This document shows positions 1 to 64,000 of a stretch of 64,000 bases of DNA, piece after piece. The stretch is from Desulfohalobiaceae bacterium S24 (GTDB taxonomy: Bacteria; Desulfobacterota; Desulfovibrionia; Desulfovibrionales; Desulfothermaceae). Position 1 is the stretch's first letter. Each line of letters opens with the position of its first letter. The notes beneath the pieces are model-generated. The model was given only the letters and a program-made list of their open reading frames with translations. It did not search any database and was not told where the DNA came from. A program made the position numbers and the translations under genes. The stretch is from positions 39,117 to 103,116 of the forward strand of contig JAABTT010000003.1 of the NCBI GenBank assembly GCA_011389765.1, written 5' to 3'.

Positions 1-1
1 C

Positions 2-877
2 GTCGGGGCCATGCAGGGTATTTTCAACACCTGCCTGCACCTGCTGGATACAGGGGATGAAGTCGTCGTGATCGATCCCGGCTATGATTATTATTCCCAG
101 ATCAAACTCTTCGGGGGCGTTCCGGTCCCGGTTCCTGTCTATGAGACAAACCAATTCAAGGTGGATCCCGAAGATATCCGGAAGGCGGTGAGCCCCAAGA
201 CGAAATTCATGATCATCAACACGCCCTCCAATCCCACAGGCGCCGTATTCGATGCGGACAGCCTCCGGGAAATCGCCGCCATCGCCCAAAAAGACAATAT
301 TCTGGTCCTTTCGGACGAGCCCTACGAACATATCGTCTTCGACGGCAAGGAACACGTGAGCATCGGGGCCATGGAGGGCATGAAGGACTTGACCATCTCC
401 GCCTACACCCTGTCCAAATCCTACGCCATGACCGGCTGGCGCGTGGGCTATGTTGCGGCTCCCAAACCTTTGATCGATGAGATGGAAAAACTCATGGAGC
501 ACATGGTCTCCGGAGTGACGGCCGTATCCCAGCGGGCGGCCCTGGCTGCGATCCGCTGCGACCAGCAGTGCGTCAAGGACATGGTTCAGGCCTACGAAAA
601 AAGGAGACGCATAGTCCATGAAGGCCTGAATGCCATTGAGGGCATTTCCTGCATTCTGCCGGAATCCACCTTTTACGCCTTTCCCAACATTACGAAGACC
701 GGCCTCAGCTCCTGGGATCTGGCCAAAAAACTGGTTCGGGAGCAGCAGGTGGCCGTGGTGCCGGGCAGTATTTTCGGCAAGATGGGCGAAGGCTACCTCA
801 GGGTGTCTTTTGCCGCGGATGAAACCCAGCTGCACAAAGGGATCGAACGGATCAGGAAAGGGGTTGAAGCCCTCTGA
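2..877 (+). CDS. Class I/II PLP-dependent aminotransferase (5' end outside the window)
   Basis: The reading frame is open to the window edge, so the N-terminal part (probably about 90-100 residues) is missing. What remains is the core and C-terminal part of a fold-type I aminotransferase: a GDEVVVIDPGYDYY segment, the NTPSNPTGAVF loop, SDEPYEHIVF with the PLP-ring Asp, and the Schiff-base lysine in TLSKSYAMTGWRVGY. The C-terminal LRVSFA motif carries the substrate-carboxylate arginine. Class I/II enzymes of this kind act on aspartate, aromatic or branched-chain amino acids; the substrate cannot be read from sequence. It lies 165 bp upstream of an ectoine-hydrolase gene on the same strand, so transamination of diaminobutyrate or of aspartate from ectoine is a possible role. 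That is inference, because the known ectoine-pathway transaminase is class III. Confidence 0.9.
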   Translation, partial: VGAMQGIFNTCLHLLDTGDEVVVIDPGYDYYSQIKLFGGVPVPVPVYETNQFKVDPEDIRKAVSPKTKFMIINTPSNPTGAVFDADSLREIAAIAQKDNILVLSDEPYEHIVFDGKEHVSIGAMEGMKDLTISAYTLSKSYAMTGWRVGYVAAPKPLIDEMEKLMEHMVSGVTAVSQRAALAAIRCDQQCVKDMVQAYEKRRRIVHEGLNAIEGISCILPESTFYAFPNITKTGLSSWDLAKKLVREQQVAVVPGSIFGKMGEGYLRVSFAADETQLHKGIERIRKGVEAL

Positions 878-900
878 ACAAAAAATAAGAGAAGAAAGGG

Positions 901-976
901 TTCCAGGTTCACGGTTCACAGTTCACAGTTAAGAAAAAAAGAAAGCTTTTATAATGACCCGGAATGTATCTTCCGA
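901..976 (+). repeat. Intergenic repeat (copy 1 of 2)
   Basis: The gap between the aminotransferase and doeA carries a run of GGTTCAC/AGTTCAC units, then a poly-A stretch and GACCCGGAATGTATCTTCCGA. Nearly the same string recurs at about 24229-24303. No coding potential is seen. It looks like dispersed intergenic repeat material, not a gene. Confidence 0.6.
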
Positions 977-1042
977 GACAGAGATTAACCGATAACTAAC
1001 TGAAATACTTATTCGTCATTATAGCTTTTGGAGATTATAAGC

Positions 1043-2218
1043 ATGGCACTCTTTACCAAACAGGAATATTTGCAGCGCCTGGAAAAAACCAAATCCAGGA
1101 TGGAGGAACAGGGGCTGGAGGTCATTGTCCTGGCCGATCCGGCCAATATGAATTATTTAACCGGTTATGACGGCTGGTCCTTTTATACCCCGCAGGCAGT
1201 ACTGGTGGCGCTGTCTGAAGACGAACCCCAGCTCATCGTGCGGGGGATGGATGTCAACGGGGCCAAACACACGGTCTGGCTGTCCGAGTCAAGTTACCAG
1301 GGCTATCCGGACGGACTCGTCCAGGTGGCGGACCAACATCCCATGAATTTTGTCGGGGAATTCATCAAGAAGAAAGGCTGGGCCGGCAAACGCATCGGAC
1401 TGGAAAAGGATGCCTATTATTTCAATATCCGCTGGCTGGAAGCGCTGCAGAAGACACTTCCCGACGTCGAATTTCAGGACTGCAGCCTGCTGGTGAACTG
1501 GGTGCGCAGCATCAAATCCCAGGCCGAAATTCTCTTTATGCAGGAGGCCGGGAAAATCGCGGAACAGGCCATGCAGACCGCCCTGGACTCCATCACGCCC
1601 GGCAAACGGGAATGTGAAGCCGCAGCCGAGGTCTTCCGGGCTCAAATCCGGGGTCTTCCCGAGTTCGGAGGGGATTACCCGGCCATAGTGCCTTTGATGC
1701 CCACCGGGTCCAAGACTTCGGCGCCCCATTTGACCTGGACCGAAGAGCCTTACAAACAGGAGCAGCCCATCAATCTGGAGCTCGCCGGCTGCCGCCATCG
1801 CTATCACGCCCCCCTGGCCCGGACGGCCTGGATCGGCCGGAAGCCACCGCAAAAACTCCAGGAGCTGGCCCACAATACGGTTGAGGGCCTGAACCTGACT
1901 CTGGAAGCCATCAAACCGGGACTGGCCTGCGAAGAGGTGGAGTTGGTCTGGAGACGGCACATCGCCAAACTCGGACTGGAAAAAGAATCCAGGATCGCCT
2001 ATGCCTTGGGCCTGAATTACCCTCCGGACTGGGGGGAACATACAATGAGCTTCAGACCGGGAGACAGGACCCTTCTCAGGCCCAACATGACCTTTCATAT
2101 GATATTGGGGATGTGGATGGACGATTTCGGCTTTGAATGCAGCGAGTCCCTGCGCATCACGGAACAGGGCTGCGAGACCTTCTCCAATTTTCCGAGAAAG
2201 CTGTTTGTGGTGGATTAA
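1043..2218 (+). CDS. doeA: Ectoine hydrolase, DoeA/EutD type (M24 peptidase fold)
   Basis: This 391-residue protein has the two-domain creatinase/prolidase layout. The N-terminal domain contains PANMNYLTGYDGWSFYTPQ and the C-terminal pita-bread domain contains TSAPHLTWTEEPY, ELAGCRHRYHAPLARTA, LNYPPDWGEHTMSFRPGDRT and NFPRKLFVVD. These strings match the DoeA/EutD family as I know it. The Asp-Asp metal ligands of true Xaa-Pro peptidases are replaced (ELAG and HAPLART), also as in that family. EutD opens the ectoine ring through a covalent enzyme intermediate to give N-acetyl-diaminobutyrate. The ATG at 1043 was chosen over TTG at 1028 because GGAG lies about ten bases upstream. It is followed by a racemase-like gene, an M20 deacylase and a TeaA-like TRAP transporter, which supports an ectoine role. 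Confidence 0.85.
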   Translation: MALFTKQEYLQRLEKTKSRMEEQGLEVIVLADPANMNYLTGYDGWSFYTPQAVLVALSEDEPQLIVRGMDVNGAKHTVWLSESSYQGYPDGLVQVADQHPMNFVGEFIKKKGWAGKRIGLEKDAYYFNIRWLEALQKTLPDVEFQDCSLLVNWVRSIKSQAEILFMQEAGKIAEQAMQTALDSITPGKRECEAAAEVFRAQIRGLPEFGGDYPAIVPLMPTGSKTSAPHLTWTEEPYKQEQPINLELAGCRHRYHAPLARTAWIGRKPPQKLQELAHNTVEGLNLTLEAIKPGLACEEVELVWRRHIAKLGLEKESRIAYALGLNYPPDWGEHTMSFRPGDRTLLRPNMTFHMILGMWMDDFGFECSESLRITEQGCETFSNFPRKLFVVD

Positions 2219-2525
2219 TTTGACTCCATAATTAACAATGATCTGTTATTATTTCAGTATGTTCAAAATTTCTCATTATCATCAACAAATTCGAAATTCG
2301 AAGTACGAAATTCGAAACAAATCCGAATGAAAGAAATTCCAAATTCGAAACGTAAGAAGAGATGAGGCCCTTTCCGTATTTCATGCGTGGATCTTGTTCT
2401 TCTCTTTGTTTATATGGTTGGAAAATTTGAATTTAGTGCTTGTTTCGGATTTCGAATTTCGTGCTTCGAATTTAACATGAGATAGACTTTCCCAAAAGGT
2501 TTTCTTAATTTTAGAACACGGCAAA
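2219..2525. repeat. Intergenic region with a long imperfect inverted repeat
   Basis: No gene is seen. Arms at about 2287-2327 and 2444-2473 are inverted copies of one another, rich in AAATTCGAA and TTCGAATTT units, enclosing about 115 bp. Transcribed, they would form a long stem. It could act as an mRNA boundary between doeA and the next gene, but no U-tract follows, so a terminator role is not supported. Confidence 0.6.
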
Positions 2526-2540
2526 GTGCTCAAACAAACT

Positions 2541-3272
2541 ATGCGATTCCAGGCGACCCCCGGACAAACCTCCTACGGTGAAGACATCGGCATCCTGCTC
2601 TTGGACAGCAAGGCCCCTTTTATCCAGGGAGACGTGGGCAATGCCAAGAGTTACCGCTATCCGGTCCGCTTCAAACGGGTGGAGGGCTTGACTGTGGAGC
2701 GGATCTTCGCCCACGACCGGGCCTTTCTGGAGAAGATGATCGAAGGGGCCAGGGAACTGGAGCGGGAAGGAGTCCGGGCCATCACCGGAGACTGCGGCTT
2801 CATGGCCCTGTATCAGCAGGAGGTCAAAGAGGCGGTTCGTATTCCTGTCTTTTTGTCCAGCTTGATCCAGATTCCCTTCATCAGGGCCACCCTGCCCCGC
2901 TCGGCTCAAGTGGGCATCATCACGGCCAATGCCCATGCACTCACCGAAGAGGTCTTCAGGGCTCTGGACATGGAGCTGAACAACTCCCTGATCATTGCCG
3001 GCCTGCAGGACAAACCCTATTTTTATCAGGCGGCCATTGCGGAAACCGGGGCTCTGGACAGCAAGGCCGTCCAGCATGAAATCCTGGAGACGGCCTGGGA
3101 CATGCTCCAAACCCATCCCGGCATCAGATCGATTCTCCTGGAATGCAGCATGCTGCCGCCCTACGCCGCTGCAGTTCAGGAGGCCGCCGGACTGCCGGTC
3201 TATGATTTTCTGAGCATGATCAATCATGTCCGTTCGGCCCTGGTCAAAGAACGGTTCCCGGACGCACTCTAA
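2541..3272 (+). CDS. Aspartate/glutamate racemase-family protein
   Basis: The 243-residue product resembles the Asp/Glu/hydantoin racemase superfamily: an N-terminal GEDIGILLLDSKAPFIQGDVGNA segment, a first-half cysteine in ITGDCGFMALYQ and a second in ILLECSMLPPY, the two cysteines expected of cofactor-independent racemases. EutA of classical ectoine-utilisation operons is in the same broad superfamily (arylmalonate decarboxylase-like), but I cannot tell whether this is its counterpart. The ATG at 2541 fits the family N-terminus better than the upstream GTG at 2526; neither has a clear ribosome-binding site. The gene sits between doeA and the M20 gene and ends immediately before a strong hairpin terminator. 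Confidence 0.75.
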   Translation: MRFQATPGQTSYGEDIGILLLDSKAPFIQGDVGNAKSYRYPVRFKRVEGLTVERIFAHDRAFLEKMIEGARELEREGVRAITGDCGFMALYQQEVKEAVRIPVFLSSLIQIPFIRATLPRSAQVGIITANAHALTEEVFRALDMELNNSLIIAGLQDKPYFYQAAIAETGALDSKAVQHEILETAWDMLQTHPGIRSILLECSMLPPYAAAVQEAAGLPVYDFLSMINHVRSALVKERFPDAL

Positions 3273-3308
3273 AATCCGTTTTGCAATGCAGCATTGCGAA
3301 ACGGATTT
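3272..3308 (+). terminator. Rho-independent terminator after the racemase-like gene
   Basis: An 18-base stem with one G-T wobble (AAATCCGTTTTGCAATGC against its complement) encloses a single-base loop and is followed by GTTTTTATG. It starts at the stop codon of the racemase-like gene, so the M20 gene downstream probably has its own promoter or depends on read-through. Confidence 0.75.
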
Positions 3309-3447
3309 GTTTTTATGAAGTCAACAATCAACAGTCAGAGAGGCTTTTAAAATTTGATTTCGGGCATGGAGGATGTCAATTCTTGATCTTCATCCATTCA
3401 ACAATCGTAAATTTTCAATCTTCAATCTTCAATTCCAATGTGGCCTT

Positions 3448-4638
3448 ATGGATGAAATACAAGCCCGCATCCAGGAACTTCGTGAAGAACTCATCGAACT
3501 GAGGCGGGATTTCCACGCCCATCCCGAACTCGGTTTTGAAGAATTCCGCACCGCCGAAGTGATCGAACAGTATCTCCAGGATCTTGGACTCAGCACGAAA
3601 CGAATGGCCAAAACCGGAGTGGCGGCCTTGCTGGAAGGCGGCCGGCCAGGCCCGGTCCTCATGCTCCGGGCCGATATGGACGCCCTGCCCATCAGCGAAG
3701 AAACCGATGTCGAGTACCGATCCGCCAAGCCCGGGGTGATGCACGCCTGCGGCCACGACGCCCATATGGCCATGCTCTTGATCGCCGCCAAAATTCTGGT
3801 GGAAAAAAAGCAGGACCTGGCGGGCAGCATCAAATTCCTGTTTCAGCCCAACGAAGAAAACGCCGGGGCCCTGCCCATGATTGAACAGGGCGTACTCGAG
3901 AACCCAAAAGTGGACGGGGCCATGGGGCTGCACATCTGGACCCCGCTTGAATCCGGCAAAGTCGCAGTTTCCGCCGGTCCGGTCATGGCCGGTCTCGACG
4001 TCTTCAAAATCACAATCCTGGGGCGGGGGGGGCATACCGGCTACCCCCATCAAGCCGTGGACCCGGTTATTGCCGCCGCCGGCCTGATCCAGGCCGTCCA
4101 GACGATCCAGACCCGGGAAATCGATCAATCCCAGCCGACCATCATCATGTTCGGCAAGATTCAAGGCGGAGCCAAGAGCAACATCATCCCGGACAGCGTG
4201 GAACTGGAAGGCACGATTCGCTATCTCTATCCGGGCGGCCCGGACAGCGAAGAACAACCCGCGGAACGATTCAAGCGCATCGCCCGGGGCGTCTGCGAGA
4301 CCCATCGCTGCAGCTGCGACATTCGAATCGAACAGGAAAACATTCCTCTGGTCAATGAGGCAGGCATGGCCCAACTGGCCAGGCAGACCGCTCTGGACGT
4401 CCTGGGGAGCGAAACAGCCGTCACCAGCCTGCAGAGCATTGCCGGCGAGGATTTTTCGGAGTTCTGCGCCCGGATCCCCGCGGTCTTTTGCTTTCTCGGC
4501 TCAGGCAACGCGGCCAAAGGTACGACAGCGGCTCATCACAATCCCGGGTTTGCTATCGACGAAGACGTCCTGCCCACCGGCGTGGCTTTGCTGGTCAGGG
4601 GGGCCTTCAAATTTTTCATGGACTGGAAGTCAGTGTAA
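3448..4638 (+). CDS. M20D-family amidohydrolase / N-acyl-amino-acid deacylase
   Basis: The 396-residue protein is a member of the M20D hippurate/IAA-amino-acid hydrolase group. It has RRDFHAHPELGFEE near the N-terminus, LRADMDALPI, the metal-site HACGHDAHMAMLL, FQPNEENAG with the catalytic glutamate, LHIW, and a C-terminal HHNPGF histidine. The dimerisation domain begins near GRGGHTGYPHQAVDP. Such enzymes remove acyl groups from amino acids. Here it could deacetylate the N-acetyl-diaminobutyrate released by DoeA, replacing the unrelated AspA/AstE-type EutE/DoeB, of which no copy is present in the window. That role is inferred from the neighbours only. The ATG at 3448 matches the family N-terminus; upstream in-frame codons are repeat-derived. 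Confidence 0.85.
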   Translation: MDEIQARIQELREELIELRRDFHAHPELGFEEFRTAEVIEQYLQDLGLSTKRMAKTGVAALLEGGRPGPVLMLRADMDALPISEETDVEYRSAKPGVMHACGHDAHMAMLLIAAKILVEKKQDLAGSIKFLFQPNEENAGALPMIEQGVLENPKVDGAMGLHIWTPLESGKVAVSAGPVMAGLDVFKITILGRGGHTGYPHQAVDPVIAAAGLIQAVQTIQTREIDQSQPTIIMFGKIQGGAKSNIIPDSVELEGTIRYLYPGGPDSEEQPAERFKRIARGVCETHRCSCDIRIEQENIPLVNEAGMAQLARQTALDVLGSETAVTSLQSIAGEDFSEFCARIPAVFCFLGSGNAAKGTTAAHHNPGFAIDEDVLPTGVALLVRGAFKFFMDWKSV

Positions 4639-4760
4639 ACCAGCCACTAATTCGTTAATCTATGGCTTGAACGAACATCATGAACTTTGCTGCATGAAAA
4701 ATTTATATATTTTTTATTCAAAAAATATTTTTTATCTCTAAAATTGAAAATATCTCAGGA

Positions 4761-4766
4761 TATAAT
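4761..4766 (+). promoter_or_regulatory. Possible -10 element for the TRAP operon
   Basis: A perfect TATAAT lies about 130 bases upstream of the transporter start in AT-rich DNA. The nearest TTGAAA (4744-4749) is only 11 bases away, too short for a sigma-70 spacer, so the -35 is not identified. This is a candidate only. Confidence 0.3.
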
Positions 4767-4822
4767 GTACCGCCGTAAAAGGAAAAACAAGGTCTGATGA
4801 CAAACAATTTTCAATTTTAGAG

Positions 4823-4844
4823 AAAGGAGGTGATCACCATGTAA
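4823..4844 (+). promoter_or_regulatory. Near-ideal Shine-Dalgarno followed by an ATG-TAA start-stop unit in the TRAP leader
   Basis: AAAGGAGGTGATCA matches the complement of the 16S rRNA 3' end over about 12-13 bases, far longer than usual sites. It is followed after two bases by ATG and directly by TAA. This sits about 55 bases upstream of the real start at 4899, which has its own AAAGGAG. Seen directly in sequence; a regulatory role such as a ribosome parking site or leader control is inference. Confidence 0.5.
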
Positions 4845-4898
4845 CCCCAAAGCACATGCAGAAATCTTTCCTCAAACCCTCAATAAAGGAGTTTAGCA

Positions 4899-5948
4899 AT
4901 GAAAAAATTATTCCTCATAACAATCTGCGCCCTGTTTCTGGCCTCCGCAGCCATGGTCTCCGCCAGCGAGTACACCGGACCGGCCGTCAAGGCCAAACTG
5001 GCCTCCGAGGAAATTGAAGGCGATTTCATGACGGTCTGGGCCAACAACTTCGCCGATCACATGCGAAAATGGTCCGACGGCAAGATCGACATCGAGGTCT
5101 ATCCCTATGGAACCCTCGGGTCTGAAGGGGATATCAACGAACTGGCCCAGATGGGAGTCGTGGAGTTTGTTTTTTCGGATTACGCCTGGATCAGCGCCTT
5201 TGTTCCCCAGGCCCAGGTTCTGGCCTTGAACTATCTCTTCCCCACGGAAAAGGTCCCTCAGGTCCTGGACTGGATGATGCACAACGGGGAATTCTATTCC
5301 CTGCTGGATGAGGCCTTTGAAAAGAACGGCCTGGTTCCCATGTCCGTCATGTTTGAAGGCTGGCAATGGCTGACCAGCAATCAAAAAGTCAACACCCTTG
5401 ATGATATGAAAGGCTTGAAAATCAGGGTCATGTCCTCCAAGCTCCTGGTGGAGGACTACAAAGCCTACGGCGCGGTCCCGACCCCCATGGACTACGGGGA
5501 AGTCTACAGCGGTCTGCAGATGGGCCTCATCGACGGACAGGTCAACCCGCTCTTCGCCATCTACAGCATGAAATTCTATGAAGTCCAGAAATACTGCACC
5601 CAGCTGAGAAACGAACCTTTCCTGGGCATCCCTTCGGTCAACCTTGATTTCTTCAACAGTCTCCCGGAAAACGCCCAGCAGGAAATGATCAAATTCTGGC
5701 AGGATTCCATCATCGAAGCCGGAGACTGGATTATGAAGCGAAACGCCGAGGATATGGAAAAAATGAAGGAGGCCAAACCGGAACTGGAGTTCAATTATCT
5801 GGACGACGAGGCCATCGCCGCATTCGAAAAACAGGCTGAAACCGTGTATCCCAAATTCTCAAATATCGGAGGGGAAGGCGCGGACGAGATCCTTGAGGCC
5901 CTGCTGCAGGATATCGAAGACGCCAAAAAGGCCCTGGATATCCAATAA
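4899..5948 (+). CDS. teaA: TRAP transporter substrate-binding protein, TeaA-like (ectoine/compatible solute)
   Basis: The 349-residue protein has a Sec signal peptide (MKKLFLITICALFLASAAMVSAS) and the DctP fold. Several stretches resemble Halomonas TeaA closely: EEIEGDFMTVWANNFADH, LKIRVMSSKLLVEDYKAYGA, PTPMDYGEVYSGLQMGLIDG and QVNPLF. The conserved arginine in KIRVM and asparagine in VNPLF are those expected to hold the substrate carboxylate. It would bind solute in the periplasm and deliver it to the DctQ/DctM subunits encoded downstream. AAAGGAG lies eight bases before the start. With doeA about 2.7 kb upstream, ectoine or hydroxyectoine is the best guess for ligand; a related amino-acid derivative is possible. 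Confidence 0.8.
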   Translation: MKKLFLITICALFLASAAMVSASEYTGPAVKAKLASEEIEGDFMTVWANNFADHMRKWSDGKIDIEVYPYGTLGSEGDINELAQMGVVEFVFSDYAWISAFVPQAQVLALNYLFPTEKVPQVLDWMMHNGEFYSLLDEAFEKNGLVPMSVMFEGWQWLTSNQKVNTLDDMKGLKIRVMSSKLLVEDYKAYGAVPTPMDYGEVYSGLQMGLIDGQVNPLFAIYSMKFYEVQKYCTQLRNEPFLGIPSVNLDFFNSLPENAQQEMIKFWQDSIIEAGDWIMKRNAEDMEKMKEAKPELEFNYLDDEAIAAFEKQAETVYPKFSNIGGEGADEILEALLQDIEDAKKALDIQ

Positions 5949-5958
5949 GAGCCTTTGA

Positions 5959-5986
5959 GAGCCTTCGGACTGACGTCCGAAGGCTC
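5959..5986 (+). promoter_or_regulatory. Intercistronic hairpin between binding protein and DctQ genes
   Basis: A perfect 12-bp stem (GAGCCTTCGGAC / GTCCGAAGGCTC) with loop TGAC lies 11 bases after the stop codon of the binding-protein gene. No U-tract follows. It fits a 3' stabiliser or partial attenuator that would let the binding protein be made in excess over the membrane subunits. Confidence 0.6.
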
Positions 5987-6061
5987 AAAATGGATATACA
6001 CGAGGCAATCCTTTTCTGCGACACGCTTTCAATAATCAGCTCTCAATTCGAAAGGTGCACC

Positions 6062-6646
6062 ATGAACCAGGAAAAAACTGTTGAGCAAGGGTTGACCTTT
6101 TTTCAGCGCCTGAACAGGAACGTCGGACTGGTGATCAACGGCGTGGAAGTCTCCGTTCTGGTTTTTTGCGTGGCCGCCCTGGCCGTCCTGCTCATCGCCA
6201 ATGTCTTTGCCCGGACCTTTTTCCAGGGGATTTATTTTGCCGAGGAAATCTCCAAATTCCTGGTCATGCTGACCACCTTCACCGGGGTCAGCTACGGGGT
6301 ACGAAAAGCACGGCATATCCGTATGGGGGCCTTTCTGGACGCCATGCCCCTCAAAATGGAAAAAGTGTTCATCATTATCATTTGCGCCGTCAGTGCCCTG
6401 GTCATGGGCCTGATGGCCTGGTTTTCCTATGAGTATCTCATGAACGCCATGTCCAGGGGCCACGTCACCCCGGCCCTCAGATTCCCCAAATGGACCTTTT
6501 ACGTGATCATTCCCATTGGATTCGGCCTGGCCTGTATCCAGTATATCCGGACAATCATCAAAAATATCACGGAAAAAGACGTCTGGCAGTCGCCTGATCA
6601 ACAGAGCGAATACGAGGATGAAGAGATTGGAGGGGGGCAGTTATGA
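6062..6646 (+). CDS. teaB: TRAP transporter small membrane subunit (DctQ family)
   Basis: The 194-residue product has four predicted membrane segments (around GVEVSVLVFCVAALAVLLIA, the EEISKFLVMLTTFTGVSYG region, VFIIIICAVSALVMGLMAW and FYVIIPIGFGLACIQYI) and the DctQ pattern of an acidic residue before the second helix (FAEEISKF), followed by a charged VRKARHIRM loop. It partners the large DctM permease. The ATG at 6062 was chosen because earlier in-frame codons overlap the intercistronic leader. Its last bases overlap the dctM start by four (ATGA), indicating translational coupling. The symbol assumes an ectoine transporter. Confidence 0.85.
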   Translation: MNQEKTVEQGLTFFQRLNRNVGLVINGVEVSVLVFCVAALAVLLIANVFARTFFQGIYFAEEISKFLVMLTTFTGVSYGVRKARHIRMGAFLDAMPLKMEKVFIIIICAVSALVMGLMAWFSYEYLMNAMSRGHVTPALRFPKWTFYVIIPIGFGLACIQYIRTIIKNITEKDVWQSPDQQSEYEDEEIGGGQL

Positions 6647-7932
6647 ATTTATTTGGAATCAGTCTGGCCACCATGCTCTTGTTCGGTTTTCCATTCATGG
6701 TCACCCTGCTAGGCTCCTTGATGCTCTATGTCTATGTCTACATGCCGGATTTCGCTCCCAAGCTGATCATAACCATGGTTCAGCAGGTCATCACCGGCGT
6801 CACTCCACCGGCCCTGGTCTGCGTCCCCATGTTCATCCTCTCGGCCAGCATCATCACCTCGGGCGAATCCGCCGGGCGGCTGATTAGAATGATCAAAACC
6901 TTTGTAGGGCATCTTCCGGGCGGCCTGCCCATCACCACCAATGCCAGCTGCACCCTGTTCGGCGCGGTCTCAGGTTCAACCCAGGCCACCGTGGCCGCCA
7001 TCGGCGGAACCATGCGGCCCATGCTTCTGGATGCCGGCTATAAAAGCTCCTTCACCCTGGGACTGATCATCAATTCCAGCGACATCGCCTTTCTGATCCC
7101 GCCGAGCATCGGCTTTATCGTCTACGGGGTGGCCACGAGCACCTCCATCGGCATGCTCTTTCTGTCCGGCATCTTCCCCGGCCTGATGATTTTGCTCATG
7201 TTTTCAACCTATTGTTTTTTCTATTCCAAGATAAAAAAAGTGGGAACTCTGCCCAGGGCCGGATGGGCCGAACGGGTCACGGCCATCAAGGACGGCCTTC
7301 CGGTCATGGGCTTTCCGGTGATAATTGTCGGCGGGATTTACGCCGGAATCTTCAGCCCCACCGAAGCCGCGGCCGCGGCGGTTTTTTACTCCCTGATCCT
7401 GGAAACCGTCATTTACCGGAGCCTGACCTTCCACAGAATCGTGGATTCCTTTCTGCAGACCGGGGTCATCACCGGGGTGGTCTTCATCCTGGTGGGAGCC
7501 GGGCAGGCCTTCTCCTGGATGATCGGCTTCATGCAGATCCCGCAGCAGCTCCTCCCCCCGCTCTTCGGGACCGATCCCGGCATGCTCCGGGTGATGGTCA
7601 TTGTAGTGGCGGTCTATTTTGTGGCCTGCATGTTTGTGGATCCCATCGTGGCCATTTTTATTCTCAGCCCGATCTTTCAGCCCTATGTGGTCGGCGCGGG
7701 AGTCGACCCCATCCTCCTGGGCACCCTGGTCACCCTGCAGGCGGCCATTGGATCGGCCACCCCGCCCTTCGGCTGCGACATCTTCACGGCCCAGCTCATC
7801 TTCAGGCGGCCCTATCTCGAGGTTATCGGACATTCCCTACCCTTTTTGCTGATGCTGATCCTGGCAACGGTTATCTTGATCATGTTTCCGGGCATCGCCC
7901 TGTTTCTCCCGAACATGGCCATGGGGGGATAA
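6643..7932 (+). CDS. teaC: TRAP transporter large permease subunit (DctM family)
   Basis: The 429-residue protein is of the usual DctM length, highly hydrophobic with about 11-12 membrane segments. Family-typical features include ASIITSGESAGRLIRMIKTFVGHLPGGL, AVSGSTQATVAAIGGTMRPML, the PPSIGFIVYGVATSTSIGMLFLSGIFPG stretch, PTEAAAAAVFY and the C-terminal ATPPFGCDIFTAQ. It forms the Na+-driven transport channel with DctQ, fed by the periplasmic binding protein. It is the last gene of the transporter operon; no terminator hairpin is visible in the short gap before the convergent toxin gene. Confidence 0.93.
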   Translation: MNLFGISLATMLLFGFPFMVTLLGSLMLYVYVYMPDFAPKLIITMVQQVITGVTPPALVCVPMFILSASIITSGESAGRLIRMIKTFVGHLPGGLPITTNASCTLFGAVSGSTQATVAAIGGTMRPMLLDAGYKSSFTLGLIINSSDIAFLIPPSIGFIVYGVATSTSIGMLFLSGIFPGLMILLMFSTYCFFYSKIKKVGTLPRAGWAERVTAIKDGLPVMGFPVIIVGGIYAGIFSPTEAAAAAVFYSLILETVIYRSLTFHRIVDSFLQTGVITGVVFILVGAGQAFSWMIGFMQIPQQLLPPLFGTDPGMLRVMVIVVAVYFVACMFVDPIVAIFILSPIFQPYVVGAGVDPILLGTLVTLQAAIGSATPPFGCDIFTAQLIFRRPYLEVIGHSLPFLLMLILATVILIMFPGIALFLPNMAMGG

Positions 7933-7977
7933 GGATATAGCATTAAGTACCAGGCCATTTGATCTCTTGATACTCAA

Positions 7978-8301
7978 TCAGCCAATACCAAGCCATACCG
8001 CCAAAAGGCGTTCGGCCTCTTTTACATGCTCATCTTCTATATGACCAAAAGCATCGCCAATTTTTTCCCGGGGAACCGTACTGATTTTGTCTACCATGAT
8101 CTCGGAGGTGAGCCGTAATCCATTTTCAGCAGAAGGTTCAACTCGAAGACGAAACAAAGGGGTTTCTCTCAAGTCGCTTGTCAAAGGCAAAATAGTCACT
8201 GATGGATGGACATTGAAAAAATCTGATTGTATTACCAAGGCTGGACGTGGCTTGCCATAGGCACCGGGCTGAACAACGGACACAATATCGCCCCGCATCA
8301 T
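7978..8301 (-). CDS. mazF: MazF/PemK-family toxin
   Basis: The 107-residue protein opens with RGDIVSVVQPGAYGKPRPALVIQSD, the N-terminal signature of MazF-type endoribonucleases, followed by ILPLTSD and SEIMVDKISTVPREKIGDAFGHI, the usual second conserved block. It would cleave RNA and be neutralised by the antitoxin encoded just upstream, whose stop overlaps this start by four bases (ATGA). The convergent TRAP operon ends 45 bp away. Toxin activity is inferred from family membership. Confidence 0.9.
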   Translation of the reverse strand: MMRGDIVSVVQPGAYGKPRPALVIQSDFFNVHPSVTILPLTSDLRETPLFRLRVEPSAENGLRLTSEIMVDKISTVPREKIGDAFGHIEDEHVKEAERLLAVWLGIG

Positions 8302-8510
8302 TCCCAGCCTCTTGTATCAGACACCTTTTCAATCCATTCCAAGATCTCAACTTCCTGCGGATCGTCAGTCACCAGGCAACTCTGGCGGCGACATTCTTCA
8401 GCAAAACCCTCTTTGCGAGTATCAGGAACCCAAATTTGCACCGGCCGCAAACCTGCACCCCTTAATCTTTCTCTATGCATTTGCACCCTCTTTGATATCT
8501 GTGCGGACAT
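8298..8510 (-). CDS. mazE: MazE-type antitoxin (DUF3018 family)
   Basis: The 70-residue protein contains the signature GLRPVQIWVPDTRKEGFAEE followed by CRRQS, typical of DUF3018 antitoxins paired with MazF. The ATG at 8510 was selected because AAGGAG lies seven to eight bases upstream and the sequence begins at the family-typical SAQISKRVQMHRERL helix; a longer frame reaching 8570 would run through the putative operator. The N-terminal part should bind DNA and the C-terminal acidic tail the toxin. The gene overlaps mazF by four bases. Confidence 0.85.
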   Translation of the reverse strand: MSAQISKRVQMHRERLRGAGLRPVQIWVPDTRKEGFAEECRRQSCLVTDDPQEVEILEWIEKVSDTRGWE

Positions 8511-8528
8511 AAAATCACTCCTTTTCGT

Positions 8529-8546
8529 TTTGTTACATGTAACAAA
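8529..8546. promoter_or_regulatory. Operator-like palindrome upstream of mazEF
   Basis: TTTGTTACATGTAACAAA is a perfect 18-bp palindrome about 19 bases upstream of the mazE start codon, and symmetry continues outward with one mismatch (TTTTCG / CGAAA). Its position fits an operator at which the antitoxin or toxin-antitoxin complex represses its own operon. Confidence 0.6.
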
Positions 8547-8570
8547 GCGAAAGGAAATTGTCAATCCCAT

Positions 8571-8944
8571 GATTTCAGCCAGTCTTTGAACGGAACAAAT
8601 CTCTTATGTTCAAAAAACCGTGATCCGCCGCATGCAGCTGAGAAAAATCATGATCCCTGTCGGAGTCACAAGAACTATATGCTGTTATTTTAAGCTGTTA
8701 AACGGCACCATACAAATGAGGTACGAAGTCTGTATTTGGCTTATTGATTGAAATTTCCTCTCAAACTCCACTTGACAAAACCTGAGATTTTATTTTTAGT
8801 GGAATAGGTAATGATTACAATTATCTTGACAAGTAGCCTGGTGGAGAAAATGTTTAGGGCAATTGAAGACTGAAGCCTTAGATGTGAATAGTTCAACGGG
8901 ATACACGAAAATATATTCAAACACTACAAGAATGGAGGTCGATT
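8571..8944 (+). other. Intergenic region with weak promoter-like motifs
   Basis: No gene is visible. TTGACA occurs at 8772-8777 and 8826-8831, but neither has a convincing -10 at standard spacing (TTTAGT and AATGTT). A ribosome-binding site GGAGG precedes the next gene at 8945. The string GGTACGAAGTCTG near 8718 has a near match near 14306, a small dispersed repeat. Confidence 0.4.
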
Positions 8945-9439
8945 ATGAAAAAGTATTTTCCACGAATTTTTTGGCTGCTGTGCATGGCTATTCTTCTCTC
9001 CATGCAATCTGTTTCAGCAAATGCTGAAGGCAATGAGTCCATGAAACATTGTAAGGGAATGCATGGTCCAAACCTTATTAAGAAAAACTTTCATGATTTC
9101 ATGGAAAAAGAATTCCAGATTTTCATGCAGGAGTCTGAAACGATTCGCAAGGACTTCGCAGTAGCTGTAATGGAGCTTCGAACTTTGCTGTCCCAGGATT
9201 CTCCGGTTCAGAATGAGGTTAGAGCAGTCTTCAGCAGGGTAAGGGAAAACAAAGCCAAGCTTATGAAAATGGCTGAAGCCAGAGGCCTGCCGCATCACGC
9301 CCTGAAAAAAGCTTTGGGGCCTCTGGCCGGCAGCTTTAGCATGGGGCACATGATGGGTAAGGGCAAAAACAATAAAATGACTGGAAAAGATGCCATGATG
9401 GGTGGGAAAAAAGGAGGTAAGAGTGCGAAAACCGAGTAA
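8945..9439 (+). CDS. Small Met/His-rich periplasmic protein, Spy/CpxP/ZraP-like
   Basis: The 164-residue product has a signal peptide (MKKYFPRIFWLLCMAILLSMQSVSANA), a helical middle (FHDFMEKEFQIFMQESETIRKDFAV, then ELRTLLSQDSPVQNEVRAVFSRVRENKAKLMKMAEARG) resembling the periplasmic heavy-metal-sensor/chaperone group, and a C-terminal tail rich in Met, His, Lys and Gly (SMGHMMGKGKNNKMTGK, then DAMMGGKKGG). Such proteins bind metals or unfolded protein in the periplasm. The start has an excellent GGAGG site. The stop lies nine bases before a membrane GGDEF-EAL gene, so the two are probably co-translated and may act together. The function is inferred. Confidence 0.65.
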   Translation: MKKYFPRIFWLLCMAILLSMQSVSANAEGNESMKHCKGMHGPNLIKKNFHDFMEKEFQIFMQESETIRKDFAVAVMELRTLLSQDSPVQNEVRAVFSRVRENKAKLMKMAEARGLPHHALKKALGPLAGSFSMGHMMGKGKNNKMTGKDAMMGGKKGGKSAKTE

Positions 9440-9448
9440 AGGTGATAT

Positions 9449-11605
9449 ATGAAACCAAAATCTTTACTGGCCTTTTTACTCATAGGCGCTTTCCTCGGGT
9501 ACTTCGTCTTCCATCCCATATCCATGGCCCTGGGCCATCTGATGCACCGGGAAAATGTATATGCGGAGCATTCATTACCGGCTGTACTTGCTCAATCGTT
9601 TTCATTGCACATGCTCCCCTGGGGGTTTTCTTTTGCTGTTGTCTTTGGACTCATGGGCTACATGCTGCAACGGATCCGGCTGAACGAGGATTTGCTCCGG
9701 CAAGCTAATATGGATCTTGACAGTAAAGTGGAGGAGAGGACAGCTGAACTCTCAATGGCCAACCAGAAATTGAGCGAACAAACCAGCCAGGCCCTGCTTG
9801 GATACGAAATCGGCAAAGTCCTTGTCCGGGATATAGATCTGCAGAGCTTACTGCAGCTTTGCACCGAGTCAATAGTCAGGAACCTCGATGCGGCCTTTGC
9901 CCGAATCTGGGCCATGGATGAAAAAAAGAACAGGCTTGAATTGATGGCCAGTGCCGGGATGTACACACATTTAGACGGAAATCACCGTTATATCCCGATC
10001 GGCAGTTTGAAGGTCGGCATGATCGCGAAGGAGAAAAAACCGTACCTGACCAACGAGGTCCTTGGCGATCCCCTGATCAGCGACCAGGAGTGGGTCAGGC
10101 GGGAAGGCATGGCCGCCTTTGCCGGACATCCCCTTGTCATCGGCGACAAACTTGTGGGCGTTATGGCCATGTTCGCAAAACAGCCCTTGCAGGACATCAC
10201 CCTGAAGGCGCTGGCTTCGATTTCCGATGAAATAGCCCTGGGCATAGAACGGAAAAGATCTGAGGAACAGATACATTTCCTGGCCTATTACGATCGGCTG
10301 ACAGGCCTGCCGAACTGGCATTATTTCAAAAAGATTCTGGAAAAGGCCGTGGTTTTTGCAGCCCGTTATCAGCAGACCTTTGCCCTTTGCCATATAGATA
10401 TAGACGACTTCGGCCGCATCAATAACACCCTGGGGCATAAGGCGGGGGACGAGTGCCTGAAAATCGTCTCTTCGAGGTTGTCGAATGCCCTGCGCAATAG
10501 CGATGATCTGGCTCGTATGTCCGCGGAGGTCTCGCCCCTGGCCCGTAGGGGAAACGATGAATTTATCATTTTGCTGCAGGCGGTTGATAGCGCCGAAAAA
10601 GCGGCTCATGCCGTCGACCGCATACGCCGGGAGCTGTCCAGCCCCTATCAACTTGACGGGCATGAAGTATTCTTATCCGCCAGCATCGGCCTGGTCCTCT
10701 ATCCTGATGACGGCGACGATGTCGACGACCTTCTGAAGAATGTGGAAACCGCCATGATCAGCGCCAAAAAAGGCGGAAAAAACAACTTCCGGTTCTATTC
10801 AAAACAAATGAATGAAGCCGCCCTTGAAATGCTGGACCTGGAGGCCAAGCTTCGCAAGGCTATCGAAGAGCGGGCTTTTCTGCTTTACTACCAGCCCAAG
10901 GTGGATATAACGACACGGAAAACCGTGGGCATGGAAGCGCTGCTTCGCTGGAAAGGGCCGGACGGCGGTTTTATTTCGCCGGCGAAATTCATTCCCCTGG
11001 CCGAAGCGAACGGGCTTATCGTTCCCATCGATAATTTCGTGCTGAAAGCCGCCTGCCTCCAGAACAAGAAGTGGCAGGAATCCGGCCTGGAAAAGATGAG
11101 TGTCGGGGTGAATGTCTCCGGACTTCAATTCGGGCGGACGGATTTTGTCCAGAATGTCTTGACGGCCTTGGACAATTCAGGCCTCGAACCGAGATACCTG
11201 GAACTGGAAGTCACGGAAACCACGATCATGATCGATCCGGAACGGGCGGTCCGCAACCTGAACGAACTGAAAGAAATCGGAGTGCAGGTCTCGCTGGATG
11301 ACTTCGGGACTGGCTATTCCTCACTGAATTATCTGAAACAGCTCCCTCTTGACTCAATGAAAATCGATATCTCTTTCATCCGGAAGGTGGCCGCGGATCC
11401 AAAAGATGCAGCCATTGTCAAGACGATCATCGCCATGGCTCACAATCTGAATTTGAGGGTCGTGGCCGAAGGCGTGGAGGACGAACAGCAGTTGGAATTT
11501 CTAAAAGGGCATGACTGCGACCTCATCCAGGGCTATCTGTTCAGTCCGGCTGTGCCCGCGGTGGAATTTCCCGAACTGGCCCAGGGAATCTGGCAGCTCG
11601 CCTGA
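9449..11605 (+). CDS. Membrane GAF-GGDEF-EAL protein, probable c-di-GMP phosphodiesterase
   Basis: The 718-residue protein has two N-terminal membrane segments (residues about 5-25 and 50-70) bracketing a short periplasmic stretch, a coiled coil (about 75-115), a GAF domain (about 120-265), GGDEF (about 275-450) and EAL (about 460-715). The GGDEF signature reads GNDEF near residue 367, so cyclase activity is doubtful. The EAL side keeps MEALLRW (about 494), NVSGLQF, EVTETT, DDFGTGYSSLNYLKQLP, KID and VAEGVED, all expected of an active phosphodiesterase. The protein is encoded just downstream of the Met/His-rich periplasmic protein, which may supply its input signal (inference). Confidence 0.88.
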   Translation: MKPKSLLAFLLIGAFLGYFVFHPISMALGHLMHRENVYAEHSLPAVLAQSFSLHMLPWGFSFAVVFGLMGYMLQRIRLNEDLLRQANMDLDSKVEERTAELSMANQKLSEQTSQALLGYEIGKVLVRDIDLQSLLQLCTESIVRNLDAAFARIWAMDEKKNRLELMASAGMYTHLDGNHRYIPIGSLKVGMIAKEKKPYLTNEVLGDPLISDQEWVRREGMAAFAGHPLVIGDKLVGVMAMFAKQPLQDITLKALASISDEIALGIERKRSEEQIHFLAYYDRLTGLPNWHYFKKILEKAVVFAARYQQTFALCHIDIDDFGRINNTLGHKAGDECLKIVSSRLSNALRNSDDLARMSAEVSPLARRGNDEFIILLQAVDSAEKAAHAVDRIRRELSSPYQLDGHEVFLSASIGLVLYPDDGDDVDDLLKNVETAMISAKKGGKNNFRFYSKQMNEAALEMLDLEAKLRKAIEERAFLLYYQPKVDITTRKTVGMEALLRWKGPDGGFISPAKFIPLAEANGLIVPIDNFVLKAACLQNKKWQESGLEKMSVGVNVSGLQFGRTDFVQNVLTALDNSGLEPRYLELEVTETTIMIDPERAVRNLNELKEIGVQVSLDDFGTGYSSLNYLKQLPLDSMKIDISFIRKVAADPKDAAIVKTIIAMAHNLNLRVVAEGVEDEQQLEFLKGHDCDLIQGYLFSPAVPAVEFPELAQGIWQLA

Positions 11606-11988
11606 TTCTTATGATTTGAATCTACACCTCGCTGAATATCCCGTTATATACTACGCCCCCGTGCGTGATCAATGACAGTCAGAGGCCACCCATTAAAAGG
11701 CCCGATGTCAGTGGTCGGTATTTATCTCACGGATACCATGTTTCAAAGAATTTTAAGGCGCTCATTTTTTTTCGGCTGCACCCCACAAGCATCTGCTCAA
11801 GTCAAAAGATGAGCGAAAATTTAAGCCGGTGGGCGGAATTGAAAAGCTCTATTCCATGAAGCAGTTGGAATAACAGGATTTGGTTTGTTTATTGCCAAAC
11901 ACTTTTGACCCAGTTACAATATCTTAAAGCGAATGTAAAAAAAGTTGCATATTTCCTGGATAGAATAGAAATAATGAGGAGAAAGCAG
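11606..11988 (+). other. Intergenic region, no gene recognised
   Basis: Short open frames here show no family signature. No hairpin terminator is evident after the GGDEF-EAL gene. The region begins a stretch of decayed genes that continues to about 14.2 kb. Confidence 0.4.
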
Positions 11989-12269
11989 ATGAATTACGAA
12001 ACCATTGGGATACACATTTCGGACCTTGAAGTAACGGATGTTTCCCCTTTTGGCATCTGGTTGCTGCTCAGAGGAAAAGAATATTTTTTGTTTTTTAAAG
12101 ATTTTCCTTGGTTCCAGGATGCGGCTGTAAAAGATGTATTTCATGCACAGATGGAATCCGAAAATCATCTGCGATGGCCTCTGCTCTCGACATCGACTTA
12201 ACCGTCGAGTCGATTCAGGACCCCGGTGTGTATCCCATTGTTCACGAACCAAAGGGAAACTACGCTTGA
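11989..12269 (+). pseudogene. DUF2442-domain gene with a frameshift
   Basis: An ATG at 11989 preceded by AGGAG opens a frame reading GIHISDLEVTDVSPFGIWLL, then GKEYFLFFKDFPWF and HLRWPLL, the DUF2442 pattern (often the partner of DUF4160 in toxin-antitoxin-like pairs). After CTGCTC at about 12184 the frame goes out of register and stops at 12201. In the next frame the family C-terminus continues (DIDLTVESIQDPGVYPI, then a tail to the TGA at 12267-12269). A two-base duplication of TC/CT explains this. No DUF4160 partner is recognisable upstream. Confidence 0.7.
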
Positions 12270-12456
12270 TTGGAAATGATGACTGAAAAAGCCGATTTGA
12301 AAGTTTTCATAACGTCTTTCTGAGATATAAACGTTGAATAATCTGTATCATACTGTCATACTGGGATCGGACCTCTCTATCGTGCACGAATTATTGTATA
12401 ACTTAGCAAAATCAAGCCCTGTGGATATCTTGAAACGGGCGCTTCGCACCCGAAAC

Positions 12457-12500
12457 AACGCGCCGCGGATTCCATCCGCTGGATGCTCGGCGCGTTAGGT
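12457..12500 (+). repeat. attC-like inverted repeat (weak)
   Basis: AACGCGCCG at 12457-12465 and CGGCGCGTT at 12488-12496 form 9-bp arms, the right arm followed by AGGT so that it reads GCGTTAGGT, like an integron R' core. The left side lacks the expected CCTAAC context. It may be a decayed single attC site or an ordinary palindrome. Confidence 0.25.
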
Positions 12501-12539
12501 TTCCGAATGGAAAATTTATTCCGAATTTGGAGAGAACTC

Positions 12540-12878
12540 ATGAGTGACATCCTTTGGAGCGAGTTGACTTCCGATCTTCCCCCCTGATTCAACTCAATTG
12601 GTGCATGGGTTGTCCGGTTGATAGCGGCCATGTTACTGGGAGCGATCATAGGCTTTCAGCGCGAGCGTACAGGAAAGGCGGCGGGTCTGCGGACGCATAT
12701 TCTTGTCGCATTGGGCACACCACTATTCGTACTTGCTGCAAAGGGAAGCGACATGTCGTCTGATGGCGTATCGAGAGTGATTCAGGGGATTTCTACCGGC
12801 ATCGGATTCAGCAGAGCTGGCGCGATTCTGAAGTTAAGCGCCATGCGGGAGATTCAAGGTTTGACCACCGCGGCATGA
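12540..12878 (+). pseudogene. MgtC/SapB-family gene fragment with an in-frame stop
   Basis: The frame from ATG 12540 reads MSDILWSELTSDLPP, then TGA at 12585-12587, then continues in the same frame with FNSIGAWVVRLIAAMLLGAI and IGFQRERTGKAAGLRTHILV, clear MgtC-family sequence. It continues to SRVIQGISTGIGF and REIQGLTTAA, where TGA ends it just before the conserved C-terminal helices. The gene is therefore interrupted once and truncated at the 3' end. The usual FLGAG of the family is FSRAG here, consistent with decay. MgtC proteins are inner-membrane proteins linked to magnesium limitation. Confidence 0.7.
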
Positions 12879-12953
12879 TTGTTAAAACGTGTCATTCGAG
12901 AAGAGGTGCTCATCCGCTAATACTTTGTTCAGCGTAAGCCAAGAAAAGATTTA

Positions 12954-13068
12954 GCCCGCGAATCACGCGAATGGGCGCGAATAGGAATTTTTATCTGCCG
13001 AGTTCTTATCCCCGGCAGATAAAAAAATGAGCTCTCTTCATTCGCGTCTATTCGCGTGATTCGCGGGC
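12954..13068. repeat. Nested palindromic element
   Basis: Outer arms of 18 bp (GCCCGCGAATCACGCGAA and its complement at 13051-13068) enclose inner arms of 12 bp (TTTTATCTGCCG at 12989-13000 and its complement at 13013-13024). The CGCGAATCACGCGAAT motif is a common bacterial REP-like string. No coding role is seen. The surrounding 12879-13309 holds no recognisable gene. Confidence 0.7.
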
Positions 13069-13309
13069 AGTCAGTTTTTTCCCATTATCAAAATATCTGT
13101 GGAGAACTACCCGAGAAGAAATCCATCAGTAAAATATTACCCGTGGTGAATGATGCGGATTGTACCATCATAACCCGTCGCACCCCAAATTGCTTCTGAT
13201 CGTGTGACCGGACATTGTATCCGGACATGAAAAGTTGACAAAAATTCTCTATTTCCTTAATTTATAAGAAATTATACCGGACATACAACCGGACATAACA
13301 CTGTTTTTT

Positions 13310-13777
13310 ATGCGCGACTCCCCCGACACACCCAATCTCTCCTTTTCTCCTGCCCTGCCGGCAAGACGTCTGGGGGAACTCAAAGACTTGGCCCAGGAGG
13401 TGGCAGTCACCTCCTCCGATCTTGAAGGGCAACTTGCCAACAGCACAGCCAAGGCTCTTGGCGATTGCCTGAGATATCTCAACAGCTACTACTCCAATCT
13501 TATAGAAGGACACAAAACCTCGATCCTGGAGATCGAGGACGCTTTGAACAAAAAGTTTTCCCAGGATGGGGAAAGGCGCTATGCCCAGGAGCTTTGTGAG
13601 GAAAAATCCGAGCGTCAAGCCAGAAGGATCGTGAGCCAACTCGCAAGCGAAGGTCTGATCCAGTCCGACAGCCACAGGGCGCCCTTGCGCATCGCTTTTC
13701 CAACGCATGTTCTTCGCTTGTATTTTCCGGATCTGTTTGACCCGTCAGTTCTTGGGGAGCCGAATCAGGGCATTTAA
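13310..13777 (+). pseudogene. Fic-family gene with the catalytic core deleted in frame
   Basis: The 155-residue frame starts like a Fic protein (SSDLEGQLANSTAKALGDC, then YLNSYYSNLIEGHKTSILEI and EDALNKKFSQDGERRYAQEL). It then jumps directly to a typical Fic C-terminal winged-helix region (RQARRIVSQLASEGLIQSDS followed by HRAPLRIAFPTHVL and YFPDLF). The central FIC domain with its HPFxxGNGR active-site motif is missing, about 150-200 residues by comparison with the family. Fic enzymes AMPylate target proteins; this remnant cannot. No clear ribosome-binding site precedes the ATG. Classed as a pseudogene, though the in-frame join leaves an intact small ORF. Confidence 0.65.
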
Positions 13778-13919
13778 GGTATTGTTTTAATGTTACAATT
13801 TTCTCTAGGCTTTTAGTTTCAAAAAATAAATTTAATCTTTACAAATATGTACTTTTAGTATAGTTACCTTTTTCGCAATAGAATATTTTTCGCAAAATAC
13901 AAGCTATCTTAATTTTTAA

Positions 13920-14240
13920 TTTCAGAGCTCTTTCCAGTGAGCTGAAATTTGAATGAATTTTTGGACACTTTATTGTGAATTATTTGCAAATCGAGGTTTC
14001 AGGTGTCAGATTTTAACGCATTGATATTGTAAATTTTTTCTTTACCTGACACCCGAGACCTCGTATGAAACTTCATTGTTCTTTCTCCGTCACCCCGGCG
14101 TAGGCCGGGGTCCAGCTCTTACATTTTTAATCTGGATTCCGGCCTACGCCGGAATGACGGAGGTGGTCGACCAATAGTTTCTTCATTGATCAAACTGGCT
14201 GGTCCGTCCAGCCAGCGGCCGCGCTGACACCTGTAACCTG
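13920..14240. repeat. Decayed relative of the large palindromic element, interrupted by a REP-type unit
   Basis: The segment at about 13922-14010 (CAGAGCTCTTTCC, then TGGACACTTTATTGTGAATT and CGAGGTTTCAGGTGTCAG) closely matches about 63520-63605. The segment near 14170-14200 (TTTCTTCATTGATCAAACTG followed by GC) matches the edges of the copies near 29995 and 52580. The 253-bp core present in the other copies is absent here. Between the two edges lies an unrelated palindromic unit (14085-14162). Confidence 0.6.
14085..14162. repeat. REP/MITE-like palindrome with CCGGCGTAGGCCGG arms
   Basis: Two 31-base arms, the left with CACCCCGGCGTAGGCCGGGG and the right its near-perfect complement ending in GGAATGACGGAG, are separated by 16 bases. 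This type of unit is widespread in proteobacterial intergenic DNA. It lies inside the decayed large element. Confidence 0.8.
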
Positions 14241-14365
14241 TGGAATGTCAAATTTTAAATTTAAATCAATCATTTTAGTCAGTTAACTCTCATGACTGGT
14301 ACAGGTGTACGAAGTCTGAATTTAGAAAGGAAAAAACAAAAAATACTTTTCATCTGATTTGCTTT

Positions 14366-14440
14366 AATGTGTGAAAGCCTAACTTACCGCGAGGTAAGGA
14401 CGGAAAGCCACGGACCTCTTGAAAGACAGCCGGGTTGCCA
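14366..14440 (+). ncRNA. Cyclic-di-GMP-I (GEMM) riboswitch
   Basis: The aptamer core is visible: GTGAAAGCCTAACTTACC, a GCGA tetraloop, GGTAAGGACGGAAAGCCACG, then a short arm with TGAA loop and GACAGCCGGGTTGCC. Aligned by eye to the Vibrio Vc2 aptamer, the GACGCAAAGCC strand becomes GACGGAAAGCC, and the partner position changes from G to C, which keeps the pair. The ligand-contacting position corresponding to Vc2 G20 appears to be G, favouring c-di-GMP over the cGAMP subtype. The second arm is unusually short. The gene 150 bp downstream encodes a multi-PAS GGDEF-EAL protein, the expected kind of target. A weak GGTGC/GCACC stem near 14470 could be part of the expression platform. Confidence 0.75.
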
Positions 14441-14593
14441 CATTGCTCACCTATTTTAAAAAACCTTCCAGGTGCCTGCACCCTGCGTTTCATTTTCGGC
14501 ATACCGTTCTTACATCTCTCCGCGCTTTCACATTCTCAGATCATAGGGATTAATATAAGCTTTTGATATAAGCTTATACAATAAGGTACCATT

Positions 14594-17500
14594 ATGGAAA
14601 ATGAACATAAGACAAAAAAGCAGCTTTTGCAGGAGCTGACGGAACTGCGTTCGCAAAATGCCGCACTTGAAAAATCAATCTCCGGGCATATGTCGGATGA
14701 TCTTACCATGGATGGTACCTATGGCTATGCCGAAAGTATTCTGGAAACTCTTCGAGACCCCATTCTGGTCCTGGATAAAGACCTAAAGATAATATCGGCA
14801 AACCGCAGCTTTTATACTACCTTTAAAACCACTCCTGAGGAGACCATCGGAAGTTTTATCGATACAGAGATATATCTCGTGGACCGGGCAAAATTGGTGC
14901 AATGTAATATTCGTGATGTCACTGAGCGCAAGAGGCAGGAACAAGCCCTGCGAGAGAGCGAGAAGAAGTTCCGCACCATATTCAACAGTTCCAGCGATGC
15001 CATTTTCATTCACGATAGTTCAGGACGGTTTCTGGAAGTGAACGATGTGGCTTGTGAGCGCCTCGGTTATACCCGAGATGAGCTGCTGGAGATGACCTTG
15101 ATGGATATCGACACCCCGGAGGCGGCCAGAATTGTGCCAGATAATATACGACATCTGCATCAAGAGGGCTTTATATCTCTTGAGACTGTTCATCAACGAA
15201 AGGACGGACAACAATTCCCCGTTGAAATAACCAGTAGCCTGATAGATTATAAGGGCGAGACCTGGGTTTTGAGCACTGTCCGGGACATTACAGAACGCAG
15301 GCAGGCAGAAAAGGAGCTGCAGAGATATCAGCACCTCCTGAACAAGTCTCAGGAAATCGCGCATCTGGGGAGCTGGGAGGTTGACGTGGCCTCTGGGAGG
15401 CTTACCTGGTCCGACGAGACCTATCGCATCTTCGGGCTCGAGCCTCAGGAAGCGGAGATCACCTATGAAACGTTTCTCCAATTTATCCCTCCGGAGGATC
15501 GTGTTGCCGTGGACTCCGCATACATGGAATCCATCCGCATGAACAAGGACACCTTTGAGACCGAATTCCGCATAATCCGTGAGCGGGACGGTGGTATCCG
15601 TACAGTATTCGAGAAATTCTATCATATAAGGGATGATTCTGGGAACATTGTCCGGTCGGCAGGCATGATTCAGGATATCACTGAGCAAAAGCAAAAAGAG
15701 AGAGAAATCAAGGAGAGGGAAGAGGAATTACAAATCATATTCAACACAGTGGAGTCCGGTATCATCCTTGTTGATAAAGATGGCTGTATCATCCAAACCA
15801 ACAAAACAATGACGGAGATGCTCCGATACGATCATGAGGATATTATCGGATCGAAGTATATGGATTACGTGTATGAGTCGGAGACAGAGGCGGCCGATAC
15901 TAAAATGCGTCAGCTAATGAATCGGGAGTTGGACTCTGTGCATCTGGAACGTCGGTATCAGCGAAGCGATGGTGCGACATTTTGGGGCAGTCTGTCTGGA
16001 AGGCGGCTCTATTATCCGGATGGTACCTTTTGGGGGCTTGTTGGGGCTATTACCGATATCACTGAACTGAAGCAGGCTGAAGGAGCCTTACGCCAATCGG
16101 AGAGCTACTACCGAACCATATTCGAGACCTCTGGCTCGGCAATGCTCATTACTGAAGAGGACACCACCATATCCCTGGCCAGCTCGAACTTCGAAGAGCT
16201 GTCAGGATACTCCAAGCACGAGATCGAGGGGAAAAAATCCTGGACCGAGTTCGTGCATCCGGATGATGTGGAGTGGATGAAGAAAAATCACTATTTGCGA
16301 CGGCGTGACTCGCACGCAGCCCCCCGTAATTATGAGTTCCGCTTTCTGGATCATAATGGAGCGGTGCGTCACGGCTATCTGACAGTCGGCATGATCCCTG
16401 ACACTGCACAGAGTGTTTTTTCCCTTATAGACATTACCGAGCGCAAGCAGGCGGAGGAGCGCTTGCGGACCGCCCACGCCAAGGTGGACACTTTGGTGCA
16501 GTTAAGTGCCGATGGGCTCATAGTGCTGGACCAGGATGGGACAATCCTCTTCCTCAACCCTGCGGCCGCTGAGATGCTGGGGCGGGAGAAGGCCGAGCTT
16601 TTGGGAGAGCAGTTTGGACATCCCCTCATTCCAGGCTCAGACACTGAGATAGAACTTCTCTCCAACTCCGGGGAAACCAGAGTGGTGGAGCTTCGGGGCA
16701 GGGAGACGGAGTGGAACGGGCAGACCGCCCTTTTAATATCATTACGGGATATTACAGAACGTAAGCGAGCCGAAGAAAGAATCTATTACCTGGCCTATTA
16801 CGACGAGCTGACAGATCTGCCCAACAGGAGGCTGTTTCATGAGCGGCTGAAGGAGGTTACTGCTCGATGTGAATATTTCGGTGACGGTGGCGTTGTGTTT
16901 CGGGTGGATATGACCAGGCTCAGGGAGGTGAACGACACCTTGGGGCAACAGGCCGGAGACGGGCTTATAAGAGAAATAGCGCGGCGCTTAGGTGACACAG
17001 TAGGTGAGGAAGACACAGTGGCCCGTATCTCCGGAGGCGAGTTCATGGTCTTATCAGAAGGAAGGGTTACTGATGAGAGAGCCTACAATCTCGGGGTGCG
17101 CATTCTGGAGCGAATTGGTCGGGAGCTCGAAATGTCCGGCAGGCTGGTCTACCCGGAAGTCAATATCGGGTATACCCTGTTTCCGCAAAGGGGGACGGAT
17201 CCGGACACCCTGATCAAGCAGGGAGATATAGCCTTGAGCGAGGCCAAGAAAAGCGCCCACAGAATTCAGGAATTTACAGGGCAAGAGGATTGGATATCCC
17301 GACAGTTTCATTTGGAACACGATTTAAAAAAAGCCCTGACGAACAAGGAGTTCTTTCTCTGCTATCAGACGCAGATCGATCTCCGAACCGGCCGCATTGT
17401 GGGCCTGGAAGCTTTGCTCCGCTGGGCGCATCCCCAAAGGGGAATCGTCTCACCCGGGGAATTCATTCCAGTTCTGGAGCACACAGGAATGATCGCGGCA

Positions 17501-18058
17501 GCGGACGAGTGGGTCATTCATAGGGTGTGCAAACAGCTAGGATCCTGGCAGGAGAGGGGCATCTTTATGAAGACCGCGGTAAATCTTTCAGCTCGGGAGT
17601 TGAGCAACGACGCAATCATTGAGGTGGTCAGGACAGCCTTGAACGAGAATAAACTGCAAGCAGGCAATCTGGAGGTAGAGATCACTGAGACGGGCCTGAT
17701 GGAGAACGTAAAGCGGACTTCACGGATTCTGCAAACATTTTCCAGCTGGGGGGTACGGGTGGCCTTGGACGATTTCGGGACAGGCTATTCCAGTTTGAGT
17801 TACCTGCAAAAGCTGCCCATCAATACCATTAAGATCGACAAGGAGTTCGTGGATGGCCTGCCGGAGAAAGAGGATTCCGTGACTCTGGTGCAGACGATTA
17901 TCGCCATGGCCCACAATATGGGCAAGGAGGTTCTGGCTGAAGGTGTTGAGCGTGAAGAGCAGAGGCAAAAACTTATCGATCTTGGCTGCGACTATGGCCA
18001 GGGATTTTTGTGGAGCCGCCCACAGCCAGTTGAAAGCCTGTCACTCATGGGAGTTTGA
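14594..18058 (+). CDS. Multi-PAS GGDEF-EAL protein, probable c-di-GMP phosphodiesterase
   Basis: The 1154-residue cytosolic protein begins with a short coiled coil (residues 1-35), then about six PAS/PAC units (starting near 40, 115, 245, 375, 500 and 620, each ending in a DITERK-type linker), a GGDEF domain (about 742-900) and an EAL domain (about 905-1150). The GGDEF signature is reduced to SGGEF (near 812), lacking the canonical five-residue loop, so cyclase activity is unlikely. The EAL domain keeps LEALLRW (about 937), NLSAREL, EITETG, DDFGTGYSSLSYL, KIDKEF and LAEGVERE. No membrane segments are seen, so input probably comes through the PAS domains. The upstream riboswitch suggests c-di-GMP feedback on its own breakdown. 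Confidence 0.92.
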   Translation: MENEHKTKKQLLQELTELRSQNAALEKSISGHMSDDLTMDGTYGYAESILETLRDPILVLDKDLKIISANRSFYTTFKTTPEETIGSFIDTEIYLVDRAKLVQCNIRDVTERKRQEQALRESEKKFRTIFNSSSDAIFIHDSSGRFLEVNDVACERLGYTRDELLEMTLMDIDTPEAARIVPDNIRHLHQEGFISLETVHQRKDGQQFPVEITSSLIDYKGETWVLSTVRDITERRQAEKELQRYQHLLNKSQEIAHLGSWEVDVASGRLTWSDETYRIFGLEPQEAEITYETFLQFIPPEDRVAVDSAYMESIRMNKDTFETEFRIIRERDGGIRTVFEKFYHIRDDSGNIVRSAGMIQDITEQKQKEREIKEREEELQIIFNTVESGIILVDKDGCIIQTNKTMTEMLRYDHEDIIGSKYMDYVYESETEAADTKMRQLMNRELDSVHLERRYQRSDGATFWGSLSGRRLYYPDGTFWGLVGAITDITELKQAEGALRQSESYYRTIFETSGSAMLITEEDTTISLASSNFEELSGYSKHEIEGKKSWTEFVHPDDVEWMKKNHYLRRRDSHAAPRNYEFRFLDHNGAVRHGYLTVGMIPDTAQSVFSLIDITERKQAEERLRTAHAKVDTLVQLSADGLIVLDQDGTILFLNPAAAEMLGREKAELLGEQFGHPLIPGSDTEIELLSNSGETRVVELRGRETEWNGQTALLISLRDITERKRAEERIYYLAYYDELTDLPNRRLFHERLKEVTARCEYFGDGGVVFRVDMTRLREVNDTLGQQAGDGLIREIARRLGDTVGEEDTVARISGGEFMVLSEGRVTDERAYNLGVRILERIGRELEMSGRLVYPEVNIGYTLFPQRGTDPDTLIKQGDIALSEAKKSAHRIQEFTGQEDWISRQFHLEHDLKKALTNKEFFLCYQTQIDLRTGRIVGLEALLRWAHPQRGIVSPGEFIPVLEHTGMIAAADEWVIHRVCKQLGSWQERGIFMKTAVNLSARELSNDAIIEVVRTALNENKLQAGNLEVEITETGLMENVKRTSRILQTFSSWGVRVALDDFGTGYSSLSYLQKLPINTIKIDKEFVDGLPEKEDSVTLVQTIIAMAHNMGKEVLAEGVEREEQRQKLIDLGCDYGQGFLWSRPQPVESLSLMGV

Positions 18059-18093
18059 GCTGTGCCCAGCATTGCTCATACCAGAAAAGCATT

Positions 18094-18185
18094 AAGTATA
18101 CTGATCCAATTTTGTTTTTTTCGACAAGGACTGCTGATTCAAAGGTTCCTGGTATTTACAACACCTAAGTTGGATCAGTATACTT
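18094..18185. repeat. Short MITE-like element with 16-bp terminal inverted repeats
   Basis: AAGTATACTGATCCAA at 18094-18109 and its exact complement at 18170-18185 flank a 60-bp interior. A degraded relative begins near 33234 (ACTATACTGATCCAATTTTG) and ends near 33325. The element lies between two convergent genes and could also work as a bidirectional stem in the transcript. Confidence 0.65.
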
Positions 18186-18222
18186 GAAAAAATGAAATGC
18201 AAGTTGAACCTGTCCATAACAA

Positions 18223-19704
18223 TCATCTAAGCCGGTCATAGCCATTGGGGTTCCTCCTTGGAAAAACCCGGTTGCCGGATTCCGTGAACTGCTTCCAGTA
18301 GGTATGCTCCTGCCAGGTGAATCCCCCGGGCTTGCAGGGCCAGATGGAGTTGTTCTGCAACAGCGGCTCCTCCTCGATCGAATATTGAGAACAACTCTTG
18401 GCTTTTTCAAACAAAGAGCTCCCCGGTATCGGAGTATACTGGGCCAGATGCGGCCGAATCCTGTGCCGGTGTGCAAAACGAACCGCCCGGACCACCTCCT
18501 CCCCGTCCTGCTCCGGCAGACCGAACAAAATATAGGCTCCGATCTGTTCCGTCTTGAAACCGGCGGCTAACAAATTAGCCAGCCCCTCTTCCCAGTCCTG
18601 TAAGGAGAGTTTCCGGTCCGCCCGATTTGAAAAGTCGGCGCTCTCCAGACCGAGGCGGACCGTCTTCAAGCCGGCAGTATGCAGGAGCTTGCACAAAGCA
18701 GGAGTCAGATAGCGCACATGCATAGCGTTGGGGGCGTGCAGCCTGACCCCGGGATCTGCCGTGAATCGTTTGAGCAGAGGGTCCAGCCAGGTCTCCGGCC
18801 GGATGAGCAGGGCATCGTCATAAAAGGCAAAATCCCGCACGCCCCGGTCGATCTCTGTCTGCAGTTCCGTCCGGAGGGCCCCAAACGAGCGCTGCAGAAA
18901 CCCTGGATTCAACACATCGCTGGCGCAGTAGGCGCAGTGAAACGGACACCCCTTTGATCCCAGGATAATGGAGAAAGGAGGGTCGGGATAGCAGTCCAGG
19001 GCCGGACCGGCCGGCAGCGGTTCGGGGATGGCAGGAACGGGCCGCTCCAGCAGCTCCCAGACCTGCTTCCAGTTCCCGGGATGCTCCAAGGGACCGCTGA
19101 TAATCAGATCCGCGCCTGAATGCACCTCGGCATGCTCCCGGCACAGGCTGGCATAGATCCCGCCCAGAATCACCGGCGTCCCGGGGAAGGCCTTACGTAC
19201 CAGGTCGATGATCGTCAGAACCCCGGGATACCAGTAGGTCATGATGGAGGTGATGAAGATGCAATCCGGTTGGGGCTGCAAAAGACGGAGAGCCCCGGCA
19301 ACGGCTTCATAGGAAAGACCGTACCGGCTGTAATGCCTGGGAACTGACTGCAGGCATTCCGGCTTTTCCATCCGCAGCTTCGGGTAGGCCCCGGTGCCGA
19401 AACGCGATCGTCCGGGCCACCGGACATCCGACCACATGGGATCGAGGCAGTCCAGAAGGGCCACCTCGGCTCCGGCCTCCCGCATCAAGCCCAGGCAGGT
19501 CAAGAGACCGGCCGGCCGGGACCAGAAGTCATAGGCCGCAAAATCATAGATCCAGGGATTGATTCCGAGAATGCGGAGGCGATCACCGCTTCTGACCAGG
19601 GATGGCGTGTATTCAGGGGAGGATGTCCAGATAATCTTCGGCCACTTGGGCTTCTGCTGATTCAGGGCAGAACTCGAGGATTTGCTGGAACCATTTTTTG
19701 GCAT
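18223..19704 (-). CDS. Radical SAM protein with B12-binding-like N-terminal domain
   Basis: This product of up to 493 residues has an N-terminal Rossmann-type region (RLRILGINPWIYDFAAYDFW, then PAGLLTCLGLMREAGAEVAL and VILGGIYASL) like the cobalamin-binding domain of class B radical SAM proteins. The cluster motif CPFHCAYC is at residues 253-260, followed by typical barrel strings (FAFYDDALLI, LGLESAD, GAYILFGLPEQ). The substrate is not identifiable. The annotated ATG lies 92 bp inside the upstream TPR gene. The conserved part begins only at about residue 41, so a later non-ATG start is possible, but no better one is obvious. The overlap suggests co-transcription with the TPR lipoprotein gene. 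Confidence 0.8.
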   Translation of the reverse strand: MPKNGSSKSSSSALNQQKPKWPKIIWTSSPEYTPSLVRSGDRLRILGINPWIYDFAAYDFWSRPAGLLTCLGLMREAGAEVALLDCLDPMWSDVRWPGRSRFGTGAYPKLRMEKPECLQSVPRHYSRYGLSYEAVAGALRLLQPQPDCIFITSIMTYWYPGVLTIIDLVRKAFPGTPVILGGIYASLCREHAEVHSGADLIISGPLEHPGNWKQVWELLERPVPAIPEPLPAGPALDCYPDPPFSIILGSKGCPFHCAYCASDVLNPGFLQRSFGALRTELQTEIDRGVRDFAFYDDALLIRPETWLDPLLKRFTADPGVRLHAPNAMHVRYLTPALCKLLHTAGLKTVRLGLESADFSNRADRKLSLQDWEEGLANLLAAGFKTEQIGAYILFGLPEQDGEEVVRAVRFAHRHRIRPHLAQYTPIPGSSLFEKAKSCSQYSIEEEPLLQNNSIWPCKPGGFTWQEHTYWKQFTESGNRVFPRRNPNGYDRLR

Positions 19705-20416
19705 GTCTCTTGTCCCCCAAACGGAGGTAATTTTCAGCCAGAGGCAGCATGACTTTGCAATTGTTGGGATTTTTAATCAGCCCTTCCTGCAGCAAGGCCA
19801 CGGCCTCGGAAATATGTCCCTGCTCCAGTCTGTCGTTTGCCAGGAGCAAAATCGCCGGGGCAAAGCCCTCATTCTTTTCCAGGGCGAGCTGGGCGTACTC
19901 CTGAGCCAAGTCGTCCCGGCCCTGATTTTGAAACATCCTGGCCAGATTATAGGCCGGATACTCCGGGGTCAGATAGGTGGGCACGTCCAGAGCCCTTTGC
20001 AAGGCATCCTCGGCCTCGGCATACTTTTCCTGCTCAATCAAGGTCCGCCCGAGGTTGTTCCAGGCTTCTCCATAATCCGGATTCAGCTTCACGGCCTCCT
20101 GAAAGGCATCAACCGCCTTGGGAAATTCTTTGAGCTGCATTTGGACAAGCCCCATCAAAAAATGAAATTCCGGTTTTTGGGCGGCTCGATCCTCGATTGT
20201 CAGGAGCTCTTTCAGACCTTTCCGGGGCTGTTCATTCTGCAGATAGGATTTGCAGAGATCCATCCTGGCCTGCACTTCCTGTTCTTGCCTTGGGTCCCCG
20301 TTTTCCAGCCAGGCACAGCCGGGTACAAGCAAAACCAGCAGCGCAAACACCAGACAATACCGGGATACCGGGCGGATAAGGCCGGCCTGTCGGGAAGGAA
20401 AAAGGACATCGAACAT
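19613..20416 (-). CDS. TPR-repeat lipoprotein
   Basis: The 267-residue protein has a lipoprotein signal (CLVFALLVLLVPGC) followed by a chain of TPR helices, for example FHFLMGLVQMQLKEFPKAVD, AWNNLGRTLIEQEKYAEAED and LLQEGLIKNPNNCKVMLPLA, in the PilF/NlpI/PilW style. It would be anchored in the outer or inner membrane and act as a scaffold; the partner is unknown. The ATG at 20416 was selected because the longer frame to 20497 translates AT-rich repeat-like DNA. Its 3' end overlaps the radical SAM gene, and hisG ends about 125 bp upstream. Confidence 0.8.
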   Translation of the reverse strand: MFDVLFPSRQAGLIRPVSRYCLVFALLVLLVPGCAWLENGDPRQEQEVQARMDLCKSYLQNEQPRKGLKELLTIEDRAAQKPEFHFLMGLVQMQLKEFPKAVDAFQEAVKLNPDYGEAWNNLGRTLIEQEKYAEAEDALQRALDVPTYLTPEYPAYNLARMFQNQGRDDLAQEYAQLALEKNEGFAPAILLLANDRLEQGHISEAVALLQEGLIKNPNNCKVMLPLAENYLRLGDKRHAKKWFQQILEFCPESAEAQVAEDYLDILP

Positions 20417-20540
20417 CGAACGTCGAACTTTGAATGGTGAATGAAGAAAATTGAAATGTCTGAAGGTATTCAATGCTGATCTGCTGAATGATTTCATATG
20501 AAAGCTTTGATCCTGTGTCGTAAGCCGTTAACGTTCAGCC

Positions 20541-21422
20541 TTATATCACTTTATTCAAAGGATACTCAATAATGCCTTCCACCCCGATGATCATGAGCTC
20601 CGGCACGAGATCGCGCACGATGTTCTCGTCAACAACAATTTCAATGGACACCCAGCCTTTCTGGCGCAGCCCGGCCATAGTCGGCGAAGTGATGCTCGGC
20701 AGCAGATTGAGAACCACCTCAAGATCCGACTCCCGGACATTCATCTTCAGACCGACCATTTTTTCCGCCCGCAGAGCCCCTTGAAGCAAAACATTCATCT
20801 GTTGAATCTTCTTTTTCTTCCAGGGCTCTTCCCAAGCATTTTTATTCGCGATCAAGCGGGTGGACGTCACGAGCAGCTCGGCAATGATCCGGAGACCGTG
20901 GGCCTTAATGGTGGTGCCGGTTTCCGTGACTTCCACAATGGCATCAGCCAGCCCGGAAACCACCTTGGCCTCGGTTGCACCCCAGGAAAACTCCACTTCA
21001 ACAGGAATCTCCGCATTCTGAAAATAGGTCCTGGTAAAATGCTCCAGTTCCGTTGCGATCTTTTTGCCCGCCAAATCTTCCGGGCGCTGATAGGGCGAAT
21101 TCCCGGCCACAGCCAAAACCCAGCGGGCCGGGCGGTTGCTGGTTTTGGAATAAACCAACTCTGAAACCGTGAGCACCTCAGCCTCATTTTCCAAAATCCA
21201 ATCTTTCCCGGTCAAGCCCACATCCAGGGTCCCGTCCTCTATATAGACCGGCATTTCCTGGGCCCGGCATAAACTGCATTGAATCTCGGGATCATTGATA
21301 TCCGGGAAATAATTCCGGTCATGCAGCTTGATTTTCCAGCCGGAATTTTCAAACAGCTTGATGGTGGCATCCTGGAGAGATCCCTTGGGCACTCCGAGCT
21401 TCAAAATTGAGGATCTATCCAT
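20541..21422 (-). CDS. hisG: ATP phosphoribosyltransferase, long form
   Basis: The 293-residue enzyme catalyses the first step of histidine synthesis, joining ATP and PRPP. Family strings are [16 protein letters not shown] near the N-terminus, [33 protein letters not shown] with the PRPP loop, and a C-terminal domain (LNVLLQG-type helix, [26 protein letters not shown]) that makes it the allosteric hexameric HisG_L type regulated by histidine. A strong AAGGAGGTG precedes the start, inside the end of hisI, which overlaps it by eight bases. The two are therefore translationally coupled. Confidence 0.96.
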
Positions 21423-21795
21423 TGTCGTACACCTCCTTTGGATCGAACACCAGGGGCTGACACACCCAGCTCTCGTTGTGTCCTATCTGATGAAAAAAAC
21501 AACTCCTGTACCCCTTGTGGCAGGCGGCTCCGCCGACCTGTTGCACCCTGAGCAGAATCGTATCCTGATCACAGTCCAAAAAGACCTGTTTCACAATTTG
21601 AACATGCCCGGAGCTTTCACCTTTATGCCAGATCTTGCTTCGGCTCCGGCTGTAATAATGCGCTTCGCCGCTGGCAAGCGTCAGCTCCCAGGCCTCCGGG
21701 TTCATGTAGGCCAGCATGAGGACATCCCCGCTTGCATCGTCCTGGACAATGGCCGGCAGCAAGCCGCCCCCTTTTTGAAAATCCGGAGTCTTCAT
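21415..21795 (-). CDS. hisI: Phosphoribosyl-AMP cyclohydrolase
   Basis: The 126-residue protein is a stand-alone HisI (no fused HisE). It has [37 protein letters not shown] and GHVQIVKQV. The metal ligands are in [20 protein letters not shown] followed by HKGYRSCFF. It opens the adenine ring of phosphoribosyl-AMP, the third step of histidine synthesis. The ATG at 21795 was chosen because it gives the normal HisI length; no good ribosome-binding site is visible. It leads into hisG with an eight-base overlap. Confidence 0.95.
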
Positions 21796-21941
21796 AAAAA
21801 AATTCAAAGCAATTTTTTTATCTATTTCGTTTCCACGGCCTGTCGCGAACCCACCTTCTGAGCCCGGCATTCTCCTCCCCACTCTCTCACTCTCTCACTT
21901 TCTTCTCCCGCTGTCTTTGCCGACGTCCGACCTCCGAAGTC

Positions 21942-23015
21942 CTACCTCTCCCCCCACTCCTCACTCTCTTCCGCGATGAGCTGCCCGCAGGCCGCTTGAA
22001 TGTCGGCGCCTTTGCTTTTACGCAGGTTGACCGTCCGGCCTTTGTCCCACAAGTACCGCTCAAAGGCAAGGATTTGTTCGGGTGCCGGTGGCTTGTATAC
22101 CGCTTTTGAATCCGGGTTGAAGGAAATTAGATTGATTTTGCAGCGCAAAAAAGACAGCAGCCTGTTCAAGTCCCTGGCCTGCTCCAGGGAATCATTCACT
22201 CCGCCTAAGAGAATATATTCGATGGTTATCCGCTGCCGTGTCTTGAAAGGCAGTCCACGCAAAGTCTGCAGCAAATCGTCAACAGAAAGCAATGCAGCCG
22301 CCCTGGGCATGATCCTGGCCCGCAGCTCCTGATTCGGAGCGTGCAGCGAAACCGCCAGCGACCCCAAACCGCTAGCGGCATAATCCTCGAGCCTGTCCGG
22401 GATGCCGACACTGGAAACCGTGATTCTGCGATGGGAAAAATTCATTCCCTGAGAATCTCCAAGAATATCAAGGCTTTTTTTGACTTGAGACCAGTTGAGC
22501 AGGGGCTCCCCCATACCCATGTACACGATATTGCGAAGCCTCATCCCGCTCTGATGTTCTTCCAGATATTCCTTCCCCGTCAAGACCTGACCCAAGATCT
22601 CGCCGGAGGTCAAATTCCGCTTGAAACCCATCCGGCCGGTGCTGCAAAAGGTGCAGGCCAGAGGGCATCCCGCCTGGGTTGAAAGGCACTGGGTGTAGTG
22701 ATCCTTTTCCGGAATGAGGACGGTCTCAATCAAATTTCCGTCCTCCAGACGCAGCAAAATTTTGACGGTCGCATCCCGGCTTTTTTTGAAAACCTCGATG
22801 ACCGGTCTTTTCAGGACATAGAGCTCATGCAGTTTCCGGCGCAGGGCATGGCTGATATTGCTCATGTTGGAAAAGTCAGTACACTGCTTCTGCCAGAGCC
22901 ACTGCCAGACCTGTCTGGCCCTGAAGGGCGGCTCGCCCAGCCCTGTCAGGGTCCGTTCCAGTTCAACAAAGGACTGATCGAGAATATTGACTGTTGCTTT
23001 TCGTTCCTGGATCAT
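21942..23015 (-). CDS. rlmN: 23S rRNA / tRNA adenine-C2 methyltransferase RlmN
   Basis: The 357-residue radical SAM methylase carries the cluster cysteines in CPLACTFC at residues 117-124, followed by STGRMGFKRNLTSGEILGQV. Downstream are IVYMGMGEPLLNW, VSSVGIPDRL, SLHAPN and the C-terminal catalytic cysteine in ADIQAACGQL. RlmN methylates A2503 of 23S rRNA and A37 of some tRNAs. The ATG at 23015 was taken instead of the TTG four codons upstream. It is followed by the hisI-hisG genes on the same strand. Confidence 0.97.
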   Translation of the reverse strand: MIQERKATVNILDQSFVELERTLTGLGEPPFRARQVWQWLWQKQCTDFSNMSNISHALRRKLHELYVLKRPVIEVFKKSRDATVKILLRLEDGNLIETVLIPEKDHYTQCLSTQAGCPLACTFCSTGRMGFKRNLTSGEILGQVLTGKEYLEEHQSGMRLRNIVYMGMGEPLLNWSQVKKSLDILGDSQGMNFSHRRITVSSVGIPDRLEDYAASGLGSLAVSLHAPNQELRARIMPRAAALLSVDDLLQTLRGLPFKTRQRITIEYILLGGVNDSLEQARDLNRLLSFLRCKINLISFNPDSKAVYKPPAPEQILAFERYLWDKGRTVNLRKSKGADIQAACGQLIAEESEEWGER

Positions 23016-23254
23016 GCTGCCGTACAACCTGCGCTGGACAAAATAGAGACTGAACCAACTTCCCTTTTGTGCAAGAAAGCCCTGGAGCCTTAGAACCGGC
23101 TGTTTTTATCGGAAAAAACAAACCCGGATCAGGCTAGAAACGCTCATCCCGACCCGACATTTTTAGCCGTCCTTTTCCACGCCTGTCAAGCAGCAACTGG
23201 ATTTTGGCCAGGAGGTTCTAAACCTATAAAACAATCATCCCGGCAGGATATATA

Positions 23255-23352
23255 CTTCCGGGCGGCATGGATTGCGCGATTCGGCATATTTGAGGAAGGT
23301 CTCCGCTCAAACCCGGCGACACGCCAAAATCGCAATCCATGCCGCCCGGAAG
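23255..23352. repeat. Perfect 22-bp inverted repeat
   Basis: CTTCCGGGCGGCATGGATTG, continuing with CG, at 23255-23276 and its exact complement at 23331-23352 enclose 54 bp. The region between rlmN and the BI-1 gene (23016-23474) has no recognisable gene. The inverted repeat may be a small mobile-element remnant or a structured leader. Confidence 0.7.
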
Positions 23353-23474
23353 TTTGGCTTGACTTCAGCACCGGAAAATATATATTTCCACATGAACGGC
23401 AAGCTGTACTGCGATGATATTTTCCTGAAAACTAAAACTTTTTTCGCCTTAAAAAAAAATTTGGAGGGCCTCAT

Positions 23475-24182
23475 ATGAACCGATCCAATTCCGTGAAGCA
23501 AGCGACCACTCGAGTGGAAACCCTGAACATCTTCATGCGCGGGATCTATCAATGGATGGCCGGCGGGCTGGGCCTGACCGCCGCAGCCGCGTATATGACT
23601 TCCTCCAGCGAGGCCATGATGCAATTCGTTTTCGGCAATACCATGGTCCTGATTTTGCTCATTGTTGCCGAACTCGGCCTGGTCGTGGCCATCAGCGCCG
23701 GAATCAACAAACTTTCAGCATCAACTGCCTCCGGCCTCTTTCTGTTGTACAGCGCTTTGAACGGCGTGACCATCTCCGCTATTCTCACAGTGTACACGCC
23801 GGCTTCAATTTTCAGCACCTTTGTGGTCTGCGCAGGGATGTTCATCGCCATGAGCGTCTACGGCATGACGACCAAAAAAGATCTGACTTCCTGGGGCAGC
23901 TTTCTGTTCATGGGTTTGATCGGGATCATCATCGCGGCCGTGGTCAATATGTTCCTGCAGAGTTCCATGCTGGACTTTCTGATCAGCGGCATCGGGGTCC
24001 TGGTCTTTGTGGGACTCACGGCCTACGACACCCAAAAACTCTCCCGCATGGGTGAATCCGCCCCCATGGACGATGCCACAGCCATCAGACGCGGCACTAT
24101 TCTCGGCGCCTTGACCCTGTATCTCGACTTCATCAACCTCTTTCTCATGCTTCTGCGCTTCATGGGTCAGATGCGGGAATAA
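23475..24182 (+). CDS. BAX inhibitor-1 family membrane protein (YccA/YbhL type)
   Basis: The 235-residue protein has seven predicted membrane segments and the BI-1 signatures FMRGIYQWMAGGLGLTAAAA near the N-terminus, ALNGVTISAILTVYTPASI in the middle, FVGLTAYDTQKLSRM with the di-aspartate-like region, and a C-terminal LYLDFINLFLMLLRFMG. Members are Ca2+-leak or quality-control proteins interacting with FtsH in E. coli. GGAGG lies nine bases before the ATG. It stands alone. Confidence 0.92.
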   Translation: MNRSNSVKQATTRVETLNIFMRGIYQWMAGGLGLTAAAAYMTSSSEAMMQFVFGNTMVLILLIVAELGLVVAISAGINKLSASTASGLFLLYSALNGVTISAILTVYTPASIFSTFVVCAGMFIAMSVYGMTTKKDLTSWGSFLFMGLIGIIIAAVVNMFLQSSMLDFLISGIGVLVFVGLTAYDTQKLSRMGESAPMDDATAIRRGTILGALTLYLDFINLFLMLLRFMGQMRE

Positions 24183-24228
24183 TCTCCTATGACTTTCCAA
24201 AGCTGGCTCCGCCCGCAACCCAAAGGTC

Positions 24229-24440
24229 CCAAGTTCACGGTTCACAGTTCACGGTTAAGAAAAAAAAACAGTTTTTCAAACGACCCAGAATGTATCTTCC
24301 GAATATCTTCCTCTTCAAACCGTGAACCGTGAACCTGGAACCGTGAACCATATCCGACAAGGACTTCAACTGCATCGGAGCAACACATTTTCTTGTTTTC
24401 TATGACAGCGATGAACCGATAAGGCACTAAAATCAATCAG
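24229..24440. repeat. Two dispersed intergenic repeats
   Basis: About 24229-24303 repeats the GTTCAC-rich element seen at 901-976. About 24359-24425 (AAGGACTTCAACTGC, then GAGCAACACATTTTC and TATGACAG) recurs inverted at about 32985-33048. No gene is seen in the gap between the BI-1 gene and lpxK. Confidence 0.6.
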
Positions 24441-24461
24441 CTTAGATGAAATCCCGGACCA

Positions 24462-25511
24462 TTGAATTGTCTGAAAAGTTTCCAACGCTGCCTGCTTCCC
24501 CTGGCTGCGCCCTATGCCGGCCTGATGCATCTGCGGGCTCAAGGCTATGCCAAAAACTGGCTTCGATCCTGGCGCCCGCCGGGTCCGGCCATCTCTGTGG
24601 GCAACATCAGCTGGGGGGGCAGCGGCAAGACCCCATTGTGTGAATGGCTGCTTCAATGGTGTCTTGACCGCAAGCTGAGCCCCCTGCTCCTGACCAGAGG
24701 CTACAAAGCCAGACCACAATCACACCCCTACTCTGTTCGACCCGACAGTCCAGTCAGACAGGCGGGCGACGAACCCCTAATGCTCTTCCGGGCCACCGGA
24801 GCGCATATTCTGGTTGATCCCAACCGCATCCGGGCCGGACAATGGGGCTGGAAACATCTCGCTCCGGACCTGTTTATCCTGGACGACGGGTTTCAGCATC
24901 TGGGCGTCCAACGGGATCTCGATCTCGTCCTGTTGCGGCCTGCAGACCTGTACCAGGGATGGAACAGGGTCCTCCCTTCAGGCACCTGGCGGGAAGGGGC
25001 GGGGGCTCTCAAACGGGCCTCCGCCTTTTTCATCAATGCCGACCCAAGGACGTTCAAAAACCTGCACCCCGTCATTTTAAGGCGACTGGCCGCTCTAAAA
25101 AAGCCCATATTCAGCTTCCATCTCCAGGCATCCGGCTTTCTGCGCGTCAAAGACCGGATCCGCCGCACACAATTGCCCGGTACAGACTGCCTCCTGATCA
25201 GCGGGGTCGCGAATCCCCAAAAAATCTACACCACCGCCGTCCAGACCCTGGGAAAGAAGCCCGGGGCTCATCTCCTCTTTCCAGACCACCATCCCTACAC
25301 CCCAAAAGACTGGCAGAAAATAAGAGATCTGGCCGCATCCCGGGGGGGCGCCCCCGTGCTCTGCACCCCGAAAGACAGCGTCAAACTGGAACAATTCGAG
25401 GCTGACAATCTCTGGACCTTTGACCTGGAACTCAGATTCGGTCCAGCGCTGCTCACTGACCTCGATTTTCCCCGGTGGCTGGAAAAGAGGCTCTCAAAAA
25501 TCCGCATTTGA
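24462..25511 (+). CDS. lpxK: Tetraacyldisaccharide 4'-kinase
   Basis: The 349-residue enzyme phosphorylates the 4' position of the lipid A disaccharide precursor on the inner membrane. The N-terminus has a membrane-associated helix (LLPLAAPYAGLMHLRAQGYA), then WRPPGPAISVGNISWGGSGK with the Walker A (GGSGKTP), LLTRGYK, GDEPLMLFR, LDDGFQH (catalytic Asp motif) and FPDHHPYTP. The frame opens with TTG at 24462, because no in-frame ATG covers the conserved N-terminal helix. An out-of-frame ATG at 24446 raises the small possibility of a frameshift near the start. Confidence 0.93.
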   Translation: MNCLKSFQRCLLPLAAPYAGLMHLRAQGYAKNWLRSWRPPGPAISVGNISWGGSGKTPLCEWLLQWCLDRKLSPLLLTRGYKARPQSHPYSVRPDSPVRQAGDEPLMLFRATGAHILVDPNRIRAGQWGWKHLAPDLFILDDGFQHLGVQRDLDLVLLRPADLYQGWNRVLPSGTWREGAGALKRASAFFINADPRTFKNLHPVILRRLAALKKPIFSFHLQASGFLRVKDRIRRTQLPGTDCLLISGVANPQKIYTTAVQTLGKKPGAHLLFPDHHPYTPKDWQKIRDLAASRGGAPVLCTPKDSVKLEQFEADNLWTFDLELRFGPALLTDLDFPRWLEKRLSKIRI

Positions 25512-25561
25512 CAACACATCAGGAGTATGAGAGAATATTTTAATGGAAAGGAGCCTCCCTG

Positions 25562-26992
25562 ATGATCAATGCAGCATCCCTGTTTACCACCGGCTGGACC
25601 GGCTTGATCGAACTTTTGAAGTTCGATCCGGTCCTCCTGATGGAGCCGAATATGATTTTTCGGCTCTGTCTGCAGGGTTTGCTGCTTCTCGGCTCTGCCT
25701 TTTTCGCGGGTTCTGAAACCGCCCTTTTTTCTCTTTCCCGCCTGGACCTGCATAAACTGCGCCGGGAAAAACATCCCCGCTCCGAGACCCTGCACGCCCT
25801 CCTGGATCAGCCCAGACGATTGATCATTTCCATTCTCTGCGGCAATGAACTGGTAAACATCGCCCTCACCGCCAACGCGGCCGGCATCCTCGTCCAGCTG
25901 TACGGGACAAAACAGGCCGGAGTGATGGCCATCGTGATCATGGTGCCGCTGTTGCTCATGTTCGGCGAAGTGACCCCGAAGACCATTGCAGTCTCCAATC
26001 CCGTCCGGATCAGCACCGGCCTGGTCGCGGCCCCTCTCAATTTCTGGGCCCGGCTGATCACGCCTCTTCGTTCCGGCATCCGCTTCATCGCCGACTGGAT
26101 CACCACCATGATCGTCGGCCAGGAAAAAGCCGCGGACAACATCCTTCATCTGGATGAATTCCGCTCCCTGGTGGAAGAAGTGGCCAAAGGAGGAGAGCTC
26201 GACGCCACGGAACGGGCCTTGATCCACAATCTTCTGGATGCCAATGATACGGAAATCGTGGAGATCATGATTCCCAGAACCCAGACCTTTTTCCTGGACG
26301 GCGAGATGAGCGTTCCGGAAATGATAGAAACCTGCAAAAAATACCGCCATGCCAGAGTTCCGGTCTGCCAGAGGCACCGCGACAATCTCATGGGCTTTAT
26401 CCACGCCGAAGATATCCTGCGCCTGATCCTGGATAATAAAGATCTGGGAAGCCTGACTCCCAGGGATATTATGCGCCCCCCGGTTGTGGTGCCCTTGACG
26501 AAAAAAGTCGACGAAATGTTTGATTTTTTTCAGGATCACAACGTTCGGGCCGCGGTATGCCTCAATGAATTCGGCGGGGTCGAAGGCTTTATCACCATCA
26601 ATGATGTCTTGAGTTTTATTTTCGGCCGCATTTCCGGAGATGTCTCCGGGCAGGAACACTACAAAGAGCGCGATGAAAACCTGTACGAAGTGCCCGGTGA
26701 AATGAAACTAACCGATTTCAACAACTTAACTCATTTTGGCCTGGAAGATCCCCGGATGACCACCATCGGCGGCGTGGCCTTTCGACATCTGGACCGCCTT
26801 CCCCAGGTTGGGGACAAGGTCACTGTCGAGGGCATCGAGATCACGATCTTGGAAATGGACAATCACAGAATCGCCAAGGTCAGGGTTTCCAGAGGAAAAA
26901 TCGATGAAGAGGAAGCATCCGAGGATTCGGCGCCCGAGGAACAGGTTTCAGGCACGGCCGAAAATTCCGGAACAGATGACCTGAGGGCTTGA
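25562..26992 (+). CDS. CNNM/CorC-type membrane protein with CBS domains (first of two)
   Basis: The 476-residue protein has an N-terminal CNNM (DUF21) domain with about four membrane segments (GSAFFAGSETALFSLSRLDL, LLLMFGEVTPKTIAVSNPVR), an acidic-helix connector, a CBS pair (ETCKKYRHARVPV, then VDEMFDFFQDHNVRAAVCLN and GFITINDVLSF) and a C-terminal CorC_HlyC domain (VPGEMKLTDFNNL). Such proteins are linked to Mg2+/Co2+ efflux or resistance. GGAG precedes the ATG. The tail after about residue 455 is acidic. The next gene starts three bases after the stop and encodes a paralogue, so they likely form an operon and perhaps a hetero-oligomer. Confidence 0.92.
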   Translation: MINAASLFTTGWTGLIELLKFDPVLLMEPNMIFRLCLQGLLLLGSAFFAGSETALFSLSRLDLHKLRREKHPRSETLHALLDQPRRLIISILCGNELVNIALTANAAGILVQLYGTKQAGVMAIVIMVPLLLMFGEVTPKTIAVSNPVRISTGLVAAPLNFWARLITPLRSGIRFIADWITTMIVGQEKAADNILHLDEFRSLVEEVAKGGELDATERALIHNLLDANDTEIVEIMIPRTQTFFLDGEMSVPEMIETCKKYRHARVPVCQRHRDNLMGFIHAEDILRLILDNKDLGSLTPRDIMRPPVVVPLTKKVDEMFDFFQDHNVRAAVCLNEFGGVEGFITINDVLSFIFGRISGDVSGQEHYKERDENLYEVPGEMKLTDFNNLTHFGLEDPRMTTIGGVAFRHLDRLPQVGDKVTVEGIEITILEMDNHRIAKVRVSRGKIDEEEASEDSAPEEQVSGTAENSGTDDLRA

Positions 26993-26995
26993 TCA

Positions 26996-28255
26996 ATGGA
27001 TATTTTTATAATTCTTTTTTCCATGTTTGTCCTGCTTATTGTCAAGGGCTTTTTTTCCGGTTCGGAAATCGCCATGGTCAATGCGGACAAAATGAAACTG
27101 CACCATCTTGCCAACCAGGGGAACAAAGGGGCCGGCCTGGTCCTGAAACTCTTTGAAAAACCGGAAAAACTGCTGGGGACCACCCTGGTGGGGACCAACA
27201 TCTCCACCATCGCCCTGGCCACCCTGGGCACCATGCTCCTGATCCGTTTTTTTGGAAGCTGGGGCGACGTCATTGCTTTTTTGTTGTATACCCCCCTGTT
27301 TCTCATCTTCGGCGAAATCGTGCCCAAGAGTGTCTACCAGCAAAAATCCACGTCCCTCGCCCCTTTGATCGTCTATCCGCTCCATATTTTCTCCGTACTC
27401 TTTACCCCGATTGTCTATATTTTTTCCAAAGTAGCCGGAACGGCGGCGAAAATAGTCGGCGGAGGCAAGACGCAACCCAATCTCTTCATCACCCGTGAAC
27501 AGATCAGGGCGGTGCTGGAGATGTCCGAACGCGGTTCAAGCGTTGATGATTTTGATCGCAGCCGGATCAAACGGGTGATCCGCTTTGCAGAAACCACGGT
27601 GGGTGAAGCCATGATCCCTTTGGCCGAAATCATCGCCATTGAAAAAGAGCGGTCTACACGGGAGGTTATATCCCTGATCCGACGGCACGGATACAACCGC
27701 ATTCCGGTCTACCGGGAAAATATCTCCAATATTTTCGGCGTGATCACCTTGAGCACCTGGGATCTCATGGAACCGGAACTCCCGGATAAGACCGTCAAGG
27801 AATTGACGCAACCCGCTTACTTTGTCTCCAGCTATCAGACCATTGACCAGCTGCTTCCCATCCTCAGAAAACGTGAAGACCACATGGCCGTGGTGGTGGA
27901 TGAATTCGGTTCGGCCGTGGGTCTGATCACGATTGAAGACATCCTGGAAGAGGTGGTCGGAGAAATCGATATGGGCTATGATTTTGAAGAATATCTGCCC
28001 AAACAGCGGGGAAAAGTCAAAAAACTGGATGACGGCGTCTACCTGGTCGATTCCCGGCTCCCTCTCTCAGAGGCCAATGAGCTCCTGGGCATCGAACTGC
28101 CGGCCAAGGAATCCTATACAGTCGGGGGCCTGGTCATGGCCCGCCTGCGCCACATTCCGGAGGAGGGCGAGTCCATCCTGGAATTCGGCTACAGATTCAC
28201 CGTGGAACAGGCTACGGAACGCGCCATTCAAAAGGTGCGCATCGAAAGGCTTTGA
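26996..28255 (+). CDS. CNNM/CorC-type membrane protein with CBS domains (second of two)
   Basis: The 419-residue paralogue has the same layout: CNNM domain (LIVKGFFSGSEIAMVNADKM, LFLIFGEIVPKSVYQQKSTS), a linker, CBS pair (ISLIRRHGYNRIPVYRENIS, ILRKREDHMAVVVDEFGSAV, ITIEDILEEVVGEI) and CorC_HlyC (VYLVDSRLPLSEANELLGIE). The signature GSEIAM replaces the GSETALF of its neighbour. Putative role: divalent-cation transport or its regulation. The tight spacing to the upstream gene indicates co-expression. Confidence 0.92.
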   Translation: MDIFIILFSMFVLLIVKGFFSGSEIAMVNADKMKLHHLANQGNKGAGLVLKLFEKPEKLLGTTLVGTNISTIALATLGTMLLIRFFGSWGDVIAFLLYTPLFLIFGEIVPKSVYQQKSTSLAPLIVYPLHIFSVLFTPIVYIFSKVAGTAAKIVGGGKTQPNLFITREQIRAVLEMSERGSSVDDFDRSRIKRVIRFAETTVGEAMIPLAEIIAIEKERSTREVISLIRRHGYNRIPVYRENISNIFGVITLSTWDLMEPELPDKTVKELTQPAYFVSSYQTIDQLLPILRKREDHMAVVVDEFGSAVGLITIEDILEEVVGEIDMGYDFEEYLPKQRGKVKKLDDGVYLVDSRLPLSEANELLGIELPAKESYTVGGLVMARLRHIPEEGESILEFGYRFTVEQATERAIQKVRIERL

Positions 28256-28349
28256 ATGTCTGGAATGTTCTTAAAATTGGACATTCTTTTGGTTTTATTC
28301 AGCAATATTAAATCTTCAATCTTCAATAGTAAATCCTATAGAACAGGCC

Positions 28350-29849
28350 CTACTTGGATTGGGCGTTTTTCAAAATTGACTCTACCAGCCTGCTCGTACT
28401 CAACCCCTGTTCTAGATCCACGAGACAGACTCTACCCCCGGAACTCTCGACACTCTCACGCCCGACCACGGTTTTTTGAGTATAATCCCCGCCCTTGACC
28501 AGAACATCCGGCTTTATGGACTCGATGAGCTTGAGCGGGGTGTCTTCGGCAAATACGATCACCAGGTCCACACATTCCAGGGCGGCAAGAATCGCGGCCC
28601 GGTCCTCCTGCTTGAGAATCGGCCGCTGCGATCCTTTCAGCCGTGAAACTGAATCGTCGGCATTCAGCCCGACCACCAGGCGGTCTCCCTGGGTCGCGGC
28701 CGCCTGCAGCAGTTTGATATGCCCGGGATGCAGGATATCGAAACAGCCGTTGGTGAAGACGATCCGCTGCTCCTGCCGCCGCCACTGTTTAATGATTTCC
28801 AGTCCGGCCCCAGCGGGCAGCACCTTGGGCGAACCCCGAAAATCCTCAGACTGGAGCTGTTCCAATTCATCTTTGCGCACCGGCCTGGTGCCCAATTTTC
28901 CCACAACAATGCCCGCGGCCCGGTTCGCGATTTCCGCGCCCTGGCTCCAGGGACATCCCGCGGCCAGGCATCCGGCCAGGGTAGCGATCACGGTATCCCC
29001 GGCTCCGGAGACATCAAAGACTTCCCGGGATCTGGCCGGAATGACCAGCGGGTCCGCATCCTTCTGAAACAAGACCATCCCCTCTTGTCCCCGGGTCAGG
29101 AGCAGGGCCTCCAAGTCCAACTGATCCACCATGGCAGCGGCCTCTGGAAAAAGGACCTTTTCATCCCGAGAGTCTTTCCTGGAAACATCCTCAAATTCTC
29201 TAATATTCGGGGTAACACAACATGCTCCGCGATACTTTTCCCAGTGCAGGCCTTTGGGATCCACCAGAACCGTGATTCCGCAAAAACGACTGTAGTGGAT
29301 GATCTCCCGGCAGATCTTTGCGGTGAGCAGCCCCTTGCCGTAATCCGAGAGCACCAGGACACAACCCGGCCGGATGGCCGATTGGACCGCTTTCACAAAC
29401 TTCTCTGCAAAGGCGTCACTCACGGCTTCGCTCTGTTCCTCGTCAATGCGCAGCAGTTGCTGCTGCCGGGCCATGATCCTGGTTTTGGTGATCGTGGCAT
29501 AAGCCGGCTCTGCAAAGCACAGATCGACGATCCCCTGATCTTTGAGCATGCCCTGCAGACAGAACCCGTTGGCGTCCTCTCCGTAAAGGCCGCAGAGCTG
29601 CACTGAAACGCCGAGACCGGCCAGATTGGCGGCCACGTTCCCGGCCCCGCCCAAGGCCCGGGTCTGTTCCCGGCAGTGCAGGACCGGTACAGGGGCTTCC
29701 GGGGAAATCCGTGAAACATCGCCCCACATATAGCGGTCCAGCATCACGTCACCGACCACGACAACCCCGGCCTTGGAAAATTCAGGAAGTCGAGCGGGAA
29801 TATGATTTTGAATTTTGGATTTTAAATTTTGGGTTGAAAAGAATTCCAT
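28350..29849 (-). CDS. hldE: Bifunctional heptose kinase / adenylyltransferase HldE
   Basis: The 499-residue protein joins a PfkB-type kinase (VVVGDVMLDRYMWGDVSRIS, LGGAGNVAANLAGLG, and the catalytic FDVSGAGDTVIATLA) to a C-terminal cytidylyltransferase-like domain (IVFTNGCFDILHPGHIKLLQ, NADDSVSRLKG). It phosphorylates and then adenylylates heptose for the LPS inner core. The ATG at 29849 has GGAG upstream. The first 20 or so residues (ending IQNHIPARL) are encoded by AT-rich repeat-like DNA and look like an acquired extension. Confidence 0.95.
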   Translation of the reverse strand: MEFFSTQNLKSKIQNHIPARLPEFSKAGVVVVGDVMLDRYMWGDVSRISPEAPVPVLHCREQTRALGGAGNVAANLAGLGVSVQLCGLYGEDANGFCLQGMLKDQGIVDLCFAEPAYATITKTRIMARQQQLLRIDEEQSEAVSDAFAEKFVKAVQSAIRPGCVLVLSDYGKGLLTAKICREIIHYSRFCGITVLVDPKGLHWEKYRGACCVTPNIREFEDVSRKDSRDEKVLFPEAAAMVDQLDLEALLLTRGQEGMVLFQKDADPLVIPARSREVFDVSGAGDTVIATLAGCLAAGCPWSQGAEIANRAAGIVVGKLGTRPVRKDELEQLQSEDFRGSPKVLPAGAGLEIIKQWRRQEQRIVFTNGCFDILHPGHIKLLQAAATQGDRLVVGLNADDSVSRLKGSQRPILKQEDRAAILAALECVDLVIVFAEDTPLKLIESIKPDVLVKGGDYTQKTVVGRESVESSGGRVCLVDLEQGLSTSRLVESILKNAQSK

Positions 29850-29889
29850 GAACGTCTGCTCCAGGCTCCTCACCCTGCTCTGCGTTTTC

Positions 29890-30340
29890 CGTCAGCTTTG
29901 CCTCTGGCAAAACTGACACATATCTAATTGAAATGTTTTATAATACACTCATAAACTCTTTGGCTGTTGATCATGTAATCCACGACTGCCAGCTTGATCA
30001 ATGAAGAAACCGTGCAACCAAGAGGTCATAGGATAGAGAACCGGTCACAGAGTTCTCTTGAGCGACCTCGCTGGGAGGCTCTTTGGGTTTGTTAGGCTTG
30101 CTCGCCGGGGGAAACCGGACCGCGGTCTCAGCTTTAAGCCTGAAAAAACGAGATGTATTTTCATAAAGCAAGGCAGGTCCTCCAAGGAACAGATTAAAGA
30201 GTCCGGAGGGGGCAAGGATCCCCCGTGAGCAAGCCTTAGAAAACCAAGAGCCGAAAGCGTTAGAGCGAAAGAGAGCTCTGTGACCGGTTCGTGGTATCAG
30301 CTGAAGTTTCATACGAGTCATACCAGAGGCAAAGCCGACT
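29890..30340. repeat. Large palindromic repeat element, copy 1
   Basis: The core at 30038-30290 starts GAACCGGTCACAGAG and ends with the complement (CTCTGTGACCGGTTC). Long imperfect arms extend inward (CGCTGGGAGGCTCTTTGGG and GGCTTGCTCGCCGGGGGA on the left, TCCCCCGTGAGCAAGCC on the right). Flanks shared with copy 2 include CCACGACTGCCAG, TTGATCAATGAAGAAAC and, near 29905, a TTTGCCTCTGGCAAA palindrome. No convincing protein is encoded. It separates hldE from the NusG paralogue. Confidence 0.8.
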
Positions 30341-30912
30341 CAGAACACCCGGCCCATCGGCTCCACCATATCCGCCCCCACATCCACGGCCACAGCCTCA
30401 AACAGGCTGCTCACCTGCAGCACGAGGCGATTGCCGCCCTTTTTACGGTCGATGAGCCCCTCCACACCCTTGAAGGGACCGCTCACAACCCGTACTTTCT
30501 GCCCTTGTTCCAGGTACTCATGCGGATAGACATGGGCCTCGACATCGATGACGGTTTTGATGTGCTTGAGTTCCCGGATCAGGCCGGCTTGATCCGGAAC
30601 TTCAATCACTCTGGCAATCTGGCTGGAACACATGGCCTGATAACGTTCATAGTCGTCGGCCTTGAAAAAAACATACCCGGAAAATACCGGCACCAGGCTG
30701 TGCCGAACCCTTTTTTGTCCGGGTTGACGCCGCAGGACCAAAGGCAGATAATACCCGATGTTTTGGCGGATTAAAAAAGCGGCCAGTTTTTTTTCCCGGC
30801 GGCTTTTGGTATGTGCGATACGCCAGACCCGTTCCCGGGTTTCGGCTTCACAACGCTCGAAAAGGTCCCGGGGGAAAACAGAGACTGGATTGTGATGCAA
30901 GGCTTCGGTCAT
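30340..30912 (-). CDS. NusG-family transcription factor (specialised paralogue)
   Basis: The 190-residue protein has an NGN domain (VWRIAHTKSRREKKLAAFLI, YYLPLV, VFSGYVFFKA) and a C-terminal KOW domain (GQKVRVVSGPFKGVEGLIDR). It stands alone, away from the secE-rplK context of housekeeping nusG, and resembles the RfaH/LoaP/UpxY-type paralogues that boost read-through of long polysaccharide operons. Downstream on the same strand, beyond a repeat element, is hldE. Which operon it serves cannot be told. AGGGG precedes the ATG. Confidence 0.85.
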   Translation of the reverse strand: MTEALHHNPVSVFPRDLFERCEAETRERVWRIAHTKSRREKKLAAFLIRQNIGYYLPLVLRRQPGQKRVRHSLVPVFSGYVFFKADDYERYQAMCSSQIARVIEVPDQAGLIRELKHIKTVIDVEAHVYPHEYLEQGQKVRVVSGPFKGVEGLIDRKKGGNRLVLQVSSLFEAVAVDVGADMVEPMGRVF

Positions 30913-31009
30913 CCCCTGTCAAACCTCACTGATCAGACTGCAATAATTTCATTTCATAACATTTTTTCTGACAATCAAAACCCGAAACCTGTTCTCGGAG
31001 CAATGGACG

Positions 31010-32980
31010 ATGACGAATCAGACCCAAAAACCTGAAATTCTGGCCCCGGCCGGCAACAAAGACATGTTTCTCGCCGCCCTGGCCGCCGGGGCGAACAGTA
31101 TCTATTGCGGGCTGAAACATTTCTCCGCCAGAATGGAGGCTGAAAATTTTTCAATCGCCGATCTGGCCGCCCTGAGAGAAGCAGCCGCCGCACAGGGCAG
31201 CCGCACCTATTGCGCCTTCAACACCCTGATCAAGCCCGGAGATCTTCAGTCCGCCGGCCGCCTCCTGGACCGGCTCGTTCGGGATGTTCAGCCAGAGGCC
31301 CTCATTTTCCAGGATCTTTCGCTGCTTGGTTTGGCCAGGGAACTCGGTTTTCAGGGAGAGCTCCATCTTTCCACTCTGGCCAATCCCGGAACCCTTTCCG
31401 GTTTGCAGACCATCGCCTCTTTGGGAATCAACCGTCTGGTGCTGCCCCGGGAGCTTAATATCGAGGAACTGCGGCTCCTGGCAGGAGAATGCCCTCAAGG
31501 TCTTGATCTGGAAGTCTTCATCCACGGCGCCTTGTGCTATGCCGTCTCCGGGCGCTGTTACTGGAGTTCCTGGCTTGGCGGCAAAAGCAGCCTCCGGGGG
31601 CGCTGCGTCCAGCCCTGCCGGAGGCTGTACAGCGCTGCACCCGGAACCAAGCGTTACTTTTCATGTCTTGATCTCAGCCTGGATGTCCTGGTCAAGACCC
31701 TCCTGGAAATCCCCCGGGTCGCCGCCTGGAAAATCGAAGGCCGCAAAAAAGGGCCCCATTATGTCTTTTACACCACCAAGGCCTACCAGCTTCTCCGGGA
31801 CCACCCCACGGACAGCCAAGCCAAAAAACAGGCCCGGGATTTCCTGCGACAGAGTCTCGGCCGCAAAACAAGTCACTCGATTTTTCTGCCCCAGCGTCCG
31901 CACAACCCGATCCAGCCGGACCAGGACACCGGATCCGGTCTGTTCATCAGCAAACTTGGCAAAACCGAAAACAATCGATTCTATATCCGGCCCCGTGAAG
32001 ACCTCCTCCCCGACGATCTGCTCCGCATCGGCTACCAGGACCTGCCTGGCCATCATCTGACCAGGATAAAGAAGTTCATCCCCAAAGGAAACCGCTACCA
32101 GCTGCCCAAGCACAACAAGACGCTCGTCCCGGGTACTGCCGCCTTTCTTATCGACCGCCGTGAGCCGGAGCTTCGAAACCTTCTGCTTCGGCTGCAGAAA
32201 AAACTCGTGGAACAGCCCCCAATCCAGCCGATGGCCTCAGGATTTCAGCCCAAATCATACACACCGGCCTCAAAATTCAGAAAGCGACGCATCATCCGAG
32301 TGTTTTCGAACATCCCCATTGGCAAACTGAGCGCGGGAGACGGACTCTGGCTCACCCCGTCCCTGATCCGCAATCTGAACAAGACCCTGGTCTCCAAACT
32401 CTGGTTCTGGCTGCCTCCGGTCATCTGGCCCAAAGAAGAAGCGGCCTGGAAAAAAAGCATCAAAGAATTAACGGCCCGGGGTGCGAGTGCTTTTGTCCTG
32501 AATGCTCCCTGGCAAATCGGCCTGTTTCCGTCTCTCGAAACAAGCGAAATCTGGGCCGGTCCCTTCTGCAACATCAGCAATCCATATGCCCTGTCTCTGC
32601 TGCAGGATATGGGTTTTGCAGGAGCCTTTGTCAGCCCGGAACTGAATCGGGACGATTTTCTGAGCCTGCCCTCTATCTCTCCCCTGCCTCTGGGGATCGT
32701 TCTGGCAGGTTCCTGGCCCTTGTGCATCTCCAGATTTCTTGCCTCTGAACTGCAGACCGCTCAACCCGTCACCAGTCCCAAGAAAGAAGTGTCCTGGATG
32801 CTCAAACAAGGACAGACCTATTACCACTATCCCAATTGGGATCTCGACCTGTCCGCCCACAGAAAAGAACTGGAACAGGCGGGTTATGCCCTTTTCGCCA
32901 ACCTCTATCAAAAACGTCCGCCCAAGATCCCCAAAGCACAGCGAACCAGCACCTTCAACTGGGATCTGCGCCTGCTTTAG
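31010..32980 (+). CDS. Peptidase U32-family protein (RlhA/TrhP-like RNA hydroxylation group)
   Basis: The 656-residue protein shows the U32 barrel: EILAPAGNKDMFLAALAAGA, YCGLKHFSARMEAENFS, HLSTLANPGTLSGL and VFIHGALCYAVSGRC. Four cysteines at 176, 183, 199 and 203 can hold an iron-sulfur cluster, and KIEGRKKGPHYV follows. E. coli RlhA and TrhP, members of this family, are needed for hydroxylation of 23S rRNA C2501 and tRNA U34; genuine peptidase activity is not established for this group. The C-terminal 250 residues form the usual extra domain. It is divergent from the NusG gene, and only repeat DNA follows it. Confidence 0.88.
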   Translation: MTNQTQKPEILAPAGNKDMFLAALAAGANSIYCGLKHFSARMEAENFSIADLAALREAAAAQGSRTYCAFNTLIKPGDLQSAGRLLDRLVRDVQPEALIFQDLSLLGLARELGFQGELHLSTLANPGTLSGLQTIASLGINRLVLPRELNIEELRLLAGECPQGLDLEVFIHGALCYAVSGRCYWSSWLGGKSSLRGRCVQPCRRLYSAAPGTKRYFSCLDLSLDVLVKTLLEIPRVAAWKIEGRKKGPHYVFYTTKAYQLLRDHPTDSQAKKQARDFLRQSLGRKTSHSIFLPQRPHNPIQPDQDTGSGLFISKLGKTENNRFYIRPREDLLPDDLLRIGYQDLPGHHLTRIKKFIPKGNRYQLPKHNKTLVPGTAAFLIDRREPELRNLLLRLQKKLVEQPPIQPMASGFQPKSYTPASKFRKRRIIRVFSNIPIGKLSAGDGLWLTPSLIRNLNKTLVSKLWFWLPPVIWPKEEAAWKKSIKELTARGASAFVLNAPWQIGLFPSLETSEIWAGPFCNISNPYALSLLQDMGFAGAFVSPELNRDDFLSLPSISPLPLGIVLAGSWPLCISRFLASELQTAQPVTSPKKEVSWMLKQGQTYYHYPNWDLDLSAHRKELEQAGYALFANLYQKRPPKIPKAQRTSTFNWDLRLL

Positions 32981-33360
32981 ACTTATCGGTTAATCTCTGT
33001 CATAGAAAACAAGAGAATGTGTTGCTCCGAAGCAGTTGAAGTCCTTGTCATAGAAATTAGAAATTGGAAATTGGAAATTTGATGAGACGCAATAGAACAT
33101 TCTGCTTTTCTGCATTCTTTTCTTGCCAATTTCCAATTTCGAATTTCAAATTTCGAAGTAAACCTGGAACCTTTGGGTTGCGGGCGGAGCCTGCTTTGGG
33201 ATTTAAGATTGAAGATTGCTGAATACAAGAAACTATACTGATCCAATTTTGGTTTTTGAAACAAAGACTGATTGTCCTTAGATTTCAACGACAAAATCCT
33301 GAAAAAGGTAAGTTGGAGCAATATACCAGGGCCATAGCCAAAATCATTTTCTTCAAGGCT
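32981..33360. repeat. Intergenic region made of dispersed repeats
   Basis: About 32985-33048 is an inverted copy of the repeat at 24359-24425. 33055-33165 holds an inverted repeat of GAAATTGGAAATTGGAAATT against AATTTCCAATTTCGAATTTC. 33234-33325 is a degraded relative of the MITE-like element at 18094-18185. The tail CCATAGCCAAAATCATTTTC resembles the AT-rich repeat family at 38370 and 45760. No gene is seen. Confidence 0.6.
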
Positions 33361-33402
33361 AAGGAAATTTTTTGAACAGAGGACCGTTCAAAAAATTTCC
33401 TT
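33361..33402 (-). terminator. Hairpin terminator overlapping the end of the PBP1A gene
   Basis: A perfect 17-bp stem (AAGGAAATTTTTTGAAC with its complement) encloses an 8-base loop. The stop codon of the PBP gene (33388-33390) lies inside the stem, with the last codons M-L-K-E-I-F forming one arm. T/A-rich arms suit termination in both directions. Confidence 0.7.
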
Positions 33403-35763
33403 GAGCATTTCTTCGTCCGCTTGGCCGCCTTCTTCCGAGGCGTCGCCGCCGGCGTCCCCTGAGGCGCCCGTTCGTCCGGCCGGAGAAATTTTTGTGGGCT
33501 GAGTTCCGGCCTTGAAAGGCAGGACGTAAGTTTTCTTGCTGGCCGGCCCGGCCAGCAAACCGTTTTCCGCATCGATGCGGGCCATGACCACTCCGGGCGG
33601 CCGCTCGAAATCCTGAACAGGATATTCTGCCTCCACCGCCTCTCGATAGCCAAGCCAAATGGGCGAGGCGGCCCTGGAGCCGGTCTCGTATTTGCCCATG
33701 GGCTTTGGCTCGTCAAAACCCACATAGACTCCGGTCAAAAGATATGGGGCAAAGCCCATGAACCAGGCATCTTTCTGCTCGTCGGTGGTCCCTGTTTTTC
33801 CGGCTACAGGCCGCTCCAGGGCCTTGACCCGCCAGCCGGTGCCATGCTGCACCACCTGCTGCATGAGGTGAGTGATGATATACGCTGTTTGCCGGCTGAT
33901 GGCCTGATGTGAGTTCACGCGGCCGGTATAAAGTGTTTGGCCCCAGGCATCCTCCACCTTCACAACCAGCCTCGGTTCAATAGTGGAACCGCCCCGGGAA
34001 AAAGCCGAATAGGCCTCACAGAGATTCAACAGACTCACCGAGGCCGATCCCAGACTCACAGACAGATCTCGAGGAAATTCAGCCTCAAGCTGCAGTTGCC
34101 TGGCCCTTTGAATGACCGTGTCAATGCCGATCTGCCGGGCCACACGAATGGTCACCAGATTTCTGGAACTGACCAGAGCGTTTCGCAGCAGGGTCGGCCC
34201 GAAAGAGGTCATTTCATAATTCTCCGGCTTCCAGGTGGTGTTTGTTGATTTGTTGGTATAGACCACCGGGGCGTCCAAAAGCACGGAGGCCGGGGTCAAT
34301 CCATTGTCCAGGGCCGCGGAATAGACAATGGGCTTGAAGGCCGAACCGGGCTGGCGCTTGGCCTGCATGGCCCGGTTGAACTGGCTTTGCCCGAAGGAAT
34401 AGCCGCCCACCATGGCCAGGACATCCCCGTTTTCCGGGTTGAGTGAAACCAGGGCCCCTTCCACCTTTGGCTTTTGCTTGAGTTCCAGCTGCAGTCCTTT
34501 CTCGCTTTCTTTTTGATCGGAGGCAAGGGCCGCCCAGACCACATCCCCGGGCTCAAGCACCTTGGTGGCGTCTTTGATCCGGCGGACTTCTTCAGGGGCC
34601 TTGGCCGGGTTGGGCGAACGGCACCAGCCCAGGCTCGAGACATCGATCCAGGCGCTCTGGTCCTGGAACCCGACCCGGGCGCCGTCCTTGGAGACTTCCT
34701 GCACCAGGACCTGGAACCACTCCCCCGGCTGGGGGCCGTCGCCCTGAAAAGAGGCCTCATCGAGAAACCCGGCGTATTGGTCTTCAGCCAAATGCTCAAT
34801 CGGACCGCGCCAGCCCCTGCGCCTGGCGGATGCTTCCAGCCCTTTGCGGAGCGAAGCCTCCGCCGCCTGCTGGTGTTTGAGGTCCACAGTGGTATACACC
34901 TTGAGGCCGCCCCTATACGTGGCCTCCTCCCCGAATTGCAGCACCAGCCAGCGCCGGATCTCCTCCAGAAAAGAAGCTCCGATTTCCCAGGAAGGATCCC
35001 GCATGGATGCATATTCCAAAGGCTCGTTCAAGGCCCGGCCATAGGTCTCGGCATCGATCCAGTCCAGGTCCAGCATGTGCCGCAGGATGGCCATCTGACG
35101 GATCTTGGCCTTGCCTGAGTGTTTGTAGGGATTATAATGCGAAGGGGCCTTGGGCAGGGCGGCCAGCAAGGCGGCCTGGGCAAGGCTCAATTCAGAAGCA
35201 TGTTTGGCAAAATAGGTCCTGGCCGCGGCTTCAATGCCGTAGGCGGACTGACCGAAATAAATCTGATTGAGATAGATGGTCAGGATTTCATCCTTGGCCA
35301 AATTTTTTTCCAGTCTGTAAGCCAGGATGGCTTCTTTCAGTTTGCGCTTGTAGCTTTTTTCCGGGGTCAAAAGCAGGGACTTGATGACCTGCTGGGTGAT
35401 GGTGCTGCCTCCCTGGACAATATCCCCGGCCAGCAAATTTTTGATTGCCGCCCGGAAAATGCCCATGAGATCAATCCCGGGGTGTTCGTAAAAACTTGCA
35501 TCTTCAGCCGCCAGAAACGCGGCAGGTACATGCGAAGGCATCTTGCTCAAAGGACGCAAAAATCTGTTTTCCCGGCTCAGATAGCCCAGCACCTCTTTGT
35601 TTCTGGTGAAAACCGTACTCGTCAAGGCCGGAGTATAATCCGTAATGGTCTTGATCTGCGGCAGATCCTGGACCGCCCAAAAATAGACCCCTATGCCCCC
35701 GGCGACTGCACCGGCGCAGCACAGCAGAAAAAACAGGGCGATACACAGCAAAATCTTCTTCAT
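33388..35763 (-). CDS. mrcA: Penicillin-binding protein 1A (bifunctional transglycosylase/transpeptidase)
   Basis: The 791-residue class A PBP has an N-terminal membrane anchor (residues 4-28), a GT51 glycosyltransferase domain (AAEDASFYEHPGIDLMGIFR with the catalytic Glu, GGSTITQQVIKSLLL, YLNQIYFGQSAYGIEAAART), a linker with an OB-like insert as in PBP1A, and a transpeptidase domain: SAFK (catalytic Ser), SSRN and KTGTTDEQKDAWFMGF. It polymerises and crosslinks peptidoglycan on the outer face of the inner membrane. The C-terminal tail is Gly/Ala/Glu-rich. kdsD lies upstream, with its stop codon overlapping this start by four bases (ATGA). Confidence 0.96.
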   Translation of the reverse strand: MKKILLCIALFFLLCCAGAVAGGIGVYFWAVQDLPQIKTITDYTPALTSTVFTRNKEVLGYLSRENRFLRPLSKMPSHVPAAFLAAEDASFYEHPGIDLMGIFRAAIKNLLAGDIVQGGSTITQQVIKSLLLTPEKSYKRKLKEAILAYRLEKNLAKDEILTIYLNQIYFGQSAYGIEAAARTYFAKHASELSLAQAALLAALPKAPSHYNPYKHSGKAKIRQMAILRHMLDLDWIDAETYGRALNEPLEYASMRDPSWEIGASFLEEIRRWLVLQFGEEATYRGGLKVYTTVDLKHQQAAEASLRKGLEASARRRGWRGPIEHLAEDQYAGFLDEASFQGDGPQPGEWFQVLVQEVSKDGARVGFQDQSAWIDVSSLGWCRSPNPAKAPEEVRRIKDATKVLEPGDVVWAALASDQKESEKGLQLELKQKPKVEGALVSLNPENGDVLAMVGGYSFGQSQFNRAMQAKRQPGSAFKPIVYSAALDNGLTPASVLLDAPVVYTNKSTNTTWKPENYEMTSFGPTLLRNALVSSRNLVTIRVARQIGIDTVIQRARQLQLEAEFPRDLSVSLGSASVSLLNLCEAYSAFSRGGSTIEPRLVVKVEDAWGQTLYTGRVNSHQAISRQTAYIITHLMQQVVQHGTGWRVKALERPVAGKTGTTDEQKDAWFMGFAPYLLTGVYVGFDEPKPMGKYETGSRAASPIWLGYREAVEAEYPVQDFERPPGVVMARIDAENGLLAGPASKKTYVLPFKAGTQPTKISPAGRTGASGDAGGDASEEGGQADEEMLKEIF

Positions 35764-36788
35764 ACGAAACTAATCTTCCCTTTTCCCAATAAATCATGAA
35801 GGTGGACCAGACCCTGCAGGACCCGCTCTCCGTCCACCACGGGCAAAACCGTAATCGCGGCCTGCTCCATACGCTCCAGGATCTCGGACCCTTTCTCCTC
35901 ACTTTCTGCGTATTTCGGCTCCCGGGTCATGAAATCGTCCACCGGCTCCCGGAGGGACAAGAGCTTGTGGCAGACCAGCCGCCTGACATCACCGTCCGTG
36001 AGGATGCCCAGCAGGCGCTGCTGATCATCCAGGACCACAACCGTTCCCAGACCGCCCCGATCCAACACGGCCAAAGCCGCCTCCAGGCTGACCCCGGATT
36101 GAATCACAGGCAGATCCCGGGTGTGCATGATGGCCTTCACCGCCGTCCTGAGCTGCCGCCCCAAATCGCCGCCGGGATGAAATCGCTGAAAATCCTCGGA
36201 GCTGAAAGATTTCCATTCAATCAGTCCTACGGCCAGGGCATCCCCCACGGCCAAAGCCGCGGTGGTGCTGGCTGTTGGGGCCAAACCCAAAGTGCAGGCT
36301 TCCTTTGGCACCCGTGTGCTGATCACCACATCACACATCTTGGCCATTGGAGAATGCAGAGCGCCGGTCAGTCCGATCACCTGCGCCCCGAGACTGACCA
36401 GGACAGGCAGAATCGCATTGAGTTCGTCGGTTTCTCCGCTGTTGGACAGGGCAAGGACCACATCTCCGGCCTTGATTAGCCCGAGATCGCCGTGCGCCCC
36501 TTCCACTGGATGGAGGAAATAGGCGGCTGTTCCGGTGCTGCTCAGGGTCGCGGCAATTTTTCGGCCCACCAGCCCGGACTTGCCCACACCTGTGACCACC
36601 ACCCGTCCGGAGCAGCCGGCCAGCAAGGTCAGGGCCTCTACAAATTCCCGGCCCAGATTCCTGCTGACCTGCCTGAGGCCTTCGATTTCGATGGCCAGAA
36701 CCTCGCGGGCCAGGTGAATCCACCTATAGTGCTCCGCGTACCCCTCTTCCGGATCTTGGGTTTGTTTCATCTTGTTGTTTTGTATCAT
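35760..36788 (-). CDS. kdsD: Arabinose-5-phosphate isomerase (KpsF/GutQ family)
   Basis: The 342-residue enzyme converts ribulose-5-phosphate to arabinose-5-phosphate for KDO synthesis. The SIS domain contains RVVVTGVGKSGLVGRKIAAT, LHPVEGAHGDLGL, ALSNSGETDELNA and the KEACTLGLAPTASTTAALAV segment. Two CBS domains follow (LPVIQSGVSLEAALAVLDRG, GILTDGDVRRLV, AAITVLPVVDGERVLQGLVH). The ATG at 36788 has GGGAG-like purines directly upstream; a later in-frame ATG at 36770 is possible. Coupled to PBP1A by a four-base overlap. Confidence 0.95.
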   Translation of the reverse strand: MIQNNKMKQTQDPEEGYAEHYRWIHLAREVLAIEIEGLRQVSRNLGREFVEALTLLAGCSGRVVVTGVGKSGLVGRKIAATLSSTGTAAYFLHPVEGAHGDLGLIKAGDVVLALSNSGETDELNAILPVLVSLGAQVIGLTGALHSPMAKMCDVVISTRVPKEACTLGLAPTASTTAALAVGDALAVGLIEWKSFSSEDFQRFHPGGDLGRQLRTAVKAIMHTRDLPVIQSGVSLEAALAVLDRGGLGTVVVLDDQQRLLGILTDGDVRRLVCHKLLSLREPVDDFMTREPKYAESEEKGSEILERMEQAAITVLPVVDGERVLQGLVHLHDLLGKGKISFV

Positions 36789-36843
36789 CTCTCTCTCCCG
36801 GAGCAATATATCACACTCCCCAGATACAAGCCCTCTCCCTTAT

Positions 36844-36875
36844 AACCTGAAAATCCGTCTTCGGATTTTCAGGTT
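36844..36875 (-). terminator. Hairpin terminator overlapping the end of purF
   Basis: AACCTGAAAATCCG and its complement form a perfect 14-bp stem with a four-base loop. The purF stop codon (36869-36871) is part of the stem. No long U-tract follows, but the arms are A/T-rich. Confidence 0.65.
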
Positions 36876-38254
36876 TCGAGGCAGAGCTTGCCATAGCCCG
36901 CTTTGGGCAGTTCCGGATAGTGGCCGTCGAAGCAGGCCCGGCAATAGCCGTAATCGGCCCCCACGGCCTGCATCAGTCCGTTCAGGGACAGATAGTGCAG
37001 TGAATCCAGGCCAATGAATCTGGCGATATCCTGGACCGAATAATTCGCCGCAATGAGCTCTCCTTTTGAAGAAAAATCAATGCCGTAATAACAGGGATAC
37101 CGGATCGGCGGACAGCTGACCCGCAAATGAAGCTCTTTGGCTCCGAGTTCCCGCAGTTTTTTCATCCGGGTCCTGATGGTGGTTCCGCGCACGATGGAGT
37201 CTTCAATGATCACGATTTTTTTACCCTTGATCATAGCCTTGACCGGATTGAGTTTCACCTTGACCCCGAAATCCCGCATGCCCTGAGACGGTTGAATAAA
37301 GGTTCGCCCCACGTAATGATTGCGGATCATGGCGTTTTCATAGGGCAGGCCGGATTTCTGGGCAAAGCCGACAGCCGCGTACATCCCCGAGTCCGGGAAT
37401 GGCATACAGAAATCTGCATCCACCATGGATTCCTCGGCCAGCATCGCTCCCATGGCTTTTCGCCTGTCATAAACATTCTCTCCAAAGACCACGGAATCGG
37501 GCCTGGCGAAATAAATCAACTCAAAAATGCAGGACCGCTGTTTCCTTTTGGGCAAAACCTGTCGCGCTGTCATTTTCCCCTGCTCCAACACCACCATCTC
37601 CCCCGGTTCCACTTCCCGAATGTATTCGGCGTCCAGTAAATCAAGGGCGCAGGTCTCCGAAGCCAGAACAGTGGTCGCACCGACGCGTCCGATGACCAGC
37701 GGGCGAAATCCCCAGGGATCCCTGACCCCGATAATTTTTTCATTGGCCTGGATCAACAAGGCATACGCCCCGTGAATCCGGGAGCAGGCCACGGCTACAG
37801 CCTCTTCAATACTTACGCCGTTACAGTTTTTGGCCACCAGATGCATGAAGATCTCGCTGTCCATGGAAGTCTGGAACAAGGAGCCTTCATTTTCCAATTC
37901 CCGTCGCAATTCAAGGGTATTCAGGAGATTGCCGTTATGGCCGATGGCCAGATGTTGATCCCGGAAATGGACCATAAAGGGCTGGGCGTTGCGGAGCAGG
38001 GAGGCCCCTGTGGTGGAATAGCGGATATGGCCGATGGCGTTGCTCCCTTTGAGTTCATGCCCGAGATGCCGCTCGCTGAATACATCGGCCACCAGGCCCA
38101 TCCCGCGCTGTTCCCGAAGCTTCTCCCCATCCCAGGTCACGATGCCGGCGCTTTCCTGCCCCCTGTGCTGCAGGGCGTAGAGTCCGAAATAGGCCAGTCT
38201 GGCGGCCTCGGGATGACCGTATATCGCCACCAGCCCGCAATTTTCTTTCTTCAT
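36869..38254 (-). CDS. purF: Amidophosphoribosyltransferase
   Basis: The 461-residue enzyme makes phosphoribosylamine from PRPP and glutamine. After a five-residue propeptide the nucleophile Cys6 starts the N-terminal amidotransferase domain (CGLVAIYGHPEAARLAYFGL, LQHRGQESAGIV, SNAIGHIRYSTTG). The PRPP motif KIVIIEDSIVRGTTIRTR marks the phosphoribosyltransferase domain. Cysteines in the later part (RSCIFELIY, CPPIRYPCYYGIDF, GYCRACFDG) could hold the Fe4S4 cluster of the B. subtilis type. GGGAG lies upstream of the ATG. It forms a minus-strand block with carB upstream and kdsD downstream. Confidence 0.97.
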   Translation of the reverse strand: MKKENCGLVAIYGHPEAARLAYFGLYALQHRGQESAGIVTWDGEKLREQRGMGLVADVFSERHLGHELKGSNAIGHIRYSTTGASLLRNAQPFMVHFRDQHLAIGHNGNLLNTLELRRELENEGSLFQTSMDSEIFMHLVAKNCNGVSIEEAVAVACSRIHGAYALLIQANEKIIGVRDPWGFRPLVIGRVGATTVLASETCALDLLDAEYIREVEPGEMVVLEQGKMTARQVLPKRKQRSCIFELIYFARPDSVVFGENVYDRRKAMGAMLAEESMVDADFCMPFPDSGMYAAVGFAQKSGLPYENAMIRNHYVGRTFIQPSQGMRDFGVKVKLNPVKAMIKGKKIVIIEDSIVRGTTIRTRMKKLRELGAKELHLRVSCPPIRYPCYYGIDFSSKGELIAANYSVQDIARFIGLDSLHYLSLNGLMQAVGADYGYCRACFDGHYPELPKAGYGKLCLET

Positions 38255-38369
38255 ATCCTGCTCCCTTTGCTGTTTGCAAAATGAATCTTTTTTTCTTTAA
38301 TCATATCAATGGGATGACTCCCCTGAAATATAGAGCAGGATATTGATATTTTTTGAACTTGCATAGGCA

Positions 38370-38465
38370 CTATAGGATTTACGATTGGATATTGAAGATT
38401 TAATATTGCTGAATATAAGAAAATCAAGAGGTTACCACGGCTCTAGCCAAAAACATTTTCTTAAA
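38370..38465 (+). repeat. AT-rich intergenic repeat, copy a
   Basis: GAAGATTTAATATTGCTGAA, TATAAGAAAATCAAGAGGTT, ACCACGGCTCTAGCCAAAAA and CATTTTCTTAA follow one another. The same chain recurs at about 45760-45838 and inverted at about 59341-59425. The remaining part of the purF-carB gap (38255-38609) holds no gene. Confidence 0.7.
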
Positions 38466-38596
38466 GACTATAGTGGACGATCGCTTACTTTCTCAAAAAA
38501 ATTTATGAAATAAAAATAGATGCTGATCCATTATTCATGGCTCCAACAAGGACTGCGTCCCTGAGCATAACCCATCTCCAAGAAAAGGGCCACGGT

Positions 38597-38626
38597 GGAT
38601 CAGCATGGATCAGCATGGATCAGCGT
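38597..38626. repeat. Three tandem 10-bp repeats across the carB stop codon
   Basis: GGATCAGCAT occurs three times in a row (last copy ending GT). Two of the units encode or follow the last residues (ADPC) of CarB, and the stop codon lies in the second unit. A single further unit is near 38521. Confidence 0.8.
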
Positions 38627-41600
38627 AATATTCTTGGAGACTGCGTACATCCATACCCCGCGAACGGAGTTCCTCCATGGCCAGAGCCAGAGCCCTGGCG
38701 CCGGCCACAGTGGTGGTGTACGGGATCTGATACAGAATCGTGGCCAACCTGATGGCCGAGGAATCCTGAACCGTGAGTTTTCCTGAATAGGTATTGATGA
38801 CCAGATCGATCTGCTCAATCATATCCAGCACATTGGGGTGATCCTCATAGACCTTGTTCACGATCTCGACCGTGATGCCCTGACTGGACAGAAAATCCGC
38901 CGTGCCTCTGGTGGCCACCAGACGCAGCCCGAGTCTGGACAAACTCCTGGCCGGATCGACAATCTGGGGTTTGTCTCGATTATTCACGGAAATAAAGACC
39001 GTTCCCTGATTCGGAATCATTAACCCGGCCCCGAGTTGACTCTTCATAAAGGCCAGACCGACATTGCGGTCGATGCCCATGGATTCGCCGGTGGATCGCA
39101 TCTCCGGTCCAAGCAGAATGTCCGCCCCGGAAAAACGATTAAAGGGCAGAACCGCCTCTTTAACTGAAACATAGCCTGATTTCCGCTGCGACCAGGGATC
39201 AAGGTCCCTGAGTTTCTCACCAAGCATGACCCTGGTGGCGATTTTCGCCAAAGGCACTCCGGTGGCCTTGCTCACAAAGGGTACTGTTCTCGAGGCCCTG
39301 GGGTTGACTTCCAGAATATAGACCTGATCGTTCTGGATTGCGAATTGAATATTCATCAGGCCCACCACCCCGATTTCCAAGCCCAGGGCTTCAGTCTGTA
39401 CCTCCAACTCCTTCATCAGGTCAGGACTCAGGGTATAGGGGGGCAGCACACAGGCGGAATCCCCGGAGTGAACCCCGGCCTCTTCAATATGCTCCATAAT
39501 CCCGGCAAGATAAACAAGCTCTCCGTCACAGACCGCATCCACATCCACTTCCACGGCCCCTTCCATAAATTTATCCAGCAAAATGGGATGATCCGGAGAA
39601 ATCACCGCGGCTTCCCGGAAATAATTGAGCATGTCCTCCTGATCATATACAATTTCCATACCCCGCCCCCCCAGAACATAGGACGGTCTGACCACGAGGG
39701 GATAGCCGATCCTGCCGGCCACCTCCAGGGCCCCTTTCTCGGAGCTGGCGGTCCCGTTTTCCGGCTGCCGGAGATCGAGTTTGTTGAGCATGGCCTGGAA
39801 GCGTTCTCGATTTTCAGCCCGATCGATGCTGTCCGGGGAGGTGCCGATGATCTTCACCTTGTTTTCGAGAAGGGGCAGGGCCAGATTCAAGGGAGTCTGC
39901 CCTCCGAATTGCACAATAACCCCATCCGGCTCCTCCACTTCCAGAATATTCAAGACGTCTTCCAGAGTCACCGGTTCAAAATAGAGGCGATCCGAAGTAT
40001 CGTAATCCGTGCTCACCGTCTCCGGGTTGGAATTGACCATGATAGATTCAATGCCCATGTCCTTCAAGGCAAAAGAGGCATGGACGCAGCAATAATCGAA
40101 TTCGATCCCCTGACCGATCCGATTCGGGCCGCCGCCCAGAATCACGATTTTTTGATTGTCTGTCGCCCGGCTCTCATTTTCCGATTCGTATGTGGAATAA
40201 AAATAAGGGGTAAAGGCCTCGAATTCAGCCGCACAGGTGTCCACAAGCTTGTAACTGGGCACAATCCTGTTCTGTTTTCGAAAGTTCCGGATTTCCTGCT
40301 CCTTGACTTCCCAGAGTGTCGCTATCTGCCGGTCGGAAAATCCCATGGATTTTGCCTTGCGCAGCAAGCTCAGCTCTGTTGGAGCCTGAGCTGCAAATTC
40401 CTGCCGTCCTTCCGTCGCCAGGACATGTTCAAAGTCAACGATCTCTTTGATCTGGGCCAAAAACCAGGGATCAATCCCGGTTATGTCGTAGATTTCCTGC
40501 ACCGGCATACCGCCGAGCAGGGCCTGTCGCAGGACCAGGAGTCTTTTGGAGTGGGGCCTTTTCAGTTCCGCCTCGATGGTCTCACGGGCAATAGCCGTTT
40601 TCTGAAATGTAAACCCCAGTCCCGGGCGGCCGATCTCCAGCGAGCGGAGCCCCTTCTGCAGGGCCTCCTTAAACGTCCGGCCGATGGCCATGGTCTCCCC
40701 GACGCTCTTCATGGAGGTACTCAGTACATCCGGCACACTTGTGAATTTTTCAAAGGTAAACCTGGGTATCTTGACCACGCAATAATCTATCGTCGGCTCA
40801 AAAGAAGCCATGGTCTCCCGGGTGATGTCGTTGGGCAATTCATCCAGGGTATACCCCACAGCCAGCTTTGCGGCAATCTTGGCAATGGGAAATCCGGTTG
40901 CCTTGGAGGCCAGGGCCGACGATCTGGAGACCCGGGGGTTCATTTCAATGACCATCATTTCCCCGTTGTCCGGATTCACCGCGAATTGGACATTCGAACC
41001 GCCGGTCTCCACCCCGATTTCCCGCATGATGGCCAGAGAGGCGTTGCGCATGGCCTGATATTCCACATCGCTCAGGGTCTGAGCCGGAGCCACGGTCACG
41101 GAATCACCGGTGTGCACACCCATGGGATCCACATTCTCAATGGAGCAGATGATTACACAATTATCCTTTGCATCCCGCATGACTTCCAGCTCATATTCCT
41201 TCCAGCCCAGCAGGGACTCTTCCAGCATGACCTCGGAGGTCATGCTGGCGGCCAAGCCCTGTTTGCAGATGGCGGAGAGTTCCTGAGGATCATGGGCCAC
41301 ACCGCCGCCGGTTCCCCCCAGGGTATAGGCGGGACGGACAATGATCGGGAAAACAAGCTGTTCTCCAAGGGCCTGCACATCCTCAAGCGAACCGGCAATA
41401 CCGCTTTTGGGTACCTTAAGGCCGATGTGCTCCATGGCCTGTCGAAACTGAAGCCGGCTCTCCGCTTTTTGGATGACCGGCAGTGAAGCTCCGATGAGTT
41501 CAACCCCGTACCATTCCAAAACCCCCCGCTCTGCAAGGGTCACCCCGATATTCAATGCGGTTTGCCCGCCAAGGGTCGGCAAAAGGGCATCCGGCCGCTC

Positions 41601-41840
41601 TTTATCGATGATCTTTTCCACAATTTCCGGGGAGATCGGCTCGAGATAGGTGCTGTCGGCCAATTCCGGATCAGTCATGATCGTGGCTGGATTTGAATTG
41701 ACCAGCACCACTTCGTAGCCTTCCTCTTTCAGGGCTTTCAGGGCCTGGGTCCCGGAATAATCGAACTCACAGGCCTGACCGATGACAATCGGCCCGGAGC
41801 CGATAAGCAGAATTCTCTTGATGTCGGTTCTTTTCGGCAT
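38610..41840 (-). CDS. carB: Carbamoyl-phosphate synthase large subunit
   Basis: The 1076-residue protein is full length. Both ATP-grasp halves are present ([14 protein letters not shown] in the first, [18 protein letters not shown] in the second), with the N-terminal [80 protein letters not shown] and the C-terminal MGS-like allosteric domain ([14 protein letters not shown]). It makes carbamoyl phosphate for pyrimidines and arginine with a CarA partner not in this window. The last residues are encoded by a tandem repeat. Confidence 0.98.
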
Positions 41841-42032
41841 ATCGAATTTTCACACCTGTTTGATGTTGAGATCAACCCGGCAAAAGGTGTACTCTATTCC
41901 GTGCATTTGGGCAAGGAAGACCCATACCTCTTGACAAGCGGGGTTCGACCTCTTACTTTCTTTTTGCGCAAAGTTTTGAACAAACGCAAACACTCAGCAA
42001 ACGGCAAGCAAGCTGACACGAGGAATACATCT

Positions 42033-42263
42033 TTGACTGGACAGCCTTTAAATTGCTTCCCAGCCGGCAGCAAAGTGACCATTGCCCACTTGGACACCTG
42101 CAGAGGCGCCAAATCAAGACTCTATTCAATGGGCCTCATACCTGGCACTGAAGTCGAAATCACCTCCGGCGGATACGGCCCCTGCCGAATGAAAGTCCGC
42201 AACAGCGAACTGGTCCTGGGGCACGGCATGGCCTCAAAGATTATGGCCTTCAAAGCCGATTGA
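42033..42263 (+). CDS. FeoA-domain protein (first of two)
   Basis: The 76-residue SH3-like FeoA domain reads CFPAGSKVTIAHLDTCRGAK, then SRLYSMGLIPGTEVEITSGG and RMKVRNSELVLGHGMA. A TTG at 42033 with GAGGA nine bases upstream is the likely start; the longer open frame to 41901 encodes nothing family-like. FeoA proteins assist FeoB ferrous-iron transport or act as small regulators. No feoB is present in the window; another feoA-type gene follows after 31 bp. Confidence 0.85.
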   Translation: MTGQPLNCFPAGSKVTIAHLDTCRGAKSRLYSMGLIPGTEVEITSGGYGPCRMKVRNSELVLGHGMASKIMAFKAD

Positions 42264-42294
42264 GCTTTTCATTCTCAAGCACACATTCCAGACC

Positions 42295-42540
42295 ATGGCA
42301 GACCACCCAATTCCCCTGCGGCAACTCTCCGTCAGACAAAAAGCCAGAATAGTTTCCTTGAAAGCCTCCGGTGAACTCGGCCGGCGTATTCGGGATATGG
42401 GCCTTTTACCGGGCGTACAGATCACGGTTCTGCACCGAGCCCCGCTCAAAGATCCCGTTGCCTTGCGGGTCAATGATTTCACACTCTCCCTGCGCAACAA
42501 CGAAGCCGATGAGATCCTGGTCCAACCGCTTGAGGATTGA
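42295..42540 (+). CDS. FeoA-domain protein (second of two)
   Basis: The 81-residue FeoA domain reads LRQLSVRQKARIVSLKASGE, then RIRDMGLLPGVQITVLHRAP and VALRVNDFTLSLRNNEADEI. It is in tandem with the preceding FeoA-type gene and overlaps the following NUDIX gene, so the three likely form one transcript. Without a feoB neighbour the iron link is only by family. Confidence 0.88.
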   Translation: MADHPIPLRQLSVRQKARIVSLKASGELGRRIRDMGLLPGVQITVLHRAPLKDPVALRVNDFTLSLRNNEADEILVQPLED

Positions 42541-43009
42541 ACCCCCTAGTGCTCCAGGCCGACCGGGCCAGTTTTTTCGAGCCGGAGCAGCCGCCGTGAT
42601 CAGCAATGCATCCGGATTGATTCTTGGTTTTGAACGGATCGAACATCCCGGAGCCTGGCAGCTGCCCCAGGGAGGTCTCAAAGGACAGGAAACCCCACTG
42701 CGGGGAGTTTACCGGGAACTCTATGAAGAGACCGGCCTGGCCCCGGATCAGCTCGCCTTGCAGGCCTCTTATCCGGACCCTCTGGTCTATGAACTGCCTT
42801 TCCCGCTTCGCAATGCAAAAGTCGGCCGGGGGCAGGTCCTGTACTGTTTCCTGTTCCGACTGCTCGGAAAGGAGGGGGACATTGAGCTAAGCCCGGGAGG
42901 AGAATTCAGATCCTGGAAATGGCTGTCCTTTCCTGAATTACTCTCGACAGTTGTTGCATTCCGGAAACCGGTTTATCAAAAACTCGCGGACTGGGTGCTG
43001 ACAGGCTAG
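42530..43009 (+). CDS. NUDIX hydrolase, RppH-like
   Basis: The NUDIX box is complete: GGLKGQETPLRGVYRELYEE, then TGL, preceded by WQLPQ as in RNA pyrophosphohydrolase RppH. RppH removes pyrophosphate from mRNA 5' ends; diadenosine polyphosphate hydrolysis is an alternative. The start is uncertain: no ATG lies just before the domain (beginning GQFFRAGAAAVI). TTG at 42530, overlapping the end of the FeoA gene by 11 bases, is proposed; ATG at 42509 is the alternative. About 159 residues from the TTG. Confidence 0.85.
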   Translation: MRIEPPSAPGRPGQFFRAGAAAVISNASGLILGFERIEHPGAWQLPQGGLKGQETPLRGVYRELYEETGLAPDQLALQASYPDPLVYELPFPLRNAKVGRGQVLYCFLFRLLGKEGDIELSPGGEFRSWKWLSFPELLSTVVAFRKPVYQKLADWVLTG

Positions 43010-43068
43010 CACTAGCATTTTCGATTTGCGACTTATCGGTTACTTTTTCTGAAAGACGAGCAAACCGC

Positions 43069-43374
43069 TTATTCAAGGCCAACACGCAAAGACTGCCGAA
43101 AGACTTCCCGGCCGTCAAGCATCAAGCGCATCCCGCCTGCCCCGACCGGCTCGAGCCTGATCTCTGAAGCGCCGCCTCCGCTCAACTCCGGAATCGCGCC
43201 CCGCAAACGCACCAGATCCACCTGCTCCAGAACAGCCTTCAGAAATTCGAGCACTCCTTCGGATTCAGAAGGTTCGCCCCGGCTTTGCAGGGCTTCGGCA
43301 AGGGCCTGTTCATATCTGCGTTTGATCTCGGTCAGCACACAGTGCCTACTCAAATCAAGGTCTAATTGATGCAT
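43069..43374 (-). CDS. Small protein of unknown function
   Basis: I do not recognise a family. The 101-residue product is mostly helical at the N-terminus (HCVLTEIKRRYEQALAEALQ, EGVLEFLKAVLEQVDLVRL) with a C-terminal beta-like stretch (ASEIRLEPVGAGGMRLMLDG). The ATG at 43374 was chosen for GGAG five bases upstream; the frame is open to 43446, where it would overlap hypF. It is divergent from hypF, with about 70 bp between starts. Confidence 0.6.
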   Translation of the reverse strand: MHQLDLDLSRHCVLTEIKRRYEQALAEALQSRGEPSESEGVLEFLKAVLEQVDLVRLRGAIPELSGGGASEIRLEPVGAGGMRLMLDGREVFRQSLRVGLE

Positions 43375-43444
43375 ACCGACTCCAAAGGTTTCAGCCAGCA
43401 GGGTTTCTCTTGAATTGTTCGGCTGTTTCCGGTAAGCAGACCCC

Positions 43445-45763
43445 ATGCCCTGTGTTCAATTCATCGTCAACGGCCAGGTTCAGGGGGTCGGTTTTCGCCC
43501 CTTTGTCTACCGTCTGGCCCTGGAATGCGGTTTAGGCGGTCATGTGCGCAATACCGCGGAGGGGGTGGAAATTCTCCTTCACGGAGAACAACAGGTTCTC
43601 GACCAATTTGAAACAGACTTTTCCCGGAATCTTCCTCCTCTGGCCGAAATAACTGCAATCCGCAAGCAGACTCTCATTGACCGGGCAGTTCCGCAAACAT
43701 TTGCCATCAAAGACAGCACGGCCGGGGTCAATCATCAGGTGCTCATCAGTCCGGACACCGCCACCTGCCCTGACTGCCTGAAGGAAATCGACGCCCCGGG
43801 GGACCGCCGCCGCGGCTACGCCTTCACCAACTGCACCGACTGCGGTCCCAGATTCACCATCACCCGCTCCATTCCCTATGATCGGGTTCAGACCTCCATG
43901 GCCTGCTTCCCCATGTGCCCTCTCTGCCAAAAGGAATACGACAACCCTCTGAACCGGAGGTTTCACGCCCAGCCCAACGCCTGCCCGGTCTGCGGCCCCG
44001 AACTCTGGTACACAACCTCCTTTGGAAAACGGCTGGAGGCGAAGCAGGGCTGCCTGTTTCAAGCGGCCCTGGATTTGCATCAAGGCTGCATTGTCGCCAT
44101 CAAAGGGCTCGGGGGCTTCCACCTGGCCTGCCGGGCCGGCGATGAACAGAGCATAGCAAGCCTGCGTCAGCGCAAAAGACGAAAGGACAAGCCATTGGCC
44201 GTCATGGTCCCCGACCTTGACGCGGCAAAGACCATCGCCGATATTTCAGGCCCGGAAACAGCCTGCTTGTGCTCCAGACAACGCCCCATTGTTCTCAGCA
44301 AAAAGAAAGACAAGGCCATGCTCCCTGAGGCCTTGGCCCCGGACACCGATCGTATCGGAATCATGCTGCCCTACACCCCCTTGCACCATCTCCTGCTCAA
44401 AGCCTATTCCGGTTTGACGGAGAACACAATTACCCCGGCCCTGGTCATGACTTCCGGGAATATAAGCGCAAAACCTCTGGCCCTGGGCAATCGGGAAGCC
44501 CTGGACCTGCTCCGGGAAGTCGCCGACCGCTTTCTTCTGCACAACCGGGATATCCTGATCCGCTGTGACGACTCCGTTCTGGGGGTAAGCCCGAAATCCG
44601 CTAGAACCGTTTTTTTTCGACGGGCCAGAGGCTATGTCCCCGCACCCATCTTTTTCAAAGCCACAGGCTCCAGCGTCCTGGGCCTGGGAGCCGAAAAAAA
44701 ATCAAGCGTCTGCCTGACCCTGGGCAATCGGGCCTATGTCTCCCAGCACCTGGGAGATCTCACCAACAGTGCTGTCTTCGACTATTTCCGGCACACCATC
44801 CGGCATCTCCAAACCATCCTCAAAATCCAACCCCAGGCCTTGATCGCCGACCTGCACCCGGATTTTTTGAGCACCCAATACGCGGATACCCGGCCGGATC
44901 TGCCTGTCCTGCAAGTGCAGCACCATTTTGCCCATCTCTATGCCGTGCTCGGGGAAAACCAGGTGGAGGAACCCCTCCTTGGACTCATCCTGGACGGCTC
45001 AGGTCTGGGAACGGATCAAACCCTGTGGGGAGGCGAGCTGCTCTGTCTTGATCCGGTCCGGGGCGAGCAGATACGGCTTGGCCACTTTGTCCCTGTGCCC
45101 CTACCCGGCGGGGACGCCGCTGTTCTGGAACCCTGGAAAACGGCCCTGGGCTATCTGCATGCCCTGAAGCATTCCGGAGCCGGGCTCAGACCCTGGCCCT
45201 GGGCCGAAAACAAGGCCAAGGCCGCTGCAACTGTCCGCGCCATGCTGGACAAGGATCTGAACTGCCCGATCACCAGCAGCTGCGGAAGGCTCTTTGACGC
45301 GGTTTCAGCTTTGCTTGGCCTGAGCCTGCACATCAGCTATGAAGGGCAAGCCGCAATCCGGCTGGAAAAGATCCAGGACCGGTCTGCACGAGGGTCGTAC
45401 CCCTGTCCGCTGATCAGCAGAAAAACCGGGTGCCTTCTGGACACGCTGACTTTGTTCCGGTCTGTGCTCGAAGACTGGGAAAAAGGCGTATCACCCGTCC
45501 TCATCAGCCGCCGCTTCCATACCGGCTTGACACAGGGCCTCTGCCGATGGGCGCAGACGGCTGCCCAAAGGACCGGAATCAGAAAAATCGGGCTCAGCGG
45601 AGGCGTGCTTCAGAATCTGACCCTGGCCGACGAACTCCCCATGGCCTTAGAAAAAGTTGGACTCGAAGTTGTATTCCACAATTTTCTGCCGCCGAACGAC
45701 GGCTGCATTGCCTTCGGGCAGGCCGTCTTTGGGCACTACAGCCTGAGGAACTCTAAAAGTTAA
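43445..45763 (+). CDS. hypF: Carbamoyltransferase HypF ([NiFe]-hydrogenase maturation)
   Basis: The 772-residue protein has the full HypF layout: acylphosphatase domain (VNGQVQGVGFRPFVYRLALE), two zinc fingers (CPDCLKEI with CTDCGPRFT, and CPLCQKEY with CPVCGPELW), a YrdC-like domain (GCIVAIKGLGGFHLACRAGD, KRRKDKPLAVMVPD, TSGNISAKPL) and a Kae1-like C-terminal domain (VQHHFAHLYAVLGEN, LDGSGLGTDQTLWGGELL, LSGGVLQN). It makes the carbamoyl-AMP and thiocarbamoyl-HypE precursor of the cyanide ligands. No other hyp or hydrogenase gene is in this window. Confidence 0.97.
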   Translation: MPCVQFIVNGQVQGVGFRPFVYRLALECGLGGHVRNTAEGVEILLHGEQQVLDQFETDFSRNLPPLAEITAIRKQTLIDRAVPQTFAIKDSTAGVNHQVLISPDTATCPDCLKEIDAPGDRRRGYAFTNCTDCGPRFTITRSIPYDRVQTSMACFPMCPLCQKEYDNPLNRRFHAQPNACPVCGPELWYTTSFGKRLEAKQGCLFQAALDLHQGCIVAIKGLGGFHLACRAGDEQSIASLRQRKRRKDKPLAVMVPDLDAAKTIADISGPETACLCSRQRPIVLSKKKDKAMLPEALAPDTDRIGIMLPYTPLHHLLLKAYSGLTENTITPALVMTSGNISAKPLALGNREALDLLREVADRFLLHNRDILIRCDDSVLGVSPKSARTVFFRRARGYVPAPIFFKATGSSVLGLGAEKKSSVCLTLGNRAYVSQHLGDLTNSAVFDYFRHTIRHLQTILKIQPQALIADLHPDFLSTQYADTRPDLPVLQVQHHFAHLYAVLGENQVEEPLLGLILDGSGLGTDQTLWGGELLCLDPVRGEQIRLGHFVPVPLPGGDAAVLEPWKTALGYLHALKHSGAGLRPWPWAENKAKAAATVRAMLDKDLNCPITSSCGRLFDAVSALLGLSLHISYEGQAAIRLEKIQDRSARGSYPCPLISRKTGCLLDTLTLFRSVLEDWEKGVSPVLISRRFHTGLTQGLCRWAQTAAQRTGIRKIGLSGGVLQNLTLADELPMALEKVGLEVVFHNFLPPNDGCIAFGQAVFGHYSLRNSKS

Positions 45764-45838
45764 TATTGAAGATTTAATATTGCTGAATATAAGAAAATCA
45801 AGAAGTTACCAAGGCTCTATCCAAAAACATTTTCTTAA
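45760..45838 (+). repeat. AT-rich intergenic repeat, copy b
   Basis: Nearly identical to 38370-38465 (GAAGATTTAATATTGCTGAA, TATAAGAAAATCAAGAAGTT, CCAAAAACATTTTCTTAA). It fills the hypF-ruvX gap, and its last bases come within 14 bases of the ruvX start, so it may contribute the promoter or leader of ruvX. Confidence 0.75.
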
Positions 45839-45851
45839 TCCAAAATTCTAT

Positions 45852-46256
45852 ATGCGCTACCTGGGCATCGACTTCGGGCTGAAGCGGATAGGATTGGCCG
45901 TCACCGATCCTGCAGGGACAATGGCTTTTCCCTTTACAACGCTTGTTAAGAAAGACAGAACGAGTTTTTTTGTCGAACTGCTCGCGGTACTGGAACAAGA
46001 AGACATCCAAGGCATTGTGGTGGGCCTGCCCCAAAGCCTTGACGGCCGGGAGACACTGCGGACCAGACAGGTTATAAATTTTGTCCGGCGCTTGCAGCGC
46101 CGGACAGACCTGCCCGTCTTCCTGACGGATGAAAGTCTGAGCTCGGAAGAGGCGGAAGAACGACTGCGGGCCGCAGGGCTGAACCCGGAGAAGAGAAAAG
46201 CGGTCCTCGATCAGGAGGCTGCCGTGATCATCCTGCAAAGACACCTCAATTCATAA
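45852..46256 (+). CDS. ruvX: Pre-16S rRNA nuclease YqgF / RuvX
   Basis: The 134-residue RNase H-fold protein starts YLGIDFGLKRIGLAVTDPAG, with GIVVGLPQSLDGRE in the middle and DESLSSEEAEERLR plus DQEAAVIILQ near the end, the three acidic motifs of the YqgF family. It matures the 5' end of 16S rRNA. The ATG at 45852 fits the family; upstream in-frame codons belong to the repeat. It is followed 13 bases later by mltG, a frequent neighbour. Confidence 0.95.
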   Translation: MRYLGIDFGLKRIGLAVTDPAGTMAFPFTTLVKKDRTSFFVELLAVLEQEDIQGIVVGLPQSLDGRETLRTRQVINFVRRLQRRTDLPVFLTDESLSSEEAEERLRAAGLNPEKRKAVLDQEAAVIILQRHLNS

Positions 46257-46269
46257 GGGCCGAAATTCT

Positions 46270-47277
46270 ATGGATTTCATAAAATTTTTCCTTTCGTTTT
46301 CACTCGCGCTGCTCATGGTCTTCAGCGCCCTTTTTGTCTACAGGTATCTGCATTTCCCCATCCAGGACCCCGGCAGGCAGCATATCGTAAACATTCCGGA
46401 AGGGACCACTTTTCAGGAAGCGGCCCGCATACTGCACACACAAAAAATCATCGGCGATCCGTTCAAATTCAAGATTCTGGCTCGAATCAGCGGCGCCGCT
46501 TCCAAAATTCAAGCGGGCGAATTCGCCGTGCACACCAAGTGGTCCAGGCCCGAACTCCTGAAGAGCCTGGTCAGCGGACAGGGGCTGCTCCACACCTTGC
46601 GTATTCCGGAAGGACTGACCTGGTGGGAGATCGGAAGGCTGGTGGAAAAAAGCGGACTCACAACTTTCAAGCGCTTCAAGCAGGCAGTCCACAGCCAGGA
46701 CCTGCTCCGGGAGTTCGGCATTCCGGCCGCTAGCGCCGAGGGCTACCTCTTTCCGGAAACCTATTCCCTGCCAAGACCCAAAGACCAGGAGGCCAAACCC
46801 ATTGTCCGCATGCTCATTCGAGAGTGTCTGAAAAATCTCCGTGAACATGTTTGGCCGGAGGGACTCCCGAGCCGGACCGCAAGGCATACACTCATCACCC
46901 TGGCTTCTCTCGTGGAAAAAGAAACGGCCCAAGCCGAGGAGCGGAGCCGCATAGCCGGAGTGTTCAGCAACCGCCTCAACAAAGGAATGCGCCTGCAATG
47001 CGATCCAACGGTGATTTATGGTCTCGGGTCTGATTTCAACGGAAATTTGACGCGGAAGGACCTCAACAATCCGAAAAATCCCTATAATACCTACCGGCAT
47101 TCCGGCCTGCCCCCGGGACCGATCTGCTCTCCCGGCCTGGCCTCCATCAAAGCAGCAATGGAGCCTGAAGACCATGATTTGTATTATTTTGTAGCCACAG
47201 ACAAGGGCTTCCACGCCTTCTCCAGGACCCTCAAGGAGCATAACGCAGCCGTACGGAAATACCAGCTCAATCCTTGA
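46270..47277 (+). CDS. mltG: Endolytic murein transglycosylase
   Basis: The 335-residue YceG-family protein has one N-terminal membrane anchor (FFLSFSLALLMVFSALFVYR), a LysM-like subdomain (VNIPEGTTFQEAARILHTQK, GEFAVHTKWSRPELLKSLVS, VHTLRIPEGLTWWEIGRLVE-like strings) and the catalytic part (SAEGYLFPETYSLPRP, ITLASLVEKETAQAEERSRI, LQCDPTVIYGLG and YNTYRHSGLPPGPI). The Glu in LVEKETA is the expected catalytic residue. It cleaves nascent glycan strands. Confidence 0.96.
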   Translation: MDFIKFFLSFSLALLMVFSALFVYRYLHFPIQDPGRQHIVNIPEGTTFQEAARILHTQKIIGDPFKFKILARISGAASKIQAGEFAVHTKWSRPELLKSLVSGQGLLHTLRIPEGLTWWEIGRLVEKSGLTTFKRFKQAVHSQDLLREFGIPAASAEGYLFPETYSLPRPKDQEAKPIVRMLIRECLKNLREHVWPEGLPSRTARHTLITLASLVEKETAQAEERSRIAGVFSNRLNKGMRLQCDPTVIYGLGSDFNGNLTRKDLNNPKNPYNTYRHSGLPPGPICSPGLASIKAAMEPEDHDLYYFVATDKGFHAFSRTLKEHNAAVRKYQLNP

Positions 47278-47293
47278 GCGGACGATCCTTTGT

Positions 47294-47800
47294 CTATTCT
47301 TCTATCCTGCAGCTGGTCCCGTTCTGCAGGCAGGCCTGGATGTCCGGATGGCGGGACAGGGAGCGCAGAAACTGGTCGGTGCGCTGATTCATGCGGTCCT
47401 TGAACAGCTGCACCACGCGGAGCATGATGTTGTAGCCGAGAGCGGCATCCTCTTGAAACAGGTTCCACAGGACGCTCCCCGGCAAAACAATAATCCGGCT
47501 TTTCTCCACGCATACGGCCGTTGCTGAGCGTTCGGTTTCAGCGATAAACGAGGACACCCCAAAAGAACAGCCCGGACCCACCTCACTCAAAGTGAGAAGC
47601 ATATTGCCTTTTGTCCGGCAATTCAAAAAGACCCTGCCGGCCAGAAGCATACAAAAGGTATCGGCCTTTTCGCCTTGCCGGAAAAGCACGGTCTCCGGCT
47701 GCACTTCCTGAAGCGCGGCCACTGCTCCGATTTTTTCCAATTCTGCTTCAGGCAGGTCCTGAAGAAGAAATATTTTTCTCAGCTGTTTTGTATTGACCAT
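47294..47800 (-). CDS. Stand-alone cyclic-nucleotide-binding-domain protein (first of two)
   Basis: The 168-residue protein is a single CAP-type beta-roll (LPEAELEKIGAVAALQEVQP, TVLFRQGEKADTFCMLLAGR, GPGCSFGVSSFIAETERSAT) followed by helices, with no DNA-binding domain. The phosphate-binding cassette reads FGVSSFI in place of FGExxL, lacking the glutamate that contacts cAMP ribose, so binding of cyclic nucleotide is uncertain. The next gene on the same strand encodes a paralogue of the same length. Confidence 0.8.
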   Translation of the reverse strand: MVNTKQLRKIFLLQDLPEAELEKIGAVAALQEVQPETVLFRQGEKADTFCMLLAGRVFLNCRTKGNMLLTLSEVGPGCSFGVSSFIAETERSATAVCVEKSRIIVLPGSVLWNLFQEDAALGYNIMLRVVQLFKDRMNQRTDQFLRSLSRHPDIQACLQNGTSCRIEE

Positions 47801-47902
47801 GCAAGGGGAATTCCGATTTTGGGCTAAGGTGTATAAAACTATTGATACGCGGTACGAGAACCTTCTGGGTTGCGGGCGGGGCCGGCTTTAGGAGTAAGGC
47901 CC

Positions 47903-48409
47903 TTAAAGTACCGGAGCCAGGTGACCCAGATCACCCAGACGGTCCATGGTTTCGGGATGCTGATCCAGAGCGCGCATGATCATCCTGGTGCGATTGGCCA
48001 TAATCTGCTGAAACAGCTTCGCCAGCCGGTACATGAACTCAAATCCCAAACGTTTGTCCTCTTCAAACATTTGGGTCAATTTGTCCACCGGAAGGCTGAT
48101 CAATTCGCAAGTTTCTTTACAGATGGCGGTGGAGGCGGCTCTGGCCCCGGAAACCAGGGAAGAAACCCCAAAGGCATACCCTGAATTGACGCTCGTCAAA
48201 ATCACGGTCAACTCCGGCTGAAGCTCTACCTGCAGAGCGACCTGGCCCATAAGCACCATGTAAAAATACTCAATGTTTTCATTGAGCCGGAACAAGACCG
48301 TCCCGGCGCTGTAAATATTCAACTGCGCCTCTGATGCCACTTTGGCCTGCAATTCCTGGGGCATATCCTTCATGAGGTGGATCTTTCTCAGGTCTTCAAC
48401 CCGAACCAT
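47903..48409 (-). CDS. Stand-alone cyclic-nucleotide-binding-domain protein (second of two)
   Basis: The 168-residue paralogue starts VRVEDLRKIHLMKDMPQELQ and has TVLFRLNENIEYFYMVLMGQ, YAFGVSSLVSGARAASTAIC and a helical tail (GFEFMYRLAKLFQQIMANRT). As in its neighbour the FGE cassette is FGV, and no helix-turn-helix is present. The ATG at 48409 has GGGAGA upstream; a longer frame to 48505 would run into the antiporter terminator. It lies just downstream of the Mrp operon, separated by a strong hairpin. Confidence 0.8.
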   Translation of the reverse strand: MVRVEDLRKIHLMKDMPQELQAKVASEAQLNIYSAGTVLFRLNENIEYFYMVLMGQVALQVELQPELTVILTSVNSGYAFGVSSLVSGARAASTAICKETCELISLPVDKLTQMFEEDKRLGFEFMYRLAKLFQQIMANRTRMIMRALDQHPETMDRLGDLGHLAPVL

Positions 48410-48459
48410 AGTATTGTCTCCCTGCAGGCTTCTCAACCCCGCCTTCCCATGTCCCAAGC

Positions 48460-48498
48460 CACATAAACGGGCAGGGTCTTCCCCTGCCCGTTTATGTG
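48460..48498 (-). terminator. Strong hairpin at the 3' end of the Mrp operon
   Basis: CACATAAACGGGCAGGG and its complement form a 17-bp stem with a TCTT loop. The stop codon of the last antiporter gene (48492-48494) is inside the stem. It should end the operon transcript, or protect its 3' end. Confidence 0.75.
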
Positions 48499-50264
48499 CA
48501 GACAAAAATCAAAAAAATGAACACGGTCGCCACGGCCGCCCCAAAGCCGATGGGTAAACTCCCTTTCTGGACATCTGCATACAGGCGGTACTTTTTCATC
48601 TCCAGACGCTTGCCCCGGTAACCCAAAAGGGCCCAGCCATTCACTGCGAAAAACAAGAGCAGTCCGCTGGTCATATTTTGAAAGACAACAGACAGCCCTG
48701 TGGACAAGGTCCTGACCCATTGTTCGGCTCGGGCGTTGACCGTATTCAGCCCCTGATCCAAAACCCGGTAGGCGCCGCGGCCGAACATGCGGTAGAACCA
48801 GTCCGCATCCAGATTGGTGGAGCGGATTTCCGGCGGATAATATCCGGAGAGGATGAGCAGGGCAAAGGCCAAGGCCCCGAACATAAGCAGCTGCAGCTGC
48901 CCGATGACATGGGCTCCGGTATACGGGACATAGTCCACCGGAAAGGGCAGAATCCTATACAGCGGATCAGGAAAGATCCCGAGGCCCACGCACATGAAGG
49001 CGGCCAAACCCATGGCCAGAAGCATGTTCCAGGGTGGCTCCCTGGTCCTGATCCCGGAATCGTGCCCGAAAAAGGTGAAAAAGGGAACCTTGATCCCGGC
49101 ATGGTGAAAGACGCCGGCTGAGGCAAACTGCAGAATCAGCCAGACAACAGCCATTTTTTCATGGGCTGAGGCGCTGACCACCATGGATTTGCTCACAAAC
49201 CCGCTGAACAGGGGAAAAGCGGAGATGGAGGCCGCCCCCACCATGCAGAAAAGACAGGTCAGGGGCATGGTCTTGTACAGTCCCCCGATTTCGGTGCATT
49301 TGATTTTCCCGGTCATATGCAAAACAGACCCGGCCGCCATGAACAAAAGGGCCTTGTACAGAATGTGGCAGAAGGCGTGCGAAACCGCCCCGTTCAGAGC
49401 CAAAGCCGTTCCGATCCCGATACCGCAGAGCATGAAACCCACCTGATTGAGCAGGCTGTACGCCAAAACCCGGCGGATATCATTCTCCAAAACGGCATAA
49501 AAAATGGGTACAAAGACCATGATCGCCCCGATCCAGATGAGCGGAGCCGCTCCGGGGAAGGTCCTGGCCATGAGGTAGACCGCACTCTTGGTGGTAAAGG
49601 CGCTCAAAAAAACCGTGCTGCTAGGCGTTCCCATGGGATAGGCATCCGGCAGCCAGGCATGCAGGGGAATGGCCGCCGCGTTCAGGGCGATCCCGATAAA
49701 AATCAGCCAGGATCCGGCCCCGTCCAGTCCAATATAATCAAATTCCAGGGTTCCCCTGGTCTGCACATACAGCACGATCCCCGCCAACAGGAAAAGACCG
49801 CCGATGAGATGCACCAGGATATATCTGAATCCCGCATCCCGGGCTTCCCGGGTCCTGGATGCCAAAATGAGAAAAGTGGAGCTCACGGCCATGAACTCCC
49901 AGAAAATATACAGTGTCAAAAAATCCCCGGCATAGATCACGCCGAGAGTGCTCCCGGCATAGACCAGAGCAGCCGTATGCTGGAGATCATCCTTGACCTG
50001 AAGGGCGAAAAGCAGGCCGAGAAAGGTCATGATGCAGAAGATATACCCAAAAACCATGCTCAGCTTGTCCACCCGGCAAAAGACCAGGGTGTAGCCCCAA
50101 AATTCCCCGGTACAGGCCCTGCCCTCCGGCAGAGACAGCAAAAGGAGCCAGACCGCCGCCGGCAGCAGGAGCAGATACACGGACTTGGCCTTGCCCCGCA
50201 AGAAGGGTACCAGGCCGGCGCCGAGGATCAAGATCAGGGCAGGCGACAGGAGATCAGCGATCAT
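48492..50264 (-). CDS. Mrp/Mbh-type antiporter large subunit (third, NuoL/MrpA-MrpD-like)
   Basis: The 590-residue membrane protein has 14 or more membrane segments and the proton-translocating core of the NuoL/M/N-MrpA/D family: the key Glu in LYIFWEFMAVSSTFLILASR, a transport-channel Lys in FTTKSAVYLMAR, a conserved HAWLPDAYPMGTPSS loop and a YSLLNQVGFMLCGIGIG segment. An extra C-terminal helix-rich region (ADWFYRMFGRGAYRVLDQGL to the end) makes it longer than its paralogues. It is the last gene of the operon and is preceded by small membrane-protein genes, the first overlapping it by 11 bases. Confidence 0.88.
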   Translation of the reverse strand: MIADLLSPALILILGAGLVPFLRGKAKSVYLLLLPAAVWLLLLSLPEGRACTGEFWGYTLVFCRVDKLSMVFGYIFCIMTFLGLLFALQVKDDLQHTAALVYAGSTLGVIYAGDFLTLYIFWEFMAVSSTFLILASRTREARDAGFRYILVHLIGGLFLLAGIVLYVQTRGTLEFDYIGLDGAGSWLIFIGIALNAAAIPLHAWLPDAYPMGTPSSTVFLSAFTTKSAVYLMARTFPGAAPLIWIGAIMVFVPIFYAVLENDIRRVLAYSLLNQVGFMLCGIGIGTALALNGAVSHAFCHILYKALLFMAAGSVLHMTGKIKCTEIGGLYKTMPLTCLFCMVGAASISAFPLFSGFVSKSMVVSASAHEKMAVVWLILQFASAGVFHHAGIKVPFFTFFGHDSGIRTREPPWNMLLAMGLAAFMCVGLGIFPDPLYRILPFPVDYVPYTGAHVIGQLQLLMFGALAFALLILSGYYPPEIRSTNLDADWFYRMFGRGAYRVLDQGLNTVNARAEQWVRTLSTGLSVVFQNMTSGLLLFFAVNGWALLGYRGKRLEMKKYRLYADVQKGSLPIGFGAAVATVFIFLIFVCT

Positions 50265-50487
50265 AATAGTTCTCGCGGCGCATCACGATCAAACGCAGAA
50301 TTTTGGCCAGAAAAATAAGCAAAACACAGGACACAAAGCCGTAAACGGCAAAAAATCCAAAGGATTCCTCCCAGGGAAAGGCGTTGTGCTTGTGAATGAA
50401 AAGCTCGGCAAGCAGCAGGAGAATCAGGGAACAATAAAACAGAAACAAGAGCCTGCTCACGTTTTTTGGCTTGTCAAAGAGTGCCAT
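50254..50487 (-). CDS. Small membrane protein of the Mrp operon
   Basis: The 77-residue product has two predicted membrane helices (VSRLLFLFYCSLILLLLAEL and FGFFAVYGFVSCVLLIFLAK) and a basic, Tyr-rich end. The ATG at 50487 has GGAG upstream. The 3' end overlaps the next antiporter gene by 11 bases. I do not recognise the family; position suggests an accessory subunit. Confidence 0.7.
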   Translation of the reverse strand: MALFDKPKNVSRLLFLFYCSLILLLLAELFIHKHNAFPWEESFGFFAVYGFVSCVLLIFLAKILRLIVMRRENYYDR

Positions 50488-50556
50488 ATCCCGCTCCAAT
50501 GTCCTTATACATCAGCAGTTTTGTCATTCCGAAAGAATCTGCGAATGAATTTGGTT

Positions 50557-50694
50557 TCACACAGCAAAAATAAGCAGCAAATAGAGGCTCGCCACAGTCA
50601 CGGCTATATGGAACACGGTTCGGTAGCCAGGGACCGGCTCGTGCTCCAGGATTTCCGATTGGTGACGATCCATGTCGTGCAGGGTGTTTTTCAT
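50557..50694 (-). CDS. Very small membrane protein in the Mrp operon (45 residues)
   Basis: Reading the minus strand gives MKNTLHDMDRHQSEILEHEP followed by VPGYRTVFHIAVTVASLYLL and LIFAV, then TGA. One membrane helix follows an acidic/histidine-rich head. An in-frame ATG at 50706 would add four residues. It fits exactly in the gap between the second antiporter gene and the 77-residue gene on the same strand. The ribosome-binding site is weak. Conservation could not be checked. Confidence 0.55.
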   Translation of the reverse strand: MKNTLHDMDRHQSEILEHEPVPGYRTVFHIAVTVASLYLLLIFAV

Positions 50695-50715
50695 GACAAA
50701 ACGCATCGGCCTGAA

Positions 50716-52185
50716 TCAGGGAATTTGCAGCCCGTTTTTGATGAGCTGTACAAACATATTCGGATACACAAACAGGCCTACTGACATCGCAGCCGTGATG
50801 AGCAAGGGAACCAGGCAGCAGGCCGGAGCCTCTTGAATGCCCGCATCCTGGGAAGCTTGAGGCCTCCCGAAAAATGCGCGATAGACAATGGGCAGGAAGT
50901 AGAACCCGTTCAAAAATGAACTCAGCAGGAGGACCACTAGGAAGAGGGTCTGACCCGAGTCAATAGTCCCCAGCACCAGAAGCCATTTACTGTAGAAGCC
51001 TCCGGTGGGGGGCAGCCCGATCACTCCCAGGGAGCCCACAAAAAAGGCCCCGAAGGTCCAGGGCATGCGTTTTCCCAGACCATCCATCCGGCTGATATAT
51101 TTTGTGCCTGTGGCTACAAAAATGGCCCCGGCACAGAAAAAAAGCGTAATTTTCCCAAAGGCGTGCATGGCGATATGGATCACGCCTCCGAGCAGCCCTT
51201 CCGGAGTCAACAGCGCCACCCCGAGGACGACATAGGACAGCTGGCTGATGGTGGAGAAAGCCAGCCGGCGTTTGAGTTCATCCTGGGACAAGGCGATGCA
51301 GGATGCGACGATAATGGTGAAGGAGGCCAGCCAGGCCACAGGTAATCCTAAATCGGCCGCAGCCAGAAGGTCAATCCCGAAGATTCCGGTCAAAACCCGG
51401 ACGATGCTGAAAACACCCACTTTGACCACGGCCACGGCATGCAGTAAAGCGCTCACCGGGGTGGGGGCGACCATAGCCGCGGGAAGCCAGGAATGAAAAG
51501 GCATGATTCCGGCCTTGGCAAAACCCAGGACAAACATCAAGAGCAAAACCAGCAGAGCGGGCCCGGACAACTCGCCGCTCAAAATCCCCTGGACATTAAA
51601 ATCAAGAGTCCCGGACAGATGATAACAGATGAGCATTGCCGGCAGGACGAGACCGATGGAGGTCCCCAGGATAAAGATCAAATATTTGCGGCCCGAGATC
51701 CTGGCCTCCTGGTCCTGATGGTGCGTGACCAGAGGGTAGGTGGCCAGGGACAGCAGTTCGTAGAACAGATACAGGGTCAGAAGATTCGCGGAAAAAGCCA
51801 CGCCGATGGTGGCCGAGAGGGCCAAAGCAAAAAAAACAAAATACCTGGTCTGGCCGTGTTCCTGCAGGCCCCGCATATACCCGACGGAATAGACACTGGT
51901 CACGATCCACAAAAAAGAGGCCACCAGGGCAAAAAGCAGCCCCAGGCCGTCAACCTTGAAAGCCAGGCTCGCCCCAGGGGCTATGCTAATCAAAGTCAGG
52001 GCGAATTCCCGGCCCTGAAGCACAGCCGGGAGCATGGACAGCACCAGCAGAAATTTGCAGATGGCCGCGAAAAAAGTCCAGGCTTCCCGGACATTGGGCC
52101 GCTGCCCCGATAGCAAAAGCATGGGTATCACGCCTAAAGAGACGACAACAGCCAGCAGGGGACGGAGGGAGAAGATCTGATCCAT
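50716..52185 (-). CDS. Mrp-type antiporter large subunit (second MrpD-like)
   Basis: The 489-residue membrane protein is of MrpD length with the family's core features: key Glu in LYLFYELLSLATYPLVTHH, loop FHSWLPAAMVAPTPVSALLH, transport Lys in HAVAVVKVGVFSIVR, and STISQLSYVVLGVALL. It is a second MrpD-type subunit in the same operon. It is separated from the first MrpD gene upstream by a 626-bp gap filled by a palindromic repeat element, which may interrupt co-transcription. Confidence 0.9.
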   Translation of the reverse strand: MDQIFSLRPLLAVVVSLGVIPMLLLSGQRPNVREAWTFFAAICKFLLVLSMLPAVLQGREFALTLISIAPGASLAFKVDGLGLLFALVASFLWIVTSVYSVGYMRGLQEHGQTRYFVFFALALSATIGVAFSANLLTLYLFYELLSLATYPLVTHHQDQEARISGRKYLIFILGTSIGLVLPAMLICYHLSGTLDFNVQGILSGELSGPALLVLLLMFVLGFAKAGIMPFHSWLPAAMVAPTPVSALLHAVAVVKVGVFSIVRVLTGIFGIDLLAAADLGLPVAWLASFTIIVASCIALSQDELKRRLAFSTISQLSYVVLGVALLTPEGLLGGVIHIAMHAFGKITLFFCAGAIFVATGTKYISRMDGLGKRMPWTFGAFFVGSLGVIGLPPTGGFYSKWLLVLGTIDSGQTLFLVVLLLSSFLNGFYFLPIVYRAFFGRPQASQDAGIQEAPACCLVPLLITAAMSVGLFVYPNMFVQLIKNGLQIP

Positions 52186-52249
52186 GAAAGGGCTTTTACA
52201 TTGAAAATTGAATATTTCAGATTGAAGATTACGGAAATATATCTCTTTC

Positions 52250-52770
52250 TTCGAGTTGCAAGCTCATATGAAACTTCAGCTGATGTCACGAACCGATCAC
52301 AGAGCTCTCTTTCGCTTTAACGCTTCCGGCTCTTGGTTTTCTAAGGCTTGCTCACGGGGGATCTTTGCCCCCTCCGGACTCTTTGTTTTGTTCTTTGGCA
52401 AACTGCCTTTTCTTCGATGGAAACAGTTCTCTTTCTTCGAGTTGCAAGCTGGGGCCACGGTCCGGTTTCCCCCGGCGAGCAAGCCAAAGAAAAACCAAAG
52501 AGCCTCCCAGCGAGGTCGCTCAAGAGAACCCTGTGGCCGGTTCTCTATCTTATGACCTATTGTTTGCATGGTAAGACAGTTTCTTCATTGATCAAACTGG
52601 CAGTCGTGGATTTCAAAAAGAATAGCATGACAGCTTAGTCGTATATTGTAATAAATATCAAACAATTATGTGTCAGCTTTGCCAGAGGCAAAGCTGACAC
52701 CTGAAACCTCAAAACACCAAAAAGAATTGCAATACGTCCAAAAATGACTCCAAAGTGTCACGTAAAGAGC
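52250..52770. repeat. Large palindromic repeat element, copy 2 (inside the Mrp operon)
   Basis: The core at 52290-52543 is in the opposite orientation to copy 1, with arms starting GAACCGATCACAGAG and ending GGCCGGTTC. Matching outer parts include TATGAAACTTCAGCTGA on one side and TTTCTTCATTGATCAAACTG on the other. Further out are a TTTGCCAGAGGCAAA palindrome near 52688 and an AGAGCTCTGTATTCAG end near 52775 that matches the outer edge of copy 3. No convincing protein is encoded in 52186-52811. It lies between two antiporter genes on the same strand. Confidence 0.8.
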
Positions 52771-52811
52771 TCTGTATTCAGGGCGCACCGGAAAGAGATA
52801 TGCTTGTCCGC

Positions 52812-54308
52812 TCATGGGATCGGATACAGACCCAGAAAGGGAGCGATGACCCCCCGCACCACGGAACCGGCATACACCCCGACTGCAAGCAGGGAGATAC
52901 TGACCAGGCCCAGAGGGATAAGCATGGAAACAGGGGCCTCCCGCAGCTGTCCGTTCTGCCCTGTATCCCCGGAACTTGGGCCCGGCGCTTCAAAAAAAGC
53001 GATTTCAATGATCCGGAAAAACAGCACTGCGCAGATCAGACTGCTGAGGACCAAGGCGGCCACAAACTGATAGGCCCCGGCTTCCAATCCGGCCAGGATC
53101 AGATACCATTTGCTGAAAAACCCGCAGGTCGGAGGCACGCCGATGATGCTCAGCCCGGCCAGGACAAACCCGGCCATGGTCCAGGGCATTCCAACGAAAC
53201 TTCCTCGCAGGTCCTCGAATGAAACCCCCCGGAGTCGAAAGAGCAAATTCCCCAAGACCAGAAACAAGGCAAAGGTCATCAGGGCATCATTGAGAATATG
53301 CAGCACAGCTCCGGTAAACCCGAGTTCATTGCCCAGCCAGGCCCCGCCCACCATATACCCGATCTCGGACACGATGACATAGGAGAACATCTTTCTCAGA
53401 TCACGCTGGGCCAGGGCCATGACCGCACCGGCCAGGACAGCCAGGGTCGCCAGCCAGACCACGGTTCGGGACAGATCGAGCTGTTCGAAAACATACTCCA
53501 GGCCAAAAACCGTGAACATCAGTCGGATCATGACATAGACCATGACCTTGGTCATCAAAGGGGCAATGACCCGGGAAACAGCCGCCGGGGCGTAGGTATA
53601 GGCATTGGGAAGCCAGACATGCAGAGGGAAGAGGGCCATTTTGATCCAGATGCCCAGCATGCAGAAGACGAAGGCGACCAGAATGGCGGAAGAACCATAC
53701 AGGGGCGGCAGCAGCCGGGCCACATCCACCATGTTCAAGGACCCGGTCATGATATAGAGATAGCCAACGCCCAGGAGATAAAAACTCGCCCCGATCACCC
53801 CGATAAACAGATAATTCAGACTGGACAGCGGGCCGCGATCGCCGTCTCCCATGGCGATCAGGGCATAACCGGTCAAGGAGGTGATCTCCAGGAGCACATA
53901 CAGATTGAACAGGTCTCCGGTAGCGGTCACCCCGAAAAGGCCGGTCACGAACAAGAGGTAGACGGCGTAAAAGGTCCCGAACCGATCCTGCATATCCCGG
54001 AGCACCTGTCTGTGGCTGGCCGCCAGGTTCAAAAGGGCAATGCAGGCGATGATCAGGATCACCAGGGCGCTGAGGGCGTCGATTCTGTATTCGATTCCAA
54101 AGGGGGGGGACCAGCCTCCCATCTTATACTGAATCACTCCGGCCGGTCCTGCCTGAAGCAACAGATCGAGGGCGGCAAGCAGGGAAACACAAAGCCCGAG
54201 CAAAGCCGTGGGAAAACATAGTCTTCGTTCCAGCCAGCTGAAAGCGCTGCAAAGCAGAGCGGCCAGAAAAGGGGCCAGGATAAGGAGGGCCGGCGCAACA
54301 CTGTTCAT
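52812..54308 (-). CDS. mnhD: Mrp-type antiporter large subunit MrpD-like (first)
   Basis: The 498-residue protein has about 14 membrane segments and matches MrpD/MnhD: the key Glu in LYVLLEITSLTGYALIAMG, the FPLHVWLPNAYTYAPAAVSR loop, the Lys in APLMTKVMVYVMIR and IVSEIGYMVGGAWLG. It would carry the Na+/H+ exchange channel. It follows mnhC after seven bases, in the usual order C-D. The start lacks an obvious ribosome-binding site. Confidence 0.93.
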   Translation of the reverse strand: MNSVAPALLILAPFLAALLCSAFSWLERRLCFPTALLGLCVSLLAALDLLLQAGPAGVIQYKMGGWSPPFGIEYRIDALSALVILIIACIALLNLAASHRQVLRDMQDRFGTFYAVYLLFVTGLFGVTATGDLFNLYVLLEITSLTGYALIAMGDGDRGPLSSLNYLFIGVIGASFYLLGVGYLYIMTGSLNMVDVARLLPPLYGSSAILVAFVFCMLGIWIKMALFPLHVWLPNAYTYAPAAVSRVIAPLMTKVMVYVMIRLMFTVFGLEYVFEQLDLSRTVVWLATLAVLAGAVMALAQRDLRKMFSYVIVSEIGYMVGGAWLGNELGFTGAVLHILNDALMTFALFLVLGNLLFRLRGVSFEDLRGSFVGMPWTMAGFVLAGLSIIGVPPTCGFFSKWYLILAGLEAGAYQFVAALVLSSLICAVLFFRIIEIAFFEAPGPSSGDTGQNGQLREAPVSMLIPLGLVSISLLAVGVYAGSVVRGVIAPFLGLYPIP

Positions 54309-54315
54309 GAGAAGC

Positions 54316-54723
54316 TTATTTCCGCGTCAAGCGCATCCGGATTTCGTCTTCTTCCAGGGTTTGATAACGCTGATAGATTTTCACAGCCAGAGCCAGGGCC
54401 ACGCCGAATGTGGCCACTGAAACAACAATCGCGGTCAGCATGAGCACATGGGGCAGAGGATTGATATAATCCGCGGCCCGGATCAGGAGTTGCTTCCCTC
54501 CATGCCCGTTTCCATGGGCATTTTCAATGATCGGAATAGTCGCCCCCTTCTTATATCCGATGGAAACAAAAAAAAGAATGATCGAAGTCTGGAAGATATT
54601 CATGCCCACCAGCTTCTTGACGAGATTATTCTTCACGATCATGGCGTAGAGGCCGATCATCATCAGGATAATATACAGCCAGTAGTTGTACTTGGCCACG
54701 ATGTGCGTCAGGAGGTCAACCAT
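54316..54723 (-). CDS. mnhC: Mrp antiporter subunit C
   Basis: The 135-residue NuoK/MrpC-type protein has three membrane helices (YWLYIILMMIGLYAMIVKNN, LVGMNIFQTSIILFFVSIGY, LTAIVVSVATFGVALALAVK) and the family motif NLVKKLVGMNIFQ. It has a short hydrophilic loop with GNGHGGK between the second and third helices. It lies just before mnhD. Confidence 0.95.
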   Translation of the reverse strand: MVDLLTHIVAKYNYWLYIILMMIGLYAMIVKNNLVKKLVGMNIFQTSIILFFVSIGYKKGATIPIIENAHGNGHGGKQLLIRAADYINPLPHVLMLTAIVVSVATFGVALALAVKIYQRYQTLEEDEIRMRLTRK

Positions 54724-54899
54724 AGTGGATGTAGAATTGAAGATTTACGATTGAAGATAGAACATTGCTTAATATAAGAAAATCAAATAATTACAGCGAT
54801 CATACTTCGAATTTCCAATTTCCAGAACACCGACACATTCTTGTATTTTGAATTATTTTGAATAGATATAAGTCAGTTTTGCCGCAGGCAAAGCTGACT
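54724..54899. repeat. Intergenic repeat DNA inside the Mrp operon
   Basis: About 54740-54785 (GAAGATTTACGATTGAAGAT, TGCTTAATATAAGAAAATCA) is a diverged copy of the AT-rich family. Near 54868-54898 is a GTCAGTTTTGCC / GGCAAAGCTGAC palindrome like those bordering the large elements. No gene is seen. The gap breaks the otherwise tight spacing of mnhB and mnhC. Confidence 0.6.
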
Positions 54900-55724
54900 T
54901 CAGAGCCCCTCATCATGCCGGCCTGCTGAGGCGATATTTACATAGATCGCGGCCATGACCGCCATGACCGCAATGCCGACACCGATCTCTACCCCGAGCA
55001 TACCCAGGGCCCGCACATGGACCGGATCAGCCGGAAGGATTGCAGCCAGACGGCTGTAGTCCAGAAATTCACCGCCCAGGAACATGCAGAGCACGCCCAG
55101 TCCGGCGTAGATCAGGACTCCCAGCACGCATAAAAAGCCCAGAACGCGCTCCTTGATCCTTTGTACTGCTGTCCGGAGATTATAGGAGATGGCCAGGAGA
55201 ATGAGGCTGGAGCCAAAGATGACCCCGCCCTGAAATCCGCCGCCGGGGCTGAAGTCGCCATGGGCCACCACATATAGGGCATACAGTTGAATAAAGGGGA
55301 TCAGGATCCGGCAGACGGTTTTGATGACCAGATCGTAGGGCACCCAATCGGCATCCATCAGCTCGAACTCGCTGCCGACGGGAAGCGATTTGCGGCTGTT
55401 TTTAAAGTGCAGGATCACGCCCGTGGGAATATGCCGGTAATAGCGGTCTGTTTCAGGTTTGTATTTTCTGAGGAGCAAAAGACAGGCCAAGCCGGCACAA
55501 AAGATGACCGCGGTTTCAAACATGGTGTCGAAACTTCGATAATCCGCCAACACGGAGGTCACCAGATTGGGGACCCCGGTCTCTGCCAGGGATTCTTCAA
55601 TATAATGCGGCGAAAGATGCCGGCTGGCCGGGGAATCTGGATCTCCCCAGTCAGGAAATTCAGAGGATGCATACAGCAGCAGGCCGCCGCACAGGGAGAC
55701 AATCAGGAAACCGAAAAACTTCAA
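54900..55724 (-). CDS. mnhB: Mrp/Mbh subunit: MbhE-like region fused to MnhB
   Basis: The 274-residue protein has an N-terminal membrane helix and a loop region typical of the MbhE/MrpA C-terminal piece (PDWGDPDSPASRHLSPHYIE, then ETGVPNLVTSVLADYRSFDT and MFETAVIF). It is followed by an MnhB domain (VIKTVCRILIPFIQLYALYV, HGDFSPGGGFQGGVIFGSSL, YAGLGVLCMFLGG). A TTG at 55724, with AGGAGG upstream and overlapping the stop of the previous gene, is the start that gives only family-like sequence. The longer frame to 55922 overlaps the DUF4040 gene and is not used. Confidence 0.88.
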   Translation of the reverse strand: MKFFGFLIVSLCGGLLLYASSEFPDWGDPDSPASRHLSPHYIEESLAETGVPNLVTSVLADYRSFDTMFETAVIFCAGLACLLLLRKYKPETDRYYRHIPTGVILHFKNSRKSLPVGSEFELMDADWVPYDLVIKTVCRILIPFIQLYALYVVAHGDFSPGGGFQGGVIFGSSLILLAISYNLRTAVQRIKERVLGFLCVLGVLIYAGLGVLCMFLGGEFLDYSRLAAILPADPVHVRALGMLGVEIGVGIAVMAVMAAIYVNIASAGRHDEGL

Positions 55725-55966
55725 TCCTTCGTCCTCCTGGTGGTTCGAAAAACCGCCGCCACAAAAAACACCGTACTCACGCCGGCACCAACCGAGGCTT
55801 CGGTAAAGGCCACATCCACGGCTCCCATGCCGGCCCAGAGCAGGCACATCATAAAGCTGTAGGCCCCGAAAAGAATCGCAGTGCTCAAAAGGTCTTTCAC
55901 GGAAATCGCAGCCAGGGCGCAAAAAATCACCAAAGTCAAAATGAACAGGTCCAATTGCCAGTGCAT
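55721..55966 (-). CDS. Small Mrp/Mbh subunit, DUF4040 (MbhD / MrpA C-terminal piece)
   Basis: The 81-residue membrane protein has three helices (LDLFILTLVIFCALAAISVK, STAILFGAYSFMMCLLWAGM, AFTEASVGAGVSTVFFVAAV). The conserved Glu in VAFTEASVGAG is the family's ion-path residue. In bacteria it is usually the C-terminal part of MrpA; a separate gene here matches the archaeal Mbh/Mrp arrangement. It overlaps the next gene at TTGA. Confidence 0.88.
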   Translation of the reverse strand: MHWQLDLFILTLVIFCALAAISVKDLLSTAILFGAYSFMMCLLWAGMGAVDVAFTEASVGAGVSTVFFVAAVFRTTRRTKD

Positions 55967-55970
55967 GGGA

Positions 55971-56303
55971 TCAGCTCCTTTTTGTTTTGGTCCAGGGAGC
56001 GAGGCCGGCCCTGATGCCGGCGTCTACGATGGAATGGGTCGCTGTGGGACTGGAGAGAAAAACAAAAAAAACAATGAGCATCATTTTCAAACTGAGCAGG
56101 ACAGAAGCCAGGGACCATTGCTTCAGTTCAAACAGAGCCAATCCCAGGACCACGGCCATTATCCCCAAGGTATCCAGTTTCCCGGCCGGATGCAGCCTGC
56201 TGTAAAAATCCGGCATGCGGATGATCCCCACTGAACCTCCGGCGAAAAATACCAGGCCGGATACCAGGCAGATTACTACGAAACTATTGATCAGAAGTTC
56301 CAT
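55971..56303 (-). CDS. mnhG: Mrp antiporter subunit G
   Basis: The 110-residue protein has three membrane helices (VVICLVSGLVFFAGGSVGII, LGIMAVVLGLALFELKQWSL, LLSLKMMLIVFFVFLSSPTA) and the MnhG motif IRMPDFYSRLHPAGKLDTLG. The C-terminal THSIVDAG segment is also family-typical. It is placed between F and the DUF4040 subunit with gaps of 12 and 4 bases. Confidence 0.95.
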   Translation of the reverse strand: MELLINSFVVICLVSGLVFFAGGSVGIIRMPDFYSRLHPAGKLDTLGIMAVVLGLALFELKQWSLASVLLSLKMMLIVFFVFLSSPTATHSIVDAGIRAGLAPWTKTKRS

Positions 56304-56315
56304 TTCAAGACCCTT

Positions 56316-56615
56316 TCATTCTTCACTTTGCACTTGCTCACTTTCTCCGTACAAGCCTTTTCGTTTGTGAAAGTAGCGAGAGGCCGCAAGCACAGTAACG
56401 AAATTCAAAAAGCCATAGGCCAGGGCAATATCCACGAACATTTCGACCCGGCCGTAAATCATACCGATGAGCAGCAGAAGAACCAGTGTCTTACTGCCGA
56501 TGGCATTGACGCCCACCAGCCGATCCAGGACCGTCGGCCCGAAAATCGCCCTGTACAAGGAAAACAGCATTAAAAAACAGAGAAATAGAGCCGTACCGAG
56601 AAAGAGGGCATTCAT
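56316..56615 (-). CDS. mnhF: Mrp antiporter subunit F
   Basis: The 99-residue protein has three membrane helices and the MnhF pattern YRAIFGPTVLDRLVGVNAIG followed by SKTLVLLLLIGMIYGRVEMF and VDIALAYGFLNFVTVLAASR. It is followed closely by mnhG, as in other Mrp operons. Confidence 0.95.
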   Translation of the reverse strand: MNALFLGTALFLCFLMLFSLYRAIFGPTVLDRLVGVNAIGSKTLVLLLLIGMIYGRVEMFVDIALAYGFLNFVTVLAASRYFHKRKGLYGESEQVQSEE

Positions 56616-56742
56616 AGAGGATTTTGGATTTTCGATTGAGGATTTACGATTTTAAAGACAAAGCCTTGGGCCTTCAAGAGGATGATTTGTTGTAACGCCT
56701 TTGATTTTCTTTTCTTCAGCAATGTTCAATCTTCAATATTCA

Positions 56743-57294
56743 CTATTCAATCCTCTCCACCTCGTCTCCAAAGACCGCGGCCACTTTCCCCAGCATCTCG
56801 CCGGGCAGAGCCCGGGACGATTTCCGATCTATGGCGTGGACGGTGAAAAGTCCCTCCCTGTTTGCCGTCACAGTGATGGTCCCCGGGGTCAGCGTGATGG
56901 AATTGGCCATGGTCACGATGGACATATCCTTACTCAGGCCGGTCCTGATCGAAACGATATGGGGGTCGATCAAATCGTGCATCCTGGGATGAAAAACCAG
57001 ACGCAGCAGATGAAAATTGGCCTTGAAAATTTCCACAATCAACCAGGGTATATAGGCAAAAAACCGAATGGAGCTGGCAAAATAGCTCCGGTGAAAGCCG
57101 GGGAACAAGAGATCGTGAAAGAAATAAGCCACCAGAAAGCTGGCCAGGAACCCCAAACCCAGAAGCAGGGGCTCAAATTTTCCGGAAAGCACCAGCCACA
57201 GAGCAAACAAAAAACAGAAGGTGCAAACAAAAGAAAAGGCCGACTGCAAGCGGCGCACCAGCGGACTGTCAGCAGGGAACACAGGTTTTTTCAC
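56743..57294 (-). CDS. mnhE: Mrp antiporter subunit E
   Basis: The 183-residue protein has two N-terminal membrane helices (SAFSFVCTFCFLFALWLVLS, FEPLLLGLGFLASFLVAYFF) and the MnhE core IPWLIVEIFKANFHLLRLVF, with NSITLTPGTITVTANREGLF. A GTG start (57294) gives the normal length. It is the first subunit gene of the operon; a 127-bp gap with short AT-rich repeat DNA separates it from mnhF. Confidence 0.93.
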   Translation of the reverse strand: MKKPVFPADSPLVRRLQSAFSFVCTFCFLFALWLVLSGKFEPLLLGLGFLASFLVAYFFHDLLFPGFHRSYFASSIRFFAYIPWLIVEIFKANFHLLRLVFHPRMHDLIDPHIVSIRTGLSKDMSIVTMANSITLTPGTITVTANREGLFTVHAIDRKSSRALPGEMLGKVAAVFGDEVERIE

Positions 57295-57350
57295 AAAGGC
57301 ACCCTTTACACATTTTCGAACACAGGCCTTTTCAACCTCTTTGCCGAGCT

Positions 57351-57824
57351 TTATTGACTGACGCCGTAAAACTTTTTGAATTTCTCCAAGGCCTTCTTCA
57401 TCTTGCCTTCCGACCTGGCCGCTTCGTCTTCCGTCCCCTTCTCCCGGACGCGCTTTTCCTGCTGCTGCCGGTACTCAGAGGCCTCATTGATGGTTTTGAC
57501 CAGGGTTTCGTAATCCACCGGCTTGGACAAGAACTGAAAGGCATTGTACTTTCCGCTTTCCAAGGCGTGCTCCACACTGCCGTACCCGGTCAATACGATA
57601 CAGGGCAAATCAGGCTGCAGTTCCTTGAGTCTTTTTTGGACTTCAATTCCGTCGATACCAGGCATCTTCAAATCCACGATAGCCACGTCGAAATCTTCAT
57701 CCGCCGCCGCTTCCACGCCCTCTTCCCCGGAAAAGGTGGTCCTGACTTCATATCCATCGAGCACCAGCCGCTTGGCCAGATATTTCAAAAACGTCTGTTC
57801 ATCATCAACAAATAAGAGCTTCAT
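57351..57824 (-). CDS. Response regulator, receiver plus short tail
   Basis: The 157-residue protein has a CheY-like receiver (LLFVDDEQTFLKYLAKRL, phospho-acceptor Asp51 in VAIVDLKMPGIDG, Thr in IVLTGYGSV, Lys in LSKPVD) and a charged helical tail (EYRQQQEKRVREKGTEDEAA) with no recognisable output domain. The ATG at 57824 marks the family N-terminus. It is the regulator gene nearest the antiporter operon, 57 bp upstream of mnhE on the same strand. Confidence 0.9.
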   Translation of the reverse strand: MKLLFVDDEQTFLKYLAKRLVLDGYEVRTTFSGEEGVEAAADEDFDVAIVDLKMPGIDGIEVQKRLKELQPDLPCIVLTGYGSVEHALESGKYNAFQFLSKPVDYETLVKTINEASEYRQQQEKRVREKGTEDEAARSEGKMKKALEKFKKFYGVSQ

Positions 57825-57982
57825 AAAGTTTACTCTGAAGATTGAAAATGGGAAAATGCCGGATATGAAAAATTTAGAGGCTGAGCCCGGCCGCATCCAA
57901 TCACAAAAGGGCCAGACTTTCAGTAGTCTAGGACACTCATTTTGTCAAACCTCAAACCGGGAAAGCGGCCTAGTCCTGAAAC

Positions 57983-58885
57983 TCAAGGCTCTCCGGCTGC
58001 TGCAGATGATCCGGGCACCAAGAGCACCGGACACAATGCTGTCTCCGCCAGTTCCACCGGCAAGCTCTTCCGAAATTTCCCGTCAAAGGCTTTTTTCTGA
58101 GGAGACCCGATCACAATGAGACTCGACCGGCAATCACGGGCCGCACGGTGAATCTCTTCACTCGGCTCGCCGACATACACATGGGCTTGAGCCGAAATAT
58201 CCGAGGCTTCCAGTTGCCCGCATACGGCCTCCAGCCTCTTTCTCTGCTCTTTACGGGTTTTCTGTACACCCATGGCCGAGGTTCCTTTCAGATCCTGCTC
58301 CCTGGCAACATGGATCACATCCACCCCCTGGACAATCCCTTTCAAGGAAAGAAGAAAATCAAGTATCCGCTGTTCGCCGGGAAGCCAGTTCAAGGCCACA
58401 AGCGGCCGGTGAAAAGGATTCTCTGTCAAGCGTTTTGCATCTGAAGGAAAATTGATGGTCAATACCGGCGCCGGGGTCCTGTGCATGAGCTCTGCAATAT
58501 CCGAACCGGAAACGAGTTGGCTCAGGCGTTTTTTTTCGGAGTTTCCAATGACCACCAGATCGATACCTTCTTTGTCCACCGCGGACAGAACCTGGGAGAC
58601 CAGGTTGCCGACCGTGATATACACCCCGACCTCCATTCCCTGTTCGAACAGAGTCTCGGCCCAGTCGATGAAGCGGATATTGGCCTTTTCCCGCAGCCTG
58701 ATTTCCTCGCTTTTTTTATACCCCACCCCGCGCTGGAAAGCGACTTTATCCCTCTGGATCACATACAAGAAGACAATATGTTCCAAAGACGTCTTGCGCA
58801 GTTCCAGGAAAAGCTGCAGGGTATCGAAGCCCAGGTCTTCAAACCGGGTCACAAACAATAGTTTTTTAACAGGTCCGCTCATCAT
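57983..58885 (-). CDS. Tandem universal stress protein
   Basis: The 300-residue protein contains two Usp-like halves. The first (residues about 6-145) has KLLFVTRFEDLGFDTLQLFL, GIDLVVIGNSEKKRLSQLVS and APVLTIN. The second (about 160-290) has RPLVALNWLPGEQRILDFLL, CRSSLIVIGSPQKKAFDGKF and CPVLLVPG. The IGSPQKK and IGNSEKK stretches sit where ATP-binding Usp proteins have GxxGxxxxxxxGS, but the match is partial. It is embedded in a two-component cluster, suggesting a role in the same stress response. Confidence 0.85.
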   Translation of the reverse strand: MMSGPVKKLLFVTRFEDLGFDTLQLFLELRKTSLEHIVFLYVIQRDKVAFQRGVGYKKSEEIRLREKANIRFIDWAETLFEQGMEVGVYITVGNLVSQVLSAVDKEGIDLVVIGNSEKKRLSQLVSGSDIAELMHRTPAPVLTINFPSDAKRLTENPFHRPLVALNWLPGEQRILDFLLSLKGIVQGVDVIHVAREQDLKGTSAMGVQKTRKEQRKRLEAVCGQLEASDISAQAHVYVGEPSEEIHRAARDCRSSLIVIGSPQKKAFDGKFRKSLPVELAETALCPVLLVPGSSAAAGEP

Positions 58886-58894
58886 AACAAGTCG

Positions 58895-59299
58895 TCAATT
58901 CTCAGCTTTTTTGAGGTTGTTTTGAATAGTCCGCGCCAGATCCCCCGCCTCCACAGGTTTTTCCAAATAGGCTTCCGGCTGCGGGACATTTTCCTCGCCA
59001 AATTCGGTCAGGGCTTCCTGGGACTTTAAAAAGGAACGTCTGGAAATCCCGGAGAGTATGATGACCGGAATATCCCGCCATTTTTCCTCGGTCTTGATGG
59101 TCCTGTACATTTTGACCCCGCTCTGTCTGGGCATCAGGACATCGAGAACCACCAGATCGGGATGTTCTTTTTCCAAAAGGGCCAGTCCCTCTTCTCCGTT
59201 GGCCGCCGTGACCGTCTGGAAACCATTCTCCTCCGCCACAGTCTTATTGAAAAGCATGACGTCCGGATCATCATCCACCAAGAGTATCTTTGCAGGCAT
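58895..59299 (-). CDS. Single-domain response regulator
   Basis: The 134-residue CheY-like receiver has KILLVDDDPDVMLFNKTVAE, acceptor Asp53 in VVLDVLMPRQSG, IILSGISR and LEKPVEAG. No output domain is present. The ATG at 59299 was chosen (GGAG upstream) over the GTG three codons earlier. It lies ten bases upstream of the Usp gene on the same strand. Confidence 0.92.
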   Translation of the reverse strand: MPAKILLVDDDPDVMLFNKTVAEENGFQTVTAANGEEGLALLEKEHPDLVVLDVLMPRQSGVKMYRTIKTEEKWRDIPVIILSGISRRSFLKSQEALTEFGEENVPQPEAYLEKPVEAGDLARTIQNNLKKAEN

Positions 59300-59340
59300 C
59301 GCTGTCACTCCATTTAAATTGTAAATCCTTATCCGTTATA

Positions 59341-59425
59341 CCCTTTAAGAAAATGTTTTTGGATAGAGCCATTGTAACTTCTTGATTTTCTTATATTCAG
59401 CAATATTAAATCTTCAATATTCAAT
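59341..59425 (-). repeat. AT-rich intergenic repeat, copy c (inverted)
   Basis: Reverse complement of the repeats at 38370 and 45760: AAGAAAATGTTTTTGGATAG, AGCCATTGTAACTTCTTGAT, TTTCTTATATTCAGCAATAT. It lies between the receiver and the receiver-kinase gene. The repeat is thus between genes on the same strand in this case. Confidence 0.75.
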
Positions 59426-60932
59426 TGTAAATCCTATACGGGAGGCGGATACTGAATGTCGAGCCCCGGCCAGGTGCTGAATCCACCCTAATGGTCCCCT
59501 GATGCTCCTCAATGAGCTTTCGGGTCACCAAGAGCCCGAGACCGGTGCCCTTGGCGCCTTTTGTACTGAAAAAAGAGGTGAACAAGGTGTCCTGAATCTC
59601 CCGGTCCATACCGCAGCCATTATCAATGACGTCCACCCGAAGTTGATGATCCGCTTCAGCCCGAGTCCGCAGTGTGACCTGCGGATGCGCAGCAGTCCCG
59701 TCCTGGGAAAGACAGGCGTCCAAAGCATTGGACAAGAGATTGGTCAGAGCCCGGTGCAGGGTTTGCGGGTCAAGAAAAAGCTCTTGAATGGAAGGATCCA
59801 GATCCTTGTGGATCTCTATTTCATTTTCCCTGGCGATTTCGGAAAAGAGATCACAGACATCCGCCACGATTGTATTGGGAGAACACTTTGTGTATTCCGG
59901 TTCGCGCTCCTTGGAATAGCTCAGGAGGTCCAGGACAAGGTCTGAGGTACGGTCAATGTTCCGTTTGACCATGTGCCAGCCCTCTTGCAGTTTATCCATG
60001 TCATTTTTTTGCAGTCCGGATTCCAGCAGATATCGTCCGCCCTTAAACCCATGCAGGATGTTTTTGATCCCATGGGCCAGGCCGGCGACGGTTTGGCCGA
60101 TGGCTGCCAAGCGCTCGGACCGGAGGAGATCCTGCTCCAGTTTCTTGATTTCCCGCAGGTCCTGAAAAAACGCGACGCTTCCGACAACCCTGTCCTGTTC
60201 ATAGAGAATAGAGCCGGAAAAACGGACCGGCACTTCTTCTCCCTGCTTGCTGCTGATGTTCGCTTCTCGCCAGGGCAGATCCTTCACTGCATCTTGTTCC
60301 AGGCCTTCTTGAATGGACGCGGCGAGCTCCCGGGGCAGTACATCAGAAAGGATTCGGCGGGAGACGACCTCCTCCCGGGTGTATCCGAAGATACGCTCGG
60401 CTTCGGGGTTGAAAATCACCACCTTTAGTCCTTCATCCGTCGCCACGATACCGTCGTTGGAACTCCTGATCAACTTGCTTTGAAACGAAGATTTCCTCTG
60501 GATCTCCCGGGTTGCCTCCTCAATCTTGTCTTCAAGCTTCGTTGTGTACTCTTCGAGCTGCTTTCGGATCTCGATCTTGCCTTCAGCCCGCTTCAAAGCA
60601 ATGCTCAAGGCCTCGTCCACCACCGGCTTATTGATAAAATCGGAGGCGTCGTGCTGCAGGGCCTCAATGGAGGAATCCAGATCTCCGTGGCCGGTGATGA
60701 TGATCACTTCAGTCTCCGGACGAATGGACTTGATTTTTTTTAAAAGCTCCAGGCCGTCCATGACCGGCATTTTGATATCCGTCAAGACGATATCCGGGGC
60801 CTCCTGATGAAAAATATCAAGGCCTTCCTGTCCATTGGCTGCCGTCACGACGTCGTAGCCGTCGTATTTTAAGGACCGGGCCAGCACTCGAACAATGGCT
60901 TCTTCGTCTTCAACCAGCAGAATTTTATACAT
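59421..60932 (-). CDS. Receiver-PAS-histidine kinase hybrid
   Basis: The 503-residue protein has an N-terminal receiver (KILLVEDEEAIVRVLARSLK, Asp52 in VLTDIKMPVMDG), a coiled coil (about 125-155), a PAS domain (RSSNDGIVATDEGLKVVIFN, ERIFGYTREEVVSRRILSDV) and a kinase core. The core has the histidine in RLAAIGQTVAGLAHGIKNIL, an N box in LTNLLSNALDACL, a G1 box VIDNGCGMD and a G2 box GAKGTGLGLLVTRKLIEEH. The H box lacks the usual HE pair (HG). The layout suits a relay between the upstream kinase and the small receivers downstream. Confidence 0.9.
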   Translation of the reverse strand: MYKILLVEDEEAIVRVLARSLKYDGYDVVTAANGQEGLDIFHQEAPDIVLTDIKMPVMDGLELLKKIKSIRPETEVIIITGHGDLDSSIEALQHDASDFINKPVVDEALSIALKRAEGKIEIRKQLEEYTTKLEDKIEEATREIQRKSSFQSKLIRSSNDGIVATDEGLKVVIFNPEAERIFGYTREEVVSRRILSDVLPRELAASIQEGLEQDAVKDLPWREANISSKQGEEVPVRFSGSILYEQDRVVGSVAFFQDLREIKKLEQDLLRSERLAAIGQTVAGLAHGIKNILHGFKGGRYLLESGLQKNDMDKLQEGWHMVKRNIDRTSDLVLDLLSYSKEREPEYTKCSPNTIVADVCDLFSEIARENEIEIHKDLDPSIQELFLDPQTLHRALTNLLSNALDACLSQDGTAAHPQVTLRTRAEADHQLRVDVIDNGCGMDREIQDTLFTSFFSTKGAKGTGLGLLVTRKLIEEHQGTIRVDSAPGRGSTFSIRLPYRIYN

Positions 60933-60946
60933 ACTTCAGCCATCCC

Positions 60947-63463
60947 TCATTGCTGAGCCGGAAAGCGTAGTTCAAACGTCGTGCCTTTCCCCGGCTCGCT
61001 GGCGACCTCTATACTGCCTTGATAATCCTGTATAATGCCGTAACTGATGCTCACTCCCAAGCCCGTGCCCTTCCCCACTTCCTTGGTGGTGAAAAAGGGT
61101 TCGAACATCTTATCCATCAATTCCTGCGACATGCCGATGCCTGTGTCCGCGACTCTGACCAGCACTTCTCTGTTGCCGGCACTGGAAGTCACGGTCAAGA
61201 TTTTTTCAACAGACTCGCCCTCTGCCTGATGCTGCTTCTCGTCCATGGCATCCAGGGCATTGTTGACCAGATTGACGATCACCTGTTCCAGGCGGTTGTG
61301 CTCTGCCAGGATAGCAGGCAGATCCGGCTCCAGCTCAAGCTCCAAAGCGACTCCATGGGTTTTGAGCTGATGTCCCATGATTTTAAACACGTCTCTGATG
61401 GGATCATTGATATTGATCCTGGTCTTGACCACTTCGGACTGCCTGGAAAAATCCCGCATGTGGTTGATGATCCCGGCGGCCCGCTGAACATTGTCTATAA
61501 TATCCCCGGCTATTGACTCAAGTTCAGCTTCATCGATCTTTTGCCCGCGCTTGAGCATCTTGGAAAAAAAATCGGCACAAACCTGGATAACATTCAACGG
61601 CTGGCTGATCTCATGGGCCATACCCGCCACCATGGTCCCTAATGTGGTCATTTTGCTGGCCTGGATGAGCTGAGCGTCCTTTTCCACACTTTCAGTGATA
61701 TCGGTTGTTGAGGCGATCAAAACATCAAGTTCACCATACTTGGCCCGGCTGACATTGATATTCACATAAAAAGGCCGGGCACTCTTGCGGTAATGTCTTT
61801 TTTTCGAAAAAAGAACCGACTGTTCCGGCGCTAAATTCCTGAGCCCCTGCTGCAGTTCCTGGTCTTCCTCATTGCCCAGCTCAAGAAAGGAAATCCCCTG
61901 CAGATCCTCTTTCACATATCCGTAATGCCCTTCGACTCGTTTATTGCAGTCCATTATTTTCAAAGAATTGCTGTCGAGAATGAAAATCGGATTGGGGTCA
62001 TTGTTGAACAGGGAGCGATATTTTTCCTCAGACTTAATATACTGTTCCTGGAGCATGAAATTTTCTATGGTCACCCCAATCCGATTGCCCAGCAGTTCCA
62101 GAATATTTTTTTTCTCCTGCAGGAAAAAATCGGATTTCCGGCTGCCGAGCAGGAGGATACCGATGCACTGGGCATATCTGGACTTCAAGGGGACGGACAG
62201 GACCGACCCGAAACCTGTTTTCGCCAGAGAAGCCAATTTTCCGCCGCTTGCCTGCTGCAGGTGATTATTGATTCTGACCTGGCCGTCTTGCTGCACATCA
62301 TGAAGCAAATCGGAAACATTCTGATTGAGCACGAGTTGACAGGCTTCTTCGCTGCCAAGGGAGTTCTCCAGAGACAACGCACCGTCCTGGTCTTTCAGGA
62401 ACAGGCAGGCGCTGTCAGTCTGCCAGTACTGATGAATATCCTGCAGGGTCGACTGAAGGCGCTCTTGAAGGGGATTTGGCGCACTCAGGGTCGTATAGAG
62501 CGAACAGAGAGTTGACAATTCACTGGTGTATTCCTGCTGCTGCTGTTCAGCCTTTTTTTCTTCAGTTCGATCCCACAGCGTTTCAATGGCCCCGATCAGG
62601 CTGCCGTCGTGGGCTTTAATCGGAGCAGCCGTGAAAAAACACCAGCGACCGCTCTCTCCCAGATTAGGGAAAAAGACCTCGGCTTCATAGGCCTCATCGA
62701 TCAAGGCCGATTTTTTCCACTTTTCGCCATAATACTGCCACAGGTCCCCTTCTTCATACTGATGCAGGATGACGTCGGCCATGGTCGGACGCTCTTTCTC
62801 CCAGAAAGGGATGGATTGCTTTTTCGTGCCCACCATTTCTTTGGCCATATAGCCGGTCAGATTTTCCAAAGCCCTGTTCCAATGGCTGATCACATGATTT
62901 TCATTGATCACAAAGGTGGGAATCGTGCTCCCCTGAATAATCTGGGACATGGCCTTTTCGCTCTCTTCAAGCTCCCTGGCGATATCCATGGAATAATGAG
63001 CGCTGCGAATGACGATTCCTTCGATCCGGTCGGAGAACTGTTCAAAACAGGCTTTGACCTCGGCATAGGAGTCCAGGCTCTCTTTCAGCTGCGCAAAAAT
63101 TTTTTCTTTTTCACCCTCTATCTGCAAAAGGTCCCAGAGAGATAAAAATTCATAATGGTCTAAAAATCTGATTTCCGGCGGACGAAACTGATCTATTGTT
63201 TCGGTCAGGGCATCGTCCTTGACCAGATCAATTAAAATCTCCAATCCTGCAATCTGAAAAAGATCCTTATAGTCCCGGGTCGTGAATATCCCCATTTTTT
63301 CAGCCAGGATGACACCCTCCGCCTTTTCGTCCGGATCCGCCACACCCGCAATTTCCGGCTTTTTCCCCACTAAATCATGACTGCAGATCAAGGTGATGAT
63401 CTGTCGGCACAATTCACCGCCTCCAATAAAGGCGACTTTGGATCCGGCGAGTATATTGGACAT
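60947..63463 (-). CDS. Sensor histidine kinase with an N-terminal Rossmann-like domain, PAS and GAF modules
   Basis: The 838-residue protein starts with a Rossmann-type nucleotide-binding fold ([60 protein letters not shown]; about residues 8-125). It continues with a helical linker (about 130-170), PAS (about 173-300), GAF (about 320-480), PAS (about 490-600) and a full kinase core: H box [21 protein letters not shown] box [15 protein letters not shown]1 [20 protein letters not shown] and G2 [13 protein letters not shown]. No membrane segments are seen. It is the first gene of the signalling block; the hybrid kinase follows 14 bases later. Confidence 0.9.
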
Positions 63464-63519
63464 ATAGAATTTTGATTTTCGATTGTTAAGGTAAAGAATA
63501 CGAGCTGCTTGCCTGAAAT

Positions 63520-64000
63520 CAGAGCTCTTTACAGTACGTTAAAATTTGAAACCATTTTTGGACATTTTGTTGTGAATTATCTGCAAATCAAGGTTTCAGG
63601 TGTCGGGTGTCAGCTTTGCCTCTGGCAAATCTGACACATAATTATTTGAATTTACATAGAATATACGACAGAGCTCTATCGCAGATGTTTAATCACATGA
63701 TTGCCAGTTTGATCAGAGAAAGAAACTTACCATGCCAACAATAGGTCATAAGATAGAGAACCGGTCACAGAGTTCTCTGGAGCGACCTCGCTGGGAGACT
63801 CTTAGGTTTTCTTGGGGTTGCTCGCCGGGGGAAACCGGACCGTTGCCTCAGCATGCAACCTGAAGAAAGAAATACATTTCCATTGCAGAAAGGCAGTCGG
63901 ACAAAGAACAAAACAAAGAGTCCGGAGGGGGCAAAGATCCCCCGTGAGCAACCCTTAGAAAACCAAGAGCCGGAAGCGTTAAAGCGAAAGAGAGCTCTGT
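63520..64000. repeat. Large palindromic repeat element, copy 3 (cut by the window edge)
   Basis: From about 63520 (AGAGCTCTTTACAG) through GGACATTTTGTTGTGAATTA, CAAGGTTTCAGGTGTC and a TTTGCCTCTGGCAAA palindrome near 63613, the sequence reaches the core starting at 63758 (GAACCGGTCACAGAG). It runs in the same orientation as copy 1 to the last base (GAGAGCTCTGT). The 63464-63757 part shows the outer flank best; it matches the 13920 region and, inverted, 52690-52775. No gene is seen. Confidence 0.8.

What the first reader, a model, noticed from the sequence alone, without database searches (positions are those of the whole stretch)
29890..30340. A family of about 0.5-kb palindrome-rich elements, apparently undescribed
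Three copies (29890-30340, 52250-52770, 63520 to the edge) share a 253-254 bp core bounded by GAACCGRTCACAGAG and its complement. Inside are nested imperfect arms, and outside are shared flanks with a TTTGCCWSWGGCAAA palindrome and a GAGCTCT edge. A decayed relative lies at 13920-14240. Core arms differ by many substitutions yet stay complementary in places, suggesting RNA or DNA folding matters. No transposase is encoded, so it could be a non-autonomous mobile element or a structured RNA.
Basis: partly seen in the sequence, partly recalled or inferred. Interest (0 to 1): 0.7.

Follow-up and report, generated by a model that had tools for sequence, protein, structure and literature searches.

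The report
Folded core shared by jumping hairpins
Small repeated DNA elements scattered through sulfate-reducing bacteria and their relatives share one conserved core that is predicted to fold into a long hairpin, although the ends of the elements differ between genomes, so the core likely serves the elements' own spread in a way that our literature searches did not find described.

Summary
The window holds three 252-254 bp cores (30038-30290 +, 52290-52543 -, 63758-64000 + cut by the contig end). The "decayed relative" at 13920-14240 is the outer repeat holding another palindrome, not a core. The core is multicopy (18 matches in the window's genome, 89 in one of the same family, 34 in Desulfohalobium retbaense) and occurs in 22 of 395 sampled genomes of the phylum. 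Its arms diverge but covary, while a purine-rich bulge is nearly fixed. No Rfam, phage or plasmid match. In D. retbaense the 306-bp element has GGCTCTTCG..AAGAACC ends and 8-9 bp AT-rich target duplications (28 of 30 copies examined; 5 of 5 core-less minis); a second genome repeats this (13 of 17 readable). So it is a non-autonomous mobile element. Elsewhere other ends carry the same core. In D. retbaense 32 of 34 copies face one way relative to the replication fork, while the minis face the other way. GU and AC states are nearly balanced, which speaks against a strand-specific RNA role. The partner transposase (likely ISL3-type) and the core's function are unproven.

The parts
30038..30290 (+). 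core, copy 1 (253 bp), bounded by GAACCGGTCACAGAG and its complement
   Evidence: R1 match 30067-30260 E 1.8e-46, R3 match E 1.8e-24
30107..30122 (+). left conserved motif GGGGGAAACCGGACCG of copy 1
   Evidence: conserved in alignments A1 and, in its G-run and AAA, A2
30199..30224 (+). right conserved motif GAGTCCGGAGGGGGCAAGGATCCCCC of copy 1, with the bulge AGGGGGCAAGGAT
29891..30037 (+). left half of the outer repeat around copy 1 (TTTGCC palindrome to TTGATCAATGAAGAAAC)
   Evidence: (D8, I3)
30291..30337 (+). right half of the outer repeat around copy 1 (GAAGTTTCATACGAG at 30303-30317)
52290..52543 (-). core, copy 2 (254 bp); motifs at 52458-52473 and 52356-52381
   Evidence: R1 match 52320-52514 E 6.1e-48, R3 4.7e-26
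52263..52289 (-). outer repeat, short half, around copy 2 (CTCATATGAAACTTC)
52544..52772 (-). outer repeat, long half, around copy 2, ending in GAGCTC at 52759-52772
63758..64000 (+). core, copy 3, cut by the window and contig end; motifs at 63827-63842 and 63918-63943
   Evidence: R1 match 63787-63979 E 1.8e-47, R3 5.8e-26
63522..63757 (+). outer repeat, long half, around copy 3, from GAGCTCTTTACAGT
   Evidence: (D5)
13925..14237 (-). outer repeat without core; its loop holds a REP-like palindrome at 14085-14162 instead
   Evidence: (D5, I24); no R1 or R3 match at E<=1

Best explanation
The 253-bp core belongs to a dispersed family, present in 22 of 395 sampled genomes of the phylum, of small elements that are predicted to fold into long hairpins around one conserved centre while their ends differ between genomes, and that are likely moved in trans by transposases of other elements (ISL3-type in the two genomes where the ends and target duplications could be read). 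Shown: multicopy dispersal; 8-9 bp AT-rich target duplications in D. retbaense and in genome G006; movement of the bare 70-bp ends without the core; the same core inside elements with different ends, twice within one genome (D. retbaense, G350); covariation of the arms; one orientation relative to the replication fork in D. retbaense, with a weaker bias of the same sense in G006. Inferred: that an ISL3-type transposase does the moving; that insertion is coupled to the replication fork; that the core acts as DNA (a hairpin on a transiently single strand, or a cruciform) and influences orientation or success of insertion. Not explained: why the G5AAA/AGGGGGCAAGNAT motif itself is so constant.
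For: Target duplications: 28 of 30 full copies examined (of 33) and 3 of 3 minis, 5 of 5 minis counting two more, random control 12 of 6000; G006 13 of 17 readable (3 of 20 unreadable), control 14 of 6000. Duplications are 77% AT against 44% in the flanks. Resident ISL3 copies of D. retbaense begin GGTTCCTC and show exact 8-bp duplications at 7 of 10 copies (my reading). PF01610 genes are present in both genomes with readable duplications (G015 10, G006 3 partial). Different ends: GGCTCTTCG..AAGAACC in G015 and G006; GGTTCTCCGACG.. in G068 (L077); a 125-bp GCAGCCCGTTGAAAA palindrome in G015; TATTAACGGTCTCA..TGAGACGATTAATA in G377; GGACTTTCCCC and TGGAGTTTTCTGAG types in G350. Covariation: 16 of 37 pairs with double changes, 82 cells against 24.7 shuffled, 0 of 500; 26 of 38 pairs, 139 cells against 56.6, 0 of 500. 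Fork orientation: 32 of 34 (p 7e-8); G006 16 of 20 windows (p 0.012); minis 0 of 5 (Fisher 3.6e-5). DNA rather than RNA: GU 15 against AC 15 states within D. retbaense.
Against: No autonomous element with the same ends was found in D. retbaense; the end-pattern search gave two more minis among the loci I read, and most of its 256 places were not read. The element's ends match the resident ISL3 only in GGYTCYT. PF01610 is absent from 6 of 9 genomes searched, including the window's. Minis move without the core, so the core is not needed for transposition. Fork orientation is not seen with other end types: G000 9 of 15, G350 11 of 20, G632 2 of 8, three others 2 of 3 windows, local GC skew being a noisy guide. 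Resident ISL3 copies show no orientation bias (5 of 10). In G000 no ends or target duplications were settled. Copies within D. retbaense vary as much in paired as in unpaired sites (45 of 212 and 22 of 94), so no selection on single copies is visible. A3 counts 66 GU against 32 AC cells, but that alignment was fitted to the model.
Confidence: 0.5

Rival explanations
1. An ordinary MITE family. The long inverted repeat and its covariation are left over from a palindromic ancestor and from arm-to-arm conversion, with no function of the core.
For: Minis without the core move. Recent copies vary equally in paired and unpaired sites. GU and AC states are near balanced. MITE transcripts generally fold into stem-loops (review PMC10969869, passages).
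Against: Between families the arms change by paired substitutions while the bulge and G-runs stay nearly fixed. R3, built only from sequences outside the order, still finds the window's cores at E about 1e-24 to 1e-26. The same centre sits between unrelated ends. A core-less, core-bearing contrast exists in orientation.
Confidence: 0.25
2. A structured RNA gene or mRNA element, spread by hitch-hiking on MITEs and used by the host after transcription.
For: Conserved unpaired motif and covarying helices; strong fold. GU exceeds AC in A1 (30 to 17 cells) and A3 (66 to 32). Copies in D. retbaense are mostly downstream of genes: convergent 12, codirectional 11, divergent 2 of 25.
Against: GU/AC balanced by column types in A1 (15 and 14), in A2 (120 and 105 cells) and within D. 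retbaense (15 and 15). No selection on single copies. No constant orientation to neighbouring genes (+,+ 7 and -,- 4). No Rfam family at gathering score. No expression data were available.
Confidence: 0.15
3. A bidirectional transcription barrier or processing site that makes insertion near gene ends tolerable.
For: 12 of 25 copies lie between convergent genes and 2 between divergent ones; terminator-like hairpins lie at 9 of 31 empty sites against 78 of 1240 random positions.
Against: The T-run needed for an intrinsic terminator does not follow the outer stem in the copies read (my reading). The site preference can equally be target choice for AT-rich tracts.
Confidence: 0.1

Closest known systems
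[quoted passage not shown] Chunjie of Geobacter uraniireducens
   Same: Small, multicopy, no transposase gene, inverted-repeat ends, target duplications, mostly intergenic. The review passages seen (PMC10969869) give Chunjie as 235 bp with 37 further full copies.
   Different: Here one conserved folded centre is shared by elements with different ends over many families of a phylum.
ISL3-family insertion sequences
   Same: GG(T/C)TC(C/T)T start and 8-bp AT-rich target duplications, as in the resident ISL3 copies of D. retbaense. That these are family traits is recalled.
   Different: No transposase; inner ends differ from the resident ISL3; other genomes carry the core with other ends and without ISL3 genes.
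ERIC, REP/BIME and Correia-type palindromic repeats
   Same: Intergenic imperfect palindromes in many copies (review passages).
   Different: No sequence comparison was made. The core's conserved bulge and the nesting in other palindromes are the distinguishing features; ERIC's single conserved sequence over its range is recalled.
Fork-oriented elements (Tn7 by TnsE, IS200/IS605)
   Same: Copies face one way relative to replication (review PMC5371812, passages).
   Different: Here a short element without genes; IS200/IS605 make no target duplication (recalled), this one does.

Membership tests
MITE | short (below about 0.5 kb), no room for a transposase gene | tested here: met
   306 bp in D. 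retbaense, about 260-284 bp in G006; longest ORF wholly within the region of copy 1 is 107 aa (not compared with family libraries)
MITE | inverted-repeat ends | tested here: met
   GGCTCTTCGTCACAG and GGTTCTTTGACGGAT in D. retbaense; GGCTCTTCGACACAG and GGTTCTTCGACGTAG in G006
MITE | target-site duplications | tested here: met
   28 of 30 full copies and 5 of 5 minis in D. retbaense; 13 of 17 in G006. In the window's genome the ends were not settled, so not tested there
MITE | ends match an autonomous transposon that can move it | tested here: inconclusive
   only GGYTCYT shared with resident ISL3 in D. retbaense; no autonomous copy found
ISL3-derived element | ISL3 transposase (PF01610) in the genome | tested here: inconclusive
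   present in 3 of 9 genomes (G015, G006, G040), absent in 6, including the window's genome G000
ISL3-derived element | ends homologous to an ISL3 terminal repeat | tested here: inconclusive
   first seven bases agree, the rest does not
IS200/IS605-derived element | no target-site duplication (recalled) | tested here: not met
   duplications at most copies
Known RNA family (Rfam 15) | score above the family's gathering threshold | tested here: not met
   window: only a c-di-GMP-I riboswitch elsewhere; six relatives: 0; E-value mode on copy 1: four sub-threshold hits, none in the core
Chunjie MITE | sequence identity | not testable with these tools
   sequence paper not held

The most novel reading that the evidence does not exclude
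The core is a mobile structured DNA module in its own right: it invades the hairpin tips of other palindromic repeats, rides on whatever transposase moves those, and its strand-specific fold at the replication fork sets the direction in which the element lands.
Probability: 0.2. Interest if true: 0.85.

Novelty: new variant of a known kind. Interest (0 to 1): 0.6.

Why it matters
MITEs are usually seen as remnants of one insertion sequence. A centre that is conserved across a phylum while the ends change would mean that selection keeps something other than transposase binding. The fork-oriented copies in D. retbaense, a cultured type strain, with core-less minis facing the other way, make the role of the core testable.

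Tried and rejected
A strand-specific RNA was tested by GU/AC balance and set back. The 13920-14240 stretch as a decayed core was rejected. Phage, plasmid and viral origin: no match for the window core in phages and plasmids and none for the exact motif pair in viral contigs; the covariance models were not run on those collections. Genome-collection pattern scan: 60 stretches, perhaps a cap, since D. retbaense is not among them. Model R2 came out with 3 base pairs and was not used. A first terminator test used a faulty end search and an unsuited control (3 of 8 sites, 45 of 120 control) and was replaced. A first ends regex read 25 of 30 copies; one search read all 30 full loci. G673 GC skew was too irregular to use. 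ERIC, REP and integron attC sites were not compared by sequence.

Papers: PMC10969869, PMC3035252, PMC5371812 and PMC4549789 were seen as passages; others only as search listings. Gomez et al. 2014 is known only from the review passage and reference lists (text not held).

Full report
What is in the window. Three cores lie at 30038-30290 (+), 52290-52543 (-) and 63758-64000 (+, cut by the end of contig G000:C61). Each carries GGGGGAAACCGGACCG and, start to start about 92-94 bases on, GAGTCCGGAGGGGGCARRGATCCCCC. At 13925-14237 this outer repeat holds another palindrome instead of a core; neither covariance model matches there at E<=1.

Copies. Copy 1 has 61 BLAST matches in its own genome at E<=0.001 (40 of 168 candidates scored). 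Covariance model R1 gives at E<=1e-8: G000 18, G001 58, G002 18, G006 89, G011 4, G015 34, G030 0, G040 1, G062 2, G068 4 (150 candidates scored per genome, so counts may be low). G015 has a chromosome of 2,864,304 bp, the length printed for D. retbaense (passages of PMC3035252).

Structure. In alignment A1 (28 diverse cores, MAFFT) 16 of 37 pairs show changes on both sides; 82 cells against 24.7 in shuffles, 0 of 500 as high; sliding the partner by one to three columns collapses the signal. R1, built from A1, searched over 395 genomes of the phylum matched 15 at E<=1e-3, 14 of them outside the order. R3, built from 27 of those distant matches (12 genomes), matched 22 of 395 at E<=1e-4, 10 of them not used in building it, in 13 families, and finds the three window cores at 1.8e-24 to 4.7e-26. 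R3's alignment was fitted by R1. In a MAFFT alignment across the phylum (A2, 34 sequences) 26 of 38 pairs have double changes, 139 cells against 56.6 (0 of 500); paired cells are 73.6%, and a slide by -1 keeps 58.4%, so this alignment is rough. The shared fold is a lineage-specific outer stem, inner helices, a G5:C5 helix whose 3' side carries a bulge AGGGGGCAAGNAT opposite AAA, and a hairpin of variable length. The alternative pairing of the bulged G-run with the same C-run cannot be told apart by covariation.

Mobility. In D. retbaense 33 full or near-full copies of 306 bp are 95-100% identical. Ends GGCTCTTCG... and ...AAAGAACC are flanked by 8- or 9-bp duplications with at most one mismatch in 28 of 30 full loci examined (the two misses are L247, whose start is uncertain by a base or more, and L253, which lacks the right end). 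Random positions give 12 of 6000. Five 70-bp minis without the core have exact 8-bp duplications; two more fragments keep one end. The mini junction has a 5-base AGACG overlap, so minis are likely deletion products (my reading). In G006, of the window's family, the ends are GGCTCTTCGACACAG and GGTTCTTCGACGTAG and 13 of 17 readable copies have duplications (3 of 20 unreadable; control 14 of 6000).

Different carriers. In D. retbaense a second core type sits once in the tip of a 125-bp palindrome (GCAGCCCGTTGAAAA...), flanked by GTATGCCAA on both sides (L034, my reading), while 12 copies of that palindrome printed have no core. In the window's genome 10 outer repeats were read (of 12 loci asked for): seven hold a CCGTCATTCCGGCG palindrome, one a CGTCATTGCGAGG one, one a GATCGGAATCGC one, and one a shortened core (my reading). 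G350 has two end types, G377 ends that look like TA-flanked repeats (my reading).

Strand and replication. GC skew of D. retbaense changes sign near 0 and 1.43 Mb. 32 of 34 copies (33 plus one interrupted by another element) lie with the core strand against the fork (p 7e-8), resident ISL3 5 of 10. Minis: 0 of 5 follow this rule (Fisher 3.6e-5; copies may not be independent). Neighbouring genes do not explain it: codirectional genes run with the core in 7 cases and against it in 4. G006: 16 of 20 windows agree by local GC skew (p 0.012; 20 of 89 copies, chosen among the best listed). G000 9 of 15, G350 11 of 20, G632 2 of 8, three others 2 of 3: no bias. GU against AC: A1 30 and 17 cells but 15 and 14 column types, A3 66 and 32, A2 120 and 105, within D. 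retbaense 15 and 15; polymorphic sites 45 of 212 paired and 22 of 94 unpaired. This favours a role at the DNA level, kept through the lineage of active copies and not at each site.

Reading. The element is non-autonomous and mobile. ISL3 genes occur in both genomes where the duplications were read and not in the window's, and ISL3 copies in D. retbaense have 8-bp duplications at 7 of 10 (my reading), so an ISL3-type transposase is the likely mover there; elsewhere other transposases must be assumed. The core is not needed for movement, since minis move, but it goes with insertion direction and is conserved between unrelated ends. What the constant bulge binds is unknown.

Noticed in passing
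window 14367-14442: c-di-GMP-I riboswitch (Rfam RF01051, 54.9 bits) upstream of a 1154-aa ORF at 14594-18058 on the same strand.
   Followed up: no
G015 whole chromosome (D. retbaense): Element copies are oriented with the replichore (32 of 34), core-less minis the other way (0 of 5); resident ISL3 shows no bias.
   Followed up: partly
L259 330-2816: One D. retbaense copy of the element is interrupted by a 2.5-kb insert with ORFs of 499 and 271 aa that look like an IS21 istA/istB pair (recalled, not searched).
   Followed up: no
L034 and loci: A 125-bp palindromic repeat family (GCAGCCCGTTGAAAA..) in D. retbaense with variable tips, partly in tandem arrays near 495 kb.
   Followed up: partly
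window 13925-14237 and L279-L286: The outer GAAACTT hairpin holds several unrelated palindromes in the same loop position, as if palindromes insert into hairpin tips.
   Followed up: partly
window 28288-28340, 38362-38464, 45736-45838, 54721-54795, 56700-56757, 59332-59438: Another repeat family (TTGAAGATTTAATATTGCTGAATATAAGAAAATCAA) in intergenic places of the window (D1, D4, D7).
   Followed up: no
G000 contig ends (C120, C14, C56, C95, C58, C33, C61): Several contigs begin or end inside the core, so the assembly breaks at it and copies are undercounted.
   Followed up: no
L032, L038, L098: In some G001/G002 cores the stretch after the bulge reads GATCCCGTGTTCAC in place of GATCCCCCATGAGC, the same block replacement in several copies.
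   Followed up: no
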